DNA of 64,000 nt from Enteractinococcus helveticum. GTDB taxonomy: Bacteria; Actinomycetota; Actinomycetes; Actinomycetales; Micrococcaceae. The position numbers were made by a program, and so were the translations under genes. The DNA lies in contig NZ_LXEY01000015.1 in the NCBI RefSeq assembly GCF_001657475.1, positions 1 to 64,000 on the forward strand, read 5' to 3'. The first letter of the stretch is position 1. Each line of letters begins with the position of its first letter. Of the stretch, positions 1 to 64,000 are shown piece by piece. Under the pieces are notes generated by a model. It did not search any database and was not told where the DNA came from. It saw only the letters and a program-made list of their open reading frames with translations.

Positions 1-2
1 AC

Positions 3-92
3 CAGCTACCCAAAACCCTGCAGCTGCCCGCTGCGGCCTGGATTAACCAACCCGCCCCACCGTCACAGGAGGACACACAACTCGCCGCCTAA
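3..92 (+). CDS. 3' end of a gene entering from the left (partial, uncertain)
   Basis: One frame is open from the window edge and closes with TAA at 90-92, giving about 29 residues rich in Ala, Pro and Gln that end in QLAA. The other two forward frames are also open over much of this short stretch, so this could be chance. No family is recognisable. Confidence 0.2.
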   Translation, partial: QLPKTLQLPAAAWINQPAPPSQEDTQLAA

Positions 93-544
93 ACACACGC
101 TGGTCTCACCCGACTTGAAAATTACCGGTCTGGATGGCGATTCAAAATGATTGATACTCGGTTATAGTTTCGGGCTCAGTTAGGCGTTGGTTTTGGACTC
201 AAACTATGGTGCCGAGAAGTCGTAGTAAAAGCTCACTTCAAAAGACCGGAGACTCTCGGATCGAACCACTCACAGAAGCAATGGCGGCTCAACACTAAAC
301 TAGACGCCCAAACAGGTCAGGAAGCTCAAGGTAGCTACGAGTTCTAAAACAGAATCGAAATCGACGACTTCGAACGAGGCACCATCCAAGGGTGGACTTG
401 CTCAGCGAGCCTCCTGGAGAAAGACAATCGGTTAACGAGGATTCAGATAGGACGTGTCAGGCTGGCGGCGGATACTTAAACTGAGAACGGCCCAAGAGCG
501 CGTCTTGAAATGCTACGTTAGCAACTTTCAATACTGCCAATGAC
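93..544. other. Gene-free stretch
   Basis: About 450 bases with no convincing open frame on either strand and no tRNA-like or riboswitch-like fold seen by eye. It lies next to a decayed surface-protein gene, so it may be degraded coding DNA, but nothing in it can be assigned. Confidence 0.4.
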
Positions 545-675
545 AATGTTGTTGGCGCATTGATAATACTGCGACGCGAAACCCTCCGCGCGGCTAGCGC
601 TGCACCAACAGTAAGTAAACCACCAAGCATCAGCGTGCGCTGCACCCCGGTATCGCCCCAGGTTTCAGGGCGCTA
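545..675 (-). pseudogene. Remnant of an LAxTG-type surface protein C-terminus
   Basis: Read on the minus strand, this encodes GDTGVQRTLMLGGLLTVGAA followed by a VSRRS tail. It closely matches the sorting-signal end of the intact protein at 1467-1808 (ADTGAQRTLLL..., tail VSRRSTSRH). An in-frame TAG stands a few codons before the motif and no signal-peptide N-terminus exists upstream, so this is a 3' relic of a paralogue. The downstream frame runs on past the normal end into unrelated residues. A short expressed membrane peptide starting at GTG is possible but less likely. Confidence 0.5.
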
Positions 676-679
676 AGTT

Positions 680-1306
680 TCAGCACCGAGTAGTGGTCTG
701 CCACAGCGCCTTGAAAAACGCAGCATTTTCATACACAAGGTGTGCGAACCAATCGGTTGCGCTGAGTTCGTCGGAATCAGAATGCACCAGGTTGACTTCA
801 ATATCATCGCCAATACATTGCTCGAAAATGTAATGCGCCCGAAATGCATGCCACCGGCTCGTCACCACAGTTACAGTTTCCCAAGATTCCTGGGCTGCAA
901 TGTCACGCACGGCGAATGCCTCACCAATGGTCGCAACTTCTGACGGGGTAAAACAGATAACACCGTTCCCGCTGTGTTCCTCGCAGTAATCGGTCACGTC
1001 TATTTGTTGTTGCGACTCCCCGGAGCCATTGAGACCCATCTGTCCGTCAAAATGCGAAATGACCAGCGCCTCGGGGTTGTCAGCTTCGACCACTTGTAAC
1101 GCCGTAAATAATCGATGCTCCTGCGGCGCCAGGCTTACTACTGCATCGCTGTGGGCTTCGATCTCACCTTGTACGGGGAACACCACACCCCCTGAGAAAA
1201 ACAGGACCCAAACGGTGAGCAAGGCAAGAGCCGCCCGAATGAAAAGTTTCAGCGGAGTCGGTTTGACTCCAACACGTGTTTTCTTGTCATTCAGGGTAGT
1301 TGTCAT
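680..1306 (-). CDS. DUF218 (YdcF/SanA-like) membrane-anchored protein
   Basis: A 208-residue protein with one N-terminal membrane segment (about residues 24-45) and an extracytoplasmic DUF218 domain. The family motif is visible as an acidic SDAVVSL strand, an ALVIS strand and TVVTSRWHAFRAHYIF, matching the usual T-S-x-x-H-x-x-R-A core. DUF218 proteins are linked to envelope functions such as vancomycin sensitivity and cyclic-enterobacterial-antigen control, but the reaction is generally unknown. A paralogue of similar length lies at 8637-9260, and both stand beside wall-polysaccharide genes. ATG at 1306 is preferred over the GTG one codon earlier. Confidence 0.75.
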   Translation of the reverse strand: MTTTLNDKKTRVGVKPTPLKLFIRAALALLTVWVLFFSGGVVFPVQGEIEAHSDAVVSLAPQEHRLFTALQVVEADNPEALVISHFDGQMGLNGSGESQQQIDVTDYCEEHSGNGVICFTPSEVATIGEAFAVRDIAAQESWETVTVVTSRWHAFRAHYIFEQCIGDDIEVNLVHSDSDELSATDWFAHLVYENAAFFKALWQTTTRC

Positions 1307-1466
1307 CACTGCTCGTTTCGTCTTTGAGCGCGCAAGGAAATCTATGGAAGAGTCATTATCCTGGTTAGCTTTGGAATCGCGCGCCGACGTTAGTGTATTT
1401 CATCCTTGACACATAGACCAAAAAGCTGTAGGACAAACGCTACAGCTATGGAATATGACGACGGCG

Positions 1467-1808
1467 CTAGTGCCGCGATGTACTGCGCCGCGACACCCAC
1501 CATGCGGTGAGTCCTGCACCAACACTGAGTAAACCGCCAATCGTGAGCAATAGCGTGCGCTGAGCGCCGGTGTCGGCGAGCTGTGCATCATGTGCGGAGC
1601 CGTCGAAGGTTTCAGCATCTTCCGTAGGAGCATCACCCTCGGATTGTGGCATAAGTGTAACGACTGGTGCGTGAACAGTCGGGGCCGCTGCGAGCGCAAC
1701 CGGAACTGGCCCGGCCACCAAGAGTCCTACAGACAGCAAGAGCATGGCAAGAAATCTCAATGGTCGCCACGTAGTAGGGTGCCGATCGAGGAAACGCTGA
1801 ACCCTCAT
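1467..1808 (-). CDS. Small LAxTG-anchored surface protein
   Basis: A 113-residue protein with an N-terminal signal peptide (basic start, hydrophobic residues about 19-40, AlaAla cleavage region), a short acidic Thr/Glu/Asp-rich middle and a C-terminal sorting signal: LADTG at residues 77-81, a hydrophobic segment, then RRSTSRH. LAxTG is the motif preferred by class E sortases of high-GC Gram-positives, so the protein is probably fixed to peptidoglycan. No sortase gene is in the window. The mature part is only about 40 residues. An AAAGAG ribosome site precedes the ATG. Confidence 0.7.
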   Translation of the reverse strand: MRVQRFLDRHPTTWRPLRFLAMLLLSVGLLVAGPVPVALAAAPTVHAPVVTLMPQSEGDAPTEDAETFDGSAHDAQLADTGAQRTLLLTIGGLLSVGAGLTAWWVSRRSTSRH

Positions 1809-1926
1809 GATCTACTCTTTCGTAGAAGAAACGACATGGACTTCCAAGGCACAGAAACCCAACACCTAATAATCCAAACAGGTCCAGGCAACGCACCAGC
1901 CACGCTAGGAAAAATACTCGCGTATA

Positions 1927-1936
1927 TTCACGTGAA
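1927..1936. promoter_or_regulatory. Palindrome TTCACGTGAA between divergent surface-protein genes
   Basis: A perfect 10-bp palindrome, followed at once by ATCACGTAAAGTG, in the ~200-bp space between the LAxTG gene (minus) and the repeat-protein gene (plus). It is placed as expected for a shared operator. The regulator is unknown. Confidence 0.3.
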
Positions 1937-2013
1937 CATCACGTAAAGTGCGCAATTCAGTTCACAAATGTGCTGTTTCAAAAGGGCGTCAGCCACCGGG
2001 ATATGATCCTGGA

Positions 2014-3987
2014 ATGAAGCTCACACCTTTGAAATTCCGGCGGGCTTTCGCCGGTGTCGCACTGATCGGTGCGATCACTGTTTCCGGTTTTGTACCGGCC
2101 AATGCTGCCGAACTGGCAGTTCCTGAAACCACCAGCTCGGTTACTACCGAAACACCAGCGGTTGGCACCGTTGAAACCCTCACCGCAGCGATCACAGGAA
2201 CCCCACAAGTCGGGGCTACCCTCACTGCTGATACCAATGCTGAAGACGGATCAACCTTTGAATGGCTGCGCGACGGTGTCGCCATCCCAGCAGCCATTGC
2301 CTCAGTGTATGTACCTACCAACGACGACATCTGCTCAACACTTGCAGTGCGTGTCAGCCCACCAGCAGGCTCGGGACAAGAACCGGTCACCTCTGCATCC
2401 ACTGAGCCCATCAGTTTCCCTGCCTCAGCTGTACAGCAGCCCACCGTGTCAGGTTCCAACGTTGTTGGCAAAGCACTGAGCGCGCAGAGCACCGGCTGGC
2501 CAACCGGCACTACGGTGTCGTATCAGTGGCTGCTCAATGGCACTCCGATCAGCGGTGCGACGTCATCGCGCTACACTCTGCAGGCAGCAGATCAAGGTAA
2601 ACGCGTGACCGTTCAGGTCACCGGTGAGATCACTAACTGCTTCAGCCACCAGGTCACCAGCTCAGCAACGGCGGTCAGCAATGTACTCGGCGCTCCCCTG
2701 GCTGCGACCACCCCCGTCATCAAGGGCACGCCGAAAGTCGGCAACACCCTGACCGCTCAAACGGGTGCCTGGACCAAGGGGACCAAGCTGACCTACCAAT
2801 GGCTGCGCAACGGCAAGGCCATCTCAAAAGCCACCGGTGCAACCTATAAGCCAGTCGCCGCTGACGTCGGCAAAAACATCTCGGTCAAAGTCACCGGTTC
2901 CAAAGCCGGCCACGAGACCATCTCCAAGGCCTCGAAAGCACTGAGCAAAACCGTTGCTGGCACGCTGAGATCCTCGACCCCAAAAATCTCGGGCACCGCC
3001 AAGGTCGGCAAGACCCTCAAGATCACCCACGGCTCCTGGACTTCGGGCACCTCGTTTAGCTACCAGTGGCTACGCAACGGCAAGGCCATCTCCAAGGCCA
3101 CCAAGAAAACCTATACACCGGTCGCTGCAGACGTCGGCAAACGCATCTCGGTCAAGGTCACCGGTAAGAAATCGGGTTATAAGTCCGTAGCAAAGACCTC
3201 TGCGAAGAAGGCTAAGACCGCCGTTGGTACCCTGAGCGCTCCCCGACCGAAAGTCTCAGGCACACCGAAGGTCGGCCACACCGTCACCGCCCAGACCGGC
3301 ACCTGGACCAAGGGTACCAAGCTGACTTACCAGTGGTTACGCAATGGTAAGGCCATCTCAAAAGCCACAAAGAAGACCTACAAGCCTGTTGCCGCAGACG
3401 TCGGAAAACAACTCTCGGTCAAGGTCACCGGCAAGAAGTCCGGGTATAAGTCCGTTTCCAAAACTTCGCCAAAACGAGCCAAGACCACCCGCGGCACCTT
3501 GACCGGGGCTCGCCCGAAGGTCACCGGAACCACCACCGTCGGCAAAACGCTGAAAGTCACCCGAGGCAAATGGACCTCCGGAACCACATTTAGCTACCAA
3601 TGGTTGCGCAACGGCAAAGCCATCAGCGGCGCCAAGAAGTCGCAGTACAAATTGACCTCTGCAGATCGGGGCAAGAAGATCTCGGTTCGAGTCACCGGCA
3701 AGCGAAGTGGGTACTCCACGCTGAACAGAACGTCAGCCCAGGTTGGTCCTATTAAAGGGACGACGTCGTCCTCGAACTCCAAAACGTCAAGCAGCTCGAA
3801 TAAGGTCAAAGCCACCGGTAAGAGTTGTCCAGCTAGCCATCCGATAAAGGGTAACCGTCCAACCGATGGTACCGATTGGAAGTATCACGTACGTGGTGGA
3901 GCTTTCTACAACGTCACCGTCCCAGAAGAATGCTTCAAGACCACCACCGCAGCTCGTGCTGCGGGGTACCGTGCATCTAAGCGGTAA
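2014..3987 (+). CDS. Secreted Ig-like tandem-repeat protein with C-terminal sunset domain
   Basis: A 657-residue secreted protein. The start at 2014 is chosen because it opens directly into a signal peptide (MKLTPLKFRR, hydrophobic core, ANA-A cleavage region); the frame is open 22 codons further upstream without such features. After a Thr/Val-rich linker come about seven copies of an ~80-residue Ig-like repeat built around the pattern G-x-x-x-VGKTL, YQWLRNGKAISxATxxxY and SVKVTGxKSGY. The last four are nearly identical. A Ser-rich linker leads to a C-terminal module with CPASHPIKGN and AARAAGYRASKR, typical of the actinobacterial sunset domain. Probably a cell-surface adhesin or wall-associated protein; no catalytic motif is seen. 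Confidence 0.8.
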   Translation: MKLTPLKFRRAFAGVALIGAITVSGFVPANAAELAVPETTSSVTTETPAVGTVETLTAAITGTPQVGATLTADTNAEDGSTFEWLRDGVAIPAAIASVYVPTNDDICSTLAVRVSPPAGSGQEPVTSASTEPISFPASAVQQPTVSGSNVVGKALSAQSTGWPTGTTVSYQWLLNGTPISGATSSRYTLQAADQGKRVTVQVTGEITNCFSHQVTSSATAVSNVLGAPLAATTPVIKGTPKVGNTLTAQTGAWTKGTKLTYQWLRNGKAISKATGATYKPVAADVGKNISVKVTGSKAGHETISKASKALSKTVAGTLRSSTPKISGTAKVGKTLKITHGSWTSGTSFSYQWLRNGKAISKATKKTYTPVAADVGKRISVKVTGKKSGYKSVAKTSAKKAKTAVGTLSAPRPKVSGTPKVGHTVTAQTGTWTKGTKLTYQWLRNGKAISKATKKTYKPVAADVGKQLSVKVTGKKSGYKSVSKTSPKRAKTTRGTLTGARPKVTGTTTVGKTLKVTRGKWTSGTTFSYQWLRNGKAISGAKKSQYKLTSADRGKKISVRVTGKRSGYSTLNRTSAQVGPIKGTTSSSNSKTSSSSNKVKATGKSCPASHPIKGNRPTDGTDWKYHVRGGAFYNVTVPEECFKTTTAARAAGYRASKR

Positions 3988-4015
3988 CCCCCTACCTCGC
4001 GTATAAACCGCAGCT

Positions 4016-4066
4016 GGCCTCTGAACGATTTCAACAAGATTCACTTTGGAAAATCGCTCAGAGGCC
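4016..4066 (+). terminator. Hairpin terminator after the repeat protein
   Basis: Arms GGCCTCTGAACGATTT and AAATCGCTCAGAGGCC pair with one mismatch around a 19-base loop, about 30 bases after the repeat-protein stop. There is no clear T-run on the plus strand. Confidence 0.55.
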
Positions 4067-4165
4067 AAGCGATTTAACAAAACCATGACTACGCTCGGCA
4101 AGGTCCAAGAAGTTTCGGGGTAAATGATTCCCGCTAACCTATATTGAATATCGGGGTCAGCAAGA

Positions 4166-4447
4166 GTGCACGCTGTCTTGGACGAACGTGCTGCGGAGTT
4201 CGTGTTCCTCCACCATCAGAACGAATTCGACAAGAGTACCCTGTCTCTCTTAGCTAACGAGGACGAACGCTTCCGTGGAGCTATTGAAAATACTCATCCT
4301 GCAAAAGGCCCAAGCGTTGAGGATCTCTGTGGCGAAACCCAAGATCTAGAACCTATTGGTGAGAAAGCTACCCTCAACGAGTATTTCAAGGAATTGTGGC
4401 AACGACGCCACGTCATTAGCCGTAGTAGAAAATTTGATCATGGGTGA
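4166..4447 (+). pseudogene. N-terminal remnant of a TagG-like polysaccharide ABC exporter permease
   Basis: A 93-codon frame from GTG. Residues 60-90 (LEPIGEKATLNEYFKELWQR then RHVISRSRKF) resemble the cytoplasmic N-terminus of actinobacterial teichoic-acid/polysaccharide export permeases, where a YxxxLWxRRHFI motif precedes the first membrane helix. The frame stops right after this motif, so none of the membrane domain (normally about 200 more residues) remains. The first 50 residues are unassigned. An LCP ligase gene follows, which fits a former wall-glycopolymer locus. The family call rests on a short motif. Confidence 0.45.
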
Positions 4448-4559
4448 CATTTTGGAAACTGATGGCGTCAGTTATGCTTCTTTTACTTCCGATGTCCGCA
4501 CTCACTGGGTCTAATACTAAGTGCTAGCACGTGGCGTATATGCGTATATAGTCAGTTTT

Positions 4560-5585
4560 ATGACTGATAACACCCCTAGGTTCCCAGAAATGGAAGACGA
4601 GTCCTCTTCCAAGAAGAGCAAAAAGGTTTCGTTGTGGGTTCTGGGGTCGTTTCTCGTCGCATTACTCATCGCCGCCGGTCTTGCATGGGGATGGCTGTCC
4701 AAGTTTCAAGATTTTGAGACCATCGGTGAAGCATTTCCAGAAGAAGAACTTCGCCCGGCGATAACAGAACCAGCTGAAGGACACGACGATCCTGCAGTAA
4801 ACATTCTGTTGCTAGGTTCCGATTCGCGTGCTGATACATCGAAACCAATTCTTGATGACCTTGGCAGCCGCGCAGACTCAATTATGGTTGCCCATATTCC
4901 TTCGGATCGCAGCGGCGTTCAGATCATGTCGATCATGCGAGACTCCTGGGTTGATATCCCTGGGCATGGACAGTCCAAGATTAACGCTGCGTTGGCCTAT
5001 GGCGGAGTGCCACTTATGGTTCAAACGGTTGAAGGCCTGCTCGACCAGCGGATCGACCATATTGCCGTCATCGATTTCAATGGCTTCAAGAACCTTACTG
5101 ACGCTGTTGGCGGAGTCGAAGTCAACAATCCGCGCGCTTTTTCCGTGGACGGCATGTCATTTGCTGAAGGTCCAATTACGCTCGATGGCGACGAGGCTCT
5201 GATATTTGTTCGGGAACGCTATGCCTTCTCAGATGGTGATTACTCTCGTGCAGCCAATCAGCAGTTGTTCATGCGCTCATTCGCACAAGAAGTACTGACC
5301 CGTGATACTTTGACAAATCCCGCAAAGATGAATGAACTTGTGGAGACCACTACGCCGTATGTAGCATTCGACGGTGACTTCGGAATCAGCCAGATGCTTG
5401 GTCTAGGTACCTCAATGTCGTCTGTACGTTCGGATGATATCACGAGCTTCACCCTGCCAACCACTGGGACAGGTCGTGAATCCGGTGGCCAGTCCGTTGT
5501 CTATGTTGACTGGGATGAGCTGGAAGAAGTCCGCGAGCGCTTCAATAATGATGACCTAGCGGATTATCAACCAGAGCCCTACTAA
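4560..5585 (+). CDS. LytR-CpsA-Psr (LCP) family glycopolymer ligase
   Basis: A 341-residue membrane protein. LCP enzymes transfer lipid-linked anionic polysaccharide to peptidoglycan on the outer face of the membrane. There is a charged cytoplasmic N-terminus, a membrane segment at about residues 23-45, then the LCP domain: NILLLGSDSRAD near 81, RADSIMVAHI, MSIMRDSWVDIPGHGQSKIN and FVRERYAFSDGDYSRAANQQ, which contain the conserved Asp and Arg residues binding pyrophosphate and metal. The length is normal. The start at 4560 (MTDNTPRF) is preferred over one 13 codons upstream because it gives the usual short cytoplasmic tail. The neighbours are envelope genes. Confidence 0.85.
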   Translation: MTDNTPRFPEMEDESSSKKSKKVSLWVLGSFLVALLIAAGLAWGWLSKFQDFETIGEAFPEEELRPAITEPAEGHDDPAVNILLLGSDSRADTSKPILDDLGSRADSIMVAHIPSDRSGVQIMSIMRDSWVDIPGHGQSKINAALAYGGVPLMVQTVEGLLDQRIDHIAVIDFNGFKNLTDAVGGVEVNNPRAFSVDGMSFAEGPITLDGDEALIFVRERYAFSDGDYSRAANQQLFMRSFAQEVLTRDTLTNPAKMNELVETTTPYVAFDGDFGISQMLGLGTSMSSVRSDDITSFTLPTTGTGRESGGQSVVYVDWDELEEVRERFNNDDLADYQPEPY

Positions 5586-5639
5586 GCACACTCCATTGAC
5601 TGCCTTCTGACAGGCATGTCATATTCTCACGAGTTCCGA

Positions 5640-7226
5640 CTATTTGAGTCGGCCTTTGACTCGTCGGACTCCAGCCATGGGTGTGGTTTGCTCAGTGTAG
5701 TAGTCCAGCCAGTACCCGTCTTCCGTTGGCAAGATCGTGTGTGGCCCGTAGGCACCTTGGATTGTAAAGGGGCTCATGCGTGTTTCAGCGAACTCGGTGG
5801 GGGTCAGTTTTTCTATTCGACTGATGGTCACGCCTCGACCGTAACTCACGGATCCGTCTTGCCCCGTCCGATATAAATTGCCATGTGCTCGGATGAGGGG
5901 CCCTGCCATGCGTGCCGAGCGGGGATCTAGGCACACCGGTGTTTGTGGATGGAGCGCCCATGGCCCAAACGGGCTGTCGCTAACCCAAAGCTCAAGCCGC
6001 TCCCCCACGGTTTCTGGTCGTCCACCGAACAGATACCAATGCCCTTCATGTTCGATCAGCGTGGGGTCGATAACGCGCTCGGTTTCAAGACCAAGCAGCT
6101 GATGTGTCGCTTTGGAGGTGAGCTGTTCTTCATCCAGTTCGAAAAACGTGGGAGGGCCGACGTCTCCCATTTCAGGAAAGAGATATGTCACGCCTTCGTA
6201 TTCGAGAATCTGAGGATAGGAAAGGTGTCCCCCGTCGACAGGTAAATCGACACGTTGACCCTGCCCATCGGCATAGGCGAAAATCTCACCTTTTCCGGTG
6301 CTGCCGTGCATGACTTCTACATACAGACGGCCATTGTGATACGCGCAGGGATCCGCTGCGAAGGTGTAGCCTTCCGGAAGAGTAATGGGCTGCATATCGT
6401 CGAAATGAGGTTGTACCGGATTATCTGGGTCGAATGGTTGCGGCACATATGCTACGTTCCAACGTTTTTCACGAAATGCTCCATAAAGTCCGCGTCCGAC
6501 CAGTGCTGTGGCCATCTTGCCCAGTGTTTTGAGCACCTGGCCGTTGGTCGGTAGTCGGTGTTTCAATTCTGGCGCTGTGTATGAATTGGTGCGCTGGTTC
6601 TCTAGAGTATGCATGGCCTTGGCAAGCAACGGAATACTCGCCTCATACGCATTGCTCAGGGTTGCACGGTATGAGGTTGGCACAACGCGAGAGGATCCTT
6701 CGGCCAGGATGCGTCCACCCTCGTGTGTGTCGCCCAGTTGATGCACAGCAATATTCATGGTTGCTTCGCCGGCTGTGAGTTCATGGAAGCCGTGTGGCCG
6801 CCCGCGATGCCCTTCAGGATTGGCGTCGTGATAAGCGACAACCCCGTGGGGTACGGGAAGGTGCTCAGGATCTTTGAGTAGGTTCATCCCAAATTTTAGG
6901 ACAACGTCGTGACCTTCCAGCTGCTCGGCGAGACTGTCGGGGATGCGCTGCCAAGACTCTTCCCATTCGGAGGGGAAATACAGGACCTCGACGTCATTGC
7001 GTAATAGCGGCGTGACATCGCGTTCCCGAAGCATCGACATTCGCGAGCGACTCGCAAATGTGAGGGCATGGTATGCCGCATGTTGCGCTTTGCGTGGCGG
7101 CTCTTGGTCGTTAGTGCAGTGCAGAACTGTTGTAATGTCTAGACCTTGGTTGATGGCAAGCTCGAGGGCTTCGTATTCCCAGGCCTTGAGTGTCCTATCG
7201 GATCCCAATAAAAGGGCAGCACGCAC
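5640..7226 (-). CDS. Formyltransferase-like / five-bladed propeller two-domain protein
   Basis: A 528-residue cytosolic protein without signal or membrane segment. Residues 1 to about 220 resemble methionyl-tRNA/sugar formyltransferases: LKFGMNLL followed by GVVAYHDANPEGHRGRPHGF in the place of the catalytic N-H-D region, then an EGGRIL strand. Residues 270-528 resemble the beta-propeller domain found with glucosamine inositolphosphorylceramide transferase 1 (repeated WYLFGG / LWVSDSPFGPW / Y-GRGVTISRIEKLTP). Such fusions occur in polysaccharide clusters, and a role in acylating or transferring an amino sugar of an envelope glycan is inferred from that and from the LCP neighbour. The exact reaction is unknown. 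Confidence 0.6.
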   Translation of the reverse strand: MRAALLLGSDRTLKAWEYEALELAINQGLDITTVLHCTNDQEPPRKAQHAAYHALTFASRSRMSMLRERDVTPLLRNDVEVLYFPSEWEESWQRIPDSLAEQLEGHDVVLKFGMNLLKDPEHLPVPHGVVAYHDANPEGHRGRPHGFHELTAGEATMNIAVHQLGDTHEGGRILAEGSSRVVPTSYRATLSNAYEASIPLLAKAMHTLENQRTNSYTAPELKHRLPTNGQVLKTLGKMATALVGRGLYGAFREKRWNVAYVPQPFDPDNPVQPHFDDMQPITLPEGYTFAADPCAYHNGRLYVEVMHGSTGKGEIFAYADGQGQRVDLPVDGGHLSYPQILEYEGVTYLFPEMGDVGPPTFFELDEEQLTSKATHQLLGLETERVIDPTLIEHEGHWYLFGGRPETVGERLELWVSDSPFGPWALHPQTPVCLDPRSARMAGPLIRAHGNLYRTGQDGSVSYGRGVTISRIEKLTPTEFAETRMSPFTIQGAYGPHTILPTEDGYWLDYYTEQTTPMAGVRRVKGRLK

Positions 7227-7366
7227 GTGTTCCTCCGCAAGGTGTATGACTCGGTGAGATGGGTGTCACAATACACGATTTAGGGTCAGCTGCCGAGAGG
7301 TTATTGACTATCATTGGCTGGCCCATCAAGCTGAGCTGTAGCTTGTCAGTGAAGGAGTTCGACCCG

Positions 7367-8632
7367 ATGTCAATCCAACGTCAGTTTCCAAAACTCGGTG
7401 AATTGCGAGAACTATTGCAGTTCAAGAAACCTGAACTCAACGCCACCAAACGTCGGTTGACACAGGCACTAACCGTTGAAGATCTGCGTCTGATTGCCAA
7501 GCGGCGGACACCGAAGGCTGCGTTTGATTACACTGATGGCTCGGCAGAAGGCGAGATTTCGTATCGTCGCGCCCGGCAGGCGTTCGAGGATATTGAATTT
7601 CACCCAGAAATCTTGAGACCTGCTCCTGAGATTGATACCTCGGTTGAGATTCTGGGTGGCCCCAGTGCGTTACCGTTCGGGTTGGCACCGACGGGGTTTG
7701 CCCGGATGATGCAGACCGAAGGTGAGATTGCCGGTGCCGGGGCTGCTGGTGCCGCTGGTATCCCGTTTTCGCTTTCGACTCTTGGGACTGTGTCGATCGA
7801 AGAAGTCAAAGCCACCAATCCGCAGGGTCGCAACTGGTTTCAGCTGTATTTGATGAAGGATCGCGATATTTCCTACGGCCTGGTGGAACGCGCTGCTGCA
7901 GCTGGCTTTGACACCCTGTTGTTCACCGTCGATACGCCAATTGCTGGTAACCGCATGCGGGATACACGCAATGGTTTTTCGATTCCGCCACAGCTAACTG
8001 CAAAGACGGTGATCGATGCGCTGCCGCGAACTTCTTGGTGGTTTAATTTTCTGACCACCCAGCGTCTTGAGTTTGCTTCCCTGTCGAATACCGGTGGTAC
8101 CGTATCCGATCTGATTACAGCAGCGTTTGATCCCACGATTTCTGAAGCTGACCTGGCGACAGTTCGTGACATGTGGCCCGGCAAGATTGTTGTCAAAGGC
8201 ATCCAAACGCTGGCGGATGCCCAGCGCATGGTCGATGCAGGGGTTGACGGGATCGTACTGTCGAATCACGGAGGACGACAGCTTGACCGTGCACCCGTTC
8301 CGTTTCATCTGCTGCCCGAAGTAGCGCGCGAAGTCGGCAATCACACAACCATCTTGGTAGACACCGGGGTGATGAATGGCGCGGATGCGGTGGCAGCACA
8401 TGCGCTCGGTGCAGATTTTGCCATGGTCGGCCGCGCGTGGCTCTACGGTCTCATGGCCGGTGGCCGTGTGGGCGTAAATAGGATGATTGCCATTCTGGAG
8501 TCTGAAATTCGTCGGACCATGGGATTACTGGGCGTTAGCAGTGTGGCGGAACTTAGCCCCAAGCATGTCACGCAGCTGACGCGTCTGGCACCTCGAGATG
8601 TTCTTGGCCGCGTGAGCGATTCTCGAGTTTGA
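7367..8632 (+). CDS. FMN-dependent 2-hydroxy-acid oxidase/dehydrogenase (LldD-like)
   Basis: About 421 residues with the full glycolate oxidase / L-lactate dehydrogenase TIM-barrel fold: an [20 protein letters not shown]-terminal helix, [56 protein letters not shown] with the catalytic His and substrate-binding Arg, and [21 protein letters not shown] for FMN phosphate. It oxidises an L-2-hydroxy acid, probably lactate. The start at 7367 has GAAGGAG nine bases upstream; the longer frame from 7259 lacks a site. It runs tail to tail with the next gene, leaving four bases between the stops. Confidence 0.85.
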
Positions 8633-8636
8633 GGGG

Positions 8637-9260
8637 TCAGCAGCGGAAGGTGCCTTCATATAGCGCTTTGATAAACGCTGCATTTTCGTAGGCGAGATAC
8701 CAGCCCCACTGCTCTGCCGTCATCTCGGAGTCAGGGTAGACGATGTTGACGTCCACGACGTCATCGATGCATTGGCTGAACAGGAACCGGGTTCTAAAAG
8801 TGTGCCACTTGCTGGTTACAACCGTGATTGAGTCCCAGGACTGTTCCGTTGCCAAGTCATTGATAGAAAATGCCTCACCGATCGTAGAGATTTCTACTGG
8901 AGACAGACACACGACGTCGTCGCGTGGTTCAGTCTGGCAGTATTCGACCACAGCTTCAGGGAGCTGCTGCGGTGTATAGCTTCCGAATTGTCCAAGTCCA
9001 GGCTCAACATATGAGATCACCAGGGTATTTGTGCCGGTATTTGCCCATACCTCTTCTGCAAGAGGCAACCGGTAGTGCTGCGGCGAGAGGCTGACCACAG
9101 CGTCATTTGGGGAGTCGAGGTCGCCCTGAGACGGGTACAGCACATTGAGCGTTACGAAGAGCAACCAACCGATGACCAAAGTAGCCGTGATGCCACTGAT
9201 AATTTTGAATTTACGCACGGACCCTCTATTTTCTTTTGTGGAGTCGGATGGTGCTTTCAC
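8637..9260 (-). CDS. DUF218 (YdcF/SanA-like) membrane-anchored protein, second copy
   Basis: A 207-residue protein parallel to the one at 680-1306: N-terminal membrane helix (about residues 20-42), NDAVVSLSPQHYRL, LVISYVEPG, and TVVTSKWHTFRTRFLFSQC. Both keep the paired Cys in VEYC / DDVVC and the C-terminal Y-ENAAF-KALY-T-RC pattern, so they are clear paralogues rather than distant members. The GTG start at 9260 is the only good option. Its role is unknown; the context with a flippase and LCP protein suggests envelope biogenesis. Confidence 0.75.
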   Translation of the reverse strand: MKAPSDSTKENRGSVRKFKIISGITATLVIGWLLFVTLNVLYPSQGDLDSPNDAVVSLSPQHYRLPLAEEVWANTGTNTLVISYVEPGLGQFGSYTPQQLPEAVVEYCQTEPRDDVVCLSPVEISTIGEAFSINDLATEQSWDSITVVTSKWHTFRTRFLFSQCIDDVVDVNIVYPDSEMTAEQWGWYLAYENAAFIKALYEGTFRC

Positions 9261-9464
9261 TATCTATCAGGACCTGGAAACTAGCAGTTGACTACTATCT
9301 TGAACTGACGGCCGTGCCTGTGCAAGAGCTATAGACAAATACTTTGACATAGTTTATGATTTGAGTTTTCTGTAACCCATTCATTTTCGCCGCCCTTGCG
9401 ATAGAATCATGAAGCAACTCACAAATCTAAATGTCTAGGCGAATCACACCTTCTGTCGGCACAC

Positions 9465-9824
9465 ATGAAGAGGCAGCCATTTCGCGTAACGCCCTTAGCG
9501 GTTGTTGTCACGGCTTGGCAACCCGAGCGTATTGCACTGGTAATGCTCCTCCGCCTGTTCGAGTCGGCAGTGCCCAGGATCGTGGCGGATGGAATGGACC
9601 GTATGGCTAGTACTGTTACTGCAGGGCTCGAGATAGATGGTTCAGGACGCGCTGAAATATGGCTGAACTCGAGCGAGATTATCGGACTCCTCCAAATCAC
9701 TGGCATTGGGGTTGGCTTCCAACAGGTGTACATGCTTGGTGTGCAGGAAGAAAACTCACCCACCAGCTTGAGTCGCACCTCGTTCGTCAGCCATCGAGAC
9801 GCTAAGTGGCCAGCCGATGTCTGA
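9465..9824 (+). CDS. Uncertain 119-codon frame before the flippase gene
   Basis: Open from ATG at 9465 and ending in a TGA that overlaps the ATG of the flippase gene, an arrangement typical of translational coupling. The product is not recognisable: it has no signal peptide, and the middle part (ADGMDRMASTVTAGLEIDGS) has no known motif. The other strand is also open here. It may be the decayed 3' end of a glycosyltransferase, since a flippase usually has such partners, but the sequence does not prove this. Confidence 0.25.
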   Translation: MKRQPFRVTPLAVVVTAWQPERIALVMLLRLFESAVPRIVADGMDRMASTVTAGLEIDGSGRAEIWLNSSEIIGLLQITGIGVGFQQVYMLGVQEENSPTSLSRTSFVSHRDAKWPADV

Positions 9825-11058
9825 CACCGTTGATCTCAAACCGGCTAAAACCCGCGCTATCGACCGGTACATTTTTGCAGGCGGCTCCCTCAGCTGGGCC
9901 ATAGCCCAGTGGTTTTTGGTCTGGCTATTCGCTCGCGTTGGCGACGGTGCTGCCGCCGTCGGCCAATACTCGTTGACCTTGGCGATTGTGACCCCGGTGT
10001 TTATTATCGGGCAATTGGGCTTGCGCACTGTCTATCTGAGCTTACAAACCAGTTTCACCTGGAAGTCCTATTTGATTCTGCGGCTGATCGGCACTGGGGC
10101 TGCAATTCTCATCATCGTGGCCTACTACCAGATTGATCCCAGCGCTAACCTCCCGCTGCTAGCTGCCGTGGTGGCGGTGCGATGCTTCGACGTCTATCAC
10201 GACATTTTATATGCCCGGTTCCAGCGCGAGAATCGCCTGTTACTCATCGGGCTGCACAGTATCACCAACAGTGCCTTGACCATGGTTATCGCCTTTGTAG
10301 CCATCATGCTCACGCACAACATTGCCCTGACGGTGCTGTGTGTGGGTATTGGCTCCGCATTGGTAGCCGCCTCGGCGCAACGCTATGTGTTGAAAGTGCC
10401 CCAGGATCCGGCAGCCGCACCGGGGGGTTACCGGCGGATCTTGCGCGCAGGGGTGCCGACCACGATTTCTGAGTCCCTTGCCGCGCTCTCGTTGTATCTG
10501 CCCATTCTGTTCCTGTCGGTGATCGCCGACGATGCGACCACCGGTGTTTTTGCCACCGCAGCGTATCTGCTGACGGCCGCCAACCTCACCGGCGACACCC
10601 TCAAAGACATCTTCATCACCTCATTTCGTTGGACCTTCGAAGAATCCGGTGCACGCAAACTGCTGCGCCGTGCACATAAGGTCTCGGGAGCACTGATCAT
10701 CCTGGTGGTCGTGGCGATCCCGATCATCATCTTTGCTGGTTCCCCGGTACTGGAATTCATCTACGGCGACGAATTCGCCCTGACCCACCTGGAACTTGCG
10801 GTGCTATCGGCCGCGATGATTCCGGTCGCGTCTTCCTACATCTACGAAGCCACACTCAACGTCCTAAATGCGTATGCCGGCCAAGCCTGGATCTGGTTCA
10901 TGGCCTGCTCGCTGGGCGTGGGCGTTGGCTTCTTGGTCATCAGTGTTCCAGGCATCCCACCAATGATTGGCGCGATGGCCGTTGCCTTCACTACCGGCTG
11001 GGGCCGCTTCATTGGCGCGCTCAGCCTCGCCCTATCCGCCCAGCGTCGCGCCACGTAG
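9817..11058 (+). CDS. Wzx/MATE-like polysaccharide flippase
   Basis: A 413-residue integral membrane protein with about twelve hydrophobic segments spread along its length and short basic loops, as in the oligosaccharide flippase part of the MOP superfamily. It starts with a short polar tail and a first helix containing GGSLSWAIAQWFLVWLFARV. It would move lipid-linked glycan units across the membrane. The flanking remnants and the LCP gene suggest a shrunken envelope polysaccharide locus, as no complete glycosyltransferase set is present. Confidence 0.75.
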   Translation: MSDTVDLKPAKTRAIDRYIFAGGSLSWAIAQWFLVWLFARVGDGAAAVGQYSLTLAIVTPVFIIGQLGLRTVYLSLQTSFTWKSYLILRLIGTGAAILIIVAYYQIDPSANLPLLAAVVAVRCFDVYHDILYARFQRENRLLLIGLHSITNSALTMVIAFVAIMLTHNIALTVLCVGIGSALVAASAQRYVLKVPQDPAAAPGGYRRILRAGVPTTISESLAALSLYLPILFLSVIADDATTGVFATAAYLLTAANLTGDTLKDIFITSFRWTFEESGARKLLRRAHKVSGALIILVVVAIPIIIFAGSPVLEFIYGDEFALTHLELAVLSAAMIPVASSYIYEATLNVLNAYAGQAWIWFMACSLGVGVGFLVISVPGIPPMIGAMAVAFTTGWGRFIGALSLALSAQRRAT

Positions 11059-11275
11059 CACCGCAGGGCACACAAGCACTCTCCACCGCCCACGCTCCAT
11101 TGTCGTGGGCGGCTGAATTTTTATTTAAACCGCAACGCGTTGCACGAGAACTTTTTGTGCTGATTTTTGCATGTCGAAAACATGAACTTTCTGCCAAGAA
11201 TCGATGTCTGATCCAGCAAATGGCCGCGTCAAACCTAGGGAGCGCGGGGGCACAAAAAATCTTTTCACAAAACTC

Positions 11276-11340
11276 TTGCATATTGCTTAGACAGCAACTA
11301 GATTGTTGTATCAGCAACACACCCCGTGATGCGAATCACA
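11276..11340 (+). promoter_or_regulatory. Composite promoter/operator of the carbamoylsarcosine amidase gene
   Basis: TTGCAT (11276) and TAGATT (11299) are spaced by 17 bases. The spacer is filled by the inverted repeat TTGCT-TAGAC-AGCAA (11283-11297). Twenty-one bases after the -10 stands GTGA-N6-TCAC (11326-11339), which fits the CRP/GlxR consensus. The same three elements in the same order precede the hydantoinase gene at 12534. An AAAGGAG ribosome site follows at 11352-11358. Confidence 0.65.
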
Positions 11341-11364
11341 GAATGAACTTTAAAGGAGAATCCC

Positions 11365-12144
11365 ATGGTGGATAGCGTTTACGAATCGGACGAAGCCTAC
11401 AAAGAAATCGAAAACCAGCTAGAACAAGCACTGGACAACGCCTTCAACCTGGGCGCCCAGGAGATGGAAGGCCGTGGCTTCAAGCGTCGCGTTGGCTTCG
11501 GCACTCGCCCAGCGGTCATCCACATTGACATGGCTAACGCCTGGACCCGCCCAGGTCACGCATTCACTTGCCGCAACATGGATACCATTATTCCTGCTTG
11601 CCAGGACCTGAACGCTGCCGCTCGCGCCAAGGGTGTCCCAGTCATTTTCATCACCACCGCCTACGAAGTTCTCAACGCAGAACTGCCATCAGACATGGGC
11701 CTGTGGTCGCAGAAGATTCCTCTGGAAACCCTGGATCCTTCGACCGGTGCAGCTGACATCGACTCGCGCATCGCCCCAGAACCAGGCGAATTGGTCATCA
11801 CCAAGAAGCGCGCCTCAGCGTTCCCTGGCACCTACCTGAACCAGTTCCTGACCGCTAACCGCATCGACACCCTGATCGTCACCGGCGTGACCGCATCCGC
11901 CTGCGTTCGCAACACCGTCGAAGATGCCATGGCTGAAGGCTTCCGTCCAATTGCTGTCCGCGAAGCCATCGGTGACCGCGTTGCCGGCACCGTCGCCTGG
12001 AACCTGTTCGACATCGACAACAAGTTCGGTGACGTCGAATCCGTTGGCACCGTTGTGGAATATCTCAACAACCTGCCGAACTTCGAAGACACCGTTCCCA
12101 CCCCAACCGCCAAAGCCCCACAGCAGGCCCTGGCAGCCAAGTAA
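11365..12144 (+). CDS. N-carbamoylsarcosine amidohydrolase
   Basis: A 259-residue isochorismatase-fold cysteine hydrolase that cleaves N-carbamoylsarcosine to sarcosine, CO2 and ammonia, the step after N-methylhydantoin opening in the creatinine deiminase route. It follows the Arthrobacter enzyme closely over its whole length: GFKRRVGFGTRPAVIHIDMA, SDMGLWSQKIP, KKRASAFPGT and a C-terminal WNLFDIDNKFGDVES. The catalytic triad is Asp55, Lys147 and Cys180 (VTGVTASACVRNTVEDA). The ATG at 11365 follows AAAGGAG. A terminator and a separate promoter come before the next gene, so the two are co-regulated rather than co-transcribed. Confidence 0.88.
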   Translation: MVDSVYESDEAYKEIENQLEQALDNAFNLGAQEMEGRGFKRRVGFGTRPAVIHIDMANAWTRPGHAFTCRNMDTIIPACQDLNAAARAKGVPVIFITTAYEVLNAELPSDMGLWSQKIPLETLDPSTGAADIDSRIAPEPGELVITKKRASAFPGTYLNQFLTANRIDTLIVTGVTASACVRNTVEDAMAEGFRPIAVREAIGDRVAGTVAWNLFDIDNKFGDVESVGTVVEYLNNLPNFEDTVPTPTAKAPQQALAAK

Positions 12145-12160
12145 GCATTAGCACCATACT

Positions 12161-12201
12161 CTCCGGGACTTCACACTCTGACTGAGCGTGAAGTCCCGGA
12201 G
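12161..12201 (+). terminator. Terminator after the amidase gene
   Basis: Perfect 14-bp arms CTCCGGGACTTCAC and GTGAAGTCCCGGAG around a 13-base loop, 16 bases after the stop. Confidence 0.75.
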
Positions 12202-12533
12202 GCGCTTAACAGGGACCCGCTGCGACCAGCACCCTCTCACGCGAGGCTATAACGCCAGATCACCGCGCCACAGGTGCATTGCCAGGCACAGGGCCATCTT
12301 TTAGTCACTCTTCAAGTCCCTCGAATTTGACGACCAGCCGCTCGGCTCAACCTTCACAATGCGTCACCCCTGAGCGGGCACGCCTATCCCCCGAAGAGCC
12401 TGAGCAGTGACTGATCGACAAACCCAACGAGCATCTACAGGACTTTGCTGCACCCCTTTTTCAGGCCCACCCGGCAAGAGGCCCTGAGTCCTGAAAGAGT
12501 GACAAATTTCTATAAATTTCTCACCAACCCCTC
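12202..12533. other. Gene-free spacer before the hydantoinase promoter
   Basis: About 330 bases with no supported gene. Only short, unconvincing minus-strand frames are present. A partial inverted repeat CAGGCCCACC...GAGGCCCTG sits near 12463-12487; otherwise nothing was seen. Confidence 0.5.
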
Positions 12534-12596
12534 TTGATAATTGCTTAGTTAGCAACTAAATTGACTGAGTAGCAACAAAAGGTGATGTGAGTCACA
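12534..12596 (+). promoter_or_regulatory. Composite promoter/operator of the hydantoinase gene
   Basis: TTGATA (12534) and TAAATT (12557) are spaced by 17 bases, with the spacer holding TTGCT-TAGTT-AGCAA (12541-12555). GTGA-N6-TCAC follows at 12582-12595, 19 bases after the -10. This duplicates the geometry upstream of the amidase gene. The transcript would have a leader of about 165 bases before the AGGAGGA ribosome site at 12722. Confidence 0.65.
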
Positions 12597-12732
12597 CGCC
12601 CGCCAAGTAGGTTCGAGCATCGCTCCTAACAGAAAAACTCCCAGCGGTTTTCGGGTTTTGGATCTCCCGTCCGCCTCCCTATTTCCAAGTTCGCGATACA
12701 ACTTCCATGCCATTTCCATATAGGAGGAACAC

Positions 12733-15700
12733 ATGAAGCGCATAGGTGTAGACGTTGGTGGCACTTTCACCGACTTATATTACTCAGATGATGAATCACG
12801 CACTGGGTTTGTCGAGAAAGTCCCCTCAACTCCAGAAGATCCGTCGATCGCCGTTGTTGATGGTCTGAAGCGCTTGGTGGCGAAAGCCGGCATCACGCTT
12901 GCCGAAGTCGACCAGGTTGTCCACGGCACCACGGTCGCCACGAACACCGCGCTGACCCACAAGGGTGCAGAAGTCGGCATGATCACCACCGAAGGCTTCC
13001 GCGATATTTTGCATATTGCTCGCCACAAGAAGCCGCACAACTTCTCGCTGCAACAAGACCTCCCATGGCAGACCCACCCGCTGGTCAAACGCCGCCACCG
13101 ACTGACCGTCAACGAACGCATCACCGCACCATACGGTGACGTGCTGCGCGCTCTGGACGAAGACGAAGTTCGCGAACGTGTCCGCGAACTGAAAGCCGCC
13201 GGTGTTGAAGCCATCGCCGTCTGCCTGCTGCACTCCTATTTGAATCCAGCCCACGAACAGCGCATCGGCGAAATCGTTCGCGAAGAATTCCCAGAAGCTT
13301 ACTTGTCGCTTTCCAGCGACATTGTTCCGCTGTACCGCGAATACGAACGCTTCTCGACCACCGCTCTGAACGCCTATGTTGGCCCACGCGTCTCCCGCTA
13401 CCTGACTCGTCTGCAAAATGAAATCGAGTCCCTGGGGTATGAACGTGAAATCCTGCTGATGCAGTCCTCCGGTGGCATGGTCCCAATTAACGAAGCCGCC
13501 AAACGCCCAGTGACCCTGATGATGTCGGGTCCTGTTGGCGGGCTGATCGGTGGCCTGTGGGCCGGTGAACAGTCCGGTTTCGAAAACATTGTCACCCTGG
13601 ATATCGGTGGCACCTCCGCCGACATCGGTGTCGCCTACCAGGGTGAACTGCGCATGCGCCACCTACTGGATACCAAGATTGGTGACTACCAGGCCATGAT
13701 CCCCATGGTCGACATTGACACCATTGGCGCCGGGGGCGGCTCGATCGCCTACGTGGACCAGGGTGGCGTGTACCGCGTTGGACCCCAGTCGGCTGGTGCT
13801 GACCCAGGTCCGGTTTGCTACAACCGTGGCGGTGAAGAACCAACCTCCACCGACGCCCAGTTGCTGCTGGGCCGTCTGCGCCCAGAGCGCATGCTGGCCG
13901 GTTCCGGTATCGACCTGCGCCCAGACCTGTCACAGGATGCCATGAAGAAAGTGGCAGACCAGCTGGACATGTCAGTTGAAGAAGCCGCTCTTGGTGCCCT
14001 ACAGCTGCAGAAATACGGCATGACCCAGGCGATCGAAGAAAACTCGGTCCGCCGCGGGTACGACCCTCGTGACTTCACCCTGGTTGCTGCAGGTGGTGCC
14101 GGTGGTCTGTTCGCTTGCGAAATTGCCTCCGAACTCGAAGTTCCAAACGTGCTGGTCCCGGCAAACCCGGGCATTATCGCTGCCCTGGGGCTACTGGCCA
14201 CCGATGAGCGCTACGAATTCGTCTCGACCGTCCGCTTCCCACTGGCTGACGCTGATTGCCCAGCTCTGCAGTCTTCCTACGAAGAACTCGAAGCTCAGGC
14301 TACTGCGCAGTTGGATGCCGAGAGCATCGCCCCAGAACACCGCAAGCTGCAACGTTTGGCCGATGCCCGTTACGAAGGTCAGGGTTATGAGATTCGCTTC
14401 GATGTCCCCGATGGTGAGATCAACGATGCCTGGTTGGTCGAAGCCGAAACTCGCTTCCATGCGGCTCACGAAGAAGAATATGGCCACCGCTTCTCGCACA
14501 GCGCCGTTGAACTGATCAATATCCGTGTCGAAGCAACCGCCGAAATGACCGAGCTGCCTGCGGTAAAGCCAACCACACAAGCCTCGCTAGAAGATGCCCT
14601 TATCGAAACCCGTGAGGTCACTTTCGACGTGGGCGGCAAGCCAGCAACCCTGGCCACCCCGTTCTACGATCGCGAAAAACTGGCCATCGGTCAAAGCTTC
14701 GAAGGCCCAGCCATCGTCGAACAGTACGACGCCACTACCGTGGTCCCTCCGGGCTTCGGTGTCACGATCGACGAGTCCGGCAACATGGTGATTGCTTGCC
14801 CAGCCAATGAATCCACCGCAGAAGACCTGGCAACCCCAATTCTGATGCGAGTCATCGGTGGTGCGCTGAACTCGGCCGCCAAGGAAATGGCCTCCGTGCT
14901 ATTCCGTATGGCATATTCCTCGATCATTCGTGAATCCGAGGACCTCGGCGCCGGGCTATTTGATGTCGAGGGCAACGTGTTAGCCGAATCGGACTCGACC
15001 CCGATGTTCATGGGCTCCATGCCCAAGATTGTCAAGGGTGTCATCTCGGTGCTGGGTGACGATATCCACGAAGGCGATATCATTCTGCACAATGACCCAT
15101 ACCTAGGTGCGACCCACTCCCCTGACGTGGCGATCATCAAACCGATCTTCTATCAAGGCAGCCTGGTTGGCTTCTCGGGTGCTTCGGGTCAGCTGATCGA
15201 CAACGGTGGCGCACATTCGGGGCTGATGGTGGATATTCAGGACATGCAGTCGGAAGGCCAGATCTTCCGCGCACTGAAGATCTACGACAAGGGCGTTCGC
15301 CAAGAACCGCTGATCAAACACATTTTGGATAACACGCGCACACCAACCTCCAATAAGGGTGACTTCCAGGCCATGATCGCAGCGACCGAGTTGGCGTCCA
15401 ACCGCTACCTGTCGCTGGTGGAACGCTATGGCTTAGCAGCTGTACAGGATTCCGGCCAGGCCTGGATCGATTACTCCGAGACCATGCTGCGCCAGGAAAT
15501 CGCCAAGATCCCAGATGGTGTGTACGAAACTGAAATCGGCTACCTCGATGATGATGGTCGCAACTACGGTAAGAAACTGCCGATCGCCGTCAAGGTCATT
15601 ATCGAAGGTGACGAGATCACCTACGACCTGACCGGCTCGTCCGAACAGGTGCCAACCGCATATAACTGTGCATTTGAAGGAACCACCGTCTCAGCGTTTA

Positions 15701-16614
15701 CCTTCATTACCCGCATGATGTTCTTAGACGAAGTGGCCTTCCCGGTCCACGTTCCGCAGAACGAGGGCATGCTGAAACCACTGAAGGTGATTGCACCGGA
15801 GGGTACGATCTTCAATCCGAAGTACCCGGCGGCAACCTTCTCCCGGTTCTCGCAGGTCCAGCGTGCGGTTGACCTGGCACTGCGTGCCCTGGCTCCGGTC
15901 ATGCCAGAAAAGGTCACCGCCGGAAACTCCGCCCATATTCACTTCATGTCGTATTCCGGGTGGGATGAAGTCCAAGGCGAATACTGGGTCTACCTGGAGG
16001 TCAACGAAGGTGCCAACGGTGCCCGCCATAACGGCGATGGTCCGGACTCGGTGGACAACCTGATTGCTAACACCCGCAACAACCCGATTGAAGAGCTCGA
16101 GTGGCGCTTCCCAATGCGCACCGACCGCTACGAGCTGCGTGACGAACCTGCAGCAGCCGGTGAGTACCGCGGGGGTATCGGGATCGTTCGCGAAAACACG
16201 TTCCTGACCGACACGGTCATCACGTGTGAAGGTGAACGCCACGAATCGGATCTGCCATGGGGTGCCCACGGTGGCCACGATGGCCGGAACGCCTCGCTGA
16301 TCAAAAACCCAGGCCGCGACGGCGAAGAATCCTGGCCGTCGAAGGTCACCGGGCGCCAGCTTGAAGCCGGCGACTCGATCCAGATCACGGTCCCATCCGC
16401 AGGTGGCTTCGGGGACCCAACCAAGCGCGATCCAGCCAAGGTATTAGAAGATGTGCTGGATGACTTCACCACCCGTGAGGCCGCGCGTGAAGATTACGGT
16501 GTCGTCCTGGTCGAAGTCGATGGTCGCCTGACCGTAGACGAAGACGCCACCGTTGCCCTGCGCGCCGAAACGGCCCAGTCGGCGGGAAAAGCAACCGCAG
16601 CGGCGACCGCGTAA
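12733..16614 (+). CDS. Fused HyuA-HyuB ATP-dependent hydantoinase (probable N-methylhydantoinase)
   Basis: A 1293-residue hydantoinase/oxoprolinase protein in which the two usual subunits are one chain. The HyuA half (about 1-690) starts with RIGVDVGGTFTDLYY, the sugar-kinase-like phosphate loop, and has VVHGTTVATNTAL, MSGPVGG and LDIGGTSADIGV. The HyuB half (about 700-1293) has LNSAAKEMASVLFRMAYSSI, ESEDLGAGLFD, HNDPYLGATHSPDVAI and a C-terminal AGGFGDPTKRDP. Such enzymes hydrolyse 5-oxoproline or (N-methyl)hydantoin with ATP. The neighbouring N-carbamoylsarcosine amidase with the same operator makes N-methylhydantoin the likely substrate; 5-oxoprolinase is the alternative, since eukaryotic 5-oxoprolinases have this same fused length. 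Confidence 0.85.
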   Translation: MKRIGVDVGGTFTDLYYSDDESRTGFVEKVPSTPEDPSIAVVDGLKRLVAKAGITLAEVDQVVHGTTVATNTALTHKGAEVGMITTEGFRDILHIARHKKPHNFSLQQDLPWQTHPLVKRRHRLTVNERITAPYGDVLRALDEDEVRERVRELKAAGVEAIAVCLLHSYLNPAHEQRIGEIVREEFPEAYLSLSSDIVPLYREYERFSTTALNAYVGPRVSRYLTRLQNEIESLGYEREILLMQSSGGMVPINEAAKRPVTLMMSGPVGGLIGGLWAGEQSGFENIVTLDIGGTSADIGVAYQGELRMRHLLDTKIGDYQAMIPMVDIDTIGAGGGSIAYVDQGGVYRVGPQSAGADPGPVCYNRGGEEPTSTDAQLLLGRLRPERMLAGSGIDLRPDLSQDAMKKVADQLDMSVEEAALGALQLQKYGMTQAIEENSVRRGYDPRDFTLVAAGGAGGLFACEIASELEVPNVLVPANPGIIAALGLLATDERYEFVSTVRFPLADADCPALQSSYEELEAQATAQLDAESIAPEHRKLQRLADARYEGQGYEIRFDVPDGEINDAWLVEAETRFHAAHEEEYGHRFSHSAVELINIRVEATAEMTELPAVKPTTQASLEDALIETREVTFDVGGKPATLATPFYDREKLAIGQSFEGPAIVEQYDATTVVPPGFGVTIDESGNMVIACPANESTAEDLATPILMRVIGGALNSAAKEMASVLFRMAYSSIIRESEDLGAGLFDVEGNVLAESDSTPMFMGSMPKIVKGVISVLGDDIHEGDIILHNDPYLGATHSPDVAIIKPIFYQGSLVGFSGASGQLIDNGGAHSGLMVDIQDMQSEGQIFRALKIYDKGVRQEPLIKHILDNTRTPTSNKGDFQAMIAATELASNRYLSLVERYGLAAVQDSGQAWIDYSETMLRQEIAKIPDGVYETEIGYLDDDGRNYGKKLPIAVKVIIEGDEITYDLTGSSEQVPTAYNCAFEGTTVSAFTFITRMMFLDEVAFPVHVPQNEGMLKPLKVIAPEGTIFNPKYPAATFSRFSQVQRAVDLALRALAPVMPEKVTAGNSAHIHFMSYSGWDEVQGEYWVYLEVNEGANGARHNGDGPDSVDNLIANTRNNPIEELEWRFPMRTDRYELRDEPAAAGEYRGGIGIVRENTFLTDTVITCEGERHESDLPWGAHGGHDGRNASLIKNPGRDGEESWPSKVTGRQLEAGDSIQITVPSAGGFGDPTKRDPAKVLEDVLDDFTTREAAREDYGVVLVEVDGRLTVDEDATVALRAETAQSAGKATAAATA

Positions 16615-16660
16615 CCGGTTACCGCGCCCGATAATAACTGAATACTTCTGAGAACAACCA

Positions 16661-16699
16661 CCCCGCGGGGAACAGCGCCAAGCGTTGCTCCCCGCGGGT
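16661..16699 (+). terminator. Terminator after the hydantoinase gene
   Basis: Strong GC hairpin: CCCGCGGGGA pairs with TCCCCGCGGG, extended by an imperfect inner stem with GCGC. It lies about 45 bases past the stop. Confidence 0.7.
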
Positions 16700-16791
16700 C
16701 CTCATACCCACACCTTTTCGCACGTCTTCACGGCCACACCTCCACACTATGCGTTTTCTTCTTCATTGAAGCCCTCACTCAAGGAGTCGTT

Positions 16792-18141
16792 ATGCAAGAT
16801 AACGCCCACGCATTCCGTAAGATTAGCCTGAAGGAAACGCGATTCGTCACGATCATCGCCTTCCTCGCCTGGACCATCGCGGTCTACGATTACATTCTGT
16901 TTGGCACCCTGCTCCCCCGTATTGAAGAAAGCTTCGGCTGGGACTCCAGCCACGCCCTGTTGGTCTCCACTCTGGTATCTGCCGGAGTCTTCTTGATCAT
17001 CATTTTCTTTGGCCCACTGATCGATAAACTGGGACGTCGTAAAGGCATGATGACGTCGGTCGGTGGCTCCGCCGTCGCCGGTGGTGCCAGCGCGCTGGCC
17101 CAAGGCTCCGTCAGCCTGGTGGGCATCCGCGCACTGTCCGGGGTGGCCCTTGCCGAACAATCGGTCAACGCCACATATCTCAATGAAGTCTTCGCGCTGT
17201 CCGAGGATAAGAAGGTCAAAAAGAACCAGGGACTCATCTACGCGTTCGTCCAGACCGGATGGCCCGTGGGTGCGCTCATGGCAGCAGGCTTCGTCGGCCT
17301 GGTGACCGCCTGGTTTGGTCCAGAAAACTGGCGGCTAGCCTTCTTGATCTCGATGATCCCGGCCGCCGTCGTCTTCGCGCTGATCTACTTCTTCCTCAAA
17401 GAAACCCCGCAGTTTAGCGCCATGCAGCAGATGAAGGCCCACCAGAAGGCCGGGAACCTGGAAGCAGCCCAGGCGATCTCGGATGCCACCGGGCTGAAGA
17501 TCACCACCGAGGCTCCGCTGAAGATGATCTTCAATAAGCTCCACCGCCGCAACACTATCGTGCTGTGCTTTGCCTGGATCCTCAACTGGATGGGCATTCA
17601 GACCTTCTCCGTGCTGGGTACCACCGTATTGGAAACCGGTAAAGGCGTTGATGCCTCGAGTGCTTTGATGATGATTATCGTGGCCAACATCGTCGGCGCT
17701 CTGGGTTATCTGACCCACGGCTGGCTGGGTGACCGCTTCGGCCGTAAGAACGTGATTGTGTTCGGTTGGACCATCGCCGGTATCGCGTTTACCGCCATGA
17801 TGTTGGGCCCAAGCAATGCAGCATTCGTTGTGCCGATGTACATGATCGGGCTGTTCTTCCTGCTGGGCCCATACGCGGCCATCATGTACTTCCAGGCCGA
17901 ATGCTTCCAGTCTGAATGCCGTGGTACCGGATCCGCATTTATCGTGTCGATGAGCCAGCCGGGTGCTGTGATCGGTGGGTTCATTCTCACCGCACTGGTC
18001 ACCGCGAACTTTGGTCTCAGCAACGCCACGATCGTGATTGCGCTGGGTGGCGTACTGCTGTCCGGTCTGATCATGATGCTGGCACGTCCGGTCAAGCAGG
18101 AGGTGACCGAAGAAGAACCAGTTTCTGTAACTGTGTCATAA
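16792..18141 (+). CDS. MFS metabolite:proton symporter
   Basis: A 449-residue, 12-helix major facilitator. The loop 2-3 signature is seen as GPLIDKLGRRKGM and its second-half counterpart as GWLGDRFGRKNV. An extended central loop (KETPQFSAMQQMKAHQKAGN) and the AWTIAVYDYILFGTLLPRI first helix place it among metabolite:H+ / sugar-acid symporters. The ribosome site AAGGAG is six bases before the ATG. Being next to the amidase and hydantoinase, it may import N-methylhydantoin, creatinine or a related compound, but it lacks the shared operator and the substrate is inferred only from position. Confidence 0.75.
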   Translation: MQDNAHAFRKISLKETRFVTIIAFLAWTIAVYDYILFGTLLPRIEESFGWDSSHALLVSTLVSAGVFLIIIFFGPLIDKLGRRKGMMTSVGGSAVAGGASALAQGSVSLVGIRALSGVALAEQSVNATYLNEVFALSEDKKVKKNQGLIYAFVQTGWPVGALMAAGFVGLVTAWFGPENWRLAFLISMIPAAVVFALIYFFLKETPQFSAMQQMKAHQKAGNLEAAQAISDATGLKITTEAPLKMIFNKLHRRNTIVLCFAWILNWMGIQTFSVLGTTVLETGKGVDASSALMMIIVANIVGALGYLTHGWLGDRFGRKNVIVFGWTIAGIAFTAMMLGPSNAAFVVPMYMIGLFFLLGPYAAIMYFQAECFQSECRGTGSAFIVSMSQPGAVIGGFILTALVTANFGLSNATIVIALGGVLLSGLIMMLARPVKQEVTEEEPVSVTVS

Positions 18142-18175
18142 GCTCCTGGCATCGTCCTGTCGCCAGGTGACAAGG

Positions 18176-18216
18176 GCCGGTACCACCCAACTGCAGCGTT
18201 GGTGGTACCGGCTTTT
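18176..18216 (+). terminator. Terminator after the MFS gene
   Basis: Perfect 12-bp arms GCCGGTACCACC and GGTGGTACCGGC followed by TTTT: a standard rho-independent terminator. Confidence 0.8.
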
Positions 18217-18391
18217 ACTATCCGTGGTCGGACTGTTCATCTCTAGCTAATTTGACCGCCTGTCTTGTAAACAGGGGCATCTAATTGGAATTACAACGAA
18301 CCAAGTTATTGCAGCAATGACACGGCAACTCATCTTATGGTGTAACCTGTCGCACAGATCTCACATTCACATCACCAGGTAAGAGGGCCAT

Positions 18392-18583
18392 ATGGGAAAC
18401 CTAGCCGCAACTAGGCGCCGTAGCTCTAAACTCAGCTGCCGTGAATTTGTTGAAGCGAAGCAAAATATTCTGCGGTGTAACGAATCGGCAAGGATCCCTG
18501 TTGTGAATGTGTTCGCAGACTATAACACTGTATTTTTTCACCAGCTAGGTAAAGGAATGCAGGAGGGTGAGAGTGAACGATAA
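18392..18583 (+). CDS. Small basic protein at the head of the HipA-like module
   Basis: A 63-residue frame with an AAGAGGG ribosome site five bases before the ATG. Its end overlaps the start of the HipA-like gene by 11 bases, which suggests coupling. It is Arg/Lys-rich at the start, has two Cys, and no recognised domain. It stands where an antitoxin or small regulator would be expected, but no helix-turn-helix is visible. It could be a leader peptide. Confidence 0.35.
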   Translation: MGNLAATRRRSSKLSCREFVEAKQNILRCNESARIPVVNVFADYNTVFFHQLGKGMQEGESER

Positions 18584-19382
18584 CGTACACCCCTTACCCG
18601 TACGATGGCCTGAAATATTAGAGGGGTACCAACGCCCGACTGCAATCGCTTACGTAATGCACGTAAAAGAAATTCTGAAGACTGGATCCACGCCATTACA
18701 TGTAATAGCTTCAAACGGGCATCGATATTACGTAAAACCCCAACATAATCCGCACCATCAATCGTCATTGTTAGCCGAAGTAGTTGTGCATGGGGCAGCC
18801 CAATATTTGGGCGTGCCGACTCCAGAATATTCGTTCCTAGATTTACCAGTTGCGGTAGCTCATGCGCATACAAATCATAATGGTGAGCCATTACATCCCG
18901 GAGTTTGTTTTGCGAGTCGGGAAATCGATCATGCCCACCAGGAGGACCGTCTTACACACCTAAACCGTGACAATAACCATCACCATGGACCGGGCTATGG
19001 AGCTTTGTGGGAATGGTGCTTGGGTGAGGATAACCAATTCCTCTATCGATTAGAGGATAGCCACAGCCTCACTGCCTTCGATTATGGGCTATGGCTCGGC
19101 ATGGAAAGTTATCTAGACGAAGACTTTTACTCGCACACCCCAGGCCCAGAATATCGTTGGTCCGAAAATGAAAGGGGAATGAGCCCCGGGGCTTTTATAG
19201 AACGAGCTGATAAACTCGATTCTCTAAAGCCGTTGAATGTCCTCCAGATCGTGTCCCAAGTGCCGGTTGCATGGGGCTTCTCCGACACTTTGTTGATAGC
19301 CATTGCACGTTGGCTATATTCGCGTCGTAGTATGGTGGCCACCTCGTTACGACGACACGCAAACAACGCAGCAAAGGAGTGA
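18573..19382 (+). CDS. HipA-like kinase-fold protein (HipA_2 type)
   Basis: About 269 residues resembling the stand-alone HipA-like kinase family. A strand with HRYYVKPQHNP takes the place of the nucleotide-binding lysine region, followed by a helix LLAEVVVHGAAQYLGVPTPE as in HipA and phosphatidylinositol-kinase-like folds. The later aspartate motifs are weak by eye (FDYGLWLGM). The GTG at 18573 is chosen because AGGAGG (18561-18566) is six bases away; the GTG at 18567 abuts it. It is followed after three bases by a DUF3037 gene, the usual partner. The target is unknown. Base composition is AT-richer than the hydantoinase region. Confidence 0.6.
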   Translation: MNDNVHPLPVRWPEILEGYQRPTAIAYVMHVKEILKTGSTPLHVIASNGHRYYVKPQHNPHHQSSLLAEVVVHGAAQYLGVPTPEYSFLDLPVAVAHAHTNHNGEPLHPGVCFASREIDHAHQEDRLTHLNRDNNHHHGPGYGALWEWCLGEDNQFLYRLEDSHSLTAFDYGLWLGMESYLDEDFYSHTPGPEYRWSENERGMSPGAFIERADKLDSLKPLNVLQIVSQVPVAWGFSDTLLIAIARWLYSRRSMVATSLRRHANNAAKE

Positions 19383-19385
19383 ACC

Positions 19386-20258
19386 ATGGATGAATACGTA
19401 TCTTGGGTGCTCCGTTATGTTCCAAATGCTTTCCGTGGCGAATTCATAAATATCGGTGTGTTGGTTGGTGGGTCCGACAACGACTGGGCCCTAAAATACG
19501 TAAGTGATTTTCGTCGAGCTAGCAGCCTCGGAGGAGATGCTCAAAAGTTACTGCCACTCTTGCAGGACTTGGCAAATCGCGTCTCCCCTAAAAATCGACA
19601 ATCCCAGTTAGATACTTCTGGTGTGGTTTTTCCTATCGAAAGTCTCAGCGTGGAGGACGTCGAACGTGCTCGGGTGCATAAAAATAATGCACTTCAACTG
19701 TCGGCACCGAGCCTATCCTACGCAGAATCTTCAGAGCAGCTCGTTCAGATTTTGTTCGAGAACTACGTGGTAGAACAATCGACTTCACATGGTCGCCAAA
19801 AGCTTACGATTATTCGGGACCATTACCGTGAAGCACTCGAGAAAGTTGAGCTAGGCGACTCCCGTCAGTGGAGTTCAAAAGTTAAAGCTAGAGCTGGTGA
19901 TGGTGAAGTCGATAATTTCGATTTTGCTATCTATTCCCCTCATACTGTGGATCAGCTGACTCTTGCTATCAATTTTCAACGAGGTGAGGAAAGGGAGCTA
20001 AGAAAAACTGTCCATGCGTTCCAGTTCCGGCTCCAGCAAATCCGGGATAGTGGAGCCCAAATCAATATCGGCGGCAGTAAAGGGGCCACGCTTCCTTTCG
20101 CGAGTGAAGGAAAGCTCTTCGTCGTACATAACGAGCCCGAAACTACATGGCAAAAGAAAACGCTAGAGAATGCCATCCGTTTTTGGGGAGAGCATGATAT
20201 CGAACACCGCTCACACGAAGAAATCGATCAAACCCCACGGTTAGCTTTAGCAAGCTAG
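19386..20258 (+). CDS. DUF3037 family protein
   Basis: A 290-residue soluble protein beginning YVSWVLRYVPNAFRGEFINI and continuing GVLVGG, the hallmark of DUF3037 (a short Y-x-V-R-Y-x-P-x-x-x-R-x-E-x-x-N-x-G-V signature). The family function is unknown, but it is commonly adjacent to HipA-like kinase genes, as here. The C-terminal half (SKVKARAGDGEVDNFDFAIY onward) may form a separate fold. Length is at the long end for the family. The gene is probably translated with the upstream kinase from one mRNA. Confidence 0.65.
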   Translation: MDEYVSWVLRYVPNAFRGEFINIGVLVGGSDNDWALKYVSDFRRASSLGGDAQKLLPLLQDLANRVSPKNRQSQLDTSGVVFPIESLSVEDVERARVHKNNALQLSAPSLSYAESSEQLVQILFENYVVEQSTSHGRQKLTIIRDHYREALEKVELGDSRQWSSKVKARAGDGEVDNFDFAIYSPHTVDQLTLAINFQRGEERELRKTVHAFQFRLQQIRDSGAQINIGGSKGATLPFASEGKLFVVHNEPETTWQKKTLENAIRFWGEHDIEHRSHEEIDQTPRLALAS

Positions 20259-20289
20259 TCAGTTAGATCGAGAACTGTGTACGAGCGAT

Positions 20290-20562
20290 ATGTCCCCCTC
20301 CCCCGACGGACTTGTCGTCTCTATTAAAAATGCCACCCGTCTGCGATCAGACCTCCCAACTTCAGAATGGCTGCTTTCAAACCTTGCTCGTCGACTGGCA
20401 TGTACCAATAGATTTTCCAGAGCGTACGAGCTCACGATGAGCTCTGCAAAAATCTCAGCAGTTGAATTTTCCGATGCCTACGATCTGATATTGCATGAAC
20501 TGCGCCCCTCCTCGAATCTGGTTGATCAACTGTTCAATGAGCGCTCTGTGCTGCGGATATGA
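20290..20562 (+). CDS. Hypothetical 90-residue protein after DUF3037
   Basis: Starts 31 bases after the DUF3037 stop and shares its AT-rich base use. The product is predicted to be helical with no signal peptide or known motif. No strong ribosome site precedes the ATG (ACGAGCGAT). It may be the last gene of the HipA-like/DUF3037 module or a chance frame. Confidence 0.35.
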   Translation: MSPSPDGLVVSIKNATRLRSDLPTSEWLLSNLARRLACTNRFSRAYELTMSSAKISAVEFSDAYDLILHELRPSSNLVDQLFNERSVLRI

Positions 20563-20995
20563 ATCAAAAACCTGACAAACTCAGAATGAAAAATTCCTTC
20601 GCTAGGTAACGTGTTCGCAACGCGACCAACCATGTCCGAAGAGCAGACTAGTTGCTGCTGAGTCGTTTTCAAGACACTATTGTGCCGCTTAGGGTGCGTA
20701 CTAAGGATGGTGCTGACGAATAGACGGCTGCCCTAAGGCCTTCCTGGAATTCCTGAGCATAACCTTGGGAGCTGGGAGACGATGTTCGAGCTTGAGCAGG
20801 ACCCACACCCATCAGCAGTACCTAACGGACTCCTATTTAATTGTTCCCCGACGATCAGAGTCTAAGCTCCCTCGCACACAACCGTAATCTTGGCCAAGAA
20901 TATGAGGAAATTCCCAGCTGCCCATCGGTATCCAGAACACGACCTTGGCAACTAGTGTGCAACCAGAACACTGAACGTCGTCCGAAAGGATCCTC
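20563..20995. other. Gene-free stretch before the SDR gene
   Basis: About 430 bases without a supported gene. A clear ribosome site (GAAAGGA) for the SDR gene sits at its right end. No hairpin or repeat of note was seen. Confidence 0.5.
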
Positions 20996-21823
20996 ATGAC
21001 CACGTGGCTTATCACCGGCTGCTCGACAGGGCTGGGACGCGCACTCGCCCAGCGTGTACTCGAAGCAGGACACAACGCCGTCATCACTGCCCGAGAGACG
21101 GAGAGCTTGACAGAACTGGCCGAACAGTACCCCGATACTGCGCTCACATTGCCGCTGGATGTGACGAACGCAGGGCAGATTGCTTCGGCTGTTGAAGGTG
21201 CTACGGAGCAGTTCGGTGGGATTGATGTGCTGGTCAATAACGCGGGCTACGGGTATCGCGCTGCGGTGGAAGAAGGCGAAGATGATGCGCTGCAGCAGCT
21301 GTTTGCCACGAACTACTTTGGTGCCGTGCACATAATCCAAGAGGTTCTGCCCCATATGCGTGAACAAGGCTCCGGAATGATCATTAATATCTCATCGATT
21401 GGTGGTCAGCGCAGTAGCCCAGGCTCTGGATTTTATACCGCTACGAAGGCTGCGCTGGAATCGACCACGGAAGCACTCCAACAAGAAGTCGGGCCACTGG
21501 GTATTCGGGTGGCAATTGTTCAGCCTGGGCCTTTCCGTACCGATTTCGCTGGTCGATCGCTGCACCAGTCCGCAGAACCGATTGCAGCGTATGCCGAAAC
21601 TGCCGGACGTCGTCGGAAAGAAACCGACACGATGGACGGCAACCAGGCTGGCGACCCGGTCAAAGCTGCCCAAGCTATTCTGACGCTTGCCGAACAGGAC
21701 AATCCGCCAATGCGCCTAGTCCTCGGGAAACAGGCACTTGAGCTGGCCGAAGTGGATTTGAACCAGCAGCTCGATGACCTCATGGACTGGGAGCACCTAG
21801 GCATCAACACCGACTACGCATAG
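20996..21823 (+). CDS. Classical short-chain dehydrogenase/reductase
   Basis: A 275-residue Rossmann protein: TGCSTGLG cofactor loop (residues 7-14), VLVNNAGYG, ISSIGG with the catalytic Ser, and FYTATKAAL with the Tyr-x-x-x-Lys pair. Arg after the first strand region (TARE) suggests NADP preference. The PGPFRTDF motif and extended C-terminus fit SDRs that act on keto- or hydroxy-compounds of unknown identity. It stands alone, head to tail with the convergent surface-protein gene. Confidence 0.8.
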   Translation: MTTWLITGCSTGLGRALAQRVLEAGHNAVITARETESLTELAEQYPDTALTLPLDVTNAGQIASAVEGATEQFGGIDVLVNNAGYGYRAAVEEGEDDALQQLFATNYFGAVHIIQEVLPHMREQGSGMIINISSIGGQRSSPGSGFYTATKAALESTTEALQQEVGPLGIRVAIVQPGPFRTDFAGRSLHQSAEPIAAYAETAGRRRKETDTMDGNQAGDPVKAAQAILTLAEQDNPPMRLVLGKQALELAEVDLNQQLDDLMDWEHLGINTDYA

Positions 21824-21837
21824 TATTTGCGGGTAGC

Positions 21838-22806
21838 TCACTTGCTGGTGCTGCGGCGGTGCCAGAACAGTATCCCTGCGCCACCGGCAATCATGAGTAC
21901 ACCACCAATTGCGAGCAGTGCGGACGCGGCCCCTGTCGTGACGAGATTATTCGGTGGGGCCGAGTGGGTATCCTGCAACGAATCCGAGCGGGAGTCCTCT
22001 GGGTTCGAAGGGCTAGTTTGAGGATTCGTGATGTTTTCTTGCGGGGCAGCTGCAGCAGGTTGATCAGGTCGAACGATTCGTCGTGATTCCACTCGCCCTG
22101 GGGCCTCACTCGTACCGTCAGTGGTTTCCTCAACTGGTTCGTTGTCAATAGGATTCTGTGCATTTAGCAGCACTTGTGCCAGGGCGTCAGCGCCGACGAA
22201 CGGCCCATCTTCGGCCGGTACGATCGGCAAGTTTTGAGGGCCGAAAACTATTCCTTCAGGTGCGTTTTCCGAGTTATCGGATTCAGCTTGAGCAGCCGGA
22301 CTATTGGCGAAAGGAGAGTTTGACACCTCACGCGGTGCTGGGCCAGGATTCTGTGAGCGTGCTGCACCGTTCGGGGTATTCGCCTCGGTGACCGCTCTGT
22401 CATTATTCGCGACGTTGGATCCATTATCAGCGGCCACAAATGGGCTGTTGAGAGCTTCCAATCTCGTAGGGGCTTCAGCTGGAACGGCTGGCGGTTCTGG
22501 AGCCTCGACACTGGGCCGAACGGGTTCCGCTGTCTCTTCGAGCAGATCCTCAATCGACGATGGATCTTCAGTATCGTCTTCTTCCTCATCTACGACCTCT
22601 GCAGTTCCTTCTTCGGAGGGAGACTCACTATTCTCGGGAGGATTCGAGGTCGGCTCATCTTTGGCTTCAGGGCTGGGTGCAACCGGGGTTACTGAAACCT
22701 CCCGTTCTCGGGGAGTTTCTTCCTCGGAGGCAAGAGATGGGACTGCGCTCGCGGCTGCGATCAATACACCGACTGCGCTCGCAGACAATACTGGCCGTAG
22801 TTTCAT
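21838..22806 (-). CDS. Acidic LxxTG-type wall-anchored surface protein
   Basis: A 322-residue protein with a signal peptide (MKLRPVLSASAVGVLIAAAS, cleavage near SLA-S), then a long low-complexity stretch rich in Glu, Pro, Ser, Ala and Asn with no globular domain. The sorting signal is LVTTG at about residues 288-292, a hydrophobic segment and a WHRRSTSK tail. The tail RRSTS is shared with the small LAxTG protein at 1467-1808, so one sortase may handle both. The start at 22806 has AGGAA eight bases upstream, which rules out the codon seven residues earlier. Confidence 0.7.
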   Translation of the reverse strand: MKLRPVLSASAVGVLIAAASAVPSLASEEETPREREVSVTPVAPSPEAKDEPTSNPPENSESPSEEGTAEVVDEEEDDTEDPSSIEDLLEETAEPVRPSVEAPEPPAVPAEAPTRLEALNSPFVAADNGSNVANNDRAVTEANTPNGAARSQNPGPAPREVSNSPFANSPAAQAESDNSENAPEGIVFGPQNLPIVPAEDGPFVGADALAQVLLNAQNPIDNEPVEETTDGTSEAPGRVESRRIVRPDQPAAAAPQENITNPQTSPSNPEDSRSDSLQDTHSAPPNNLVTTGAASALLAIGGVLMIAGGAGILFWHRRSTSK

Positions 22807-23110
22807 TATGTGTTCCTGACATGCCAATAAATGAAATCGCTGACCTAAAGCACTCCACCAAGGAAAGTTCGAGCCAACAATTTTCGCTCCGTAGTGACAA
22901 TGTTAATTGTGCTACAGATCGCAATTAACGACGCTGGACACGCCAAGTTCGTGTGTCATGACTAGACAATTGTTGGACAAGGCCGGCTCAAAGCGCGTAG
23001 TCATACCCGCTATCGTAAACGTCCATGAATCAGAAAGAGCCCGCGAGAGGAATCAGGAGCTCGTCATTACCGCGACCGAAACTATGCTGCGTCGGGAATG
23101 AGTACGGGTG

Positions 23111-23749
23111 TCAGTCAGTTGTTGATGGCTGCGCTCTGCGCGCTGTCAGCTGCTCGGCCATTTTCGTTTGGACTTTGATGAACATGTACAGCAGGCCGAT
23201 AGCTCCCAGTCCCCCAAGTGCGGCACCGGCAACGACGTCGTGAGGGAACTGCTCGCCGGCTAGAACGCTGGCAACACTTTCAAGGATGGCCAACGGAAAC
23301 ACCAGATACGCCGTCCACGGCACTGCATAGGCAAGGCCAACAGCGAGCGCAAAAGCAATGACAGTGAAGCTGGATGGATAGGCGAAGCTGGTGTCTGCCG
23401 GGCAGGTGCTGCCGAATTCTTCGAGGTGGCACGGGCGTGGTTTGCCGTAGGTGTTTTGCAGAACAAAACTGATGATCATGATGACCAGCGTGGTTAGTCC
23501 GCCGAAAATCAGCCGGATAAACGGCAGGTTTTCCTGGATGACCCAGGCGCGGATGACCATGCCAAGATAGGTGACAAGCAGGATGATCATGATGATCGGT
23601 GAGACGATCTGGCCGACGGCGATCCAGGGTTCAACGGCCATGGTTTGGGACAGCTCGGCGCTCCATGGCGGCACTTCCGTTAGCGCGCCGATGATAGCTG
23701 CGACTAGTAGCCAGATTAGAACCGGTCCAACGATCTGTCGTGTCCCCAA
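23111..23749 (-). CDS. PAP2-family membrane protein without catalytic residues
   Basis: A 212-residue protein with about six membrane segments, paralogous along its length to the PAP2 phosphatase at 25117-25758. Where the active copy has K-x6-RP, PSNH and SRVLAGHHYPHD, this one has QNTYGKPRP (Lys to Gln), PSSF (His to Phe) and ASVLAGEQFPHD (Arg to Ser, His to Gln). The lipid-phosphate hydrolase reaction should therefore be impossible. The frame is intact with normal length, so it may serve as a binding or regulatory protein. It starts with TTG after GAGGG. Confidence 0.75.
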   Translation of the reverse strand: MGTRQIVGPVLIWLLVAAIIGALTEVPPWSAELSQTMAVEPWIAVGQIVSPIIMIILLVTYLGMVIRAWVIQENLPFIRLIFGGLTTLVIMIISFVLQNTYGKPRPCHLEEFGSTCPADTSFAYPSSFTVIAFALAVGLAYAVPWTAYLVFPLAILESVASVLAGEQFPHDVVAGAALGGLGAIGLLYMFIKVQTKMAEQLTARRAQPSTTD

Positions 23750-24022
23750 ATGCCCTCACGCCTTTGCAATTACGAATGCGCTTGCTGTGCGCACTTTATC
23801 GCATTAACTCTAATGCGCTTGCGGCAAGGGTACCCAATTGGTTCGACGTGTGAGAAACCTGGGGCCAACGTATTCGAGGACCAACCTACGCGGCATCGGT
23901 GACAGCGGTGCACTGCTGCCGATCGATATAGCTGCCATCGCTGTGCCGCCCGGCAGCGCTGATGTACAACATGGGACAATCTAGAGGAGACCCCTTGTAG
24001 CACATCGATCAGGAGCATACGC

Positions 24023-25120
24023 ATGAGTTTGGTATTTGAACACGTCAGCTTGGGGCAGCGGGTACTCTTTGGAAACGGCAAAGCAGCAGACTATCTGGCA
24101 CAAGAAGTACGGCGTCTCAAGGCTCGTCGGATCATGCTCATTGCCAGTGACCGGGCACAACCTGCGGCGCAACAGATCACCGCCCAGATCGAGGTGCTCG
24201 TCAACTACACCCAAGTGGTTATGCACGTGCCCTTTGAGGTTGCCCAACATGCTCGTGCTGTAGCCCGAGAGTACGATGTGGATGTACTGGTATGTGTTGG
24301 TGGCGGTTCAGCCACCGGGTTGGCTAAGGCCATCGCTCTTGATACCGGGCTACCGATTATTGCTGTTCCCACAACCTATTCTGGTTCGGAAGCAACCAAT
24401 ATGTGGGGACTAACCGTGGACGCGCGGAAAACCACCGGCGTCAATGACGCCGTACTCCCCAAGACCGTGATTTACGATGCTGAATTCACCATGGAGTTGC
24501 CCGTTGAACTGTCGGTGGCCTCCGGTTTGAATGGCATGGCACACTGTATCGATTCGCTGTGGGGCCCGCGCGCTGATCCGATCAACCAGGCGCTGGCCAC
24601 CGAGGGAATCACCGCCCTGGCGGCCGGTCTCCCCTCGATCGTCGATGATCCGCAAGATCTTGCCGGGCGAGAGCAGCTCCTTTATGGTGCGTATTTATCT
24701 GCGGTGTCATTCGCTTCGGCAGGGTCTGGACTCCACCACAAGATCTGCCACGTGCTGGGCGGCACCTTCGATTTGCCGCACGCCCAGACACATGCCACAG
24801 TCTTGGCCTATGTGTTGGCGTTCAATATGGATGCGGCTCCGGAGGCTTCTGAGCGCATTGCTCGAGCACTGGGCGCCACCGATGCGCTTGCCGGATTCCA
24901 AAGGTTGCGTAAACAACTGGATGCCCCGGTCCGGCTCGCTGATTACGGGTTCACCCAGGACAACATCGCCGAAGCAGTAGAAATCATCCTGCCCGTAGTC
25001 CCAGCCAATAATCCACGGCCCGTCACGCGCGACAACCTGACTGCGCTACTCAACGCCGCACTGGTGGGCGATGACCCAATCGTTGTCCGTAAAGCTGACA
25101 CCGCGGAGTCTCACGATTAG
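24023..25120 (+). CDS. Maleylacetate reductase
   Basis: A 365-residue iron-alcohol-dehydrogenase-type protein. Maleylacetate reductase makes 3-oxoadipate from maleylacetate at the end of hydroxyquinol, resorcinol and chloroaromatic routes. Visible features are VCVGGGSATGLAKAIAL (NADH site), VPTTYSGSEATNMWGLT, a GLNGMAHCIDSLW helix and GLHHKICHVLGGTFDLPHAQ, whose spacing is typical for this enzyme. An AGGAG site precedes the ATG. No intradiol dioxygenase is adjacent; the aromatic cluster at 44-54 kb is 20 kb away. Its stop overlaps the convergent PAP2 gene by four bases. Confidence 0.85.
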   Translation: MSLVFEHVSLGQRVLFGNGKAADYLAQEVRRLKARRIMLIASDRAQPAAQQITAQIEVLVNYTQVVMHVPFEVAQHARAVAREYDVDVLVCVGGGSATGLAKAIALDTGLPIIAVPTTYSGSEATNMWGLTVDARKTTGVNDAVLPKTVIYDAEFTMELPVELSVASGLNGMAHCIDSLWGPRADPINQALATEGITALAAGLPSIVDDPQDLAGREQLLYGAYLSAVSFASAGSGLHHKICHVLGGTFDLPHAQTHATVLAYVLAFNMDAAPEASERIARALGATDALAGFQRLRKQLDAPVRLADYGFTQDNIAEAVEIILPVVPANNPRPVTRDNLTALLNAALVGDDPIVVRKADTAESHD

Positions 25121-25758
25121 ACCAAAGTTTTGTATCTGGCCCTCATGGCACTGAGCTGTTCAGTACGTTTCTGTTGCAATCCTTCAAATATCAATAGCGT
25201 GGCGAGTACACCCAAGGTACCGAGAACTGCGGCGGCAAGAACATCATGCGGATAGTGGTGTCCTGCCAAAACCCGCGAGATTCCCTCAACGACCGCGACC
25301 GGGAAGACAACGTAAGACAGCCCAGGAATTGCAAAAGCCAAGCCCATCGCAAGCCCGAAAGCGATGACCGTGTGGTTGGAGGGATAGGAAAAATTATCTA
25401 ACGGTGGGCAGTTTGCTGGTGTCTGGATGGTATGACAGGGCCGAATCTGACCAAACATGCTTTTCAATATCCGGTTGAGCAGATAGATCACGACAATGAC
25501 GACGCCGCCGTAAAGCAATCGGATGCATGCCGCATTATGTTCGGTGCGCCAGCTCCACAGAAACACGATTCCATAGCCTGCAACAAGTGAGAGAAGCATG
25601 ACCGTGGATGCGATCGTGCCGATATTAACCAATGTCTGATCAACCGCCGTCTCAAATAAGGCGGCGCTCCAAGTAGGAGTTTCAAAAAGTACGCCGACAA
25701 CAGCGGCAACGAATAACCAGAGCAATACCGGTACCACAAGTTGTCTCGTCCGGGTCAC
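25117..25758 (-). CDS. PAP2-family lipid phosphatase (intact motifs)
   Basis: A 213-residue membrane phosphatase with the three PAP2 motifs complete: KSMFGQIRP (K-x6-RP), PSNHT and SRVLAGHHYPHD. These supply the phosphate-binding Lys/Arg, the acid His and the nucleophile His. It probably dephosphorylates undecaprenyl or phosphatidyl phosphates on the outer face of the membrane. About six hydrophobic helices. The GTG start has a GGGAGGA site. The paralogue at 23111-23749 lies on the other side of maleylacetate reductase, so the pair looks like a duplication later separated by that gene. Confidence 0.8.
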   Translation of the reverse strand: MTRTRQLVVPVLLWLFVAAVVGVLFETPTWSAALFETAVDQTLVNIGTIASTVMLLSLVAGYGIVFLWSWRTEHNAACIRLLYGGVVIVVIYLLNRILKSMFGQIRPCHTIQTPANCPPLDNFSYPSNHTVIAFGLAMGLAFAIPGLSYVVFPVAVVEGISRVLAGHHYPHDVLAAAVLGTLGVLATLLIFEGLQQKRTEQLSAMRARYKTLV

Positions 25759-26018
25759 ATCGTCCTCCCACTTTCACGTTGATATCGCACACCTCGGCTG
25801 CGTGGAAGTATCGGGGCGTTCCGCCATGGTCAAACTTTTCACCACGAAACCGTCAGATGGGTGAACAAGATACCCTACAGACCTGCACTGAAATGCTACA
25901 AACTCATGGTCTTGAGGCCACTGGCGTCGAGTGTGGCCATTGGATGCAGGCATATGCTTTCGTCGAAGAAGAACTTCTCCCAGTGTTTGCTAACCACTGG
26001 GCTAATTTCCGCGAGCCG

Positions 26019-26212
26019 CTACGGCCACGCCAGCACGTAGATGACAGCCAAACCACACACGGCCATCCCAACGACAATGTCGGTAGCGTTGACCCGGATG
26101 GGTCGATACACGGCAGGAGGTTGGAGTCCAAACCCCCGCGATTCCAACGAGGCCGCAATTCACTCTGATCGCCGCAGGGCGACAATCAGCACGGCGAAGA
26201 CGAACCTCAAAG
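26019..26212 (-). pseudogene. 3' fragment of an ecfT/ykoC-type transporter gene
   Basis: Minus-strand reading gives FVFAVLIVALRRSE, a TGA stop, then IAASLESRGFGLQPPAVYRP and a hydrophobic end VGMAVCGLAVIYVLAWP before TAG. This matches the last 60 residues of the intact EcfT-type protein at 28127-28873 (FTVLIVALRRSERIATSLES...), with clear divergence. The arginine codon after RRSE has become TGA. Nothing of the first two thirds is present. The fragment and the intact gene bracket the DUF4143 ATPase. Confidence 0.75.
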
Positions 26213-26545
26213 CTTCCCTCATCAATGTAGTCGAGGAACAACCCTCAGATGTTCCAACTCCCGTTGCTCAAGCACTGGATAGGCAACGGCCCAAAACTCA
26301 GTTCAACATCGTTCTTGCACCGGCAGCTATAGCCCAGGATTAGGACTCCTAAAATGTAAACGATGCCTGCAACAGGACTCAGAGCTGATACACCATTTTC
26401 GTGGTCGACCAGCCCCGTCTCGTTTTTGACTTGGCTACATACAAGAACACTCAGTTGACTCGACGCATGCGAAACGAGCCGGTGCCCAGCTTTCGATCCC
26501 GGCGTTTGACTGAGGCTTCGCATAGGACGTCTGGAGGTATCTGAA

Positions 26546-26701
26546 ATGAAATATTGTGTCCATAGAGACACTGTACGCCTCACCGATGCGAGGTCTACAA
26601 CAGCCTGTGCTGAGCTTGAGAGCCAAGTGGTACCCAAGGATCTTATTCGGTCAGGACGTGTCGAGCGTCTTCGAGCAGAACGACACAAGCCTCGCTCATG
26701 A
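26546..26701 (+). CDS. Small 51-residue frame upstream of the DUF4143 gene
   Basis: ATG at 26546 is preceded eight bases away by a GGAGG site. The product begins MKYCVHRDTVRLTDARSTTA and ends in a basic stretch, LIRSGRVERLRAERHKPRS. No family is recognised; the size and charge would suit an antitoxin or small DNA-binding protein. It lies between a dead transporter fragment and the repeat-preceded ATPase gene. It could equally be a remnant. Confidence 0.3.
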   Translation: MKYCVHRDTVRLTDARSTTACAELESQVVPKDLIRSGRVERLRAERHKPRS

Positions 26702-26733
26702 GGCCGCCCCACGCAGTAGAACTTCTCCAGTTT

Positions 26734-26802
26734 TCACGCAAAGCGGGGAATATGAATCACGTAAACTGCGGGTTTGAATTCACGCAAAGTGCTGCATGAC
26801 GT
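26734..26802 (+). repeat. Three 23-bp direct repeats upstream of the DUF4143 gene
   Basis: TCACGCAAAGCGG, TCACGTAAACTGCGGG and TCACGCAAAGTGC start at 26734, 26757 and 26780, an exact 23-bp period (about two helical turns). They end about 25 bases before the presumed promoter of the ATPase gene. This looks like an iteron or operator array for a protein binding the same helix face. Confidence 0.55.
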
Positions 26803-26827
26803 ATTTTATAAATGATACCGTGTAATT

Positions 26828-28090
26828 ATGCCTTGGTATAATGCAAGATTCGCAGATGAGACCCTAAAGCGGTCGCTTCAAAATTTCGGCGCTGTAATTG
26901 TCCAAGGACCACGTGCCGTTGGAAAAACTACTACCGCTAAACAAGCCGCAGCTAGCTCGATACGATTGGACTCATCTCCAGATCTGCCAGCATTTGCCGA
27001 AACATCGCCGTCGACGATCATGCAAGGTGATACACCCCGTCTCATTGACGAGTGGCAACTCGCCCCCACTATCTGGAATGCTGTACGCCATGAAGTAGAC
27101 GAGCGCAGCGGTAAGGGACATTTCATACTGACGGGCTCCGCCACTCCTGCGGACGACATCACGCGCCATAGCGGTGCTGGACGCTTTCGCCGTATTCTGA
27201 TGCGTCCGATGTCACTAGCGGAAAGCAATGAAAGCACACGGGCCGTTAGTCTGCAAACGATCATTGAAAAACAACCGTTTTCGGCTTTTGGCGGTGGTCC
27301 CACCGTTGAATCATATGCTCACATAATCGTTCGAGGTGGTTGGCCAGCGCTGGTGACCGACCCGACAGCCGAAGCCTCTGAGTATCTAGATAGCTACCTA
27401 GACGATATGACTCGAGTCGATCTGGCCGCAACCGACCAGCGCGTTGATCCTGCGCGCATGAATGCACTCGTAAGAGCATTAGCTCGAAATGTGTCATCCG
27501 AGGTGACACTTCAGAAACTGGCAGCTGAAGCCGATGTGATCGCTCCAGGCCAGGGCCCCCAGGATCGTGGCACCATACGACGATATCTGGATGCCCTCGA
27601 ACGGATCTTCGTCGTAGAAGAACAGCCCGCATGGTCCACACATTTACGGTCGAAAGTTCGAATGCGAGTACAACCAAAGTGGCATTTCATTGACCCTTCC
27701 CTCGCAGCCGCTGCGCTTCAGGCAAGCCCCACAAGACTCGTGCAAGACTTAAACACTTTTGGCTTCCTATTCGAGTCTCTGGCCATACGTGATTTACGGA
27801 TATACGCGGAGCTGCACCGAGGAAACGTGTACCACTATCGTGATGAGACCGGCCTTGAAGTGGACGCCATAATTGAATTTCGGGATGGCCGTTGGATTGG
27901 CTTCGAAGTTAAAATGGGCGGCACCGAACACATTAACAAAGCAGCTACAAGCCTGCTGAAGCTGAAAAACAAACTCACCGAGGAGCGTGCTGCGCAGAAT
28001 CTCGCGCTGGTAGTGCTGACTGCAGGCGAGATCAGCCATACTCGCAACGATGGGGTATCAGTGATTTCCTTAGGTCATCTGACAGCCTGA
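26828..28090 (+). CDS. AAA ATPase with C-terminal DUF4143 domain
   Basis: A 420-residue protein. The N-terminal AAA_14 domain has a P-loop GPRAVGKTT (about residues 27-35), RLIDEWQLAPTIWN (Walker B region) and a sensor-like FILTGSA. The C-terminal DUF4143 region (from about 220) includes RRYLDALERIFVVEEQPAW and a restriction-endonuclease-like end with EVDAIIEFRDGRWIGFEVKM. The family is widespread and often mobile; its function is not established, with nuclease or toxin-linked roles proposed. It is an insertion between an ecfT fragment and the thiamin transporter operon, preceded by three 23-bp repeats. The start codon follows a weak ribosome site. Confidence 0.75.
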   Translation: MPWYNARFADETLKRSLQNFGAVIVQGPRAVGKTTTAKQAAASSIRLDSSPDLPAFAETSPSTIMQGDTPRLIDEWQLAPTIWNAVRHEVDERSGKGHFILTGSATPADDITRHSGAGRFRRILMRPMSLAESNESTRAVSLQTIIEKQPFSAFGGGPTVESYAHIIVRGGWPALVTDPTAEASEYLDSYLDDMTRVDLAATDQRVDPARMNALVRALARNVSSEVTLQKLAAEADVIAPGQGPQDRGTIRRYLDALERIFVVEEQPAWSTHLRSKVRMRVQPKWHFIDPSLAAAALQASPTRLVQDLNTFGFLFESLAIRDLRIYAELHRGNVYHYRDETGLEVDAIIEFRDGRWIGFEVKMGGTEHINKAATSLLKLKNKLTEERAAQNLALVVLTAGEISHTRNDGVSVISLGHLTA

Positions 28091-28126
28091 ACATTTCGAC
28101 ATCGAGCCGTTTCCGCCCCGAACCTC

Positions 28127-28873
28127 TTACAGCCACGGCAAGCAGTAAGCAATGGCAAAGAAGCTTACGGTCATGCCCAGTACGACGTCACTGGCACGCA
28201 CATAGATGGGCCGGTACACAGTTCGAGGTTTGAGCCCGAACCCGCGGGATTCTAACGACGTCGCAATTCGTTCCGAGCGACGCAGGGCAACGATCAGCAC
28301 GGTGAAGACTAACCGCCCGGCGTCTTTGAGCGTGAGTTTTGGTTTGCCCTTGCGATTGCGCTTGACCACCCCACCTTGCCGCATGAGCTGTGCGGCGCGA
28401 ATGGTCTGCCATTCTTTGGGTAGTCCGAGCAGCAGTTGATAGCCGGCGAGCACGGCGAAGGTGATCGAGGCGGGCAGTTTGAGGTTCTGATTCAGCGAGC
28501 GCATCAGATCCACGGGTGCGGTGGAGGTCAGAAACAGAATGGAAGCGACCCCGATCACCAGGGTTCTACCGGCAAGTGCGGCCCCGATGGCAACGCCGTC
28601 GTCGGCACGGGCCAAAACGTTGACCAGGAACAGGCCAAATCCAAAGGCGATGAAGGGAATGTGGGCGTACGCCAGCCAGCGGGCGGGCACGTTGCCGATG
28701 GTCAGGGCGATGATCACCAGCCCGACCCAGAGCAGCGCGGGGCGGATGGGTTCCCAGATGAACAGCATGGACACGGACACCACAAACAGGGTGATGAGTT
28801 TGACGGCGGGGTTCCAGCGGGTCAGGGCTCCGGGTGTCACCAGGGTGGATGGGTGTTGGATGGTCAGGGTCAT
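28127..28873 (-). CDS. ykoC: ECF transporter T component for thiamin precursor (YkoC-like)
   Basis: A 248-residue membrane protein with five or so hydrophobic segments and the EcfT coupling motif seen twice as short Ala-Arg-Gly-type stretches: LMRQGGVV and SLESRGFGLKPR. It links the substrate-binding S component to the ATPases. It is the last gene of a four-gene minus-strand operon under a TPP riboswitch and overlaps the ATPase gene by four bases. By analogy with Bacillus ykoFEDC, the complex imports hydroxymethylpyrimidine or a related thiamin precursor. Confidence 0.8.
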   Translation of the reverse strand: MTLTIQHPSTLVTPGALTRWNPAVKLITLFVVSVSMLFIWEPIRPALLWVGLVIIALTIGNVPARWLAYAHIPFIAFGFGLFLVNVLARADDGVAIGAALAGRTLVIGVASILFLTSTAPVDLMRSLNQNLKLPASITFAVLAGYQLLLGLPKEWQTIRAAQLMRQGGVVKRNRKGKPKLTLKDAGRLVFTVLIVALRRSERIATSLESRGFGLKPRTVYRPIYVRASDVVLGMTVSFFAIAYCLPWL

Positions 28874-30288
28874 ATCAGGGCTTTCTGGGCGACCGTGATG
28901 GTGCGGGTTGCCCAGGCTTGGGCCAGGCGGTGGTCGTGGGTGATGATGACGACGGCGCCGCCACTGTTGGCGTGGGTCGCAAGTTCGTTGAGCATGGTGG
29001 TGGTTGCTGCACGGTCCAGGCCGAAGGTGGGTTCATCTGCCAGCAGGACGGTGGGTTCGGCCCGGTGTTGTGCGGCCAGCAGGCCGGCGGCGACTGACAG
29101 GCGGCGTTTTTCTCCGCCGGAGAGGCGGAATGGGTTGAGGTCTGCCAAATGGTCGATGCCAAAGGCGGTGGACAGCCGTTGGATGGCGGCTTCGGTGCGC
29201 TCAGTGGGGTTCAGACCGAAGCGCAGTTCGTCGTGGACCGAGTGGGCGAGGAATTGGTGTTCGGGGTTTTGGAACACCATGACCGGTGGGCGGCCGGTGA
29301 TGTCGCCGTGGCAGGCGAGCAGTCCAGCTAGTGCCATGAGCAGGGTGGTTTTGCCGGTGCCGTTGGCGCCCATCACAGCGATGCGCTCGCCCGCGCGGAT
29401 ATCGAGATTGATGTTGGTGACGACCGGGTCGGCTTTGGGTGCCGGGCGGACGGTGAGATTGGCAGCGCGCAGCAGCGGTGCGGCGGCGTCGTCGATGATT
29501 GGTGCCTCGTAGACGGGTAATCGCACGCCCGGGGTCCAGACTCCGTTGGCTTCGAGTTGGTGTGCGTGTTTGGCCAAGACATGGTCGGTTGGGCCATCGG
29601 CTTGGATTGCTCCGCCGTCGATCACCACGGTGCGTTCGGGTAGGCCGGGGCCGTCGGCGAGTTCGTCGAGTCGGTGTTCCACCAGAATCAGGGCGCCGTC
29701 GTCGCCGGTGAGTTCGGTGAGCACCTGCATGACTGCGGCAACGCCTGCGCCGTCGAGCATGGAGGTGGGTTCATCGGCCAGCACCACACTGGGTTCTGCT
29801 GCGAGCGCTGCGACCGTAGCGATACGTTGGACCCAGCCGCCCGACAGACTCTGGGTGCGGTGGTGCAACAGGTGGTCGGCGTCCACGGAGGCCAGCAGTT
29901 TGTGCACGCGCGAGCCGATTTCGGCTGGGTCGATGCCGTGGTTTTCCAGGGTGAGGGCGATTTCGTCTTCAACCAGTGGCAGCGTGATGCTGGCGTGGGG
30001 GTCCTGGGGTACGTTGCCTACGGTTCGGCTCAGCTCGGCCACGGTCTTGGTGATAACCGGTTGGCCGGCCACGAAGCAGTCGCCGGAGATGTTGAGCGGC
30101 ACCGAGTGTGGGACGACCCCGCGGATGGCATCCAGCAGTGTAGATTTGCCGGCACCCGAGGCGCCCAACAGGAGCAGTTGCTCGCCGGGGTGCACAGTCA
30201 GGTTGATGTCTTCGAGGAGCACCCGGTTGGTGCGCGGATCCACAGCAGTGAATCCGCGCAGCTCAACCAGCGGTTGGGTCGGCGTCAT
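28870..30288 (-). CDS. ykoD: Fused double ATPase of the ECF thiamin-precursor transporter (YkoD-like)
   Basis: A 472-residue protein with two ABC ATPase domains in tandem, equal to EcfA1 plus EcfA2. First domain: P-loop LLGASGAGKST, signature LSGGWVQRIA, Walker B VVLADEPTSMLDG. Second domain: GANGTGKTT, LSGGEKRRLS, VLLADEPTFGLD. All catalytic motifs are intact. It powers the transporter from the cytosol. It overlaps both neighbours by four bases (ATGA junctions), showing tight translational coupling. Confidence 0.85.
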   Translation of the reverse strand: MTPTQPLVELRGFTAVDPRTNRVLLEDINLTVHPGEQLLLLGASGAGKSTLLDAIRGVVPHSVPLNISGDCFVAGQPVITKTVAELSRTVGNVPQDPHASITLPLVEDEIALTLENHGIDPAEIGSRVHKLLASVDADHLLHHRTQSLSGGWVQRIATVAALAAEPSVVLADEPTSMLDGAGVAAVMQVLTELTGDDGALILVEHRLDELADGPGLPERTVVIDGGAIQADGPTDHVLAKHAHQLEANGVWTPGVRLPVYEAPIIDDAAAPLLRAANLTVRPAPKADPVVTNINLDIRAGERIAVMGANGTGKTTLLMALAGLLACHGDITGRPPVMVFQNPEHQFLAHSVHDELRFGLNPTERTEAAIQRLSTAFGIDHLADLNPFRLSGGEKRRLSVAAGLLAAQHRAEPTVLLADEPTFGLDRAATTTMLNELATHANSGGAVVIITHDHRLAQAWATRTITVAQKALI

Positions 30289-30899
30289 TGCGCCCTTCCG
30301 ATGGCGTAGTTATCCACGACCCCGGTTTTCTTAATGGCTTTGACGAGCATCCAGGCCAGGATGCCACCCAGAATGATGCCCGAGGTGCAGTGAATGGCGA
30401 GGCGCAGGCCCAAGATTTCTTGGCCAATCCACCCCGATTGAATCGCGGTGGACCAGAACACGAAGAAGGCGCCGAGGAACCCGCTGATCGCATACCGGGT
30501 GATGCCGAAGCGCTTATAGCGTCCAAGGGCGAATGGGAGTTCGGAGCCAAAGCCCTGTAGGAATGCTGCCAGTAGCAACATTGGGCCCACCGGCGAGCCC
30601 AGGAACACGAACTCCATGGTCGCGGCGATGATTTCGGCAAGGATGCCGGACCCGGCTTTACGCGTGATCGCCACAGCCAATGGTGCGACCAACAGCCAGC
30701 CGCCCTGCAGGAAGTGTTGGGCCAGATCGCCAGCCGGTCCCATGGCAATAGCCAGGCCGTTCCAGGCTTGGACTAATGCCCAATAGACAAACCCAAAGAC
30801 CACGCCCAGTACGACCACCAGCACGAGGTCTTTGAGCTGCCATTTGAATGGGCTGTCATACGGGTTGCGGTAGGTGGATTGTTGTTTTGTGGCGGTCAT
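30285..30899 (-). CDS. ykoE: ECF transporter S component, YkoE family
   Basis: A 204-residue membrane protein with about six hydrophobic helices (the first with LVLVVVLGVVFGFVYWALVQ) and a conserved EFVFLGSPVGPMLLLAAFLQ loop-helix region. It matches the YkoE family, which binds a thiamin precursor in the membrane. Position between the ykoF-like and ykoD-like genes, with four-base overlaps on both sides, supports the assignment. Confidence 0.8.
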   Translation of the reverse strand: MTATKQQSTYRNPYDSPFKWQLKDLVLVVVLGVVFGFVYWALVQAWNGLAIAMGPAGDLAQHFLQGGWLLVAPLAVAITRKAGSGILAEIIAATMEFVFLGSPVGPMLLLAAFLQGFGSELPFALGRYKRFGITRYAISGFLGAFFVFWSTAIQSGWIGQEILGLRLAIHCTSGIILGGILAWMLVKAIKKTGVVDNYAIGRAQ

Positions 30900-31579
30900 G
30901 CTGCATCACCGGTGTTCCGTGCGCTTGGAGAATCCAAGGACAGCGACACATGGGAGACGACGTGGGGTACGTGTTCGCCGACTTTTGCCCAGGCGTTGAA
31001 GATGACGGCGAGCACGCAGGAGAGGTCTCCGCGCACAGTGGTAGCGAAGTGGTCTTCGCTAACCTCAAGTCCGGAGTCTTTGACCTCTTGGATGGCCTCC
31101 ATGATCGGATCCATGTGCGGCACGTTGCCATCGGTCAGCGGGTACAGCGACCAGGACGCGGCCGCTGGAATACCGGATTTGTCGAGGAAGACACGCTTTT
31201 CGGCAGGTAGTTCACCGGGGATCAGTTCGCAGGCGGCACCTCCTGGGCATCCGCGAGACAGCAGAATGTGGCTAGTCAGGTGACGTCGTTCTGATGCCAC
31301 TGAGGCCGAGTGAATTAGGGTGGCCGCATAGGCGGCAAGTTTTTGTGCGGCGTCGCCGGTTTTGACTCCCACGTAGGTGGAGACTTCACCGGTTTTGATG
31401 TCCAGGCCCTCGGTCAGCCCGTAGGGTGTCAGGACTTCGTTGGTGTGTTCGATGGCATCCAGAATGATGCGTTCAAAGTCATCGGCGTGCGGGTGGACGC
31501 TGATGCGCATCCCAATGCCGATTTGTTCGGGGGTAAGCTCTGCCCCGAGCGTTTGGGGCGATAATGTTGGACCACTCAC
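30896..31579 (-). CDS. ykoF: YkoF-type thiamin/HMP-binding protein
   Basis: About 227 residues comprising two related ferredoxin-like halves, as in Bacillus YkoF, a soluble thiamin/HMP-binding protein. The first half begins IGIGMRISVHPHADDFERII and the second ASWSLYPLTDGNVPHMDPIM. GTG at 31579 is preferred to GTG at 31600 because the GGGAG ribosome site lies between them, in the loop of a hairpin that ends directly at this codon. First gene of the riboswitch-controlled operon. Confidence 0.8.
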   Translation of the reverse strand: MSGPTLSPQTLGAELTPEQIGIGMRISVHPHADDFERIILDAIEHTNEVLTPYGLTEGLDIKTGEVSTYVGVKTGDAAQKLAAYAATLIHSASVASERRHLTSHILLSRGCPGGAACELIPGELPAEKRVFLDKSGIPAAASWSLYPLTDGNVPHMDPIMEAIQEVKDSGLEVSEDHFATTVRGDLSCVLAVIFNAWAKVGEHVPHVVSHVSLSLDSPSARNTGDAA

Positions 31580-31601
31580 GGTGGTCTCCCTTCCGACCAC
31601 C
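31580..31601 (-). promoter_or_regulatory. Ribosome-site hairpin before ykoF
   Basis: On the minus strand GGTGGTC and GACCACC form a perfect 7-bp stem whose 8-base loop GGAAGGGA contains the ribosome site; the GTG start follows directly. It lies about 29 bases after the TPP aptamer. It may present or hide the ribosome site as part of the riboswitch output. Confidence 0.5.
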
Positions 31602-31629
31602 GGGCTCTCAACAACTCGAGAACTTCGGA

Positions 31630-31722
31630 CCTCTCCCTACGCCAGCATGATCTGGATCAGGTTGAATCGGGTCTGCGGCATCTCCGCACTCTCAGCACCA
31701 GTTTCAGTGCACCCCGGGGTCT
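31630..31722 (-). promoter_or_regulatory. TPP riboswitch (THI element)
   Basis: Minus-strand sequence has GGGGTGC, then GTGCTGAGAGT, a variable stem, CCGATTCAACCTGATCCAGA, then TCATGCTGGCGTAGGGA: the conserved core of the thiamin pyrophosphate aptamer in correct order. It senses TPP and represses the downstream ykoFEDC operon, consistent with thiamin-precursor uptake. Confidence 0.92.
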
Positions 31723-31781
31723 ATGTCGCACACCACCATAGTCGGTTAAGACGGCGTCTGGCCAACGTTGCGATTTTCTAC

Positions 31782-31852
31782 ATAACGCAAAACCCCGGCC
31801 TGGTATCGAACTGGCGTGTTCGACACTCGGCCGGGGTGCGGTTGCGTTATGG
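31782..31852 (-). terminator. Terminator of the lipoprotein gene
   Basis: Long inverted repeat CATAACGCAA/TTGCGTTATG, with inner ACCCCGGCC/GGCCGGGGT, lying just after the lipoprotein stop on the minus strand. It separates that gene from the riboswitch leader. Confidence 0.65.
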
Positions 31853-31856
31853 AAGG

Positions 31857-32681
31857 TTAGTTGGAGCCCATTGCGCCGCTCATGAGCGTTTCCATGATGC
31901 GCTGCTGAGCGTCTTCCTGGCTCAGAACACTGGCGTCGTCAGGACGTGTTGGCGATTCGGTCTCGCCCCAGCCGGTGAACTTCATGGTCATTTCATCATC
32001 AGAAAGTTCGTAGAACTTCGGAGCATCGTGATCGGCAATCAGAACCAGTTCCTGGCCGTCTTCTTCACCGGTGTATACCCAGACGTCGATGTCATCGCGG
32101 ACCTCGTGGGTACCTTGGTCAGAAACTTCGTCCCGGTCGACTGGGGTGTCGCTGGAGTCGCCCTCGCCGGTCCAGTCATCTTGCAGTCTGGAGAACAGTG
32201 CACCGATGTTGAACTCGTCCTCTTCACCGGACAGTTCGCTGCTGAAATCGATCCAGTTGTCAGCGAACTCTTCGGAGACTGCATCAAGCTGCTCTTGCTG
32301 CGATGCATCAAGGCCCAGGCCTTCGCCTTCGAACATGGCAAAGAGGGCATCTCCGGAAATAAATGCTTCTTCTTGCCCAAAGACGCGCATGAAGTCGTTG
32401 TCGCCCACGCTGACGCCGGTAGCCGAACCGTCGAGAGCACCGTAAATGCTCATGTCTGTGGCGCCACCGAACATCTGCTCAACCATCGGATCGCCATCGG
32501 CGATCAGTGCGAGATCGGCGGTCATGGTGACCGATCCTTCGTTCTGCATGGTTTCCCACATCAGGTCGTCGATCTCGGACAGTGCCGGTACGTCTTCAAC
32601 TCCCTGACCGCCACAGCCGGCCAGTACAAATAGCGAGGCAGAGGCAGTCACTGCCAGCATGTTTCGTGAAATACGTTTCAT
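31857..32681 (-). CDS. Acidic secreted lipoprotein of unknown role
   Basis: A 274-residue lipoprotein: MKRISRN start, hydrophobic segment and lipobox LAGC at about residues 19-22. The mature part is strongly acidic with no catalytic motif seen. The pattern of paired strands (MTMTADLALIADGDP..., DDIDVWVYTG, ELVLIADHDAPKFYEL) suggests a LppX/LolA-like or LpqG-like beta fold, which is a guess. The start at 32681 has a GGAGAG site; the frame is open a further 45 codons upstream without signal-peptide features. Not obviously connected to the thiamin operon. Confidence 0.6.
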   Translation of the reverse strand: MKRISRNMLAVTASASLFVLAGCGGQGVEDVPALSEIDDLMWETMQNEGSVTMTADLALIADGDPMVEQMFGGATDMSIYGALDGSATGVSVGDNDFMRVFGQEEAFISGDALFAMFEGEGLGLDASQQEQLDAVSEEFADNWIDFSSELSGEEDEFNIGALFSRLQDDWTGEGDSSDTPVDRDEVSDQGTHEVRDDIDVWVYTGEEDGQELVLIADHDAPKFYELSDDEMTMKFTGWGETESPTRPDDASVLSQEDAQQRIMETLMSGAMGSN

Positions 32682-32977
32682 GGTCTCTCCAGTATTGAGG
32701 GGCGTAGTGATGTCGCATCGTCGACTGAAACCCCAGTGCACAGCGCATGGAATCCACCGACGTATCCAGCTATCGAACGTAGCACGATGCTTCAAAGCAC
32801 AACTGATAGTGACCAAGCATCAAAAAGCAATCAAAAACAATCACGCGTTTACACTTGATTTCACTTGAAACTTTTTCTTATATGTCGAGGACACTCCTCA
32901 TTCTGCTGAACAAAATGCGTTGAAAGGAGCCCGTCATAGAGAGGCTATCGACGACGAGACTCGCCTACATTAATGAC

Positions 32978-33352
32978 ATGATCGACTTTCAGAACAGCTC
33001 GTATTTTAAACTCAGCCCAATCGACCCACAAGCCGCCCACAAAGAAGTCGCTCCGCTCCTGGTTGCCGGCGAAGAACTGCTATCGGCGTTCAAAGGCATT
33101 CGCGACTCAGTGATCTTCACGAATAAACGCGTCATTGCAGTCAATGTTCAAGGTATGACTGGTAAGAAACGGGACTACACTTCGCTCCCCTATTCTAAGG
33201 TCCAGGCATTCTCCGTCGAAACTGCCGGTACCTTCGACCTGGATGCTGAACTCGATCTCATGTTCAGTGGATTGGGCACCGTACGGTTTGAGTTCAAGGG
33301 CAGAGTCGACATTCGCGCGCTGGCACAGCTGATCGGCAGCTACGTTTTGTAG
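32978..33352 (+). CDS. Bacterial PH-domain protein
   Basis: A 124-residue protein consisting of one bacterial pleckstrin-homology domain (PF08000 type): EELLSAFKGIRDSVIFTNKR, VIAVNVQG, GKKRDYTSLPYSKVQAFSVE and a closing helix IRALAQLIGSYVL. These domains form ring-like oligomers; their role is unknown, with stress or envelope functions proposed. Complete and of normal size. Confidence 0.8.
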   Translation: MIDFQNSSYFKLSPIDPQAAHKEVAPLLVAGEELLSAFKGIRDSVIFTNKRVIAVNVQGMTGKKRDYTSLPYSKVQAFSVETAGTFDLDAELDLMFSGLGTVRFEFKGRVDIRALAQLIGSYVL

Positions 33353-33411
33353 ACATTAGGCCACAACGGACGGCTATCGATGGCCACTACACATCAAGTG
33401 CCTTCGACAGC

Positions 33412-33645
33412 GTGGAGGCACCAACTGCAGACCAGCTGATCGCGCATGTCAAAAACGGCCAGTGGCAAGGTGGCCAATACGAGCCTGCTGCGCAATTCAT
33501 GGCGGGCAATATGGCGGCTCATATCGGCTCCTACTCCAACGAGATCGAGCTGCTAACCGTCCTGACCGAAGACGGACAAAGCCATACCGTTAGATATCAT
33601 CCGAACCTTGGCTCATATACGGAGCCGACGCTCCAAGAGGAGTGA
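33412..33645 (+). CDS. Hypothetical 77-residue protein, possibly a fragment
   Basis: Open from GTG; the frame continues upstream without stop for about 20 codons but offers no ATG, so the original start may be lost. The product has NGQWQGGQYEPAAQFMAGNM and an acidic end. No family is recognised. It lies between the PH-domain gene and the DUF262 module. Confidence 0.3.
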   Translation: MEAPTADQLIAHVKNGQWQGGQYEPAAQFMAGNMAAHIGSYSNEIELLTVLTEDGQSHTVRYHPNLGSYTEPTLQEE

Positions 33646-33699
33646 ACAGAACTGAAGCCAGCCAACAATAGCGCCAATGACGTCCATCGAACGGAGAGT

Positions 33700-33712
33700 T
33701 TCGCATAGCGAA
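33700..33712. repeat. Palindrome TTCGCATAGCGAA, copy 1
   Basis: TTCGC-ATA-GCGAA about 65 bases before the DUF262 gene. Twelve bases (TTCGCATAGCGA) recur at 35925, before the HigBA-like pair. Confidence 0.4.
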
Positions 33713-33777
33713 GACAGGCAATAACATCGATCAGCAACATGAGCGGCGAACTTCTCGGCGCGAAGTAGCATAGTGAG

Positions 33778-35625
33778 ATGGGTCATAAAGTACCGATGAC
33801 AATCGCCACGGCATTGCATCAAATCCAGAATCGCCAGCTGATACTGCCCGCGATCCAACGCGAATATGTCTGGAAGCCATCGCAGGTTATCCGCGTCTTC
33901 GATTCGGTCATGCGCGGATATCCAATCGGCAGCTTCCTTTCCTGGAAGGTTCTTCCCGAGACGGTTAACAAGTTCAGGTTCTATGGGTTTATGAAGGATT
34001 ACAGCGCCTTCGATAATCGCCACAATCCTGTGATCGACATTCCAGCGGACAGAGAGGTAATCGCCATCCTCGACGGTCAGCAGCGACTAACCTCCCTCAA
34101 CATCGGCCTTCGTGGCACCTATGCATACAAAAACCATGGCGGCTGGGCGAACAAGCCGTGGTCTTACCCAGAGCGCCGCCTTCACGTAAACCTGGCCGAA
34201 GAAGCACCGGAGAACGAACTTGGCCTTAAGTATCATTTCCAATTCCTCACGAAGGACGATGTAGAACGAGCGGCGAACGACCCGAACAAGCAATGGCTAC
34301 CAGTTCCCGAGATCTTCGAGGCATCAGATACTTCGGCTTTTATACAGCTACTGGCCAGGCACGGAGTGGGGAACGATCCGGATGCTTCAGCATTGGCTAG
34401 CAAGCTCTGGGAAGCAGTCCACAAAACCGCCAGTCTCCACTTCTATGAAGAGGACGACCAAGACATTGAGCGTGTGTTAGACATTTTTGTCCGGGTCAAC
34501 TCTGGAGGAACGGTTCTATCCTATAGCGACCTTCTTCTGTCTATTGCCACTGCCCAATGGGAGGGCGACGCTCGAGCAGCCGTTCACGGGCTGGTGGATT
34601 CCCTTAATCAGACTGGCAACGGCTTTAACTTCACACGTGACACCATCCTGAAATCGGGTCTGGTTATGGCCGACGTCGGTGACATTGGTTTTAAGGTAAG
34701 GAACTTTACGACCGCTAACATGGCCAAGCTCGAAGCCGGCTGGGATGCTATGAGTAGCTCTCTACATGTCGCCGTTGGGCTACTCAGTGACTTCGGCCTA
34801 TCAGGCGGGTCGCTCACTGCGGACAGCGTACTCATCCCCGTCGCCTACTACGTTCACCAGCGCGGCCTTGATCACTCATATCGTGAGTCACCTAAAACTC
34901 GGAACGACCGTGAGACACTTCGATCGTGGGTTCTGCGCTCCCTGATCGTGCGAGGCGTGTGGGGTTCAGGCTTGGACACATTACTAAGAGACTTGCGTGA
35001 GGTCATCAAGTCACAGGGTGACTCGTCATTCCCAGTCGTTGCGATCGAGCGGGCGATGTCAGTACGGGGTAAACCGCTCACTGTTACCGACGCTTTAATT
35101 GATGACATTTTGAGCCTGAAGTATGGAAAGGCTCGGACCTTCGCAGTGCTTGCGGCACTGTTTCCACATGTGGACACACGAAACCAATTCCACATTGACC
35201 ACGTATTCCCCGCGACGCTGCTCGACAAGAGAAGCTTACGCCGTGAAAAATGCGGCGACGGCACACCACGATTCACTCCTGAGCAGATCGACGAGCTTAT
35301 TGATCGCAGGGATCGTCTACCTAACCTTCAGCTCCTTCCCGGTCTTGAGAACATCGGCAAATCTGCCAAAGCACCAGATGGGTGGTTGGCTGAAGAGTAC
35401 TCGCAGCCGGAAAACCACAGCGCTTTCCTTGCCCGTAACGCGCTACCTCAGTCTCTTCCTAGCTCCGTAACGGAATTCATGAGCTTCTATGATGATCGGA
35501 GCGTAATTCTGACCGAACGCATCCACGATTTGCTCACGTCTCACGTCCCCGACCCTTCGACGACGGATACAACAGCTCTCGTTGACCTTGATGAGGAACT
35601 CGCCGAAGGCGACGATTCTGACTAA
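33778..35625 (+). CDS. DUF262 / HNH protein, type IV restriction-like (GmrSD family)
   Basis: A 615-residue protein. The N-terminal DUF262 domain has LPAIQREYVWKPSQVIRVFD, the DGQQRLTSL motif near residue 100 (NTP-binding/hydrolysis signature) and a later IFVRVNSGGTVLSYSDL. The C-terminal DUF1524-like HNH nuclease has FHIDHVFP (near 470) and RDRLPNLQLLPGLENIGKSA. This pairing is found in GmrSD-type enzymes that restrict modified phage DNA, and in related defence proteins (BrxU, SspE). It stands alone as a one-gene module with a palindrome upstream. The substrate is unknown. An internal start at codon 7 (33796) is also possible. Confidence 0.8.
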   Translation: MGHKVPMTIATALHQIQNRQLILPAIQREYVWKPSQVIRVFDSVMRGYPIGSFLSWKVLPETVNKFRFYGFMKDYSAFDNRHNPVIDIPADREVIAILDGQQRLTSLNIGLRGTYAYKNHGGWANKPWSYPERRLHVNLAEEAPENELGLKYHFQFLTKDDVERAANDPNKQWLPVPEIFEASDTSAFIQLLARHGVGNDPDASALASKLWEAVHKTASLHFYEEDDQDIERVLDIFVRVNSGGTVLSYSDLLLSIATAQWEGDARAAVHGLVDSLNQTGNGFNFTRDTILKSGLVMADVGDIGFKVRNFTTANMAKLEAGWDAMSSSLHVAVGLLSDFGLSGGSLTADSVLIPVAYYVHQRGLDHSYRESPKTRNDRETLRSWVLRSLIVRGVWGSGLDTLLRDLREVIKSQGDSSFPVVAIERAMSVRGKPLTVTDALIDDILSLKYGKARTFAVLAALFPHVDTRNQFHIDHVFPATLLDKRSLRREKCGDGTPRFTPEQIDELIDRRDRLPNLQLLPGLENIGKSAKAPDGWLAEEYSQPENHSAFLARNALPQSLPSSVTEFMSFYDDRSVILTERIHDLLTSHVPDPSTTDTTALVDLDEELAEGDDSD

Positions 35626-35683
35626 TAGCCCAGCCGAGTTCTTTCGCCGATATCCACATTCATCTGCGGAATTCTGGAGGCAC

Positions 35684-35850
35684 CGCAACAAGGTCGTCTC
35701 CGGTCGGTTACGTCCGTTTGAGTCGTTGTTCTCTGAACTCGCCGAAGCCGAGATGGGCCAGTTCTTTCGAATCGATGAGCTCCTGCAGGGTCATGTTAGC
35801 TCGCATGGTCCCGATGCGCAGCACCCTGCCCGGCAGCCCTGACTCGCTGC
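35684..35850 (-). pseudogene. Internal fragment of an epimerase-like gene
   Basis: Minus-strand translation gives VLRIGTMRANMTLQELIDSK, ELAHLGFGEFREQRLKRT, then a stop and PTGDDLV. It matches residues about 182-235 of the intact SDR at 36866-37654, with a handful of substitutions and the Trp codon replaced by a stop. Neither end of the gene is present. The HigBA-like pair lies between fragment and intact gene. Confidence 0.75.
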
Positions 35851-35924
35851 TCATCACGTTATCCACAGGCTTCGATGGGAATTCCCCGAAAATTGCTATT
35901 CTTGCTCCTACACGTCGCGACCTC

Positions 35925-35937
35925 TTCGCATAGCGAG
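35925..35937. repeat. TTCGCATAGCGA repeat, copy 2
   Basis: TTCGCATAGCGAG shares 12 bases with the palindrome at 33700. It lies 71 bases before the first possible start of the HigB-like gene. Confidence 0.4.
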
Positions 35938-36130
35938 AACTACAACAAATCAGTCCGCATAAGTTCCAGCACCTTGCAGGAAGCGAGCCATCCCATTGAC
36001 GCCAATTAAAAAATCCAAGGAACCAGGCTTCCCTGTTACAAATCCACCTGGCTTACGAAGCTGCCATCAAGGCGGGAAATGGGTCGACTGCCCACATCCG
36101 AACAGGAAGAGCGATCTACGTACTATTGAA

Positions 36131-36472
36131 ATGATGATTGGGAATCGACATCAGTTCTTGCTTGTCCAAAGGTCACTGCAGCGAATGCTCATTGCGGCAG
36201 AGCGGGGCGTTTTGGTCTATGGCAAATCCGACGATGTCTATGAGATGAGAATACAACCAGCCATCCTAGAACTGCGACTTCAGCGCACAGTCCAATATCC
36301 AGATGGAGCTTATAAGATTCGACTCTACTTTAGCGAGCCTGTCAGCCAACCCAGCATTCTCGTGGCTGCACGGCTCCGTGCAAAACCAGCCAATGAAGCA
36401 GGACTGAGAAGACAAAATGACCATGTCAAAGACTCGTATCTTCGCATCAAAGAGTTTCTTGGGCTAGAATAG
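36131..36472 (+). CDS. HigB/Gp49-like toxin candidate
   Basis: The core, YEMRIQPAILELRLQRTVQY then YKIRLYFSEP, resembles HigB/Gp49-type ribosome-dependent RNases (ELR ... yRvrlyf). It is followed by a helix with KPANEAGLRRQNDHVKDSYL. The gene precedes an XRE-type gene by 41 bases, the toxin-first order of higBA. ATG at 36131 gives about 113 residues, near the family size; the frame is open back to a TTG at 35996 and could add 45 residues. The usual basic LLH-x-FxKK motif is degenerate here (ILVAARLRAK), so activity is uncertain. Confidence 0.5.
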   Translation: MMIGNRHQFLLVQRSLQRMLIAAERGVLVYGKSDDVYEMRIQPAILELRLQRTVQYPDGAYKIRLYFSEPVSQPSILVAARLRAKPANEAGLRRQNDHVKDSYLRIKEFLGLE

Positions 36473-36513
36473 CAACATGCACTGGAATGCATGTTTAGAT
36501 TTTTGGAGAACAC

Positions 36514-36831
36514 ATGAGTATCGAATCAATTCTTGGGATTGACAATAGCGACCCAGAAAGTCGACATGCCGATTATCTGGTTGAAGCTGACCTTAGGTTG
36601 ATGAAAGATCTTGTTGCATTCCGGAAGAAAAGAAACATTGCACAAGCGACAGTGGCCGAGCGCATGGGCATCGATCCGAGTGGCGTTTCGAAAATTGAAG
36701 CGGGTCATCGAGATCTATTGCAGTCAACAATCCAACGTTATGCGTTGGCCATCGGGGCCGTCATCGATCACAAGATTCGCGCCTTTGAGGAAATAGACGC
36801 TGGGACGCCCCAGTCTGAACACGCGAACTAG
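36514..36831 (+). CDS. XRE-family regulator, HigA-like antitoxin
   Basis: A 105-residue protein with a helix-turn-helix at about residues 35-90: LMKDLVAFRKKRNIAQATVA, ERMGIDPSGVSKIEAGHRDL, TIQRYALAIG. It probably neutralises the HigB-like protein and represses the pair. The ATG follows a GGAG site. The TTCGCATAGCGA repeat upstream of the pair is a candidate operator. Confidence 0.7.
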   Translation: MSIESILGIDNSDPESRHADYLVEADLRLMKDLVAFRKKRNIAQATVAERMGIDPSGVSKIEAGHRDLLQSTIQRYALAIGAVIDHKIRAFEEIDAGTPQSEHAN

Positions 36832-36865
36832 CCAGCGGCAAAAGCCACCTCGATTGCGGGGTGAG

Positions 36866-37654
36866 TCATGAGCCTCCGGTGTAAATCGAATGGTCCCATT
36901 CGTATTGATCTGGTGATGATGTAGCGAAACGAAGCCGATACGGTTCTGGTGCGTTGAACTCTTCGAGCAGTATGTCGACGAGGTCATCACCGGTCAGCCA
37001 GGTTCGCTTGAGTCGTTGTTGCCTGAATTCGCCGAAGCCGAGGTAACCCAGTTCATCGGAGTCGATGAGTTCTTGCAGGGTCATGTTGGCTCGCATGGTC
37101 CCGATGCGCAGCACGCTCACGGGCAGTCCGGATGCGTCGCAGGCGAATCGGCCGACTGCTTCCATGTAGGCTTTGGCCGCACCGTACATGCCATCGGGTC
37201 GCGGTGGATCTGAAGGTTTGACATGGCCATCACTACGACCGGCAAGGTGCTCGCGTTCGTGCCATCCGGCCGCGTGATTACTAGACGCTAAAACAACGCG
37301 ACGGGTACCGTACTGTATCGCTGCGGCCAGGATGCGGTTGGTCGCATCAATGTCGACGGCGTACAAACCGTCCTTTCCGGCACCAGCACCCGTTGCGAAG
37401 TGCAGCACATAGTCTGCTTCGGATACCAGCCGGTTCAGTAGCGCGTCGTCGTCGAGATCTGCCTGATGCGTTTCAACGAAATCATCGTTGTCGATAGGTG
37501 CGGAGTCGATACCTATCAGCTCGTACGACTCCGCAAGCCGAGAAGTGATCAGGTTGGCAACGGTCCCGGCGGCACCGGTAACCAGGATGCGATGCCCCTC
37601 TGGCTGAGGTTCCCAATTCAGCCCAGATGCGGGTGCCTGTACGGGAAGGTCCAT
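36866..37654 (-). CDS. NAD-dependent epimerase/dehydratase-type SDR, uronate-dehydrogenase-like
   Basis: About 262 residues: ILVTGAAGTVANLI (cofactor loop), GIDSAP acidic strand end for NAD, VVLASSNHAAGWHEREH and MYGAAKAYMEAVGR (Tyr-x-x-x-Lys). The ASSNHxxG motif and short length resemble uronate dehydrogenases, which oxidise glucuronate or galacturonate, but the substrate is not certain. ATG at 37654 is chosen; a TTG four codons earlier is less likely. An internal piece of a homologue lies at 35684-35850. Confidence 0.7.
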   Translation of the reverse strand: MDLPVQAPASGLNWEPQPEGHRILVTGAAGTVANLITSRLAESYELIGIDSAPIDNDDFVETHQADLDDDALLNRLVSEADYVLHFATGAGAGKDGLYAVDIDATNRILAAAIQYGTRRVVLASSNHAAGWHEREHLAGRSDGHVKPSDPPRPDGMYGAAKAYMEAVGRFACDASGLPVSVLRIGTMRANMTLQELIDSDELGYLGFGEFRQQRLKRTWLTGDDLVDILLEEFNAPEPYRLRFATSSPDQYEWDHSIYTGGS

Positions 37655-37723
37655 ACTGTATTCCAATCTGATATAAACAGCTGAAACCCTAGATCGTGGG
37701 GAAATTCATGTCTCCACAGATAG

Positions 37724-38011
37724 CTACATGACGGTTTTGTCGTTGCGCGTTTCATCAAGCAGTTCGGCGACCTCTGCATCAGTGTATTTCGGCCCACTGG
37801 GACTTTCTGGCCATGGGGTCGGGACCTTTGCCGGAGGGGTGTAATGTCCGAGCCGTTCAAGTCGCGCAAGCGCAGCCTCATCATGGTGATAGGTGCTTAT
37901 GCGCCACCTGGGTTCACCATATTCGGTCACGATGATGTCCTTGGTTGCGGTGACTGGACGAAGTACCGATGCCGTATGGTGTTTGAGTTCCATTGCGGTT
38001 ACCTTGTACAT
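37724..38011 (-). CDS. Orphan Phd/YefM-type antitoxin
   Basis: A 95-residue protein with the Phd N-terminal DNA-binding fold (TAMELKHHTASVLRPVTATK followed by DIIVTEYGEPRWRIS, like the usual ...I-I-T-x-x-G-x-P-x-A-x-L) and a polar C-terminal tail that would bind a toxin. No toxin gene follows in the 40 bases before the epimerase-like gene, so the partner is lost or distant. Confidence 0.6.
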   Translation of the reverse strand: MYKVTAMELKHHTASVLRPVTATKDIIVTEYGEPRWRISTYHHDEAALARLERLGHYTPPAKVPTPWPESPSGPKYTDAEVAELLDETRNDKTVM

Positions 38012-38079
38012 GGCAGCGATTCTACTGTGTATTGTGCATCACGGTGAGGATACAGGATAACGTACATCAGACTCGCGTT

Positions 38080-39339
38080 TTATTCGAGCTGGCCGGGGCC
38101 AGCCGCGCAGGCACCAGCTCCGATGTGGTCAATGTGCACCATCGAGTTCGGCTCAGCCCACTGGAACCCGATCGCACCCTGAACGTACGGATCGGTCGCG
38201 TCAAGTTGCTCTTCAACCCGGTCGCGAGTGGTCGGCTCACGCGAATCGGGGCTGCCGCCGCCGGGTGTCATCGCTTCGATCGTGACATACAGTCGCTCAG
38301 GGTCCACTTCGTGCAGGGCGGCAAAGTAGTCTTCGACCGTGACACTGTGAGCCTCGGATTCGTCAGCTGCCAACGCCGTCGTGCCCACCCCCACGCCGTC
38401 CTGGGGCGAAACCACGATGCGCGTGCCGTTGCCCAGTCCGAGCAGTTTCTCATAGCCGCGGGCTGCGGTTTCGGGGCTGATTGTCTGGCGGTCTTGACGG
38501 CCTTCCAAATACGGTGAGATCAGCACGGTGGTGCCCGGGGCGATGTCGTTGATGATGTGGGTTTGGCGGGCGTAGTAGTCGGTGACCGGGTTCCAATGGG
38601 CTTCGGGGGTCAGCGGCATTTCCATGGCCAGGTAGAAGCCGTCGGCCCCGCGCTGCTGGTAAGCGGTCACGAATTTTTGGGAGAACGCATCGACGACGTC
38701 GGCGTAACTATTATCCGGCAGCCAGGTTTCACCCGAGGTGCGCATTTGGGGTACCGGCAGTCCTATGAACGCATTCGTGTCGAGCTCGGTGGCGGTGCGG
38801 GTCAGCGAGTGGAAATGATCCGCGCCAGCACTGGACTCCGTGATGACCACGCTGTTGTCACCGGCGGCGATGATGCCAAAGGAAGTATCGCCGATCTGCA
38901 CAATCTGGTCGGGTTCGGCCAGGTCGTTGCCGTCCCAGTGCATCGCCACGGTGTACTCATAGGCATCTCGGCCCCCGATCGCTTCGGCAACTTCGCCGGG
39001 ATAATCGGCCGCCTCGGCCGGTACGATTCGACCGCCGAAGGTCACGGCGTCTGTGTTCATGGTTTCCAGGATGCTCTGGGTCCGTTGGTCGTCGGCCTGC
39101 GGGGACATGAAGCCCGCAACGAATTCACCCTCGGCACGGCAGATTGGTGTTGCAGAAGCTTCCGGGCGCGGATCGGCAGCCGCGCCGTCGTCGTCATTAT
39201 CTTCATTCAGCTGGACCAGCCCGTAGATGGTGGAGGCTGCGGCCACGAGCACAATGAGCACGGTCAGCAGGAGCCGCCGACGCAGGGTCGAGCGACTGGT
39301 CGGGGCGGGTTGGTTCAACGGTGTATCTGGTTGCGGCAT
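38080..39339 (-). CDS. Membrane-anchored DUF4434 glycosidase-like protein
   Basis: About 419 residues: a Pro-rich cytoplasmic N-terminus with RSTLRRRLLLTVLIVLVAAA (membrane anchor, residues about 20-42), an acidic linker, then an extracytoplasmic TIM-barrel-like domain with GFYLAMEMPL, a W-x-P-V-x-x-YY helix, TTVLISPYLEGRQ and VSPQDGVGVG, as in DUF4434 proteins related to glycoside hydrolases. Substrate unknown. The ATG at 39339 gives a normal anchor; the longer frame overlaps the divergent neighbour. Confidence 0.6.
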   Translation of the reverse strand: MPQPDTPLNQPAPTSRSTLRRRLLLTVLIVLVAAASTIYGLVQLNEDNDDDGAAADPRPEASATPICRAEGEFVAGFMSPQADDQRTQSILETMNTDAVTFGGRIVPAEAADYPGEVAEAIGGRDAYEYTVAMHWDGNDLAEPDQIVQIGDTSFGIIAAGDNSVVITESSAGADHFHSLTRTATELDTNAFIGLPVPQMRTSGETWLPDNSYADVVDAFSQKFVTAYQQRGADGFYLAMEMPLTPEAHWNPVTDYYARQTHIINDIAPGTTVLISPYLEGRQDRQTISPETAARGYEKLLGLGNGTRIVVSPQDGVGVGTTALAADESEAHSVTVEDYFAALHEVDPERLYVTIEAMTPGGGSPDSREPTTRDRVEEQLDATDPYVQGAIGFQWAEPNSMVHIDHIGAGACAAGPGQLE

Positions 39340-39476
39340 CAGTGGTGAGTCTAGCCCTACACTCTGGGGACCGCCGTGGTGGCGCGTTAGAAATTGAGTC
39401 GGTGAACAGAACATTGGCGTGGTCGTTAGCTGATGTTCACGGGCTGGTCGTTCTAGTGTCACGCGGAGTGATTACG

Positions 39477-40304
39477 GTGGCGGGCGTGAAAGTTTTTGCT
39501 CACCGTGGTGCCAGTACCCAATACGCCGAACATACCCGCGCGGCCTTTAGCCATGCGCTTGCCGTCGGAGCTGACGGCGTGGAAACCGATGTGCAGATCA
39601 CCGCGGATGGGGTGTTAGTGTGCTGGCACGATACCACCGTGAATCGGACCTCGGATGGTCAGGGTGATGTGCAGGCCCACACGCTGGCCCAGATGCGCCA
39701 GTTGGATGTGCATTCGTGGAAGGCGCGCAGCAAGGCACTGCCGACGGCGTATGGCAGGACGACGAATCAGCTGCTGACGCTGGATGAGTTGACCGAGCTG
39801 CTGGTGGGTGCGGGCCGGCCGGTCGAGTTGGCGCTGGAGATGAAGATTACCCCGGCCAGCGCCGGGTTGATTGAAGATGCGGTGTTGGACTGGTTGCAGC
39901 GCTGGGGTTGGGATGCGACCACCGGTGTGTTGTGTCCGAATGGTCAGGCCGGTTTGGTGAGTGTGTCGATCATGAGCTTTTCGCTCAACGCCCTGGATCG
40001 GGTTGCTGATGCTGTACCGGCCGCGCGCCTGTGCCCGCTGTTTGACTCGTTCAATGCGCACGCCCTGCAGATTGGTTCGCCTCAGACGACGCCGGGCCCA
40101 GCGGATTTGCTGGGCCCGTCAACGGGTTGGTTGGCGCATCACGCCTCGATGTTGCGGTTGTGGACCGAGGCCGGGCGGACCGTGCGGATGTGGACGGTTG
40201 CCACTGATCGTCAGCCGCAAACCGCCCGTAGCCTGGGCATTCAGCAGGTCACGGTCGACGACCCGGCCTGGGCATTAGAACGCGTGGCCACGGTGACCGT
40301 TTAG
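39477..40304 (+). CDS. Glycerophosphodiester phosphodiesterase
   Basis: About 275 residues with the GDPD core: VFAHRGASTQYAEHTRAAF, GVETDVQITADGVLVCWHDT (catalytic His and Glu/Asp ligands), LTLDELTELL, LEMKI and the C-terminal MWTVATDRQ / VTVDDP. It hydrolyses deacylated phospholipids to glycerol 3-phosphate and an alcohol. It lacks a signal peptide, so it is probably cytosolic. The GTG at 39477 follows GGAG at suitable spacing; starts at 39468 and 39486 are alternatives. Confidence 0.85.
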   Translation: MAGVKVFAHRGASTQYAEHTRAAFSHALAVGADGVETDVQITADGVLVCWHDTTVNRTSDGQGDVQAHTLAQMRQLDVHSWKARSKALPTAYGRTTNQLLTLDELTELLVGAGRPVELALEMKITPASAGLIEDAVLDWLQRWGWDATTGVLCPNGQAGLVSVSIMSFSLNALDRVADAVPAARLCPLFDSFNAHALQIGSPQTTPGPADLLGPSTGWLAHHASMLRLWTEAGRTVRMWTVATDRQPQTARSLGIQQVTVDDPAWALERVATVTV

Positions 40305-41248
40305 GCCCACGGGATATCGCCGAACTCCAGTACGATCCGGCCGCGAATGCCACCGGCTTCCATCTTCCGGTGCGCTTCGGCAGCGTCTTCCATCTGCAGC
40401 ACATCGGCAACGCGCAAGGTCAGCACGCCGTCTTCAACCTGCTGGCGCAGCGCATCAAGTTTGGCGCGTTCTTTAGCATAGTTGGCCACCCAGATGGGTT
40501 GGAAGGTCACGCCGCGATCGCGCTCGCCCTTGGCACCGCGAATCGTAATGACCGTGCCACCATCTTTGACGGCGGGCAGAATATCGTCTTCCAAAACCGC
40601 GGCATCCACCACGGCGTCAACGCCCTTGGGGAATTCGGTGCGCACTGCATCAGGGAAGGTCTCACCGCGTAGTTTGACGATATCGGCACCCAGGGACAAC
40701 ACCAGTTCGTCGTCGGCATCGGAGGTATCTGCCATCACGACCAGCCCATCGGCTTTGGCCAACTGGATCACATAACCGCCCAGAATCCCGGCCGCGCCGG
40801 TGACCACCAGGGTCGAACCTTCCGGCAGGTCCAAGGTGTCCAGGGCCAGGCGGGCGGTCAGCCCGTTCATCGGCAGGGTGCAGGCTTCTGCAAATGTTGC
40901 ACCTTCTGGCATGCGCACTACAGATTCAATCGGCACGACGACGCGCTGAGCATAAGCGCCGTGTGCGCCGTCGGGCACCACAATGGCCATGACCTTTTCG
41001 CCAACCGTCAGATCGGTGTTGGCATCGGCGTCGATGGCTTCAATAATGCCAGCTACATCCATCCCCGGGACGAATGGTCCTTCCTTGCCCTCGGTACGGG
41101 CTCCGGCGCGGCGCATCGTGTCAGTGGGACTGACCGCGGCGGTTTGGACTCGAATGAGTACCTCGCCCTGTCCTACTTCTGGATCCGGGAGGTCTACAAC
41201 GTTGAGAACTTCTGGGCCGCCTGGGGTATCAAATGCAACTGCTTTCAT
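40301..41248 (-). CDS. MDR-family quinone oxidoreductase-like enzyme
   Basis: A 315-residue NADPH-dependent medium-chain reductase without structural zinc motif: VAFDTPGGPEVLNVVDLPDP, VSPTDTMRRAG, VPGMDVAGIIEAI, the VVTGAAGILGGYVIQLAKAD Rossmann loop and a C-terminal GRIVLEF. It probably reduces quinones or alpha,beta-unsaturated carbonyls. The ATG at 41248 begins MKAVAFDTPGG, the standard start. It overlaps the convergent GDPD gene by four bases. Confidence 0.8.
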   Translation of the reverse strand: MKAVAFDTPGGPEVLNVVDLPDPEVGQGEVLIRVQTAAVSPTDTMRRAGARTEGKEGPFVPGMDVAGIIEAIDADANTDLTVGEKVMAIVVPDGAHGAYAQRVVVPIESVVRMPEGATFAEACTLPMNGLTARLALDTLDLPEGSTLVVTGAAGILGGYVIQLAKADGLVVMADTSDADDELVLSLGADIVKLRGETFPDAVRTEFPKGVDAVVDAAVLEDDILPAVKDGGTVITIRGAKGERDRGVTFQPIWVANYAKERAKLDALRQQVEDGVLTLRVADVLQMEDAAEAHRKMEAGGIRGRIVLEFGDIPWA

Positions 41249-41335
41249 ATTGGGCAGACTACCTGGTGAATCTGAGCAATTCCTAGACTCGGGAAACGCT
41301 TGCAATATGCAAGATGGCTCACGTATGCCAAGCAA

Positions 41336-41721
41336 TCACAACGCCACGAGCCCTTGGACGAGAATAATTTTGACGATGATCCCCAGCGCAAACAGTGCGG
41401 TGCGACGGCGGCGAGTCCTGCGAAAACGATGAGCAGAATGACCGCGCCGATCATGATCGGATACTGCTTGCGTAAGTCTTTGAAAAAGGTGGCGCCGGAA
41501 GCCAAGCCAACGGTGTAGACAAATAGTCCTAGTCCGATGGTTTGAACAATCCCCCAGCCTTCACCAATTCTTGGGTCAATGGCCCCGATTGCTAGCCCGA
41601 CGAATAGTGCGCCGGCCGCGCCGAAGCGTAACGGTCCGAAGGGAATGGCCCCAATCAGGGTGCCGAAGGCAATTGTCAGAAACAGTGCCAGCAGCGGTGC
41701 CGCCACAAGTACTTCGACCAT
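41336..41721 (-). pseudogene. Internally deleted AspT/YidE-type transporter
   Basis: The first 110 residues (FLTIAFGTLIGAIPFGPLRF, GAAGALFVGLAIG, GIVQTIGLGLFVYTVGLASG) match the N-terminal half-domain of AspT/YidE exchangers, normally over 500 residues. Directly after AGLAAVAP the frame shifts, and another frame reads ALFALGIIVKIILVQGLVAL then stop, resembling the final membrane helix of the same family. About 400 residues have been removed out of frame. Not functional. Confidence 0.6.
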
Positions 41722-41828
41722 ACTGCTAACAGTAGCGGCAAAAGCGTTGGCGGTTTACTCTATGCCCTAACTCAATATCGGACCTGATTTTCCTGCATAT
41801 CCCAAGGTAGCTGCCCTAGACTTGTGTC

Positions 41829-42077
41829 ATGAAATGGAGCGCCGTCGAGATTGAACGAGCCCTGCTTGCGCTGAATGACGACGAACGCAAAGCAGTTCTA
41901 TATAGCGTGCTGCGCAACATCGACGAGACCAATAACTTTGAGCAAGGCACTGATCAAACGTGGCATAAAGACCTGTTACGCAAACTTCAAGATAACCATC
42001 AAGCAGCTTTGATCGATGCACTTGAAGAGCACGCGCAGCTTCGTTCAGATATGTTATCGCTGCGCCAGTGGCGCTAA
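41829..42077 (+). CDS. Small antitoxin-like protein (Unstab_antitox-like)
   Basis: An 82-residue helical protein: EIERALLALNDDERKAVLYS fits the A-L-x-L-x-x-x-E-R pattern of the short addiction-module protein family PF09720. No toxin follows directly; the next genes form an unrelated antitoxin-PIN pair. TAGACT stands seven bases before the ATG and no ribosome site is seen, so the message could be leaderless. The family call is tentative. Confidence 0.4.
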   Translation: MKWSAVEIERALLALNDDERKAVLYSVLRNIDETNNFEQGTDQTWHKDLLRKLQDNHQAALIDALEEHAQLRSDMLSLRQWR

Positions 42078-42314
42078 AGATACATCAAAGTACCGACGGA
42101 GGGCAGGCATTGGCCGAGACCTGTTGCAGCTACTCACGGAGCCCCCCGGACGTCGCATCTTCCAGTGAATCACTCTGATAAAGGCGAGAATTTCAATGGA
42201 GGTGAAGCGCTTCTGAGTGCGTTAAACAGAAGAAAATCTGGGTTGCAGATATAAGTGAAACCAACTAATCTTGGTCCCATACACCGCGCGATGTCGCTCA
42301 TGAAAGGAGATACT

Positions 42315-42755
42315 ATGGAAACCTTCACTCCAGATCGAATCTCTATCGACAACAAGGTTCTTGAAGAAGCTCGCGCCGCAGACGAAGTGAATCTGACAGA
42401 CGCCCAGCTGGTTCTAAAATTTCCCGACGGCAGCGAACAACCTCTAGCCTCGAGCATCCAAAAACTTCTCGCGAGCGCACTTCACTCACTTGCAAAGAAT
42501 GGCAGCGTAAGTATCGGCCAAATACCAGAAGAATTGACTAGCACCACCGCAGCAGACCTCTTGAGCGTTTCCCGACCGACACTTATGAAGTGGGTCGAAG
42601 CCGGGGAGATCAGCTCCCATAAAGTGGGTACACACACCCGTTTTAAACGTCAAGATGTATTGGCACTCAAAATGCAACGCGAGCAGGATCGAAGAGAAGC
42701 TTTCGCTGAATTACGAGCTCTAGACGCTGAACTGGACGAAATTGATAATTCATAG
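42315..42755 (+). CDS. Excisionase-type DNA-binding antitoxin
   Basis: A 146-residue protein with an MerR/excisionase helix-turn-helix at about residues 70-125: TSTTAADLLSVSRPTLMKWV and EAGEISSHKVGTHTRFKRQD. The acidic C-terminal helix (RREAFAELRALDAELDEIDN) probably binds the toxin. AAAGGAG six bases before the ATG at 42315 fixes the start. A PIN-domain gene follows 37 bases downstream, a known toxin-antitoxin arrangement. Confidence 0.75.
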   Translation: METFTPDRISIDNKVLEEARAADEVNLTDAQLVLKFPDGSEQPLASSIQKLLASALHSLAKNGSVSIGQIPEELTSTTAADLLSVSRPTLMKWVEAGEISSHKVGTHTRFKRQDVLALKMQREQDRREAFAELRALDAELDEIDNS

Positions 42756-42792
42756 TCAGTCCGATGCACGTTAGAGCTTCTAGAATGACGTG

Positions 42793-43368
42793 ATGACCCA
42801 ACGCGTTTTCGTGGATGCCAACGTCTTATTTAGTAAAACGCAAATGGACTGGTTTTTTCTTCTACGGCTCGAAAACAAAGGAATGTTCCAGCTTCATTCC
42901 ACAGACGATGTCTTTGCCGAAGTGCTCGCCAATATGCGTAAGAGAAATCCTCGAGCGCCGGGCTACATGATTCGGCGTCGTCATGAACTCATGCGACGAA
43001 ACATCGATGAAGTACTCGACACATTTCCAGGCAACTTACCATTTACGGGCAAGGATGAGCATGACTATCACATACATGCTGCAGCTATTCATTGTGCCTC
43101 AGATCTCGTATTGACGAACAATGCACCGAGCGACAGCACAACCGGTGAAGAACCCTACGAGATCATCAGACCAGACGACTTCTTTATCCTCGTCGCCAAC
43201 TCAGCATCGCAAGATATGCTGTTCGCACCTATAAAAGATCAAATTGACTACTGGTCTAAAAAGACTAATCAGCAGCAACTTGACGAATCGCTCCGTAAAG
43301 CTCAATGCCCGCAATTCGCAGAGCTGGTTCGAGAACAGCTTCGAAAGATGGCTAGACGAGGGCTATAA
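42793..43368 (+). CDS. PIN-domain toxin (RNase)
   Basis: A 191-residue PIN protein: FVDANVLFSKTQMDW carries the first acidic residue, DVFAEVLANM the second, and GKDEHDYHIHAAAIHCASDL with LVLTNN the C-terminal acidic cluster and strand. All metal-binding positions appear kept, so it should be an active Mg-dependent RNase held by the upstream antitoxin. The C-terminal 60 residues are an extension beyond the basic fold. Confidence 0.75.
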   Translation: MTQRVFVDANVLFSKTQMDWFFLLRLENKGMFQLHSTDDVFAEVLANMRKRNPRAPGYMIRRRHELMRRNIDEVLDTFPGNLPFTGKDEHDYHIHAAAIHCASDLVLTNNAPSDSTTGEEPYEIIRPDDFFILVANSASQDMLFAPIKDQIDYWSKKTNQQQLDESLRKAQCPQFAELVREQLRKMARRGL

Positions 43369-43408
43369 CGGGGGCACTGAGAACCACTCAGCTCTAACCG
43401 CTCCCAGA

Positions 43409-43500
43409 CTAGCTGTTTTCGATAAGAACCTCGTTGAACAACAGGTCGATAGTCTTTTGCAGATGGTCGATAAAGGCTTTTGCGGCCCCTTCGACGTCGC
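43409..43500 (-). pseudogene. GntR-gene 3'-end fragment, copy 1
   Basis: Minus-strand reading: DVEGAAKAFIDHLQKTIDLL then FNEVLIENS and TAG. This is homologous to the last 27 residues of the intact GntR regulator at 46519-47205 (DVDGATKALADHLQQTTDLL...). About two thirds of positions match. No DNA-binding part is nearby. Confidence 0.7.
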
Positions 43501-43670
43501 AAAACTGTCGCGCTATTTTCGTCAGGGTGGCGCTAATCAGTACCCTGACTGCATGACGCCCTCAGGAAGCGTCAATTCAAGAGCTTCGAAGGTTCATCTC
43601 ATCGCAAATTTTATTTGCACGCCACACAAAAGATGTACATATTCCAGTACATCTTTGCTAGGCTAGCCTT

Positions 43671-43961
43671 ATGACTATGCTGCCTCCTCACATTTGGACC
43701 TCCGCGGATGCCCGCAAAGAGCTGCCAAACGTGTTAAAGCGTTTCCGGAAAGACGGAATCAATGCCCGACCTATGGTGTTTGGCTCCCATCGAAAACCCG
43801 AAGCAGCCGTGATCCCCTACGAATTATATGAACGCATTGCGATGATAATTGAAGATCACGAGATCGCGGAACTGGTGCGTAAGCGCTCAGATGAGGGTCC
43901 GGCAGAGTCCATGGATGAGCTTTTTGCAGAATACGACGTCGAGCTGCCTCACCAAGAATGA
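43671..43961 (+). CDS. Phd-like antitoxin of the RelE pair
   Basis: A 96-residue protein: IWTSADARKELPNVLKRFRK, then PMVFGSHRKPEAAVIPYELY, the Phd-type fold, and an acidic tail. Its stop overlaps the ATG of the toxin gene (ATGA at 43958-43961), showing coupling. The frame is intact although the toxin is broken. Confidence 0.65.
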   Translation: MTMLPPHIWTSADARKELPNVLKRFRKDGINARPMVFGSHRKPEAAVIPYELYERIAMIIEDHEIAELVRKRSDEGPAESMDELFAEYDVELPHQE

Positions 43962-44293
43962 AACCATCTTTATCAATGCTCCCCGGATTCAAGAGGGACT
44001 TCGAAGAGCTACCCTCTAATAAGGTCCGGAAGCTCACGCTGCAGGTAATTGCCGATCTAAAACAAGGTCAGCGAAAAGGGCAACCACTGGACGAGCTTTC
44101 GCACACGGGTGACCTCTCAGACTGATTTAAACTGTATTTCGATTTCCCACAACACCAAGGTAAACCTCGCTACCGACTCGTCTACCGAAAACAAGCGGGC
44201 CGGTACACCATGGTTGACCTCCAGATGGTAGCCGTCGGCATGCGCCAGAACTTGGATGCTTATCTGCGAGCCTTGAAGAGCCTCGACCGGTGA
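43958..44293 (+). pseudogene. RelE/ParE-type toxin gene interrupted by one TGA
   Basis: Reads LPGFKRDFEELPSNKVRKLT, QPLDELSHTGDLSD, then TGA at 44123-44125, then FKLYFDFPQHQGKPRYRLVY, MVAVGMRQNLDAYLRALKSL and a normal stop at 44293. Total length (112 codons) and all other positions fit a RelE/ParE-fold RNase, so a single base change has cut it at residue 55. The frame on both sides is otherwise intact, which suggests a recent event. Confidence 0.7.
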
Positions 44294-44392
44294 CAGCTCT
44301 TTGTCTGCACACCACGCTCCGGAAGACACCCGTTCATGACAACACGACATGGCCTCACGGACACCATTGCTTACTTCAACCGCACTACCCGG

Positions 44393-44488
44393 TCATGTCT
44401 TGTCAACGAGAACCTGATCCAACAACAGGTCGGTAGTCATTTGCAGATGGTCGGCCAGGACTTTAACCACCCCATCGACGTCGCGCGC
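44393..44488 (-). pseudogene. GntR-gene 3'-end fragment, copy 2
   Basis: Minus-strand reading: ARDVDGVVKVLADHLQMTTD then LLLDQVLVDKT and TGA. Homologous to the same C-terminal stretch of the intact GntR as copy 1, but closer to it. The Phd-RelE pair lies between the two fragments. Confidence 0.7.
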
Positions 44489-44538
44489 TCCCGGGGAACA
44501 TCACCTCAAGAAACTTGTATTATCAATGAATTAAAGGG

Positions 44539-44581
44539 TTATCGATAATTTATTGACCTAGCGATAGACGCTGCCTACAAT
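44539..44581 (+). promoter_or_regulatory. Promoter and TTATCGATAA operator of the TfdB-like gene
   Basis: TTGACC (44553) and TACAAT (44576) with a 17-base spacer form a good promoter. The perfect palindrome TTATCGATAA (44539-44548) ends four bases before the -35. The same decamer is at 48496-48505 before the second monooxygenase gene. Ribosome site GGAGG at 44612. Confidence 0.65.
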
Positions 44582-44621
44582 GAGTGTGTGATTCAATTCA
44601 CAGACTTTATTGGAGGTCAAA

Positions 44622-46424
44622 ATGACTCAGTATGATGTTCCCGTTCTCATTGCCGGCGCCGGTGGCGCTGGACTCACCGCATCGATGCTCCTGTCTGATT
44701 TAGGTATCGATTCCCTTGCCATCTCCAGCGCGCCAGGTACGTCTGTCTTACCGAAGGCCCACGTAGTGCAGCAGCGCTCGATGGAGATTTACCGTCGCCT
44801 CGGCGTCGCAGACGACATCTACACCAAAGGCACTCCCCCAGAAAATATGGCCCGCACCGGCTGGTACGCCGGACTGCAGGGCGACCACGAAATCTACGGG
44901 CGCGAAATCGCCGTCCAAGAATCTTGGGGCGCAGGCTATACCGATCCAGCCTGGATCGCCGCCAGCCCGTGCCGTCAAACCAACTTGCCACAGATCCGTC
45001 TAGAACCAGTCCTACTCGAGCACGCCCTGAAAAAGAACCCAGGCGGCGTCAAATTCAATCAAGAACTCATCGACTTTGTCCAAGACGACGACGGCGTTAC
45101 CTCAACCATTCGGGACCGCGAAACCGACGAAACCTACACGGTGCGCAGCCAGTACCCGCTGGGCGCTGACGGCGGTCGCATGGTCGGCAACCACTTGGGC
45201 ATCGAGATGCAAGGCGAACGCAATATTCTCTATAGCGTTTCCATTCACTTCACAGCCGATCTCTCCCAGTACATGAACGATGACCCATCGGTGCTCATCC
45301 GCTGGATGTGGCCCGCGCACAGTGGCCTGCTGACGCTATTGGTGCCCATGGGCCCCGAGAAATGGGGGCGAGATTCCGAAGAGTGGGTTTTCCACCTCAA
45401 CTACGCAACCGAAGATAAGCGCGTCTTCGACGACGAAGCGATGATCGCCGATATGAAGCACGCTTTGGGCTTGCCAGATTTTGAGCCCGAGATACACAAG
45501 ATCACTCGCTGGACGTTCGAAGCGCTCGTTGCAGAGCGTTTCCAAGAACATCGAACCTTCCTGTTGGGCGACGCTGCCCACCGCCACGGCCCCACTGGCG
45601 GGCTGGGACTAAACACTGCCATTCAGGACGCCGATAACCTCACGTGGAAGATCGCTCAAGTACTCAAAGGTCAGGCATCGCCAGCCCTGCTCAACACCTA
45701 CGAACCGGAACGTCAGCCTGTTGCGGCACGCAACGTTCGCCGCTCAACCGAAAACGCGATGAACCACATCAATATCGGCGCCATGCTCGGCGTGAGCCCT
45801 ACCCAAAGTGAAAAAGAGAACATCGCATCGCTACAGCGTCTGTGGTCCGATGACCCGACCGATAAGGAATATAAGGCACGTGTGCGTTTCGCCATTGCAT
45901 CACAGTCGATGGAATTCAGCGAGCACAACGTCGAATTCGGCTACCACTATGATTCAAGCGCGATCGTTGCCATCGGCGAGATACCCCCGCCGAACCCAGA
46001 TGAGATGCGTCTCTACCAGCCAGGCACCGTACCGGGTTCCCCGGTGCCACATGCCTGGCTCGATGGACCAGACGGCGAGCGCAAAGCCATCGTTGACCTG
46101 TTGGTGCCCGGCGAATACCTGCTACTAGCTGGTGAGGACGGCGCAGCTTGGGTTGCCGGTGCCCAGCAGGTCGCTTCGCAACTCAATGTTCCGATTAATG
46201 CTTATACGATTGGCCATGTTTCGGGCGACCTCCTTGATCCGCGTAGCGCGTGGGTCAATCAGCGCGGTCACGGTCCGGCAGGTGTAGTGCTGATTCGGCC
46301 TGATGGCTTTGTTGCCTGGCGTAGCCAAGACCTCCCGGCCGCAGGCACCACAGCAGAAGCCCTGACCGGTGTGCTGACACAGCTCAGCCACCGCAATGCT
46401 GACCTCACTCCCGCCACACAATAG
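44622..46424 (+). CDS. FAD-dependent aromatic monooxygenase (TfdB/phenol hydroxylase type)
   Basis: A 600-residue single-component flavin hydroxylase: VLIAGAGGAGLTASMLLSDL (dinucleotide fold), a DG-type motif within PLGADGGRMVGNHLG, and RTFLLGDAAHRHGPTGGLGL with NTAIQDADNLTWK, followed by the C-terminal thioredoxin-like domain. Length and motifs match phenol 2-monooxygenase / 2,4-dichlorophenol 6-monooxygenase, which add an ortho hydroxyl to a phenol using NADPH. The start follows GGAGG. It has its own promoter and is probably regulated with the 48-54 kb operon. Confidence 0.82.
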   Translation: MTQYDVPVLIAGAGGAGLTASMLLSDLGIDSLAISSAPGTSVLPKAHVVQQRSMEIYRRLGVADDIYTKGTPPENMARTGWYAGLQGDHEIYGREIAVQESWGAGYTDPAWIAASPCRQTNLPQIRLEPVLLEHALKKNPGGVKFNQELIDFVQDDDGVTSTIRDRETDETYTVRSQYPLGADGGRMVGNHLGIEMQGERNILYSVSIHFTADLSQYMNDDPSVLIRWMWPAHSGLLTLLVPMGPEKWGRDSEEWVFHLNYATEDKRVFDDEAMIADMKHALGLPDFEPEIHKITRWTFEALVAERFQEHRTFLLGDAAHRHGPTGGLGLNTAIQDADNLTWKIAQVLKGQASPALLNTYEPERQPVAARNVRRSTENAMNHINIGAMLGVSPTQSEKENIASLQRLWSDDPTDKEYKARVRFAIASQSMEFSEHNVEFGYHYDSSAIVAIGEIPPPNPDEMRLYQPGTVPGSPVPHAWLDGPDGERKAIVDLLVPGEYLLLAGEDGAAWVAGAQQVASQLNVPINAYTIGHVSGDLLDPRSAWVNQRGHGPAGVVLIRPDGFVAWRSQDLPAAGTTAEALTGVLTQLSHRNADLTPATQ

Positions 46425-46436
46425 TCACTTGACCTA

Positions 46437-46476
46437 TGCCAAAGCCCCCGGAAAATCTTCCGGGGGCTTTGGCATG
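46437..46476. terminator. Bidirectional terminator between monooxygenase and gntR
   Basis: Perfect 18-bp arms, ATGCCAAAGCCCCCGGAA and its complement, around AATC, between two convergent genes. Confidence 0.85.
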
Positions 46477-46518
46477 GGGTGTCGAACCTACTCGGACGTC
46501 GTCCGCATGGCAGTGACG

Positions 46519-47205
46519 CTAGTCTGTGAGGACCTCGTTCAAGAGCAAATCGGTGGTTTGTTGCAGGTGGTCGGCCAGTGCTTTGGTTGCGCCGTCAACG
46601 TCGCGTGCGACCGCAAGATCTTTGATTCGGGTGTGCTCAGCTCGAATGTCGCGCCCACTTTCCGCACCGCTAGGACCCGAGAGCTGCCGATAGATTTCCG
46701 ATGAGTCGCGCAGTAGTCGCACAATATTAATGAGCCGTGGGCTACCACAACCCACACCAAGTGCGTCATGGAAATCTGCGTGCGCGTGAGCCCACTCGGG
46801 CGATCCGATTCCACCAGCTGCAGGATCTGACAGCGCATCAAGTTTATGGTGGGCGGCTACGACTTGGCCTTCCCAGTCCAACCCGGCACGTTCAATAGAG
46901 CGGGCCAGCACCCGGGTTTCCATCATGATGCGCACTTCAGACAGATCCATCAGATCCTCGCGCGACACTTCCATAACCCGGAAGCCCTGGTTTTGGACAA
47001 ACTCGACGAGTCCGTTTTCCGTCAGCCGGATGAGGGATTCACGCACCACCGACAAGCTCACTCCGGCGTCTTTAGCCAGCCCGGAGGTGCGCAGCGGAGT
47101 GCCAGGCGGATAGGTGCCCGAAATAATGTCGAGCCGCAGTTGCTCATACATTTTTTCGACACGAGATGCGCCGCGCGCTTCGGCGGTATTTGTCATGGAG
47201 CTCAC
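46519..47205 (-). CDS. GntR-family regulator (FadR/FCD type)
   Basis: A 228-residue regulator. The N-terminal winged helix is MYEQLRLDIISGTYPPGTPL, RTSGLAKDAGVSLSVVRESL, IRLTENGLVEFVQNQGFRVM; the C-terminal FCD ligand domain has the helix with RIMMETRVLARSIE, HADFHDALGVGCGSPRL and RAEHTRIKDLAVARDVDGA, which provides the metal-ligand His residues. Set between the two monooxygenase transcription units, it is the likely repressor of the aromatic cluster, with an aromatic or acyl intermediate as effector. Confidence 0.8.
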   Translation of the reverse strand: MSSMTNTAEARGASRVEKMYEQLRLDIISGTYPPGTPLRTSGLAKDAGVSLSVVRESLIRLTENGLVEFVQNQGFRVMEVSREDLMDLSEVRIMMETRVLARSIERAGLDWEGQVVAAHHKLDALSDPAAGGIGSPEWAHAHADFHDALGVGCGSPRLINIVRLLRDSSEIYRQLSGPSGAESGRDIRAEHTRIKDLAVARDVDGATKALADHLQQTTDLLLNEVLTD

Positions 47206-47222
47206 CTGGATAGCCCTCTCTG

Positions 47223-47236
47223 TCCGTTACAACGGA
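47223..47236. promoter_or_regulatory. Palindrome upstream of gntR
   Basis: TCCGTT-AC-AACGGA, a perfect inverted repeat 18 bases before the gntR start: a candidate autoregulatory site. It differs from the TTATCGATAA sites. Confidence 0.4.
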
Positions 47237-47270
47237 AGCTCAGTCTACTTACTCATTACGTCTAACCTAT

Positions 47271-47310
47271 ACGACGCCGCACACGTGTCTTCTCGAGTGT
47301 GCGGCGTCGT
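47271..47310 (-). terminator. Terminator of the solute-binding protein gene
   Basis: Perfect 14-bp arms ACGACGCCGCACAC and GTGTGCGGCGTCGT with a 12-base loop, just after the stop of the minus-strand gene. Confidence 0.7.
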
Positions 47311-47331
47311 CAAACAGGGTTAGCGTTGAAG

Positions 47332-48303
47332 TTATTGGCCGATCAAGCCCTCAACGTCGGGTTCTTGTTCGGTAAAACCGTGGGTGACCATCAGATCCGC
47401 AATGGCTTGAATGCCTTCGACGTCGAGCTCGGCGTCAAAATCATCCAGCTCCAGATTGGCGGCAACTTCTTCTGGCATATTCATCAACTCTGGCAGCAAG
47501 TCGCGCACCAGATTCGGGTCCTGCTGGACCATCTGCAGCGTCTCATCCAGCGCTATGCGGAAGTTTTCGACAACTTCTGGGTTTTCTTCAACGAATTTAT
47601 CGGCCCCATAGACAATCATGGTGGGTTGCCCGCCGGGGATCGACTCGAGGTAGAGCCATGAAGCGACCCGGTGACCGTTGGCCAGGGCTTGGCTCAGAAA
47701 TGGCTCGACCAGCCAGCCGGCGTCCACATTGCCTTGTTCAACCTGCGGGAGGGTGTCCTGGAAGGCCACCTCCACAAAATCGATGGTCCCTGGATCTCCG
47801 TTGGCCTTGGCAACAGCTTCCATCGCATTGAGGTCACCGCCTGAAGTGAGGGTGTTGACGGCCACTGTGGCACCGGCCAGATCTGCGGCGTCCTGGATCT
47901 CAGAATCTTCGGGGACGACGATCGCAGTGGTATCCGGTGTTTCAGCTCGCGAGTTTGAATAACCGGCAACCAGCTGGACCTCCAGACCTTGGGTGTCGGC
48001 CAGCAGCACGGTCAGTGGATTGCCCACAGCCAGATCAATATCGCCGGTGGTCACTGCCGGCAGGGTTGCGGCACCACCCTGACCGGAGTCGATCTGAATG
48101 TCGAGGCCGTGCTTTTCAAAGATGCCCTCTTCGATGCCCACGTTGATCGCGGTCGATGCGGCAATCGGCAGCGTGCCCAGGTTCAGGGTGGTTATTTCTT
48201 CGGCGTCGCCTGAACTGGCGGCATCTCCCCCGCCACCGCACGCGGCCAAGGTAAATGTGAGTCCGAGTGCAGCCACGGAAGCTGCAGTGCGTCGAATATT
48301 CAT
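47332..48303 (-). CDS. Solute-binding lipoprotein, NitT/TauT/SsuA type
   Basis: A 323-residue lipoprotein: MNIRRTAASVAALGLTFTLA then lipobox LAAC at about residues 19-22. The two-lobe SBP fold is seen in GTLPIAASTAINVGIEEGIF, a GQGGAATLPAVTTGDIDLAV ligand loop, and a lobe 2 with GYSNSRAETPDTTAIVV. Relatives bind nitrate, taurine, sulfonates or aromatic carboxylates. No ABC ATPase or permease is nearby, so it must work with proteins encoded elsewhere or as a sensor. Its location inside the aromatic cluster suggests an aromatic ligand. Confidence 0.75.
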   Translation of the reverse strand: MNIRRTAASVAALGLTFTLAACGGGGDAASSGDAEEITTLNLGTLPIAASTAINVGIEEGIFEKHGLDIQIDSGQGGAATLPAVTTGDIDLAVGNPLTVLLADTQGLEVQLVAGYSNSRAETPDTTAIVVPEDSEIQDAADLAGATVAVNTLTSGGDLNAMEAVAKANGDPGTIDFVEVAFQDTLPQVEQGNVDAGWLVEPFLSQALANGHRVASWLYLESIPGGQPTMIVYGADKFVEENPEVVENFRIALDETLQMVQQDPNLVRDLLPELMNMPEEVAANLELDDFDAELDVEGIQAIADLMVTHGFTEQEPDVEGLIGQ

Positions 48304-48358
48304 GGATTCTCCTCATCGAGTCGACGCGGCACGCCTTGTGGCAGCCGTCACATCCAAC

Positions 48359-48505
48359 TATCGATAACCTCGAAGGTTATCATCAATTTAATCGATCGTC
48401 AATAAAACTTTCGACACTCACCCCACCCACCCCTTGCGTGACACGGAGCACATGGTGCTATGATCGCTATACTGAATTATCGACGAGCAGAGATATTATC
48501 GATAA
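48359..48505. promoter_or_regulatory. Divergent control region with TATCGATA and TTATCGATAA palindromes
   Basis: TATCGATA at 48359-48366 runs into GATAACCTCGAAGGTTATC (48363-48381, 8-bp arms), close to the SBP gene. TTATCGACG at 48477 and the perfect TTATCGATAA at 48496-48505 lie just before the second monooxygenase gene. TATGAT (48459) and TATACT (48468) are possible -10 boxes. The decamer matches the one at 44539. Confidence 0.6.
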
Positions 48506-48530
48506 AACTCTGCAGGGTTGAGGAGACCGT

Positions 48531-50183
48531 ATGAAACTCTACGACGTCGCCGTCGTTGGCCTGGGGCCGGTGGGCCAGGCTGTCGCGCTTCTACTGGCTG
48601 AACGCGGCCACTCGGTTTTGGCCATCGAGAAACAAGAAAAGCCGTATCCGCTGCCGCGTGCAGTGACCTATACGCCCGACGTCGCGCGCCTCATCGATCA
48701 ATTGGGCTTGAGTGACAAGCTGGCCGAGTTTTCGGTGGCCACCGATACGTATGAATGGCAGACCGCCGACCGCCAGACGATGCTGCGCTTTGATTTCAGC
48801 CAACCCTCGGGCCAAGGCTGGCCGGCGTCGACGATGTTTAATCAGCCGTCGTTAGAAAATGCGCTGCGTGAACGCGGGGCCGACTATGACAACATCACGG
48901 TGCGCCGCGGCACTGAACTGCGCGGCCTGCATCGCGTGGCCGAGGGCGCGAACCCCGAAGTCGACGGTGCGGAATGCATCCGGTTAGACGTCACCTCGCG
49001 CACCACCAAATACCGGCAGTTCTTTGCCCGGTATGTGATTGGTGCCGATGGCGCGAACTCAACCGTGCGCCAATATACCGACTCGCGGATCGAGGATCTG
49101 GGCTTTTTCTACGAATGGCTGGTCCTGGACCTCATTCCGGACGGCGGCGATACCTTCACTCCTGACAACCTGCAGGTGTGCGACCCGGCCCGCCCGGTGA
49201 CTACCGTGTCCGCTGGGCCCGGCCGTCGTCGTTTTGAATTCATGCGTATGCCCGACGACGACCTGGCCGTGTTCAATTCGGATCAAGCCGCCTGGAGCAT
49301 GCTGGAACCCTGGGGATACACCCCGGAAAATACGCAGCTAGAACGCCGGGCGCTCTATACGTTCCAGGCCCGCTGGGTCGATCGTTGGCGCGATGGTCGT
49401 TTGCTGCTAGCCGGCGATGCCGCCCATTTAATGCCACCGTTCTACGGTCAGGGCATGGTTTCTGGGATGCGCGACGCCGCGAATCTGGCGTGGAAACTCG
49501 ATCTGGTCCTGCGCGGTAGCGCCGACGAGGGTCTGCTGGATACCTACTCCACGGAGCGCGCGGAACACGTCAAACATGCCATCGCAATGTCGGTTGAGCT
49601 CGGTAAAGTCATCTGCGAGGTCGATCCAGACAAGGTTGCCGCCCGCGATGCCCATTTCCTGGCCGCGGGACCCAATCCGCAAGAGGCGCTACCGCCGCTA
49701 CCACCCGAACGGCTCGGCCCTGGCGCCACAGTCGTCGATACAACCGATTTGCCTGGTCTCGTCTCGGTCAACGGCCAGCTCACCTATCGCACCGCCGGTG
49801 AAACCGTCACCAAGTTGGGCGACCAGCTGGCCCCGGGCGCAACGTTAGTCGTGGTTGACGGTGAGAAATTCACTGTCGACGACGTCGCTGATGCGTTGGC
49901 AAAAACCACCGCGGCCTGTAGCTGGCGAGCAGGTGAAGAACTGGTCATCGTGCGCCTCGAGGACGTCACGGCCGCCGATCTACCCATCAGCGATCCAACC
50001 ACCGGTGTCATCAATGCGCTCGATGTCGGTGGAGTGTACCGCGACACCTTGACAGCACACAAGCTGTCTGTCGTGGTCATCCGACCCGACTTCTACTATG
50101 CCGCAGCACTGGCCACCGACACCGATCAGCACTTGACCGGCCTGTTGGCCGAGGTTGCTAACGCCTACCAACTCGAAGCCTAA
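48531..50183 (+). CDS. FAD-dependent aromatic hydroxylase (MhpA-like)
   Basis: A 550-residue flavin monooxygenase related to 3-(3-hydroxyphenyl)propionate hydroxylase: DVAVVGLGPVGQAVALLLAE, YVIGADGANSTVRQ, GRLLLAGDAAHLMPPFYGQG and MVSGMRDAANLAWKLDLVLR. It would hydroxylate a phenolic acid next to an existing hydroxyl, preparing it for ring cleavage. First gene of a plus-strand series with a ring-cleavage dioxygenase (33 bases downstream), a hydrolase and a CoA ligase. GAGGAG ribosome site before the ATG. Confidence 0.82.
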   Translation: MKLYDVAVVGLGPVGQAVALLLAERGHSVLAIEKQEKPYPLPRAVTYTPDVARLIDQLGLSDKLAEFSVATDTYEWQTADRQTMLRFDFSQPSGQGWPASTMFNQPSLENALRERGADYDNITVRRGTELRGLHRVAEGANPEVDGAECIRLDVTSRTTKYRQFFARYVIGADGANSTVRQYTDSRIEDLGFFYEWLVLDLIPDGGDTFTPDNLQVCDPARPVTTVSAGPGRRRFEFMRMPDDDLAVFNSDQAAWSMLEPWGYTPENTQLERRALYTFQARWVDRWRDGRLLLAGDAAHLMPPFYGQGMVSGMRDAANLAWKLDLVLRGSADEGLLDTYSTERAEHVKHAIAMSVELGKVICEVDPDKVAARDAHFLAAGPNPQEALPPLPPERLGPGATVVDTTDLPGLVSVNGQLTYRTAGETVTKLGDQLAPGATLVVVDGEKFTVDDVADALAKTTAACSWRAGEELVIVRLEDVTAADLPISDPTTGVINALDVGGVYRDTLTAHKLSVVVIRPDFYYAAALATDTDQHLTGLLAEVANAYQLEA

Positions 50184-50216
50184 ATTTTCTTACCGCAATT
50201 TTCCTAAGGAGCACTC

Positions 50217-50936
50217 ATGAGCCTGCCAAATAGCCCATCCCCGTACTCTCGCAATCCAAAACAGCGCCCGATCACACCACCGCAGTTACACCACGCCACG
50301 TTTATGACCATGGACGTCGATGCGATGGTCTCCTGGTACGAACTCGTTTGTGGTCTGCAACCGGTCTACTACGCCGAACATGCCGCATGGTTGACCAATG
50401 ATGAGGCCAATCACCGCATCGCACTGCTGCGTCTGCCGGGCACCAAGCCTCCGGTGGATAAACCACACACCGCGGGCCTACACCACACCGCATTCGAATA
50501 CGCCACATTTGATCAGTGGATTGATAATTATGCGCGCCTGCGGGATGAGGGCATCCTGCCGGCCGTTTGCCTACATCACGGCATGACCATGTCGCTGTAC
50601 TACACCGACCCGGACGGCAACGGCGTGGAAATTCAGGTGGATGCCTGGGGCGATTGGATCATTTCGAAAGAATGGATGTGGGCATCCCAGGAGTTCGCGG
50701 AAGATCAGCTCGGCCCACAGTTCGATCCAGAAAAACTGCTCGAAGCCCGCAACCGAGGCGACGATTTCCAGACCATTCAAAAAGATACCTACAACGGCAA
50801 ATACACCCCGGCCGAGCAGAAACGCGACGTGACGCTGCCGGATGTCTGGCCAGCACGATTGGAAGCCCAACCGGAACTTTCCAACGGTGTGCCCGGCCCG
50901 GATGCCGAAGGCGTTCTGGACCCGACCTTCGACTAA
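50217..50936 (+). CDS. VOC-family extradiol ring-cleavage dioxygenase
   Basis: A 239-residue vicinal-oxygen-chelate protein: PQLHHATFMTMDVDAMVSWY and HTAGLHHTAFEYATFDQW supply two His, and LYYTDPDGNGVEIQVD the Glu, the standard non-heme iron triad. It is smaller than two-domain catechol 2,3-dioxygenases and keeps one paired-beta-alpha module plus a Trp-rich tail. It probably opens the ring of the diol made by the upstream hydroxylase. AAGGAG precedes the ATG. Substrate unknown. Confidence 0.75.
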   Translation: MSLPNSPSPYSRNPKQRPITPPQLHHATFMTMDVDAMVSWYELVCGLQPVYYAEHAAWLTNDEANHRIALLRLPGTKPPVDKPHTAGLHHTAFEYATFDQWIDNYARLRDEGILPAVCLHHGMTMSLYYTDPDGNGVEIQVDAWGDWIISKEWMWASQEFAEDQLGPQFDPEKLLEARNRGDDFQTIQKDTYNGKYTPAEQKRDVTLPDVWPARLEAQPELSNGVPGPDAEGVLDPTFD

Positions 50937-50980
50937 TCAGCCATCTTGCCGGTAGAAACAATGATGAATTCTTAAACATA

Positions 50981-51024
50981 GGTTGTTAGTGAGAAAATCC
51001 TGGCGTATTTTCTCACGAACAACC
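50981..51024 (+). terminator. Hairpin between dioxygenase and hydrolase genes
   Basis: Arms GGTTGTTAGTGAGAAAAT and ATTTTCTCACGAACAACC pair over 18 positions with one mismatch and an 8-base loop. It may end or attenuate the first transcript; the next gene would then need its own promoter. Confidence 0.6.
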
Positions 51025-51130
51025 CTTCTCAAAATCTCATATACCGTTCCCGGAAGGGTATCGGCATCGGCCACGGCTCATGATCGCCAGCACTTCTTCG
51101 ACCACCACAATGACACACGAAAGACTTCTC

Positions 51131-52006
51131 ATGCGTATCGCAAATGTTAATCACCGCGCGACCCTCACCGATTCAGACCGCCATCTGGATATTCACGTCG
51201 CCTCCGAAGGCGCATTCGGTCCCGACCCCATGGACATCTACACGCGTTGGGCAGACTTCACCGCATGGGCCTCAACCATTACCACCCGCGAAATCTCCAA
51301 CGGATTCAAAGCCAAGGCAGTTGATGTCCTAGCACCGGTCCCGTTACCACGCCAGATCTTTGCCATCGGCGTCAACTATCGTGACCACGCCGATGAGGCC
51401 TCCATTCCGTATCCAGAAAACCTCATCGTATTCACCAAGTTCCAGTCGTCGTTGGCCGGAGCCGACGTCGACGTCGTCATTCCCGATGTCGAACATGGTG
51501 AACTGGATTACGAAACCGAACTGGTCGTCACCATCGGACGAGAAGCGCACAAGGTTTCTGAAGCCCATGCCTTGGACTACGTCGCCGGATACTCCGTGGG
51601 CCAGGACCTATCGGAACGAAGCGTGCAGTTGCGGCCACCGGTCCCGCAATTCTCCCTGGGCAAGTCGTATCCAAACTTCAGCCCGGTTGGCCCCGCCGTC
51701 GTCACCATCGATGAATTTGAAGATCCCAACGCACTGCGCATTTCCGCGGTTCTAGAAGGCCCACAAACCGAAGACCACGGTGGCTTATGGAAAGTCCAAG
51801 ACGGCACCACCGCTTCCATGGTCTTCCCGGTCGCCAAAATCATCGCCGACCTGTCCCAAATCGTCACGCTGTTCCCGGGCGACCTGATTTTCACGGGCAC
51901 CCCGGCCGGGGTTGGCAAAGCTCACGGTATCGCAATGCAACCCGGTAACGTGTTGACCTCAACGATCGACGGCATCGGCTCGATCCGGAACACCTTCGTC
52001 AAATAA
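51131..52006 (+). CDS. Fumarylacetoacetate hydrolase family protein
   Basis: About 291 residues: a short N-terminal region, then IFAIGVNYRDHADEASIPYP, VFTKFQSSLAGADVDVVIPD, HGELDYETELVVTIGREAHK, GYSVGQDLSERSVQLR and GDLIFTGTPAGVGKAHG. The metal-binding Glu-x-Glu (YETE) and Asp (GQD) are present. The family cleaves C-C bonds in acylpyruvates, fumarylacetoacetate or 2-hydroxymuconate-type ring-fission products, here probably the product of the upstream dioxygenase. The start at 51131 fits the domain; ATG at 51110 is possible. Confidence 0.82.
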   Translation: MRIANVNHRATLTDSDRHLDIHVASEGAFGPDPMDIYTRWADFTAWASTITTREISNGFKAKAVDVLAPVPLPRQIFAIGVNYRDHADEASIPYPENLIVFTKFQSSLAGADVDVVIPDVEHGELDYETELVVTIGREAHKVSEAHALDYVAGYSVGQDLSERSVQLRPPVPQFSLGKSYPNFSPVGPAVVTIDEFEDPNALRISAVLEGPQTEDHGGLWKVQDGTTASMVFPVAKIIADLSQIVTLFPGDLIFTGTPAGVGKAHGIAMQPGNVLTSTIDGIGSIRNTFVK

Positions 52007-52023
52007 TCCCAAAGGACACCTCG

Positions 52024-54018
52024 ATGACGCACTCTGCGCCACCACCGATCACCTGGCACCCGACCAACCCGGCCAATACCCAGATGTTTCGATTCGCACA
52101 CTGGCTCACCGACACCCACGCAGTAGACGTGGGAGAACTTCTTAACGACGACGGCAACATCGCCCCCGGGCTCTACCGCCGTCTCCACGCCTGGTCGATC
52201 ACCGAGCTGCCGGCATTCTGGGATGCGGTGCGCGAGTATTTCGGGGTGCTCGGCGATGGGTTCGACACCGATGCGCTGACCGATGCGACCATGCCCGGAG
52301 CAGTCTGGTATCCGAACGCGCAAGTGAACTTTGCCGAAAACGTCCTGGAACGCACGCGAGAGCATGTCAGACACGACGCGACAGCACTGGTGAACATTGA
52401 TGAAAACAACGTCATTGACACCGTGACCTGGCAGCAGTTACGCACCCGGGTCCATGGCCTGGCTGAGCAACTGCGCGACCTCGGCGTGCAACCGGGCGAC
52501 CGCATAGCGGCCGTCCTGCCAAATAACGCCGAGGCCATTATCGGACTGCTGGCCAGCGCAACAATCGGGGCGGTCTGGACGATCAACTCGCCAGATCTCA
52601 CCGTCACCGCAACCCTGGCACGGCTGCGCCAGCTGGCACCCACCGTGCTGATTACCTCGGGCGGGTACACATTTGCCGGTAAGTTCTTTGACCTCACCGA
52701 ATATAACGCCCAGCTGCGCGCCGGGCTGCCCAGCCTAAACCACCACCTGGGCATCGAAGACTACCGCCAAGCTCCAACCAATGGCCCGGTCGACTATCTG
52801 CGCGTCGCGTTCGATCACCCATTGTGGATCCTCTTTTCCTCCGGCACCACCGGTGATCCCAAAGGCATTGTTCACGGCCACGGCGGCATGCTGCTGGAAT
52901 CGCTCAAAGGCCAGGGCCTGCACCAGGATATGACCCCAACCGACCGCTACTACGTTGCCGCCAATACCTCCTGGATGGTGTGGAACACGCTGGTCCAAGC
53001 GCTGGCACTGGGCACATCCGTGGTCGTCTACGGTGGCTCGCCCAAAATCAACGGCCCCGCCCGCCAATTCGAGGTCATCGCCGCCACCGACACCACCCGG
53101 TTTGCCGTGGGCGCCCCATACCTGAGCCTGGTCGAACGCTCCGGTATCTCGCCGGCCGAACACTGGGACCTCACCGGGCTGAAATCCATTCTCTCCACCG
53201 CCGCTCCCCTGCCCGAATCCACCTGGCGCTGGGTGCACGAACATGTCAACCCCGCCGTCCGGCTCGGCTCTGACTCCGGCGGCACCGACATCTGTTCCGG
53301 GTTCATTGGCACCAACCCGCTGGAGCCCATCCGCCTGGGCGAACTGCAGGGACCGATGCTCGGGGTGGCCGCAAAATCCTTCGACGACGACGGTCAGGAA
53401 GTTTTCGATGAGGTCGGCGAGCTCGTGATGACCGAACCGATGCCGTCCATGCCGCTCTATCTGTGGAATGACCCCGACGGCGAGCGCTACCGCGACACGT
53501 ACTTCGACCGGTTCCCTGCAACCGATACCTACCCCCACGGTGTGTGGGCGCAGGGCGATTGGGTTATCCAGACTTCGCGCGGCAGCTTTATCGTCGAAGG
53601 TCGCTCCGATGCCACCTTGAACCGGCAGGGTGTGCGACTCGGCACCGCTGAGATTTACGCGGCGCTGAGTCACATTCCAGAAGTCGAGCAGTCCACCGTC
53701 ATCGGCGTAGAACAACCCGGCGGCAGTTACTGGATGCCATTATTCGTCCAGCTTGCTGAAGGAGCCGAACTTACTGACGAGCTGCAAGACCGTATCGCTG
53801 AGATGATCCGCACCCAAGCATCCGTGCGCCACGTGCCAGATGAGATCATCGCCGTCGCCGACATCCCTGTTACCCACAGTGGCAAACGGATCGAAGTGCC
53901 GCTGAAGAAACTCTTCGTCCGGGGAACCGCTGATGCGGTGAACCAAGACGCGATCGCCAATCCTGGTTCACTGGCGGAATTCGTCGAGCTTGCCCAGCGT
54001 CGCGCCATGGCGTCATAG
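52024..54018 (+). CDS. Acetoacetyl-CoA synthetase (copy 1)
   Basis: A 664-residue adenylate-forming ligase of the acetoacetate-CoA ligase subfamily: N-terminal WHPTNPANTQMFRFAHWL, a FWDAVREYFGVLGDGFDT helix, ILFSSGTTGDPKGIVHGHGG (A3 motif), DRYYVAANTSWMVWNTLVQA, SDSGGTDICSGFIGTN, and the C-terminal lysine in THSGKRIEVPLKKLF. It activates acetoacetate or a related 3-keto acid released by the preceding hydrolase, 17 bases upstream, feeding acetyl-CoA. A second copy is at 58690-60717. Confidence 0.85.
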   Translation: MTHSAPPPITWHPTNPANTQMFRFAHWLTDTHAVDVGELLNDDGNIAPGLYRRLHAWSITELPAFWDAVREYFGVLGDGFDTDALTDATMPGAVWYPNAQVNFAENVLERTREHVRHDATALVNIDENNVIDTVTWQQLRTRVHGLAEQLRDLGVQPGDRIAAVLPNNAEAIIGLLASATIGAVWTINSPDLTVTATLARLRQLAPTVLITSGGYTFAGKFFDLTEYNAQLRAGLPSLNHHLGIEDYRQAPTNGPVDYLRVAFDHPLWILFSSGTTGDPKGIVHGHGGMLLESLKGQGLHQDMTPTDRYYVAANTSWMVWNTLVQALALGTSVVVYGGSPKINGPARQFEVIAATDTTRFAVGAPYLSLVERSGISPAEHWDLTGLKSILSTAAPLPESTWRWVHEHVNPAVRLGSDSGGTDICSGFIGTNPLEPIRLGELQGPMLGVAAKSFDDDGQEVFDEVGELVMTEPMPSMPLYLWNDPDGERYRDTYFDRFPATDTYPHGVWAQGDWVIQTSRGSFIVEGRSDATLNRQGVRLGTAEIYAALSHIPEVEQSTVIGVEQPGGSYWMPLFVQLAEGAELTDELQDRIAEMIRTQASVRHVPDEIIAVADIPVTHSGKRIEVPLKKLFVRGTADAVNQDAIANPGSLAEFVELAQRRAMAS

Positions 54019-54029
54019 CGCCGCAAGAA

Positions 54030-54175
54030 TTAAAGGACTGAGGCCCCGGATTTGCTCCGGGGCCTCACGCTCTCACTCACACCTTGAAGAGGTAGTACCT
54101 ACTCTAAGGACCCTTGCTGATTGGCGGCTTGAGTTCCACTCAAATTCTCAAGTGAATCAGCTGGGAATTCCCTCA
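54030..54175 (+). repeat. Structured ~150-bp repeat, unit 1
   Basis: GC hairpin GAGGCCCCGG/CCGGGGCCTC, then CTCACACCTTGAAGAGGTAG and a second small hairpin ending CTACTCTAAGG, then a diverged tail. It directly follows the CoA-synthetase gene and may act as its terminator. Confidence 0.65.
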
Positions 54176-54240
54176 ACCTAACGTTCAACCCTTACGTGAC
54201 GTGGTCGTATTCCTACTTGAGGAAGCCAATTCGAATTATT

Positions 54241-54390
54241 AAATGGATGAGGCCCCAGGACTGGAACCCGGGGCCTCAACACTCTCATCACTCACACCTC
54301 GAAGAGGGTGATACCCACTCTAGGAAATGTTCCTGACGCTGAGCTTGCATTCTGCTCAAAGTCAAGCATGAAGGGTCTGGGAAAATGCTG
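54241..54390 (+). repeat. Structured ~150-bp repeat, unit 2
   Basis: Hairpin GAGGCCCCAGG/CCCGGGGCCTC, CTCACACCTCGAAGAGGGTG with ACCC pairing in the second hairpin, then GTTCCTGACGCTGAGCTTGC and TTCTGCTCAAA, as in the other units. Confidence 0.65.
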
Positions 54391-54806
54391 TGCATGCGAA
54401 TATTCGATAGTCACAACCTCGCTCACCTAGACGATATATGCATCACGAGCTATCAGTGTGACTCACTCGGGTGGCTGTGCAAATCTTGAGGCGTTAGTTC
54501 CTGAACTAACGCCTCGAATCGAACGATGTAATTTTTTACATCTTTAGGTAAATTTTTACATCAACGAGTAATTTTTTACCTTGACTCTGAACAGTCTCTA
54601 AAACCATGGCATTTCGAGCCCGAAGTTGAACCAGCTTCCCTAGTCGGCTCAAATCCTAAAAGAAGACACCCCTAAGACAAGTGGACCTGACTGGTTGTGT
54701 CTGTCCTTACTGCGAAGTAGTCGGTGGGATGACACCGAGCATAAGTGGTTTCATGACCGCCTCGACGAATGAAACGGTGGTATCTGGGCCGTAGAGGTGC
54801 GTGAAA
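54391..54806. other. Gene-free stretch with a perfect hairpin and TGTAA palindromes
   Basis: Contains GAGGCGTTAGTTC-CT-GAACTAACGCCTC (54488-54515, perfect 13-bp arms) and three T-rich palindromic sites, GATGTAATTTTTTACATC (54525), GGTAAATTTTTACATC (54547) and GAGTAATTTTTTACC (54566). No gene is supported. Confidence 0.55.
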
Positions 54807-54955
54807 TGACGAAAGGCCCCGGGACTGGAACCCGGAGCCTCGCGTCTTCATCACTCACACCTTGAAGAGGTAGTTACTACTCTAAGAAACGTTCCTGGCG
54901 ACGAGCTTGCGTTCCGCTCAAAATCACGCATGAACTATCTGTGAAAAGCCTGCGA
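54807..54955 (+). repeat. Structured ~150-bp repeat, unit 3
   Basis: Hairpin AGGCCCCGGGACTGGAACCC through GGAGCCT, CTCACACCTTGAAGAGGTAG, second hairpin with TAG/CTA, then GTTCCTGGCGACGAGCTTGC and TTCCGCTCAAA. It ends just before the convergent gyrI-like gene. Confidence 0.65.
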
Positions 54956-54967
54956 GCGCGATACGTT

Positions 54968-55600
54968 CTACGATTCTGCGGCGTCGTCGGTGACGGGCTG
55001 GCGCAGTAGCGTGCGGAGTTTCTCAGGCGCAGTTTTTCGTGGATCTGAAAAGTACACTTCGTGGTGTTTGCCAGTCAGCTGCAGTCCGTGTGTGGGAATG
55101 AACTCTTGGTGCATTTGTTCAAGCACAGGACCTTCGTCGTCGTATGACCCAACATGCAGCGTTTGTACGCAGCGCCCCTCTGCCAATGTTTCAAGGCGCA
55201 CGTCGCCAAGCAGCGCAGGAGGGTTCTTGGCACCAGCTTGTGCCAGTGCACTTTCGAAGACTGCCGCTTCGATCCACTCAGGAGCCATGATCATCACGGT
55301 CCACTGCCACTTGGACTTATCTCGTGCGCTAGTAAACGCGCTCATGTCGTCAGCCCACCAGAGTCCTTCTAGTGGTGGGACGACGTAATCGCGCCCGAGC
55401 TCGCGTTTACTTATAAATTTCATTTTGTAGGCCACCGGGTACAACGCCTCCGGCGCCTGTGCATACTCAGGCGAGGCGTTCGGATCACCCTGGCCATCGA
55501 CCATGAGATACTGCATAGTCGGGACGTCGACGAGGCGAAATTCTCCGCGCTTTGCCCGGTAGGCATCCAGTGTTTTCTTGAAATCGATCTTTTCGATCAT
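54968..55600 (-). CDS. GyrI-like small-molecule-binding domain protein
   Basis: A 210-residue stand-alone GyrI-like (AraC effector-binding type) protein: MIEKIDFKKTLDAYRAKRGE, FRLVDVPTMQYLMVDGQGDP, PVAYKMKFISKRELGRDYVV, LEGLWWADDM, APEWIEAAVF, CVQTLHVGSYDDEGPVLEQM and HHEVYFSDPRKTAPEKLRTL. The conserved Trp and Glu residues line the ligand pocket in this family, whose members bind or hydrolyse xenobiotics. Intact. A broken copy lies at 63430-63700, beyond the IS110 and MFS/CoA-ligase cassette. Confidence 0.8.
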   Translation of the reverse strand: MIEKIDFKKTLDAYRAKRGEFRLVDVPTMQYLMVDGQGDPNASPEYAQAPEALYPVAYKMKFISKRELGRDYVVPPLEGLWWADDMSAFTSARDKSKWQWTVMIMAPEWIEAAVFESALAQAGAKNPPALLGDVRLETLAEGRCVQTLHVGSYDDEGPVLEQMHQEFIPTHGLQLTGKHHEVYFSDPRKTAPEKLRTLLRQPVTDDAAES

Positions 55601-55633
55601 TACTCACCTTTGCTGAGTTCAATGCAGACGGAA

Positions 55634-55745
55634 TCAAGCAACCAGCGGTTTGATCGCCGTGATCTCATCCGCGCTCTGATCCAGTGACATCTGAGTATCG
55701 TAGTCGGTCTGCAGGCTGACCCAGCATCCGTCACTCATGCCGAAA
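55634..55745 (-). pseudogene. C-terminal remnant of a HigA-type antitoxin
   Basis: Minus-strand reading: FGMSDGCWVSLQTDYDTQMS then LDQSADEITAIKPLVA and TGA. It resembles the common HigA end (FFGMSxxFWLNLQxxYDLxxA...I-x-P). The helix-turn-helix part is missing; repeat unit 4 replaces it. Confidence 0.55.
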
Positions 55746-55885
55746 AAGGACTGAGGCCGCGGATCAGCAACGGGGCCTCACGCTCTGACTCACACCTTGA
55801 AGAGGATGACTACTATTGTAAGAAACCTTCCTGTTTGCTAGCTTGCGTTCTGCTCAAGAACGAACAAGAACCTCCTGGGAAAGAG
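55740..55885 (+). repeat. Structured ~150-bp repeat, unit 4
   Basis: Hairpin GAGGCCGCGG/GGGGCCTC (imperfect), CTCACACCTTGAAGAGGATG, a weak second hairpin, then CTTCCTGTTTGCTAGCTTGC and TTCTGCTCAA. The most diverged copy; it abuts the HigA remnant. Confidence 0.6.
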
Positions 55886-55910
55886 TCTGGATTCGCTGGC
55901 CCGGGGCCCG

Positions 55911-56013
55911 ACGTGTAAAAAATATGCCGGGTTTTTTACACGTTGCAAAGACATGTAAAAAATACGCTAAATTCTTTACACGTTTTGAGGATATGTAAAA
56001 ACTTCTTACATAT
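55911..56013. repeat. Cluster of three TGTAA palindromes before the IS110 element
   Basis: ACGTGTAAAAAA ... TTTTTTACACGT (55911-55943, perfect 12-bp arms), CATGTAAAAAA ... TTTACACG (55952-55982) and ATATGTAA ... TTACATAT (55991-56013). Similar T-rich palindromes occur at 54525-54580. Confidence 0.6.
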
Positions 56014-56039
56014 CCCCTTTCGGGCGCTCTGAGCCCGGA

Positions 56040-56282
56040 CTCCCCGTTACCTTTTAGGTGTCACTGCTTTCCGGCAGGATATGCAGTGTAGGTGGCCGGC
56101 TGGTTCCGGCATGATGGTTGCCCCCAGTTGACCATAATCCGGGGGGTGTTGTCACCGGAACCGGTCTGGTTCGTTCGGATCGCTAATAGAAGCACGCTCC
56201 GTGGGGCTGTGTAACGTGGTTGTGAACGGGTGAACCCTCGGTGACCTGGTCTTGTATTGGAACGACCCGAAGAAGGTGTTCG
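56040..56282 (+). ncRNA. Candidate IS110 bridge RNA region
   Basis: IS110 elements encode a bridge RNA in the non-coding end before the transposase. Here this interval has CACTGC/GCAGTG (56062-56088) and a larger stem GGTTCCGG/CCGGAACC (56102-56162) enclosing a 45-base internal loop, the type of architecture expected for a guide-loop RNA. Limits and folding are inferred by eye. Confidence 0.4.
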
Positions 56283-57482
56283 ATGGAGCCGCAACTATTT
56301 CTGGGGATTGATGTTGGGAAATCTGACCACCATGCCACCGCGGTCAACCGCGATGGCGAGGTGATGCATGACAAACTCTTGCCGCAGTCTGAGCCAATGA
56401 TTCAGGAGCTGTTGAAAGATCTTGTCGCCAAATACGGTGAGCTGTTGGTAGTGGTGGATCAGCCCAAAACCATCGGCGCGTTAGTGATTGCGGTCGCTCA
56501 ACGACTCAGGATCCAAGTCGCGTATTTGCCTGGCCTCACAATGCGTCGGGTAGCCGATTTGCATCCGGGCCAGGCCAAAACGGATGCTCGAGATGCCTAC
56601 ATTATCGCCGAAACAGCACGCACGATGCCTCATACGTTGCGTGGGATCACCATCGCTGAAGAGCAGATTGCTGAATTGTCGATGCTGTGTGGGTTTGATG
56701 ATGATCTGGCAGCCCAGCTGACCCAGGTGCGCAACCGGTTGCGGGGACTACTGACGCAGATTCACCCATCGCTGGAACGGGTGCTGGGTCCACGGTTAGC
56801 TCACCTTGCCGTGATCGATCTACTGGGCCGATATCCCACTCCAGCAGCCCTGAAACGCGCAGGACGAGGTCATGTCAGAATCCGCTTGAAGAAACTCGCA
56901 CCCCGGATGGCCGGTCGACTTACTGACGAGATCTTTGCCGCCCTCGCCGAACAAACCACCATCGTGACCGGGACCAAAGCTGCTGAACACATCGTCGGGC
57001 GGTTGACGGCTCAACTTCAGCAACTCACCAAACAACGAGCAGAGATCGAAACAGAGATCCTGAAAGTCGTTGATGCGCACCCTCTTACCTAAGTCCTGAC
57101 CTCCATGCCAGGCATCGGGGTCAGGACAGCAGCACGTATTCTCACGGAAGTGGTGGGCAAGGACTTCAAATCCGCAGCACACTTGGTCTCATATGCTGGC
57201 ATCGCGCCCGTGACCCGCCAATCCGGCACCTCCATTCGTGGAGAATCCCCATCTCGGCGCGGCAACAAAGTCCTCAAACGAGTGCTGTTCTTGTCTGCCT
57301 TTGCTTCGATTAAAGGCGACCCCGCCTCGCGGGCCTACTACGACAAGAAATGCGCCGAAGGCAAACGCCACAACCAAGCCGTCATGGCCCTTGCCAGACG
57401 CCGATCCGACGTCCTGTTCGCCATGCTCAGAGACGGCACGTTCTACGAATCTCGCCCAGCACAACTTGTTCCAGCAGCTTGA
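56283..57482 (+). pseudogene. IS110 transposase with one in-frame stop
   Basis: Starts MEPQLFLGIDVGKSDHHATA (RuvC-like first Asp), continues VVVDQP, HPGQAKTDARDAYIIAETAR with the further acidic residues, and a coiled-coil-rich middle. At 57090-57092 a TAA interrupts HPLT-stop-VLTSMPGIGVRTAARILTEV. The same frame then completes the C-terminal domain with SYAGIAPVTRQSGTSIRG (catalytic Ser) to 57482. About 399 codons in all, normal length. Probably inactivated by one nonsense change; readthrough is unproven. Confidence 0.8.
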
Positions 57483-57579
57483 CGAAAACGATAGAAGCAC
57501 CCCCCTAGCGGCCTGTTGCCGCACCTGATGCTGGCTTCGACACCGAAGCGCTCGCACTCAAGTTACACAGGAGGTCATC

Positions 57580-57702
57580 ATGCCTAACATCGACTCGACC
57601 TCATCCTGGGAGCACATCATGGCCTGCTCGCACCCAACCCAGCCAACGCGCTACTATCACGGCTACGCGAAGCGTCCTGGGTTTTATTCCAGTCGGATAT
57701 GA
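57580..57702 (+). CDS. Small 40-residue frame after the IS110 element
   Basis: ATG with a good AGGAGG site six bases upstream; product MPNIDSTSSWEHIMACSHPT and a Tyr/Arg-rich end. No family recognised. It may be the start of a gene cut by rearrangement, since nothing follows it in frame. Confidence 0.25.
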   Translation: MPNIDSTSSWEHIMACSHPTQPTRYYHGYAKRPGFYSSRI

Positions 57703-57864
57703 GAATCTGGTAGGACATGACTTAAAGGAACCGGTCTTATGCCATGTCAGGACCGATGCGGCAACGACATGTCTGGCTTCCGATAATGACCTTATGCCAG
57801 CCGTGGAGCTCGTCAGGTGCCGTTAGGCATCTGGTGGGATTGCAATACGAAATAGCTAGAAGTT

Positions 57865-58626
57865 CTATTGTGCAGCTTTGGAATCTCCATCGATCGAGAA
57901 CTGCTGACCCGAGATTGTTCGAGCGTGCGGACCACAGAGGAACACTGCGAGTGCACCGATGTCCGCAGGGTTTGTAAACGATTTGATCGCCTGGTTCTCT
58001 AACCCCGCGGCTTTCTCATCCTCGACACTGCGCCCCGAGAGTTGGGCACGGCCCTCAAACACCTGCTCCAGACGGTTGCCTTCTACTGCCCCGGGGTGGA
58101 TCGAGTTGACCGTAATGTCATGGGGCCCCAGTTCCAGCGACAGCGTTTTGGTAAATCCGACTAACCCCCACTTGGTGGTGGAGTAGGCGACGCGGTTTGG
58201 ATAGCCGAAGCGGCCGGCGAGTGAAGACATGATCAAGATGGAGCCACCACCATTTTTCTTTAGCAGCGGCACGACCCGATGAGCCACATTGAAGGAGCCG
58301 TTGAGGTTGACATCGACCACCGATTTCCAGGCGGCGAAATCATAGTCCTCTACTGGGGCGGTGGGACCGGCGATACCAGCATTGCTAACCAGAACATCAA
58401 GCCCGTTCCACCTGTCGTCCAGGTTTTGGGCCAATTGGGCAACATCCTCTGTGGAGGTCACGTCGCCGACGCTGCCGCTGAGGTTCGAGTCAGTGTCTAG
58501 AGCCTTTTCCATGGCATCTTGATCGAGGTCAAAGAGGTGTACTTTGCTTCCTTGAGCCAGGAATGCCTTAGCGATCGCCCATCCGATTCCGCTGGCACCA
58601 GCTGTGATTAGGACTCGCTGGGTCAT
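57865..58626 (-). CDS. Short-chain dehydrogenase, probable 3-hydroxy-acid dehydrogenase
   Basis: A 253-residue classical SDR: VLITAGASGIGWAIAKAFLA, FDLDQDA acidic strand (NAD preference), LVSNAGIAGPTAPVEDYDFA, SSLAGRFGYPNRVAYSTTKW with Ser, Tyr and Lys, NSIHPGAVEGNRLEQVF, and the FSIDGD end. Last gene of an MFS / acetoacetyl-CoA synthetase / SDR operon. That order suggests oxidation of 3-hydroxybutyrate (or a similar 3-hydroxy acid) to the 3-keto acid used by the ligase. Substrate inferred from context. Confidence 0.78.
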   Translation of the reverse strand: MTQRVLITAGASGIGWAIAKAFLAQGSKVHLFDLDQDAMEKALDTDSNLSGSVGDVTSTEDVAQLAQNLDDRWNGLDVLVSNAGIAGPTAPVEDYDFAAWKSVVDVNLNGSFNVAHRVVPLLKKNGGGSILIMSSLAGRFGYPNRVAYSTTKWGLVGFTKTLSLELGPHDITVNSIHPGAVEGNRLEQVFEGRAQLSGRSVEDEKAAGLENQAIKSFTNPADIGALAVFLCGPHARTISGQQFSIDGDSKAAQ

Positions 58627-58689
58627 AATTTTCTACTCCAAATCTGAAGGTATTGGTGAACCGTCCCCATCGGACGAATACTCTGCTAC

Positions 58690-60717
58690 TTATCCGCGAC
58701 GGCGTGACTGCGCGAAATTCCGGAACCAGTCCAGGGCTTTCGGATTTTTCACCGAGTCACGGTTGATCAGATTGTCACTCGGACCCCAGCTAAACATCCG
58801 TTTCAATGGCACCTCAAGACGTTTCATCGTCTGGGTCACAGGGATCTCCGGGGCCTCAATAATCTCGTCGGGGACGTGTCGAGCGCTCGCCCTGTTGCGC
58901 AGCGTGTCACGGATACGATCCCGCAAGGCGTCATCTAGAACGGCGTCCTCTGCAAGGACGACAAACAGCGGCATCCAGTAACCACCGTTTTCCTCCTCCA
59001 CTCCCAGCACCATGCAGTCCTCGATTTCTTTGACAGCCTGCAAAGCATCATAGATGTCGGAGGGGCCAATGCGAACGCCCTGCCGGTTCAACGTGGCATC
59101 CGCACGCCCATGGACGACGTAACGCCCCTCTGCTGTGCGGGTGATCCAATCACCGTGCATCCAGATACCTGGTTGCGCAGTGAAATAGGACGAACGGTAG
59201 CGCTTCCCGGATTCATCGCCCCAGAAGAAGAGCGGCATCGACGGTAGCGGCCTTGTCACCGCCATCTCTCCGACCTCTCCCACGAGTGGCTTCCCATTCT
59301 CGTTGTGGGCCTCCGCGGCGACCCCCAGCAGGGGGCCCTGTAAGTATCCGAGATGCACCGGCTCCATCGGATTGGAACCTAAGAAGCCGCCGCAGATGTC
59401 GGTACCACCGGAATCCGAGCCCAAATGGACGTCCTGTTTGATCGCGGCGTGAACCCACAGCCAGGTACTCGATGGCAACGGCGAGCCGGTCGAGAGAATG
59501 GAACGAAGGGTTGAAAGATCACGTCCACGCTGGGGATCGAGGCCGGACTTCTCCACCATGGTCAGATATGCTGCTCCGGTGGCAAATTGGGTGACCTTCA
59601 GGTCCGAGATGATCTGGAAATGATGGTCCTTGTCCGTCGCCTTCGGTGACCCGGCGTAGGTGACAACGCTTGCGCCGGCAAGCAGGTTGTGAACTAGCGT
59701 GTTCCACACCATCCAAGAGGTATTGGCGGCCACGTAGTAGACATCGCCTGGGCCCATGTCCTGATGCAACGCGATGCCCTTGAGTCCGTCGAGTGTCATA
59801 CCGCCGTGACCGTGCACGATCCCCTTCGGTTCTCCGGTGGTGCCGGAGGAGAACAAGATCCACAGTGGAGCGCTGAAGGGCACCCGTTCGTACTGTGCCG
59901 CAGTCGGGGTGCACTCGGCCTCATCGAAGGCTATCCGCGGGCGCCCCCCATGGCTCGGACCATGCATCTCACCGGCCGCGCGGCTCGGTTGCAAAGTACG
60001 GACCAGCACAGTGGCTACCAGCGACGGCAGGTTTGTCTCGATCTCTGCGGTATGTGTTCGTCGCTCCTGCTCCTTGCCGTTAAAAACATAACCATCGCAG
60101 GTGACGAGGACTTTTGGTTCTAGCTGCTCAACTCGCCTCACACTCGCCTCTGCGGAGAGATCTGGGGAGTTGATGGTCCACACCGCGCCTATCGAGGCCG
60201 CCGCCAGCAAACCGATGATGGCCTCTGGGATATTCGGCAGTACCGCGGCCACACGGTCGCCCGGCTCCACCCCCAATTCACGGAAGGTCTGTGCTAGGGA
60301 GGCGACGCGAGCCTCCAACTCGGACCAGGTGACCGGCGTTTGGCTGCCGTCTTCGCGCACGTCCACGATGGCCTCATGATGGCGCAGCGCAGGGTTGGCA
60401 GCATGGCGCAGCACGTTCTCGGCAAAGTTCAATCGTGCATCCGGAAACCACGTGGCAAACGGCATGGAATCATCCACCAGCACGGGACTCTCGTCGAAAC
60501 CGTCGCCCAGAACATCGAAGTACTCCGGGATCGCTCGCCAGAACTCGTCGGTTTGTGTAACGGACCAGTCCCACAAGGCGCGGAAATCCGGCAGCGTGCG
60601 TTCAAAACGCTGCTCGGACCATCGCGCGAAGCGACTCATCTGACAGTTCTCGAGTTGTTGCTCGGTCGGTGACCAAGTGACGGGGGCATCATGTGAGGTA
60701 TCGATGGAAGTAGACAT
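58690..60717 (-). CDS. Acetoacetyl-CoA synthetase (copy 2)
   Basis: A 675-residue ligase of the same subfamily as 52024-54018: VTWSPTEQQLENCQMSRFAR, FWRAIPEYFDVLGDGFDES, LFSSGTTGEPKGIVHGHGGM, DVYYVAANTSWMVWNTLVHN, SDSGGTDICGGFLGSN and the C-terminal MKRLEVPLKRMF lysine region. The glycine before the catalytic lysine is Met here (VTQTMKR), which is unusual. It activates acetoacetate. The ATG at 60717 has a GGAGGA site. More GC-rich than copy 1, so it looks separately acquired rather than a local duplication. Confidence 0.85.
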   Translation of the reverse strand: MSTSIDTSHDAPVTWSPTEQQLENCQMSRFARWSEQRFERTLPDFRALWDWSVTQTDEFWRAIPEYFDVLGDGFDESPVLVDDSMPFATWFPDARLNFAENVLRHAANPALRHHEAIVDVREDGSQTPVTWSELEARVASLAQTFRELGVEPGDRVAAVLPNIPEAIIGLLAAASIGAVWTINSPDLSAEASVRRVEQLEPKVLVTCDGYVFNGKEQERRTHTAEIETNLPSLVATVLVRTLQPSRAAGEMHGPSHGGRPRIAFDEAECTPTAAQYERVPFSAPLWILFSSGTTGEPKGIVHGHGGMTLDGLKGIALHQDMGPGDVYYVAANTSWMVWNTLVHNLLAGASVVTYAGSPKATDKDHHFQIISDLKVTQFATGAAYLTMVEKSGLDPQRGRDLSTLRSILSTGSPLPSSTWLWVHAAIKQDVHLGSDSGGTDICGGFLGSNPMEPVHLGYLQGPLLGVAAEAHNENGKPLVGEVGEMAVTRPLPSMPLFFWGDESGKRYRSSYFTAQPGIWMHGDWITRTAEGRYVVHGRADATLNRQGVRIGPSDIYDALQAVKEIEDCMVLGVEEENGGYWMPLFVVLAEDAVLDDALRDRIRDTLRNRASARHVPDEIIEAPEIPVTQTMKRLEVPLKRMFSWGPSDNLINRDSVKNPKALDWFRNFAQSRRRG

Positions 60718-60781
60718 GGTTTCCTCCGGAAAGGGGTAGGCATACGAGAACGATTTCAACAAGGGACATCCCAGTTGGGGG

Positions 60782-62143
60782 TTAGCCGGCCATGGTGGCA
60801 GTCCGGCGCCCGATCAACAGGGACACAGCGGCCGCGCCGGCGATGATTAACGGCACCGCGAACGCGATAAAGACCCGTTCGGGCGGCATCCCGGTGGCTA
60901 GAATGTAGCCGACCAGGATCGGTGCGGCGACAGATACCAGTCGACCAAGGCCGATCATCCAGCCGATGCCGGAAGCCCGCGCCCGCGCGGAATAGATAGT
61001 CGGGGCGACCGCGTAGAAACCGGCGATGGCGGCCGTAGTCAGCATACCGAGCAGGAACCCGACGACAACGGCGACGGGAACGATGCTGAAGATCAGCCCA
61101 AACAGCAAATACGCACCGGCTGCGGCGAACAGCGTCAGATACAACAGAGTACGACCACTGAAGCGGGTGGCGAGGACGGCGAAAATGAAGCACCCCAACA
61201 CACCACCGAGATTGGCACCAATGCCCATGATGTTGCCCAGCTGCGGGTCACCGCTGGCATTGGTCAGAATGGTCGGGATCCAGGTGTTAGCAAAGTAGTA
61301 GGAGGCAGTGAGTAACCCATAACCAACCCAGAGGGCTATGGTGAGGCGTAGTACCGGCGGGGTGAGGACTTCGCGGATGGCTCCCTTGTTTTCGGCTGAG
61401 CCTGAACCAACACGATCCTCCACCGGCAGGTCAGCCAGCTGCTCTAGATGCATCCTGTCGAGGATCCTGTTAGTGCGATTCAGGGCATTGGTAGGGCGCC
61501 GCCCCAGCAAATAATCGAGAGACTCTGGCAGCAGTACCCAGGCAGCGAGCAACGCGCCAGCGGCCAATATAGTGCCTACGATGAATATCGACCGCCACCC
61601 GAACAGGGGGATCAACGGTCCAGCAACGACGCCGGCGATAGTGGCGCCGATAGGATAACCAGCAGCGTAGATTGCGATGGCAGTGGTGCGACGAGCGTCG
61701 GAGGAGTATTCTGCTACCAGTGCATTGAGGTTAGCCATCATCCCGCCGATACCAAGACCGGTCAGCACTCGCCACACGATTAGCATCCCGGCATTCGGGG
61801 CTGTAATGGTGAGCCCCATACCGAGCACGATCAAAATCAACATCGCCAGGGTCAGAGGACGGCGGCCGAAGCGGTCAGCAAGCGGGGTCAGGAAGATCGA
61901 GCCGATCGCCATGCCGAACAGGCTGGCGCTTAAAACGTAGCCTAGGACATCGGGGCTGATCGCCATCTGCTCCTGGATTTCTGGGGCGGCAAATGCCATT
62001 ATGCCGACCTCGAAGCCATCCAAGATCACAAGTAGCAGTGCGATGGAGACCGCCGTAATCTGGAATCGAGACATCCGGCCCTGCCGGACGTCAGCGAGGA
62101 CCTCCGCTGGTCCCCGATTTGAGCGTTGGGTGTTGATTGTCAT
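60782..62143 (-). CDS. MFS transporter, aromatic acid:H+ symporter (AAHS) type
   Basis: A 453-residue, 12-helix carrier: LLLVILDGFEVGIMAFAAPE in helix 1 (the DGF/DGYD-type motif of AAHS carriers), LADRFGRRPLT, and VLTGLGIGGMMANLNALVAE in helix 4. It imports a carboxylate with protons; with the downstream ligase and SDR the substrate is probably 3-hydroxybutyrate, acetoacetate or a similar acid, although the family often carries aromatic acids. GGAAGG precedes the ATG. First gene of the operon. Confidence 0.8.
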   Translation of the reverse strand: MTINTQRSNRGPAEVLADVRQGRMSRFQITAVSIALLLVILDGFEVGIMAFAAPEIQEQMAISPDVLGYVLSASLFGMAIGSIFLTPLADRFGRRPLTLAMLILIVLGMGLTITAPNAGMLIVWRVLTGLGIGGMMANLNALVAEYSSDARRTTAIAIYAAGYPIGATIAGVVAGPLIPLFGWRSIFIVGTILAAGALLAAWVLLPESLDYLLGRRPTNALNRTNRILDRMHLEQLADLPVEDRVGSGSAENKGAIREVLTPPVLRLTIALWVGYGLLTASYYFANTWIPTILTNASGDPQLGNIMGIGANLGGVLGCFIFAVLATRFSGRTLLYLTLFAAAGAYLLFGLIFSIVPVAVVVGFLLGMLTTAAIAGFYAVAPTIYSARARASGIGWMIGLGRLVSVAAPILVGYILATGMPPERVFIAFAVPLIIAGAAAVSLLIGRRTATMAG

Positions 62144-62204
62144 TGGTACCTTCCGTTAAAACCAGAATGCGACTGCTTACTGTCCCATCCCTATGGCGTG
62201 ATAT

Positions 62205-62267
62205 GGACCATATTGAGGTCCGCGTCACGCAGTCAACGTTTTTGTGGAAGATTCCTCCTAGAGGAAT
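62205..62267 (-). promoter_or_regulatory. Palindromic operators upstream of the MFS operon
   Basis: ATTCCTC-CTA-GAGGAAT (62251-62267, perfect 7-bp arms) and GGACC-N7-GGTCC (62205-62221) lie in the 230-bp gap between the IclR gene and the MFS gene. Both are candidate IclR sites. Confidence 0.5.
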
Positions 62268-62375
62268 ACCAAGTCTTTCACCACGCCCACTTAAGGGGTA
62301 TGCAGTCATTTTTCCGCCACAAACTAAAGACGCTTCATCCCCAGCGATGAAAACTCGCTGCTGACTATTCCGCAC

Positions 62376-63188
62376 TCAGGAATGTCTGACAGAACTGGAT
62401 CCGAATAGTTCGTCTTGGACGCGTTGTGCGGCGGCTTGCAGCGCAGCCACGTATTCCGGTACCAGAGCTCGCCGAAAGCGCGCACTCGGGATCGCGATAG
62501 TCAGCGCACCCACCGGCCGGGCGTCAGGCCCGACCACACTTACCCCGACACCGGCAACCCCCTGCTCGGTCTCTTCCGCGCTTAGAGCGTAGCCTCTCTG
62601 GCGCACCTGGGTTAACATCCGCTTAAGCATTTGCATGGTCTGCACGCGCCGCGTGGGCCAGGCCATCAAGCCCCGGCGATAGATCTCCTCCACCTCCTGA
62701 TTGGACAATCGGCCGAGGATTGCTTTGCCACCGGCGGAGACAAATGCGGGCATTTCATCGTCGACGCGCCTACTCACACGCAGGACCGCCTCCGGCTCCA
62801 GTCCGTCGAGGAATCGGATGTTGCCACCACGCAGCACCATAACCTGCACGGTTTCACCCACTCTCGCCTGCAGCTCCGCCAATGGCTGCTCAGCAGCTGC
62901 CACAAGCATGGACCCAGTTACCCGCCCCGGGTCTTCGATCGACAGCGCCGTCCCCATCCGGTAACGACGTGCGAAGTCTTGGACGATGAATTTTCGACGT
63001 ATGAGAGTCGACAGCAGCCGGTGCGCCGTTGAGGCTGCGATACCAAGATGTGCGGCAGCCTCCTTCACCGAGATCGAGTCATGATCGCGCAGATACAGCA
63101 GGAGACGGAGCGCACGGTCAACTGATTCCACGGGGGCCGGCGACTCTTCGGCGAGTTCCCCCGATGGCCCGCTGTCCCAGGATGACAT
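62376..63188 (-). CDS. IclR-family regulator
   Basis: A 270-residue regulator: winged helix VESVDRALRLLLYLRDHDSI, SVKEAAAHLGIAASTAHRLL, then the IclR effector domain with MVLRGGNIRFLDGLEPEAVL, PAFVSAGGKAILGRL and GVAGVGVSVVGPDARPVGAL. It probably controls the MFS / CoA-ligase / SDR operon just downstream in response to its substrate. ATG at 63188 is preferred to a start 11 codons earlier. Confidence 0.8.
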   Translation of the reverse strand: MSSWDSGPSGELAEESPAPVESVDRALRLLLYLRDHDSISVKEAAAHLGIAASTAHRLLSTLIRRKFIVQDFARRYRMGTALSIEDPGRVTGSMLVAAAEQPLAELQARVGETVQVMVLRGGNIRFLDGLEPEAVLRVSRRVDDEMPAFVSAGGKAILGRLSNQEVEEIYRRGLMAWPTRRVQTMQMLKRMLTQVRQRGYALSAEETEQGVAGVGVSVVGPDARPVGALTIAIPSARFRRALVPEYVAALQAAAQRVQDELFGSSSVRHS

Positions 63189-63239
63189 AGGTGCTCGACC
63201 CTTCCATTTGCCAGACAACATGAGGGGACTTGAGCATGT

Positions 63240-63410
63240 GCAAGCCCCGACAAGCTCAACACTACCTCTACAACCAAGCCGTCATCGCCCTCGCCAGGCG
63301 CAGATCAGACGTGCTCTTGGGCCCCTTCGCCCTGCTCCGAGATGGCGCTTTCTACGAATCTCGCCAGCCCAACTAGCTCCAGCTTGACGAACACTATAGA
63401 AGCACCCCCC
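63240..63410 (+). mobile_element. IS110 3'-end fragment
   Basis: Resembles the last ~150 bases of the IS110 at 56040-57505 in the same orientation: AACCAAGCCGTCATCGCCCT, GCAGATCAGACG, TTTCTACGAATCTCGCC, CTTGACGAAC and the end ATAGAAGCACCCCCC. It holds only the C-terminal tail of the transposase plus the right end, so it cannot move by itself. Confidence 0.7.
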
Positions 63411-63429
63411 ACACACACGCTCGACAGTG

Positions 63430-63700
63430 CTAAGCCACCTGTTGGGGCGTGCAGGCGGGTTCTTCTCACCGGCCTGCACCACTGCCATGGGAAACATGTC
63501 CGGCTCAATCCATTCTGGTGCCAGGATCATCATGCTCCACGGCCACTGGGACTTATCGCGCGCCGTGATAAAAACGTTCATGTCGTGTGCCCACCACAAA
63601 CCTTCTCATGGGGGGGACGACGTCGTCGCGCCCCAATTCGCGTGTAGATGCAAACTTCATTTTGCAGGCCACGATGGCGCCACGCGGAGCGTGCTGATTC
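63430..63700 (-). pseudogene. Truncated, frameshifted gyrI-like gene
   Basis: Minus-strand reading gives CKMKFASTRELGRDDVVPP, then after a shift at a run of seven C, EGLWWAHDMNVFITARDKSQ, LAPEWIEPDMF and VVQAGEKNPPA. This matches residues about 55-130 of the intact GyrI-like protein at 54968-55600. It has neither end; the IS110 fragment abuts its 3' side. Confidence 0.75.
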
Positions 63701-63815
63701 CATTGTGACAGAATCCGCCACATTCCAGCAGTTGCCGCTTGGAGGCTGCACCGCTCGGGTAAGGTTTGACTGTTCTTTGATATTTTTGTGACGAACTCTA
63801 CGAACTATATGAGTG

Positions 63816-63844
63816 TTGACACATGTATGTGGCTAAAATATGCT
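63816..63844 (+). promoter_or_regulatory. Promoter before the OFA-type gene
   Basis: TTGACA (63816-63821) and TATGCT (63839-63844) with a 17-base spacer, about 57 bases before the ATG at 63901. Confidence 0.5.
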
Positions 63845-63900
63845 CAGTTTGTTTGACGATTCAAGCTGATGACTTTCATACTCGCAGCGAGAGGACCCAT

Positions 63901-64000
63901 ATGGCCAGCGTTTTAGACAAATCCGGCAATAGTAGCGCCAAAGAAATTTAATCGGTGGTTCATTCCTGCCGCCGCCTTGGCCATCCACTTATGTATCGGC
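63901..64000 (+). pseudogene. 5' part of an OFA-type MFS antiporter, apparently frameshifted
   Basis: ATG at 63901 with GAGAGGA upstream reads MASVLDKSGNSSAKEI and stops. The next frame reads KKFNRWFIPAAALAIHLCIG up to the window edge, the typical first helix of oxalate/formate antiporter (OFA) family carriers (NRW-x-x-P-A-A-L-A-I-H-L-x-I-G). Removing the G at about 63943 would join the two as ...SAKKFNRW. Either the gene is frameshifted or the base is a sequencing error. The rest is outside the window. Confidence 0.55.

Follow-up and report, generated by a model that had tools for sequence, protein, structure and literature searches.

A predicted tandem operator and a candidate IclR-family repressor for the N-methylhydantoin genes of a Micrococcaceae genome

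I propose that the genes for N-carbamoylsarcosine amidase and ATP-dependent N-methylhydantoinase in this Micrococcaceae genome (G000, 3.67 Mb) are governed by a pair of palindromes in tandem, that the pair serves as operator for a repressor of the IclR family, whose gene lies on another contig at C22:145103-145855, and that a CRP/GlxR-like site downstream of the pair likely serves as a second brake. Resting as it does on sequence comparison, this view has in my estimate about three chances in four of being right. The regulon would be small: the amidase gene, the hydantoinase gene (probably with the MFS transporter gene behind it), and a second MFS gene beside the iclR gene. The evidence comes from a 64-kb stretch of the genome, called the window here, from the rest of the genome, and from its relatives.

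The conversion of N-methylhydantoin to sarcosine is an established pathway, and enzymes of the creatinine pathway are used in creatinine assays. In the window, the amidase gene (11365..12144, + strand) matches structure 1NBA over residues 7-254 with 321.5 bits, and the hydantoinase gene (12733..16614, +), encoding a single chain of 1293 residues, matches structure 7HK5 over residues 1-1281 with 2395.3 bits. Both are nearly full-length matches to structures bearing those names; a search of NCBIfam gave no model above its cut-off for either protein. Together the two enzymes likely turn N-methylhydantoin, a product of creatinine breakdown, into sarcosine. The MFS transporter gene that follows (16792..18141, +), whose highest-scoring NCBIfam model is that of an MFS subfamily, at a score under the cut-off, probably belongs to the hydantoinase transcription unit, the same order being found in relatives L005, L006, and L008. 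A close relative of the genome is Enteractinococcus coprophilus (L005), with an amidase 100% identical over residues 1-258 and a hydantoinase 97% identical.

The first-pass annotation had noticed that both genes are preceded by an element of three parts, a -35/-10 pair, a palindrome in the spacer, and GTGA-N6-TCAC, and each part is indeed where it was placed. Before the amidase gene, on the + strand, lie a predicted -35 box TTGCAT (11276..11281), whose TTG stands in a register also seen in the operators of relatives, and, after a 17-bp spacer, a predicted -10 box TAGATT (11299..11304). Palindrome 1, TTGCT-N5-AGCAA (11283..11297), is conserved in relatives and fills the spacer. Palindrome 2, TTGTTGTATCAGCAA (11303..11317), begins 20 bp after palindrome 1, and the exact GTGA-N6-TCAC site, GTGATGCGAATCAC, occupies 11326..11339. 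The hydantoinase promoter repeats the arrangement on the same strand: predicted -35 box TTGATA (12534..12539), palindrome 1, again TTGCT-N5-AGCAA (12541..12555), predicted -10 box TAAATT (12557..12562, 17-bp spacer), palindrome 2, TTGACTGAGTAGCAA (12561..12575), at the same 20-bp offset, and the exact GTGA-N6-TCAC site GTGATGTGAGTCAC (12582..12595). At both promoters palindrome 2, which the first-pass annotation had overlooked, is the weaker of the two and overlaps the end of the -10 box and the likely start of transcription. A consensus promoter scan picked out the hydantoinase boxes only, and one such match is at the level of shuffled sequence (mean 0.7).

The copies are similar and lie only 1.26 kb apart, as they would if they were a local duplication with no regulatory meaning. 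I find this hardly credible, since the element is better kept than its surroundings and returns, its register unchanged, at the same genes across several genera. Compared with E. coprophilus, 60/68 columns of the amidase element are kept, against 123/231 before it and 13/24 after it; for the hydantoinase element the figures are 54/66, against 180/394 before and 97/140 after. Conservation of the element and its 20-bp register in relatives thus count together against a functionless duplication. The hydantoinase leader itself (12605-12735), with 97/140 columns kept in E. coprophilus, contains a frame of nine codons whose TGA overlaps the ATG of the hydantoinase gene, which may be chance. A search of Rfam with positions 11060-12760 at E <=0.1 gave no match.

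How specific is the motif? Exact TTGCT-N5-AGCAA occurs 2 times in the 64 kb, where 0.07 are expected, and none of 100 shuffles reached 2. Across the genome, however, the exact single palindrome has 4 matches and the reversed control also has 4, and a tighter single-palindrome pattern with 1 mismatch allowed shows no excess over control in 59 genomes. The single palindrome by itself is unspecific and was rejected as the regulatory signal. The tandem pair is another matter. In the window it is found just at the two promoters (0.05 matches expected), and in the 3.67-Mb genome, searched on both strands at <=2 mismatches, it is found at 3 places, against 0 for the reversed control. All three lie at genes of the proposed set, the third (G000:C22:147576-147610) upstream of the second MFS gene, with TTGCAA and TAAATT boxes of its own and, as far downstream as in the window promoters, GTGA-N6-TCAC with one mismatch; none lies at an unrelated gene. 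By itself GTGA-N6-TCAC is close to chance level: the window has 3, where 1.35 are expected. The earlier idea of a repressor sitting on the spacer palindrome holds as to position, over the predicted promoter, but the likely site is a tandem pair rather than one palindrome.

It was also remarked early on that no repressor gene adjoins the two enzyme genes, and this is true of the present genome. The candidate lies elsewhere: the best match to the regulator, C22:145103-145855, is convergent with the second MFS gene, the one that bears the third operator. Its product has the HTH_IclR (PF09339, 60.5 bits) and IclR_C (PF01614, 75.5 bits) domains, both above cut-off. In most related loci the linkage is with the amidase itself. 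An amidase-based scan yielded 40 loci from named organisms, and in the flanks fetched with them 34/40 contain a gene of the IclR family that shares 47% identity or more with the copy of the present genome (tblastn); L039 and L040 share one such gene, and the loci without it are L005, L006, L008, L018, L042, and L044. Gene calls in some of the high-GC loci were made by codon usage. A tree groups the C22:145103 protein with those whose genes are linked to the amidase gene (a clade of 45 rows, support 99/94), next to Yaniella. In relatives L118 and L124 the tandem pair is also found upstream of iclR itself. Loci L020, L023, L024, L025, L027, L030-L033, L013, and L021 have a pair of adjacent IclR paralogues close to the amidase gene; the G203 and G413 copies contain one in-frame TGA.

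The same association appears when whole genomes are counted. Amidase (E <=1e-60) and regulator (E <=3e-80) are present in the same 37 of 395 genomes of the family, the regulator cut having been chosen after the list was inspected. The operator (<=2 mismatches) is found in 35/37 of these genomes and in 4/358 others (Fisher p 3e-43, a figure that ignores relatedness, related genomes not being independent), and the control pattern in 4/395. With the regulator cut set beforehand, 1e-70, the regulator is found in 51 genomes, of which 35 have the operator, as do 4/344 of the others. The two genomes with amidase and regulator that lack the operator at this threshold (G063 and G164) have pairs with 3-4 mismatches. 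As for the extra operator genomes, the site in G007, a genome 71% complete, is similar to the one at the MFS gene; the matches in G224, G263, and G292 look like chance. Co-occurrence and linkage would be expected, too, of an iclR gene that acted on the pathway by way of a different site.

Might some other regulator bind the palindromes, such as the paralogue at C22:115844, or one of a different family with its gene elsewhere? In favour of this, no regulator gene stands beside either enzyme gene, and IclR-type matches number 17 in this genome. The paralogue, however, which is the second-best match to the regulator, belongs to a separate clade and lies within a sarcosine-oxidase-like/glyA/creatinase cluster of its own that has no operator. 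The operator is found in 0/14 of the genomes that have only weaker regulator matches (1e-71 to 2e-77), and no other regulator family appears in more than 3 of 41 clustered stretches (ORFs of at least 90 residues remaining after overlap filtering). I regard a different regulator as improbable. It is less so, though still unlikely, that the IclR-family protein binds the tandem sites as an activator, or as a switch between activator and repressor. Relatives of the PcaU/PobR type activate or switch roles, and the best NCBIfam match of the C22:145103 protein is the PcaR/PcaU/PobR subfamily, at 99.5 bits and below the cut-off of 284.75. A protein bound to palindromes within the -35/-10 spacer and over the end of the -10 box would, on the other hand, be expected to block polymerase.

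Among the 40 amidase loci are some from Enteractinococcus, Yaniella, Arthrobacter, Sinomonas, Citricoccus, Brevibacterium, and Leekyejoonella. The 40 include pairs from the same genome (e.g., L006/L012, L008/L011, L014/L042, and L016/L027), and L039 and L040 overlap. The tandem pair (<=3 mismatches) is found at 37/40, the exceptions being L018, L042, and L044. When every palindrome is allowed <=2 mismatches and pairs 8-40 bp apart are counted in these loci, 53/56 are offset by exactly 20 bp. For a wider view of the promoter, operators were aligned with one row per gene orientation, so that an operator between divergent genes may count once for each, and 132 rows of 252 were left once near-copies had been removed. 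Many of the short loci were retrieved by the motif itself, so the conservation of the palindromes among these rows is not independent evidence, but neither the CRP-like site nor the TA of the -10 box played a part in their selection. TTG stands seven bases before palindrome 1, in the register of a -35 box, in 48/132 rows, far above other offsets. In the 48 promoters chosen by this TTG, TA and the final T are found at the -10 position in 48/48, and TANNTT in 41/48, its last two T shared with palindrome 2.

Many of the other amidase loci have a second layout, in which the operator pair follows another conserved box and stops close to the start codon. Here a box resembling CTCTGGTGCTGG is followed by GTGCGCTA(C/T)AG, directly before the operator pair (L013, L029, L032, L034-L040, L092, L100, L119, and L125). 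The box is possibly the site of another regulator or of a sigma factor, and repression would fit both promoter layouts. The gap between the two enzyme genes is about 60-70 bases in Yaniella L006 and L008, where one composite promoter lies before the amidase gene and none was found before the hydantoinase gene. In this genome and in E. coprophilus the gap is about 550-590 bases, and in it lie a second composite promoter and a conserved hairpin. The hairpin (12160..12202, +; z -4.7), a possible terminator lacking a T-run, has an outer stem of 15 pairs, and in E. coprophilus one C-G pair has become U-A with the stem retained. It is absent from the list given by a terminator scan of the window. 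The early proposal of a dispersed regulon with a terminator between the two genes thus stands as regards dispersal and as regards a strong intergenic hairpin, but the hairpin has neither a T-run nor a call from the scan.

The third part of the element, GTGA-N6-TCAC with <=1 mismatch, is present in 34/48 of the promoters with the -35 register (16 exact), 37-44 bases from the start of palindrome 1, compared with an average of 0.3/48 and a maximum of 4/48 in 200 shuffles. It is found in 17/18 hydantoinase promoters, 12/23 amidase promoters, and 5/7 promoters of the second MFS gene; 11 of the 14/48 promoters without it precede amidase genes. In agreement with the initial assignment to the CRP/GlxR type, both window promoters (2/2) have the exact site and the genome encodes a Crp/Fnr relative, C22:21320, which matches PF13545 with 65.4 bits and actinobacterial Crp/Fnr structures with 249-261 bits. 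The assignment is nonetheless weaker than that of the pair to an IclR-family protein because the full 16-mer TGTGA-N6-TCACA, found at neither window promoter, is not enriched genome-wide (3 against 2 for the control). This lack of excess, and the fact that T precedes GTGA in only 10/34 sites, are what would be expected if the site belonged to another dimeric regulator. I consider that a serious alternative, though an unlikely one: the inner bases are mostly GTGAT-N4-ATCACA, a known form of the CRP site, and the recognition helix of the C22:21320 protein is RETVNK. A protein of the CRP/GlxR type is the likelier occupant of the third site.

How far does the regulon extend? The first-pass annotation expected a genome scan to turn up creatinine deiminase, sarcosine oxidase, and a regulator gene. 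The scan did yield the third copy, at the MFS gene beside the regulator gene, but none at the sarcosine-oxidase/creatinase genes. Their cluster (L077, G000:C22:106500-126000), which comprises creatinase, MFS, GntR, glyA, and sarcosine-oxidase-like genes along with the paralogous IclR gene, has no operator at <=4 mismatches on either strand, and sarcosine oxidase is not supported as one of the expected targets; the cluster is likely a sister regulon with another operator. The creatininase gene (L131) has no operator at <=6 mismatches on the one strand scanned. No creatinine deiminase was identified among the three of seven PF07969 matches inspected (two on C18 in L136 and one in L137): the C18 protein looks like a dihydroorotase, its gene adjoining that for aspartate carbamoyltransferase, and the L137 protein appears to be some amidohydrolase. 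At two loci (L120:9480-9800 and L126:8973-9293) the operator is separated from the second MFS gene by an amidase-like fragment of 106 residues, which could be the remnant of a lost amidase gene.

The mechanism I envision is as follows. Two dimers of the IclR-family protein, forming a tetramer, would bind the pair on one face of the DNA and exclude RNA polymerase, because the pair covers the spacer, the end of the -10 box, and the likely start. An effector, perhaps N-methylhydantoin or N-carbamoylsarcosine, would release the repressor, and this would switch on jointly the separate transcription units of the amidase, of the hydantoinase with its MFS transporter, and of the second MFS transporter. 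The CRP-like site begins about 14-16 bases past the predicted starts (near 11311 and 12569); since it lies downstream of them, a protein bound there would be a roadblock to elongation rather than an activator. If this is true, expression would need both the inducer and a permissive carbon signal, and enzymes and transporters would be united by a single regulator wherever they are located in the genome. More broadly, and with appreciable doubt, I suggest that in Micrococcaceae and some neighbours the N-methylhydantoin branch may be under a double lock of this kind, a dedicated IclR tetramer and CRP/GlxR, and not under the central nitrogen regulator of Corynebacterium.

CRP/GlxR commands a global regulon in actinobacteria. 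The present system resembles it in having a GTGA-N6-TCAC site and a close Crp/Fnr relative encoded in the genome, and differs in that the site lies downstream of the predicted start and accompanies an IclR-type pair.

Tandem palindromes 18-22 nt apart are bound by IclR-family factors of 94 orthologous groups, a spacing that fits a tetramer with its dimers on the same face of the double helix (Suvorova and Gelfand 2021, PMC8222616). The operator described here conforms to the regulons of that study in its spacing of 20 nt, its catabolic targets, and its linked IclR-family gene. It departs from them in its half-site, TTGCT, which compared by eye is two bases off the published TTYCRY and agrees with neither the group 1 nor the group 2 consensus, and neither hydantoin nor creatinine is a word found in the main text of that paper. 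The pathway and IclR tandem operators are thus already known; as for the regulon, the half-site, and the regulator gene, searches of an open-access library listed no paper whose title or opening lines of abstract describe an IclR-type regulator of these genes.

A different solution is described for Corynebacterium glutamicum ATCC 14067, where cshA and hyuB are single-gene units under AmtR, a nitrogen regulator of the TetR family with the site CTAT-N6-ATAG (PMC8864220). That site has 0 exact matches in the window, on which ground AmtR control was rejected here, and 11 with one mismatch, where 8.07 are expected; the sole one-mismatch site near the two genes (12710-12723) lies just before the hydantoinase start codon. 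The two systems are alike in having counterpart enzyme genes, each with its own operator, and unlike in that a tandem IclR-type pair here takes the place of CTAT-N6-ATAG. For the N-methylhydantoin pathway there is now a candidate regulator that can be named, along with an exactly defined operator and a regulon open to test, and in two actinobacterial lineages counterpart enzymes would be under regulators of different families.
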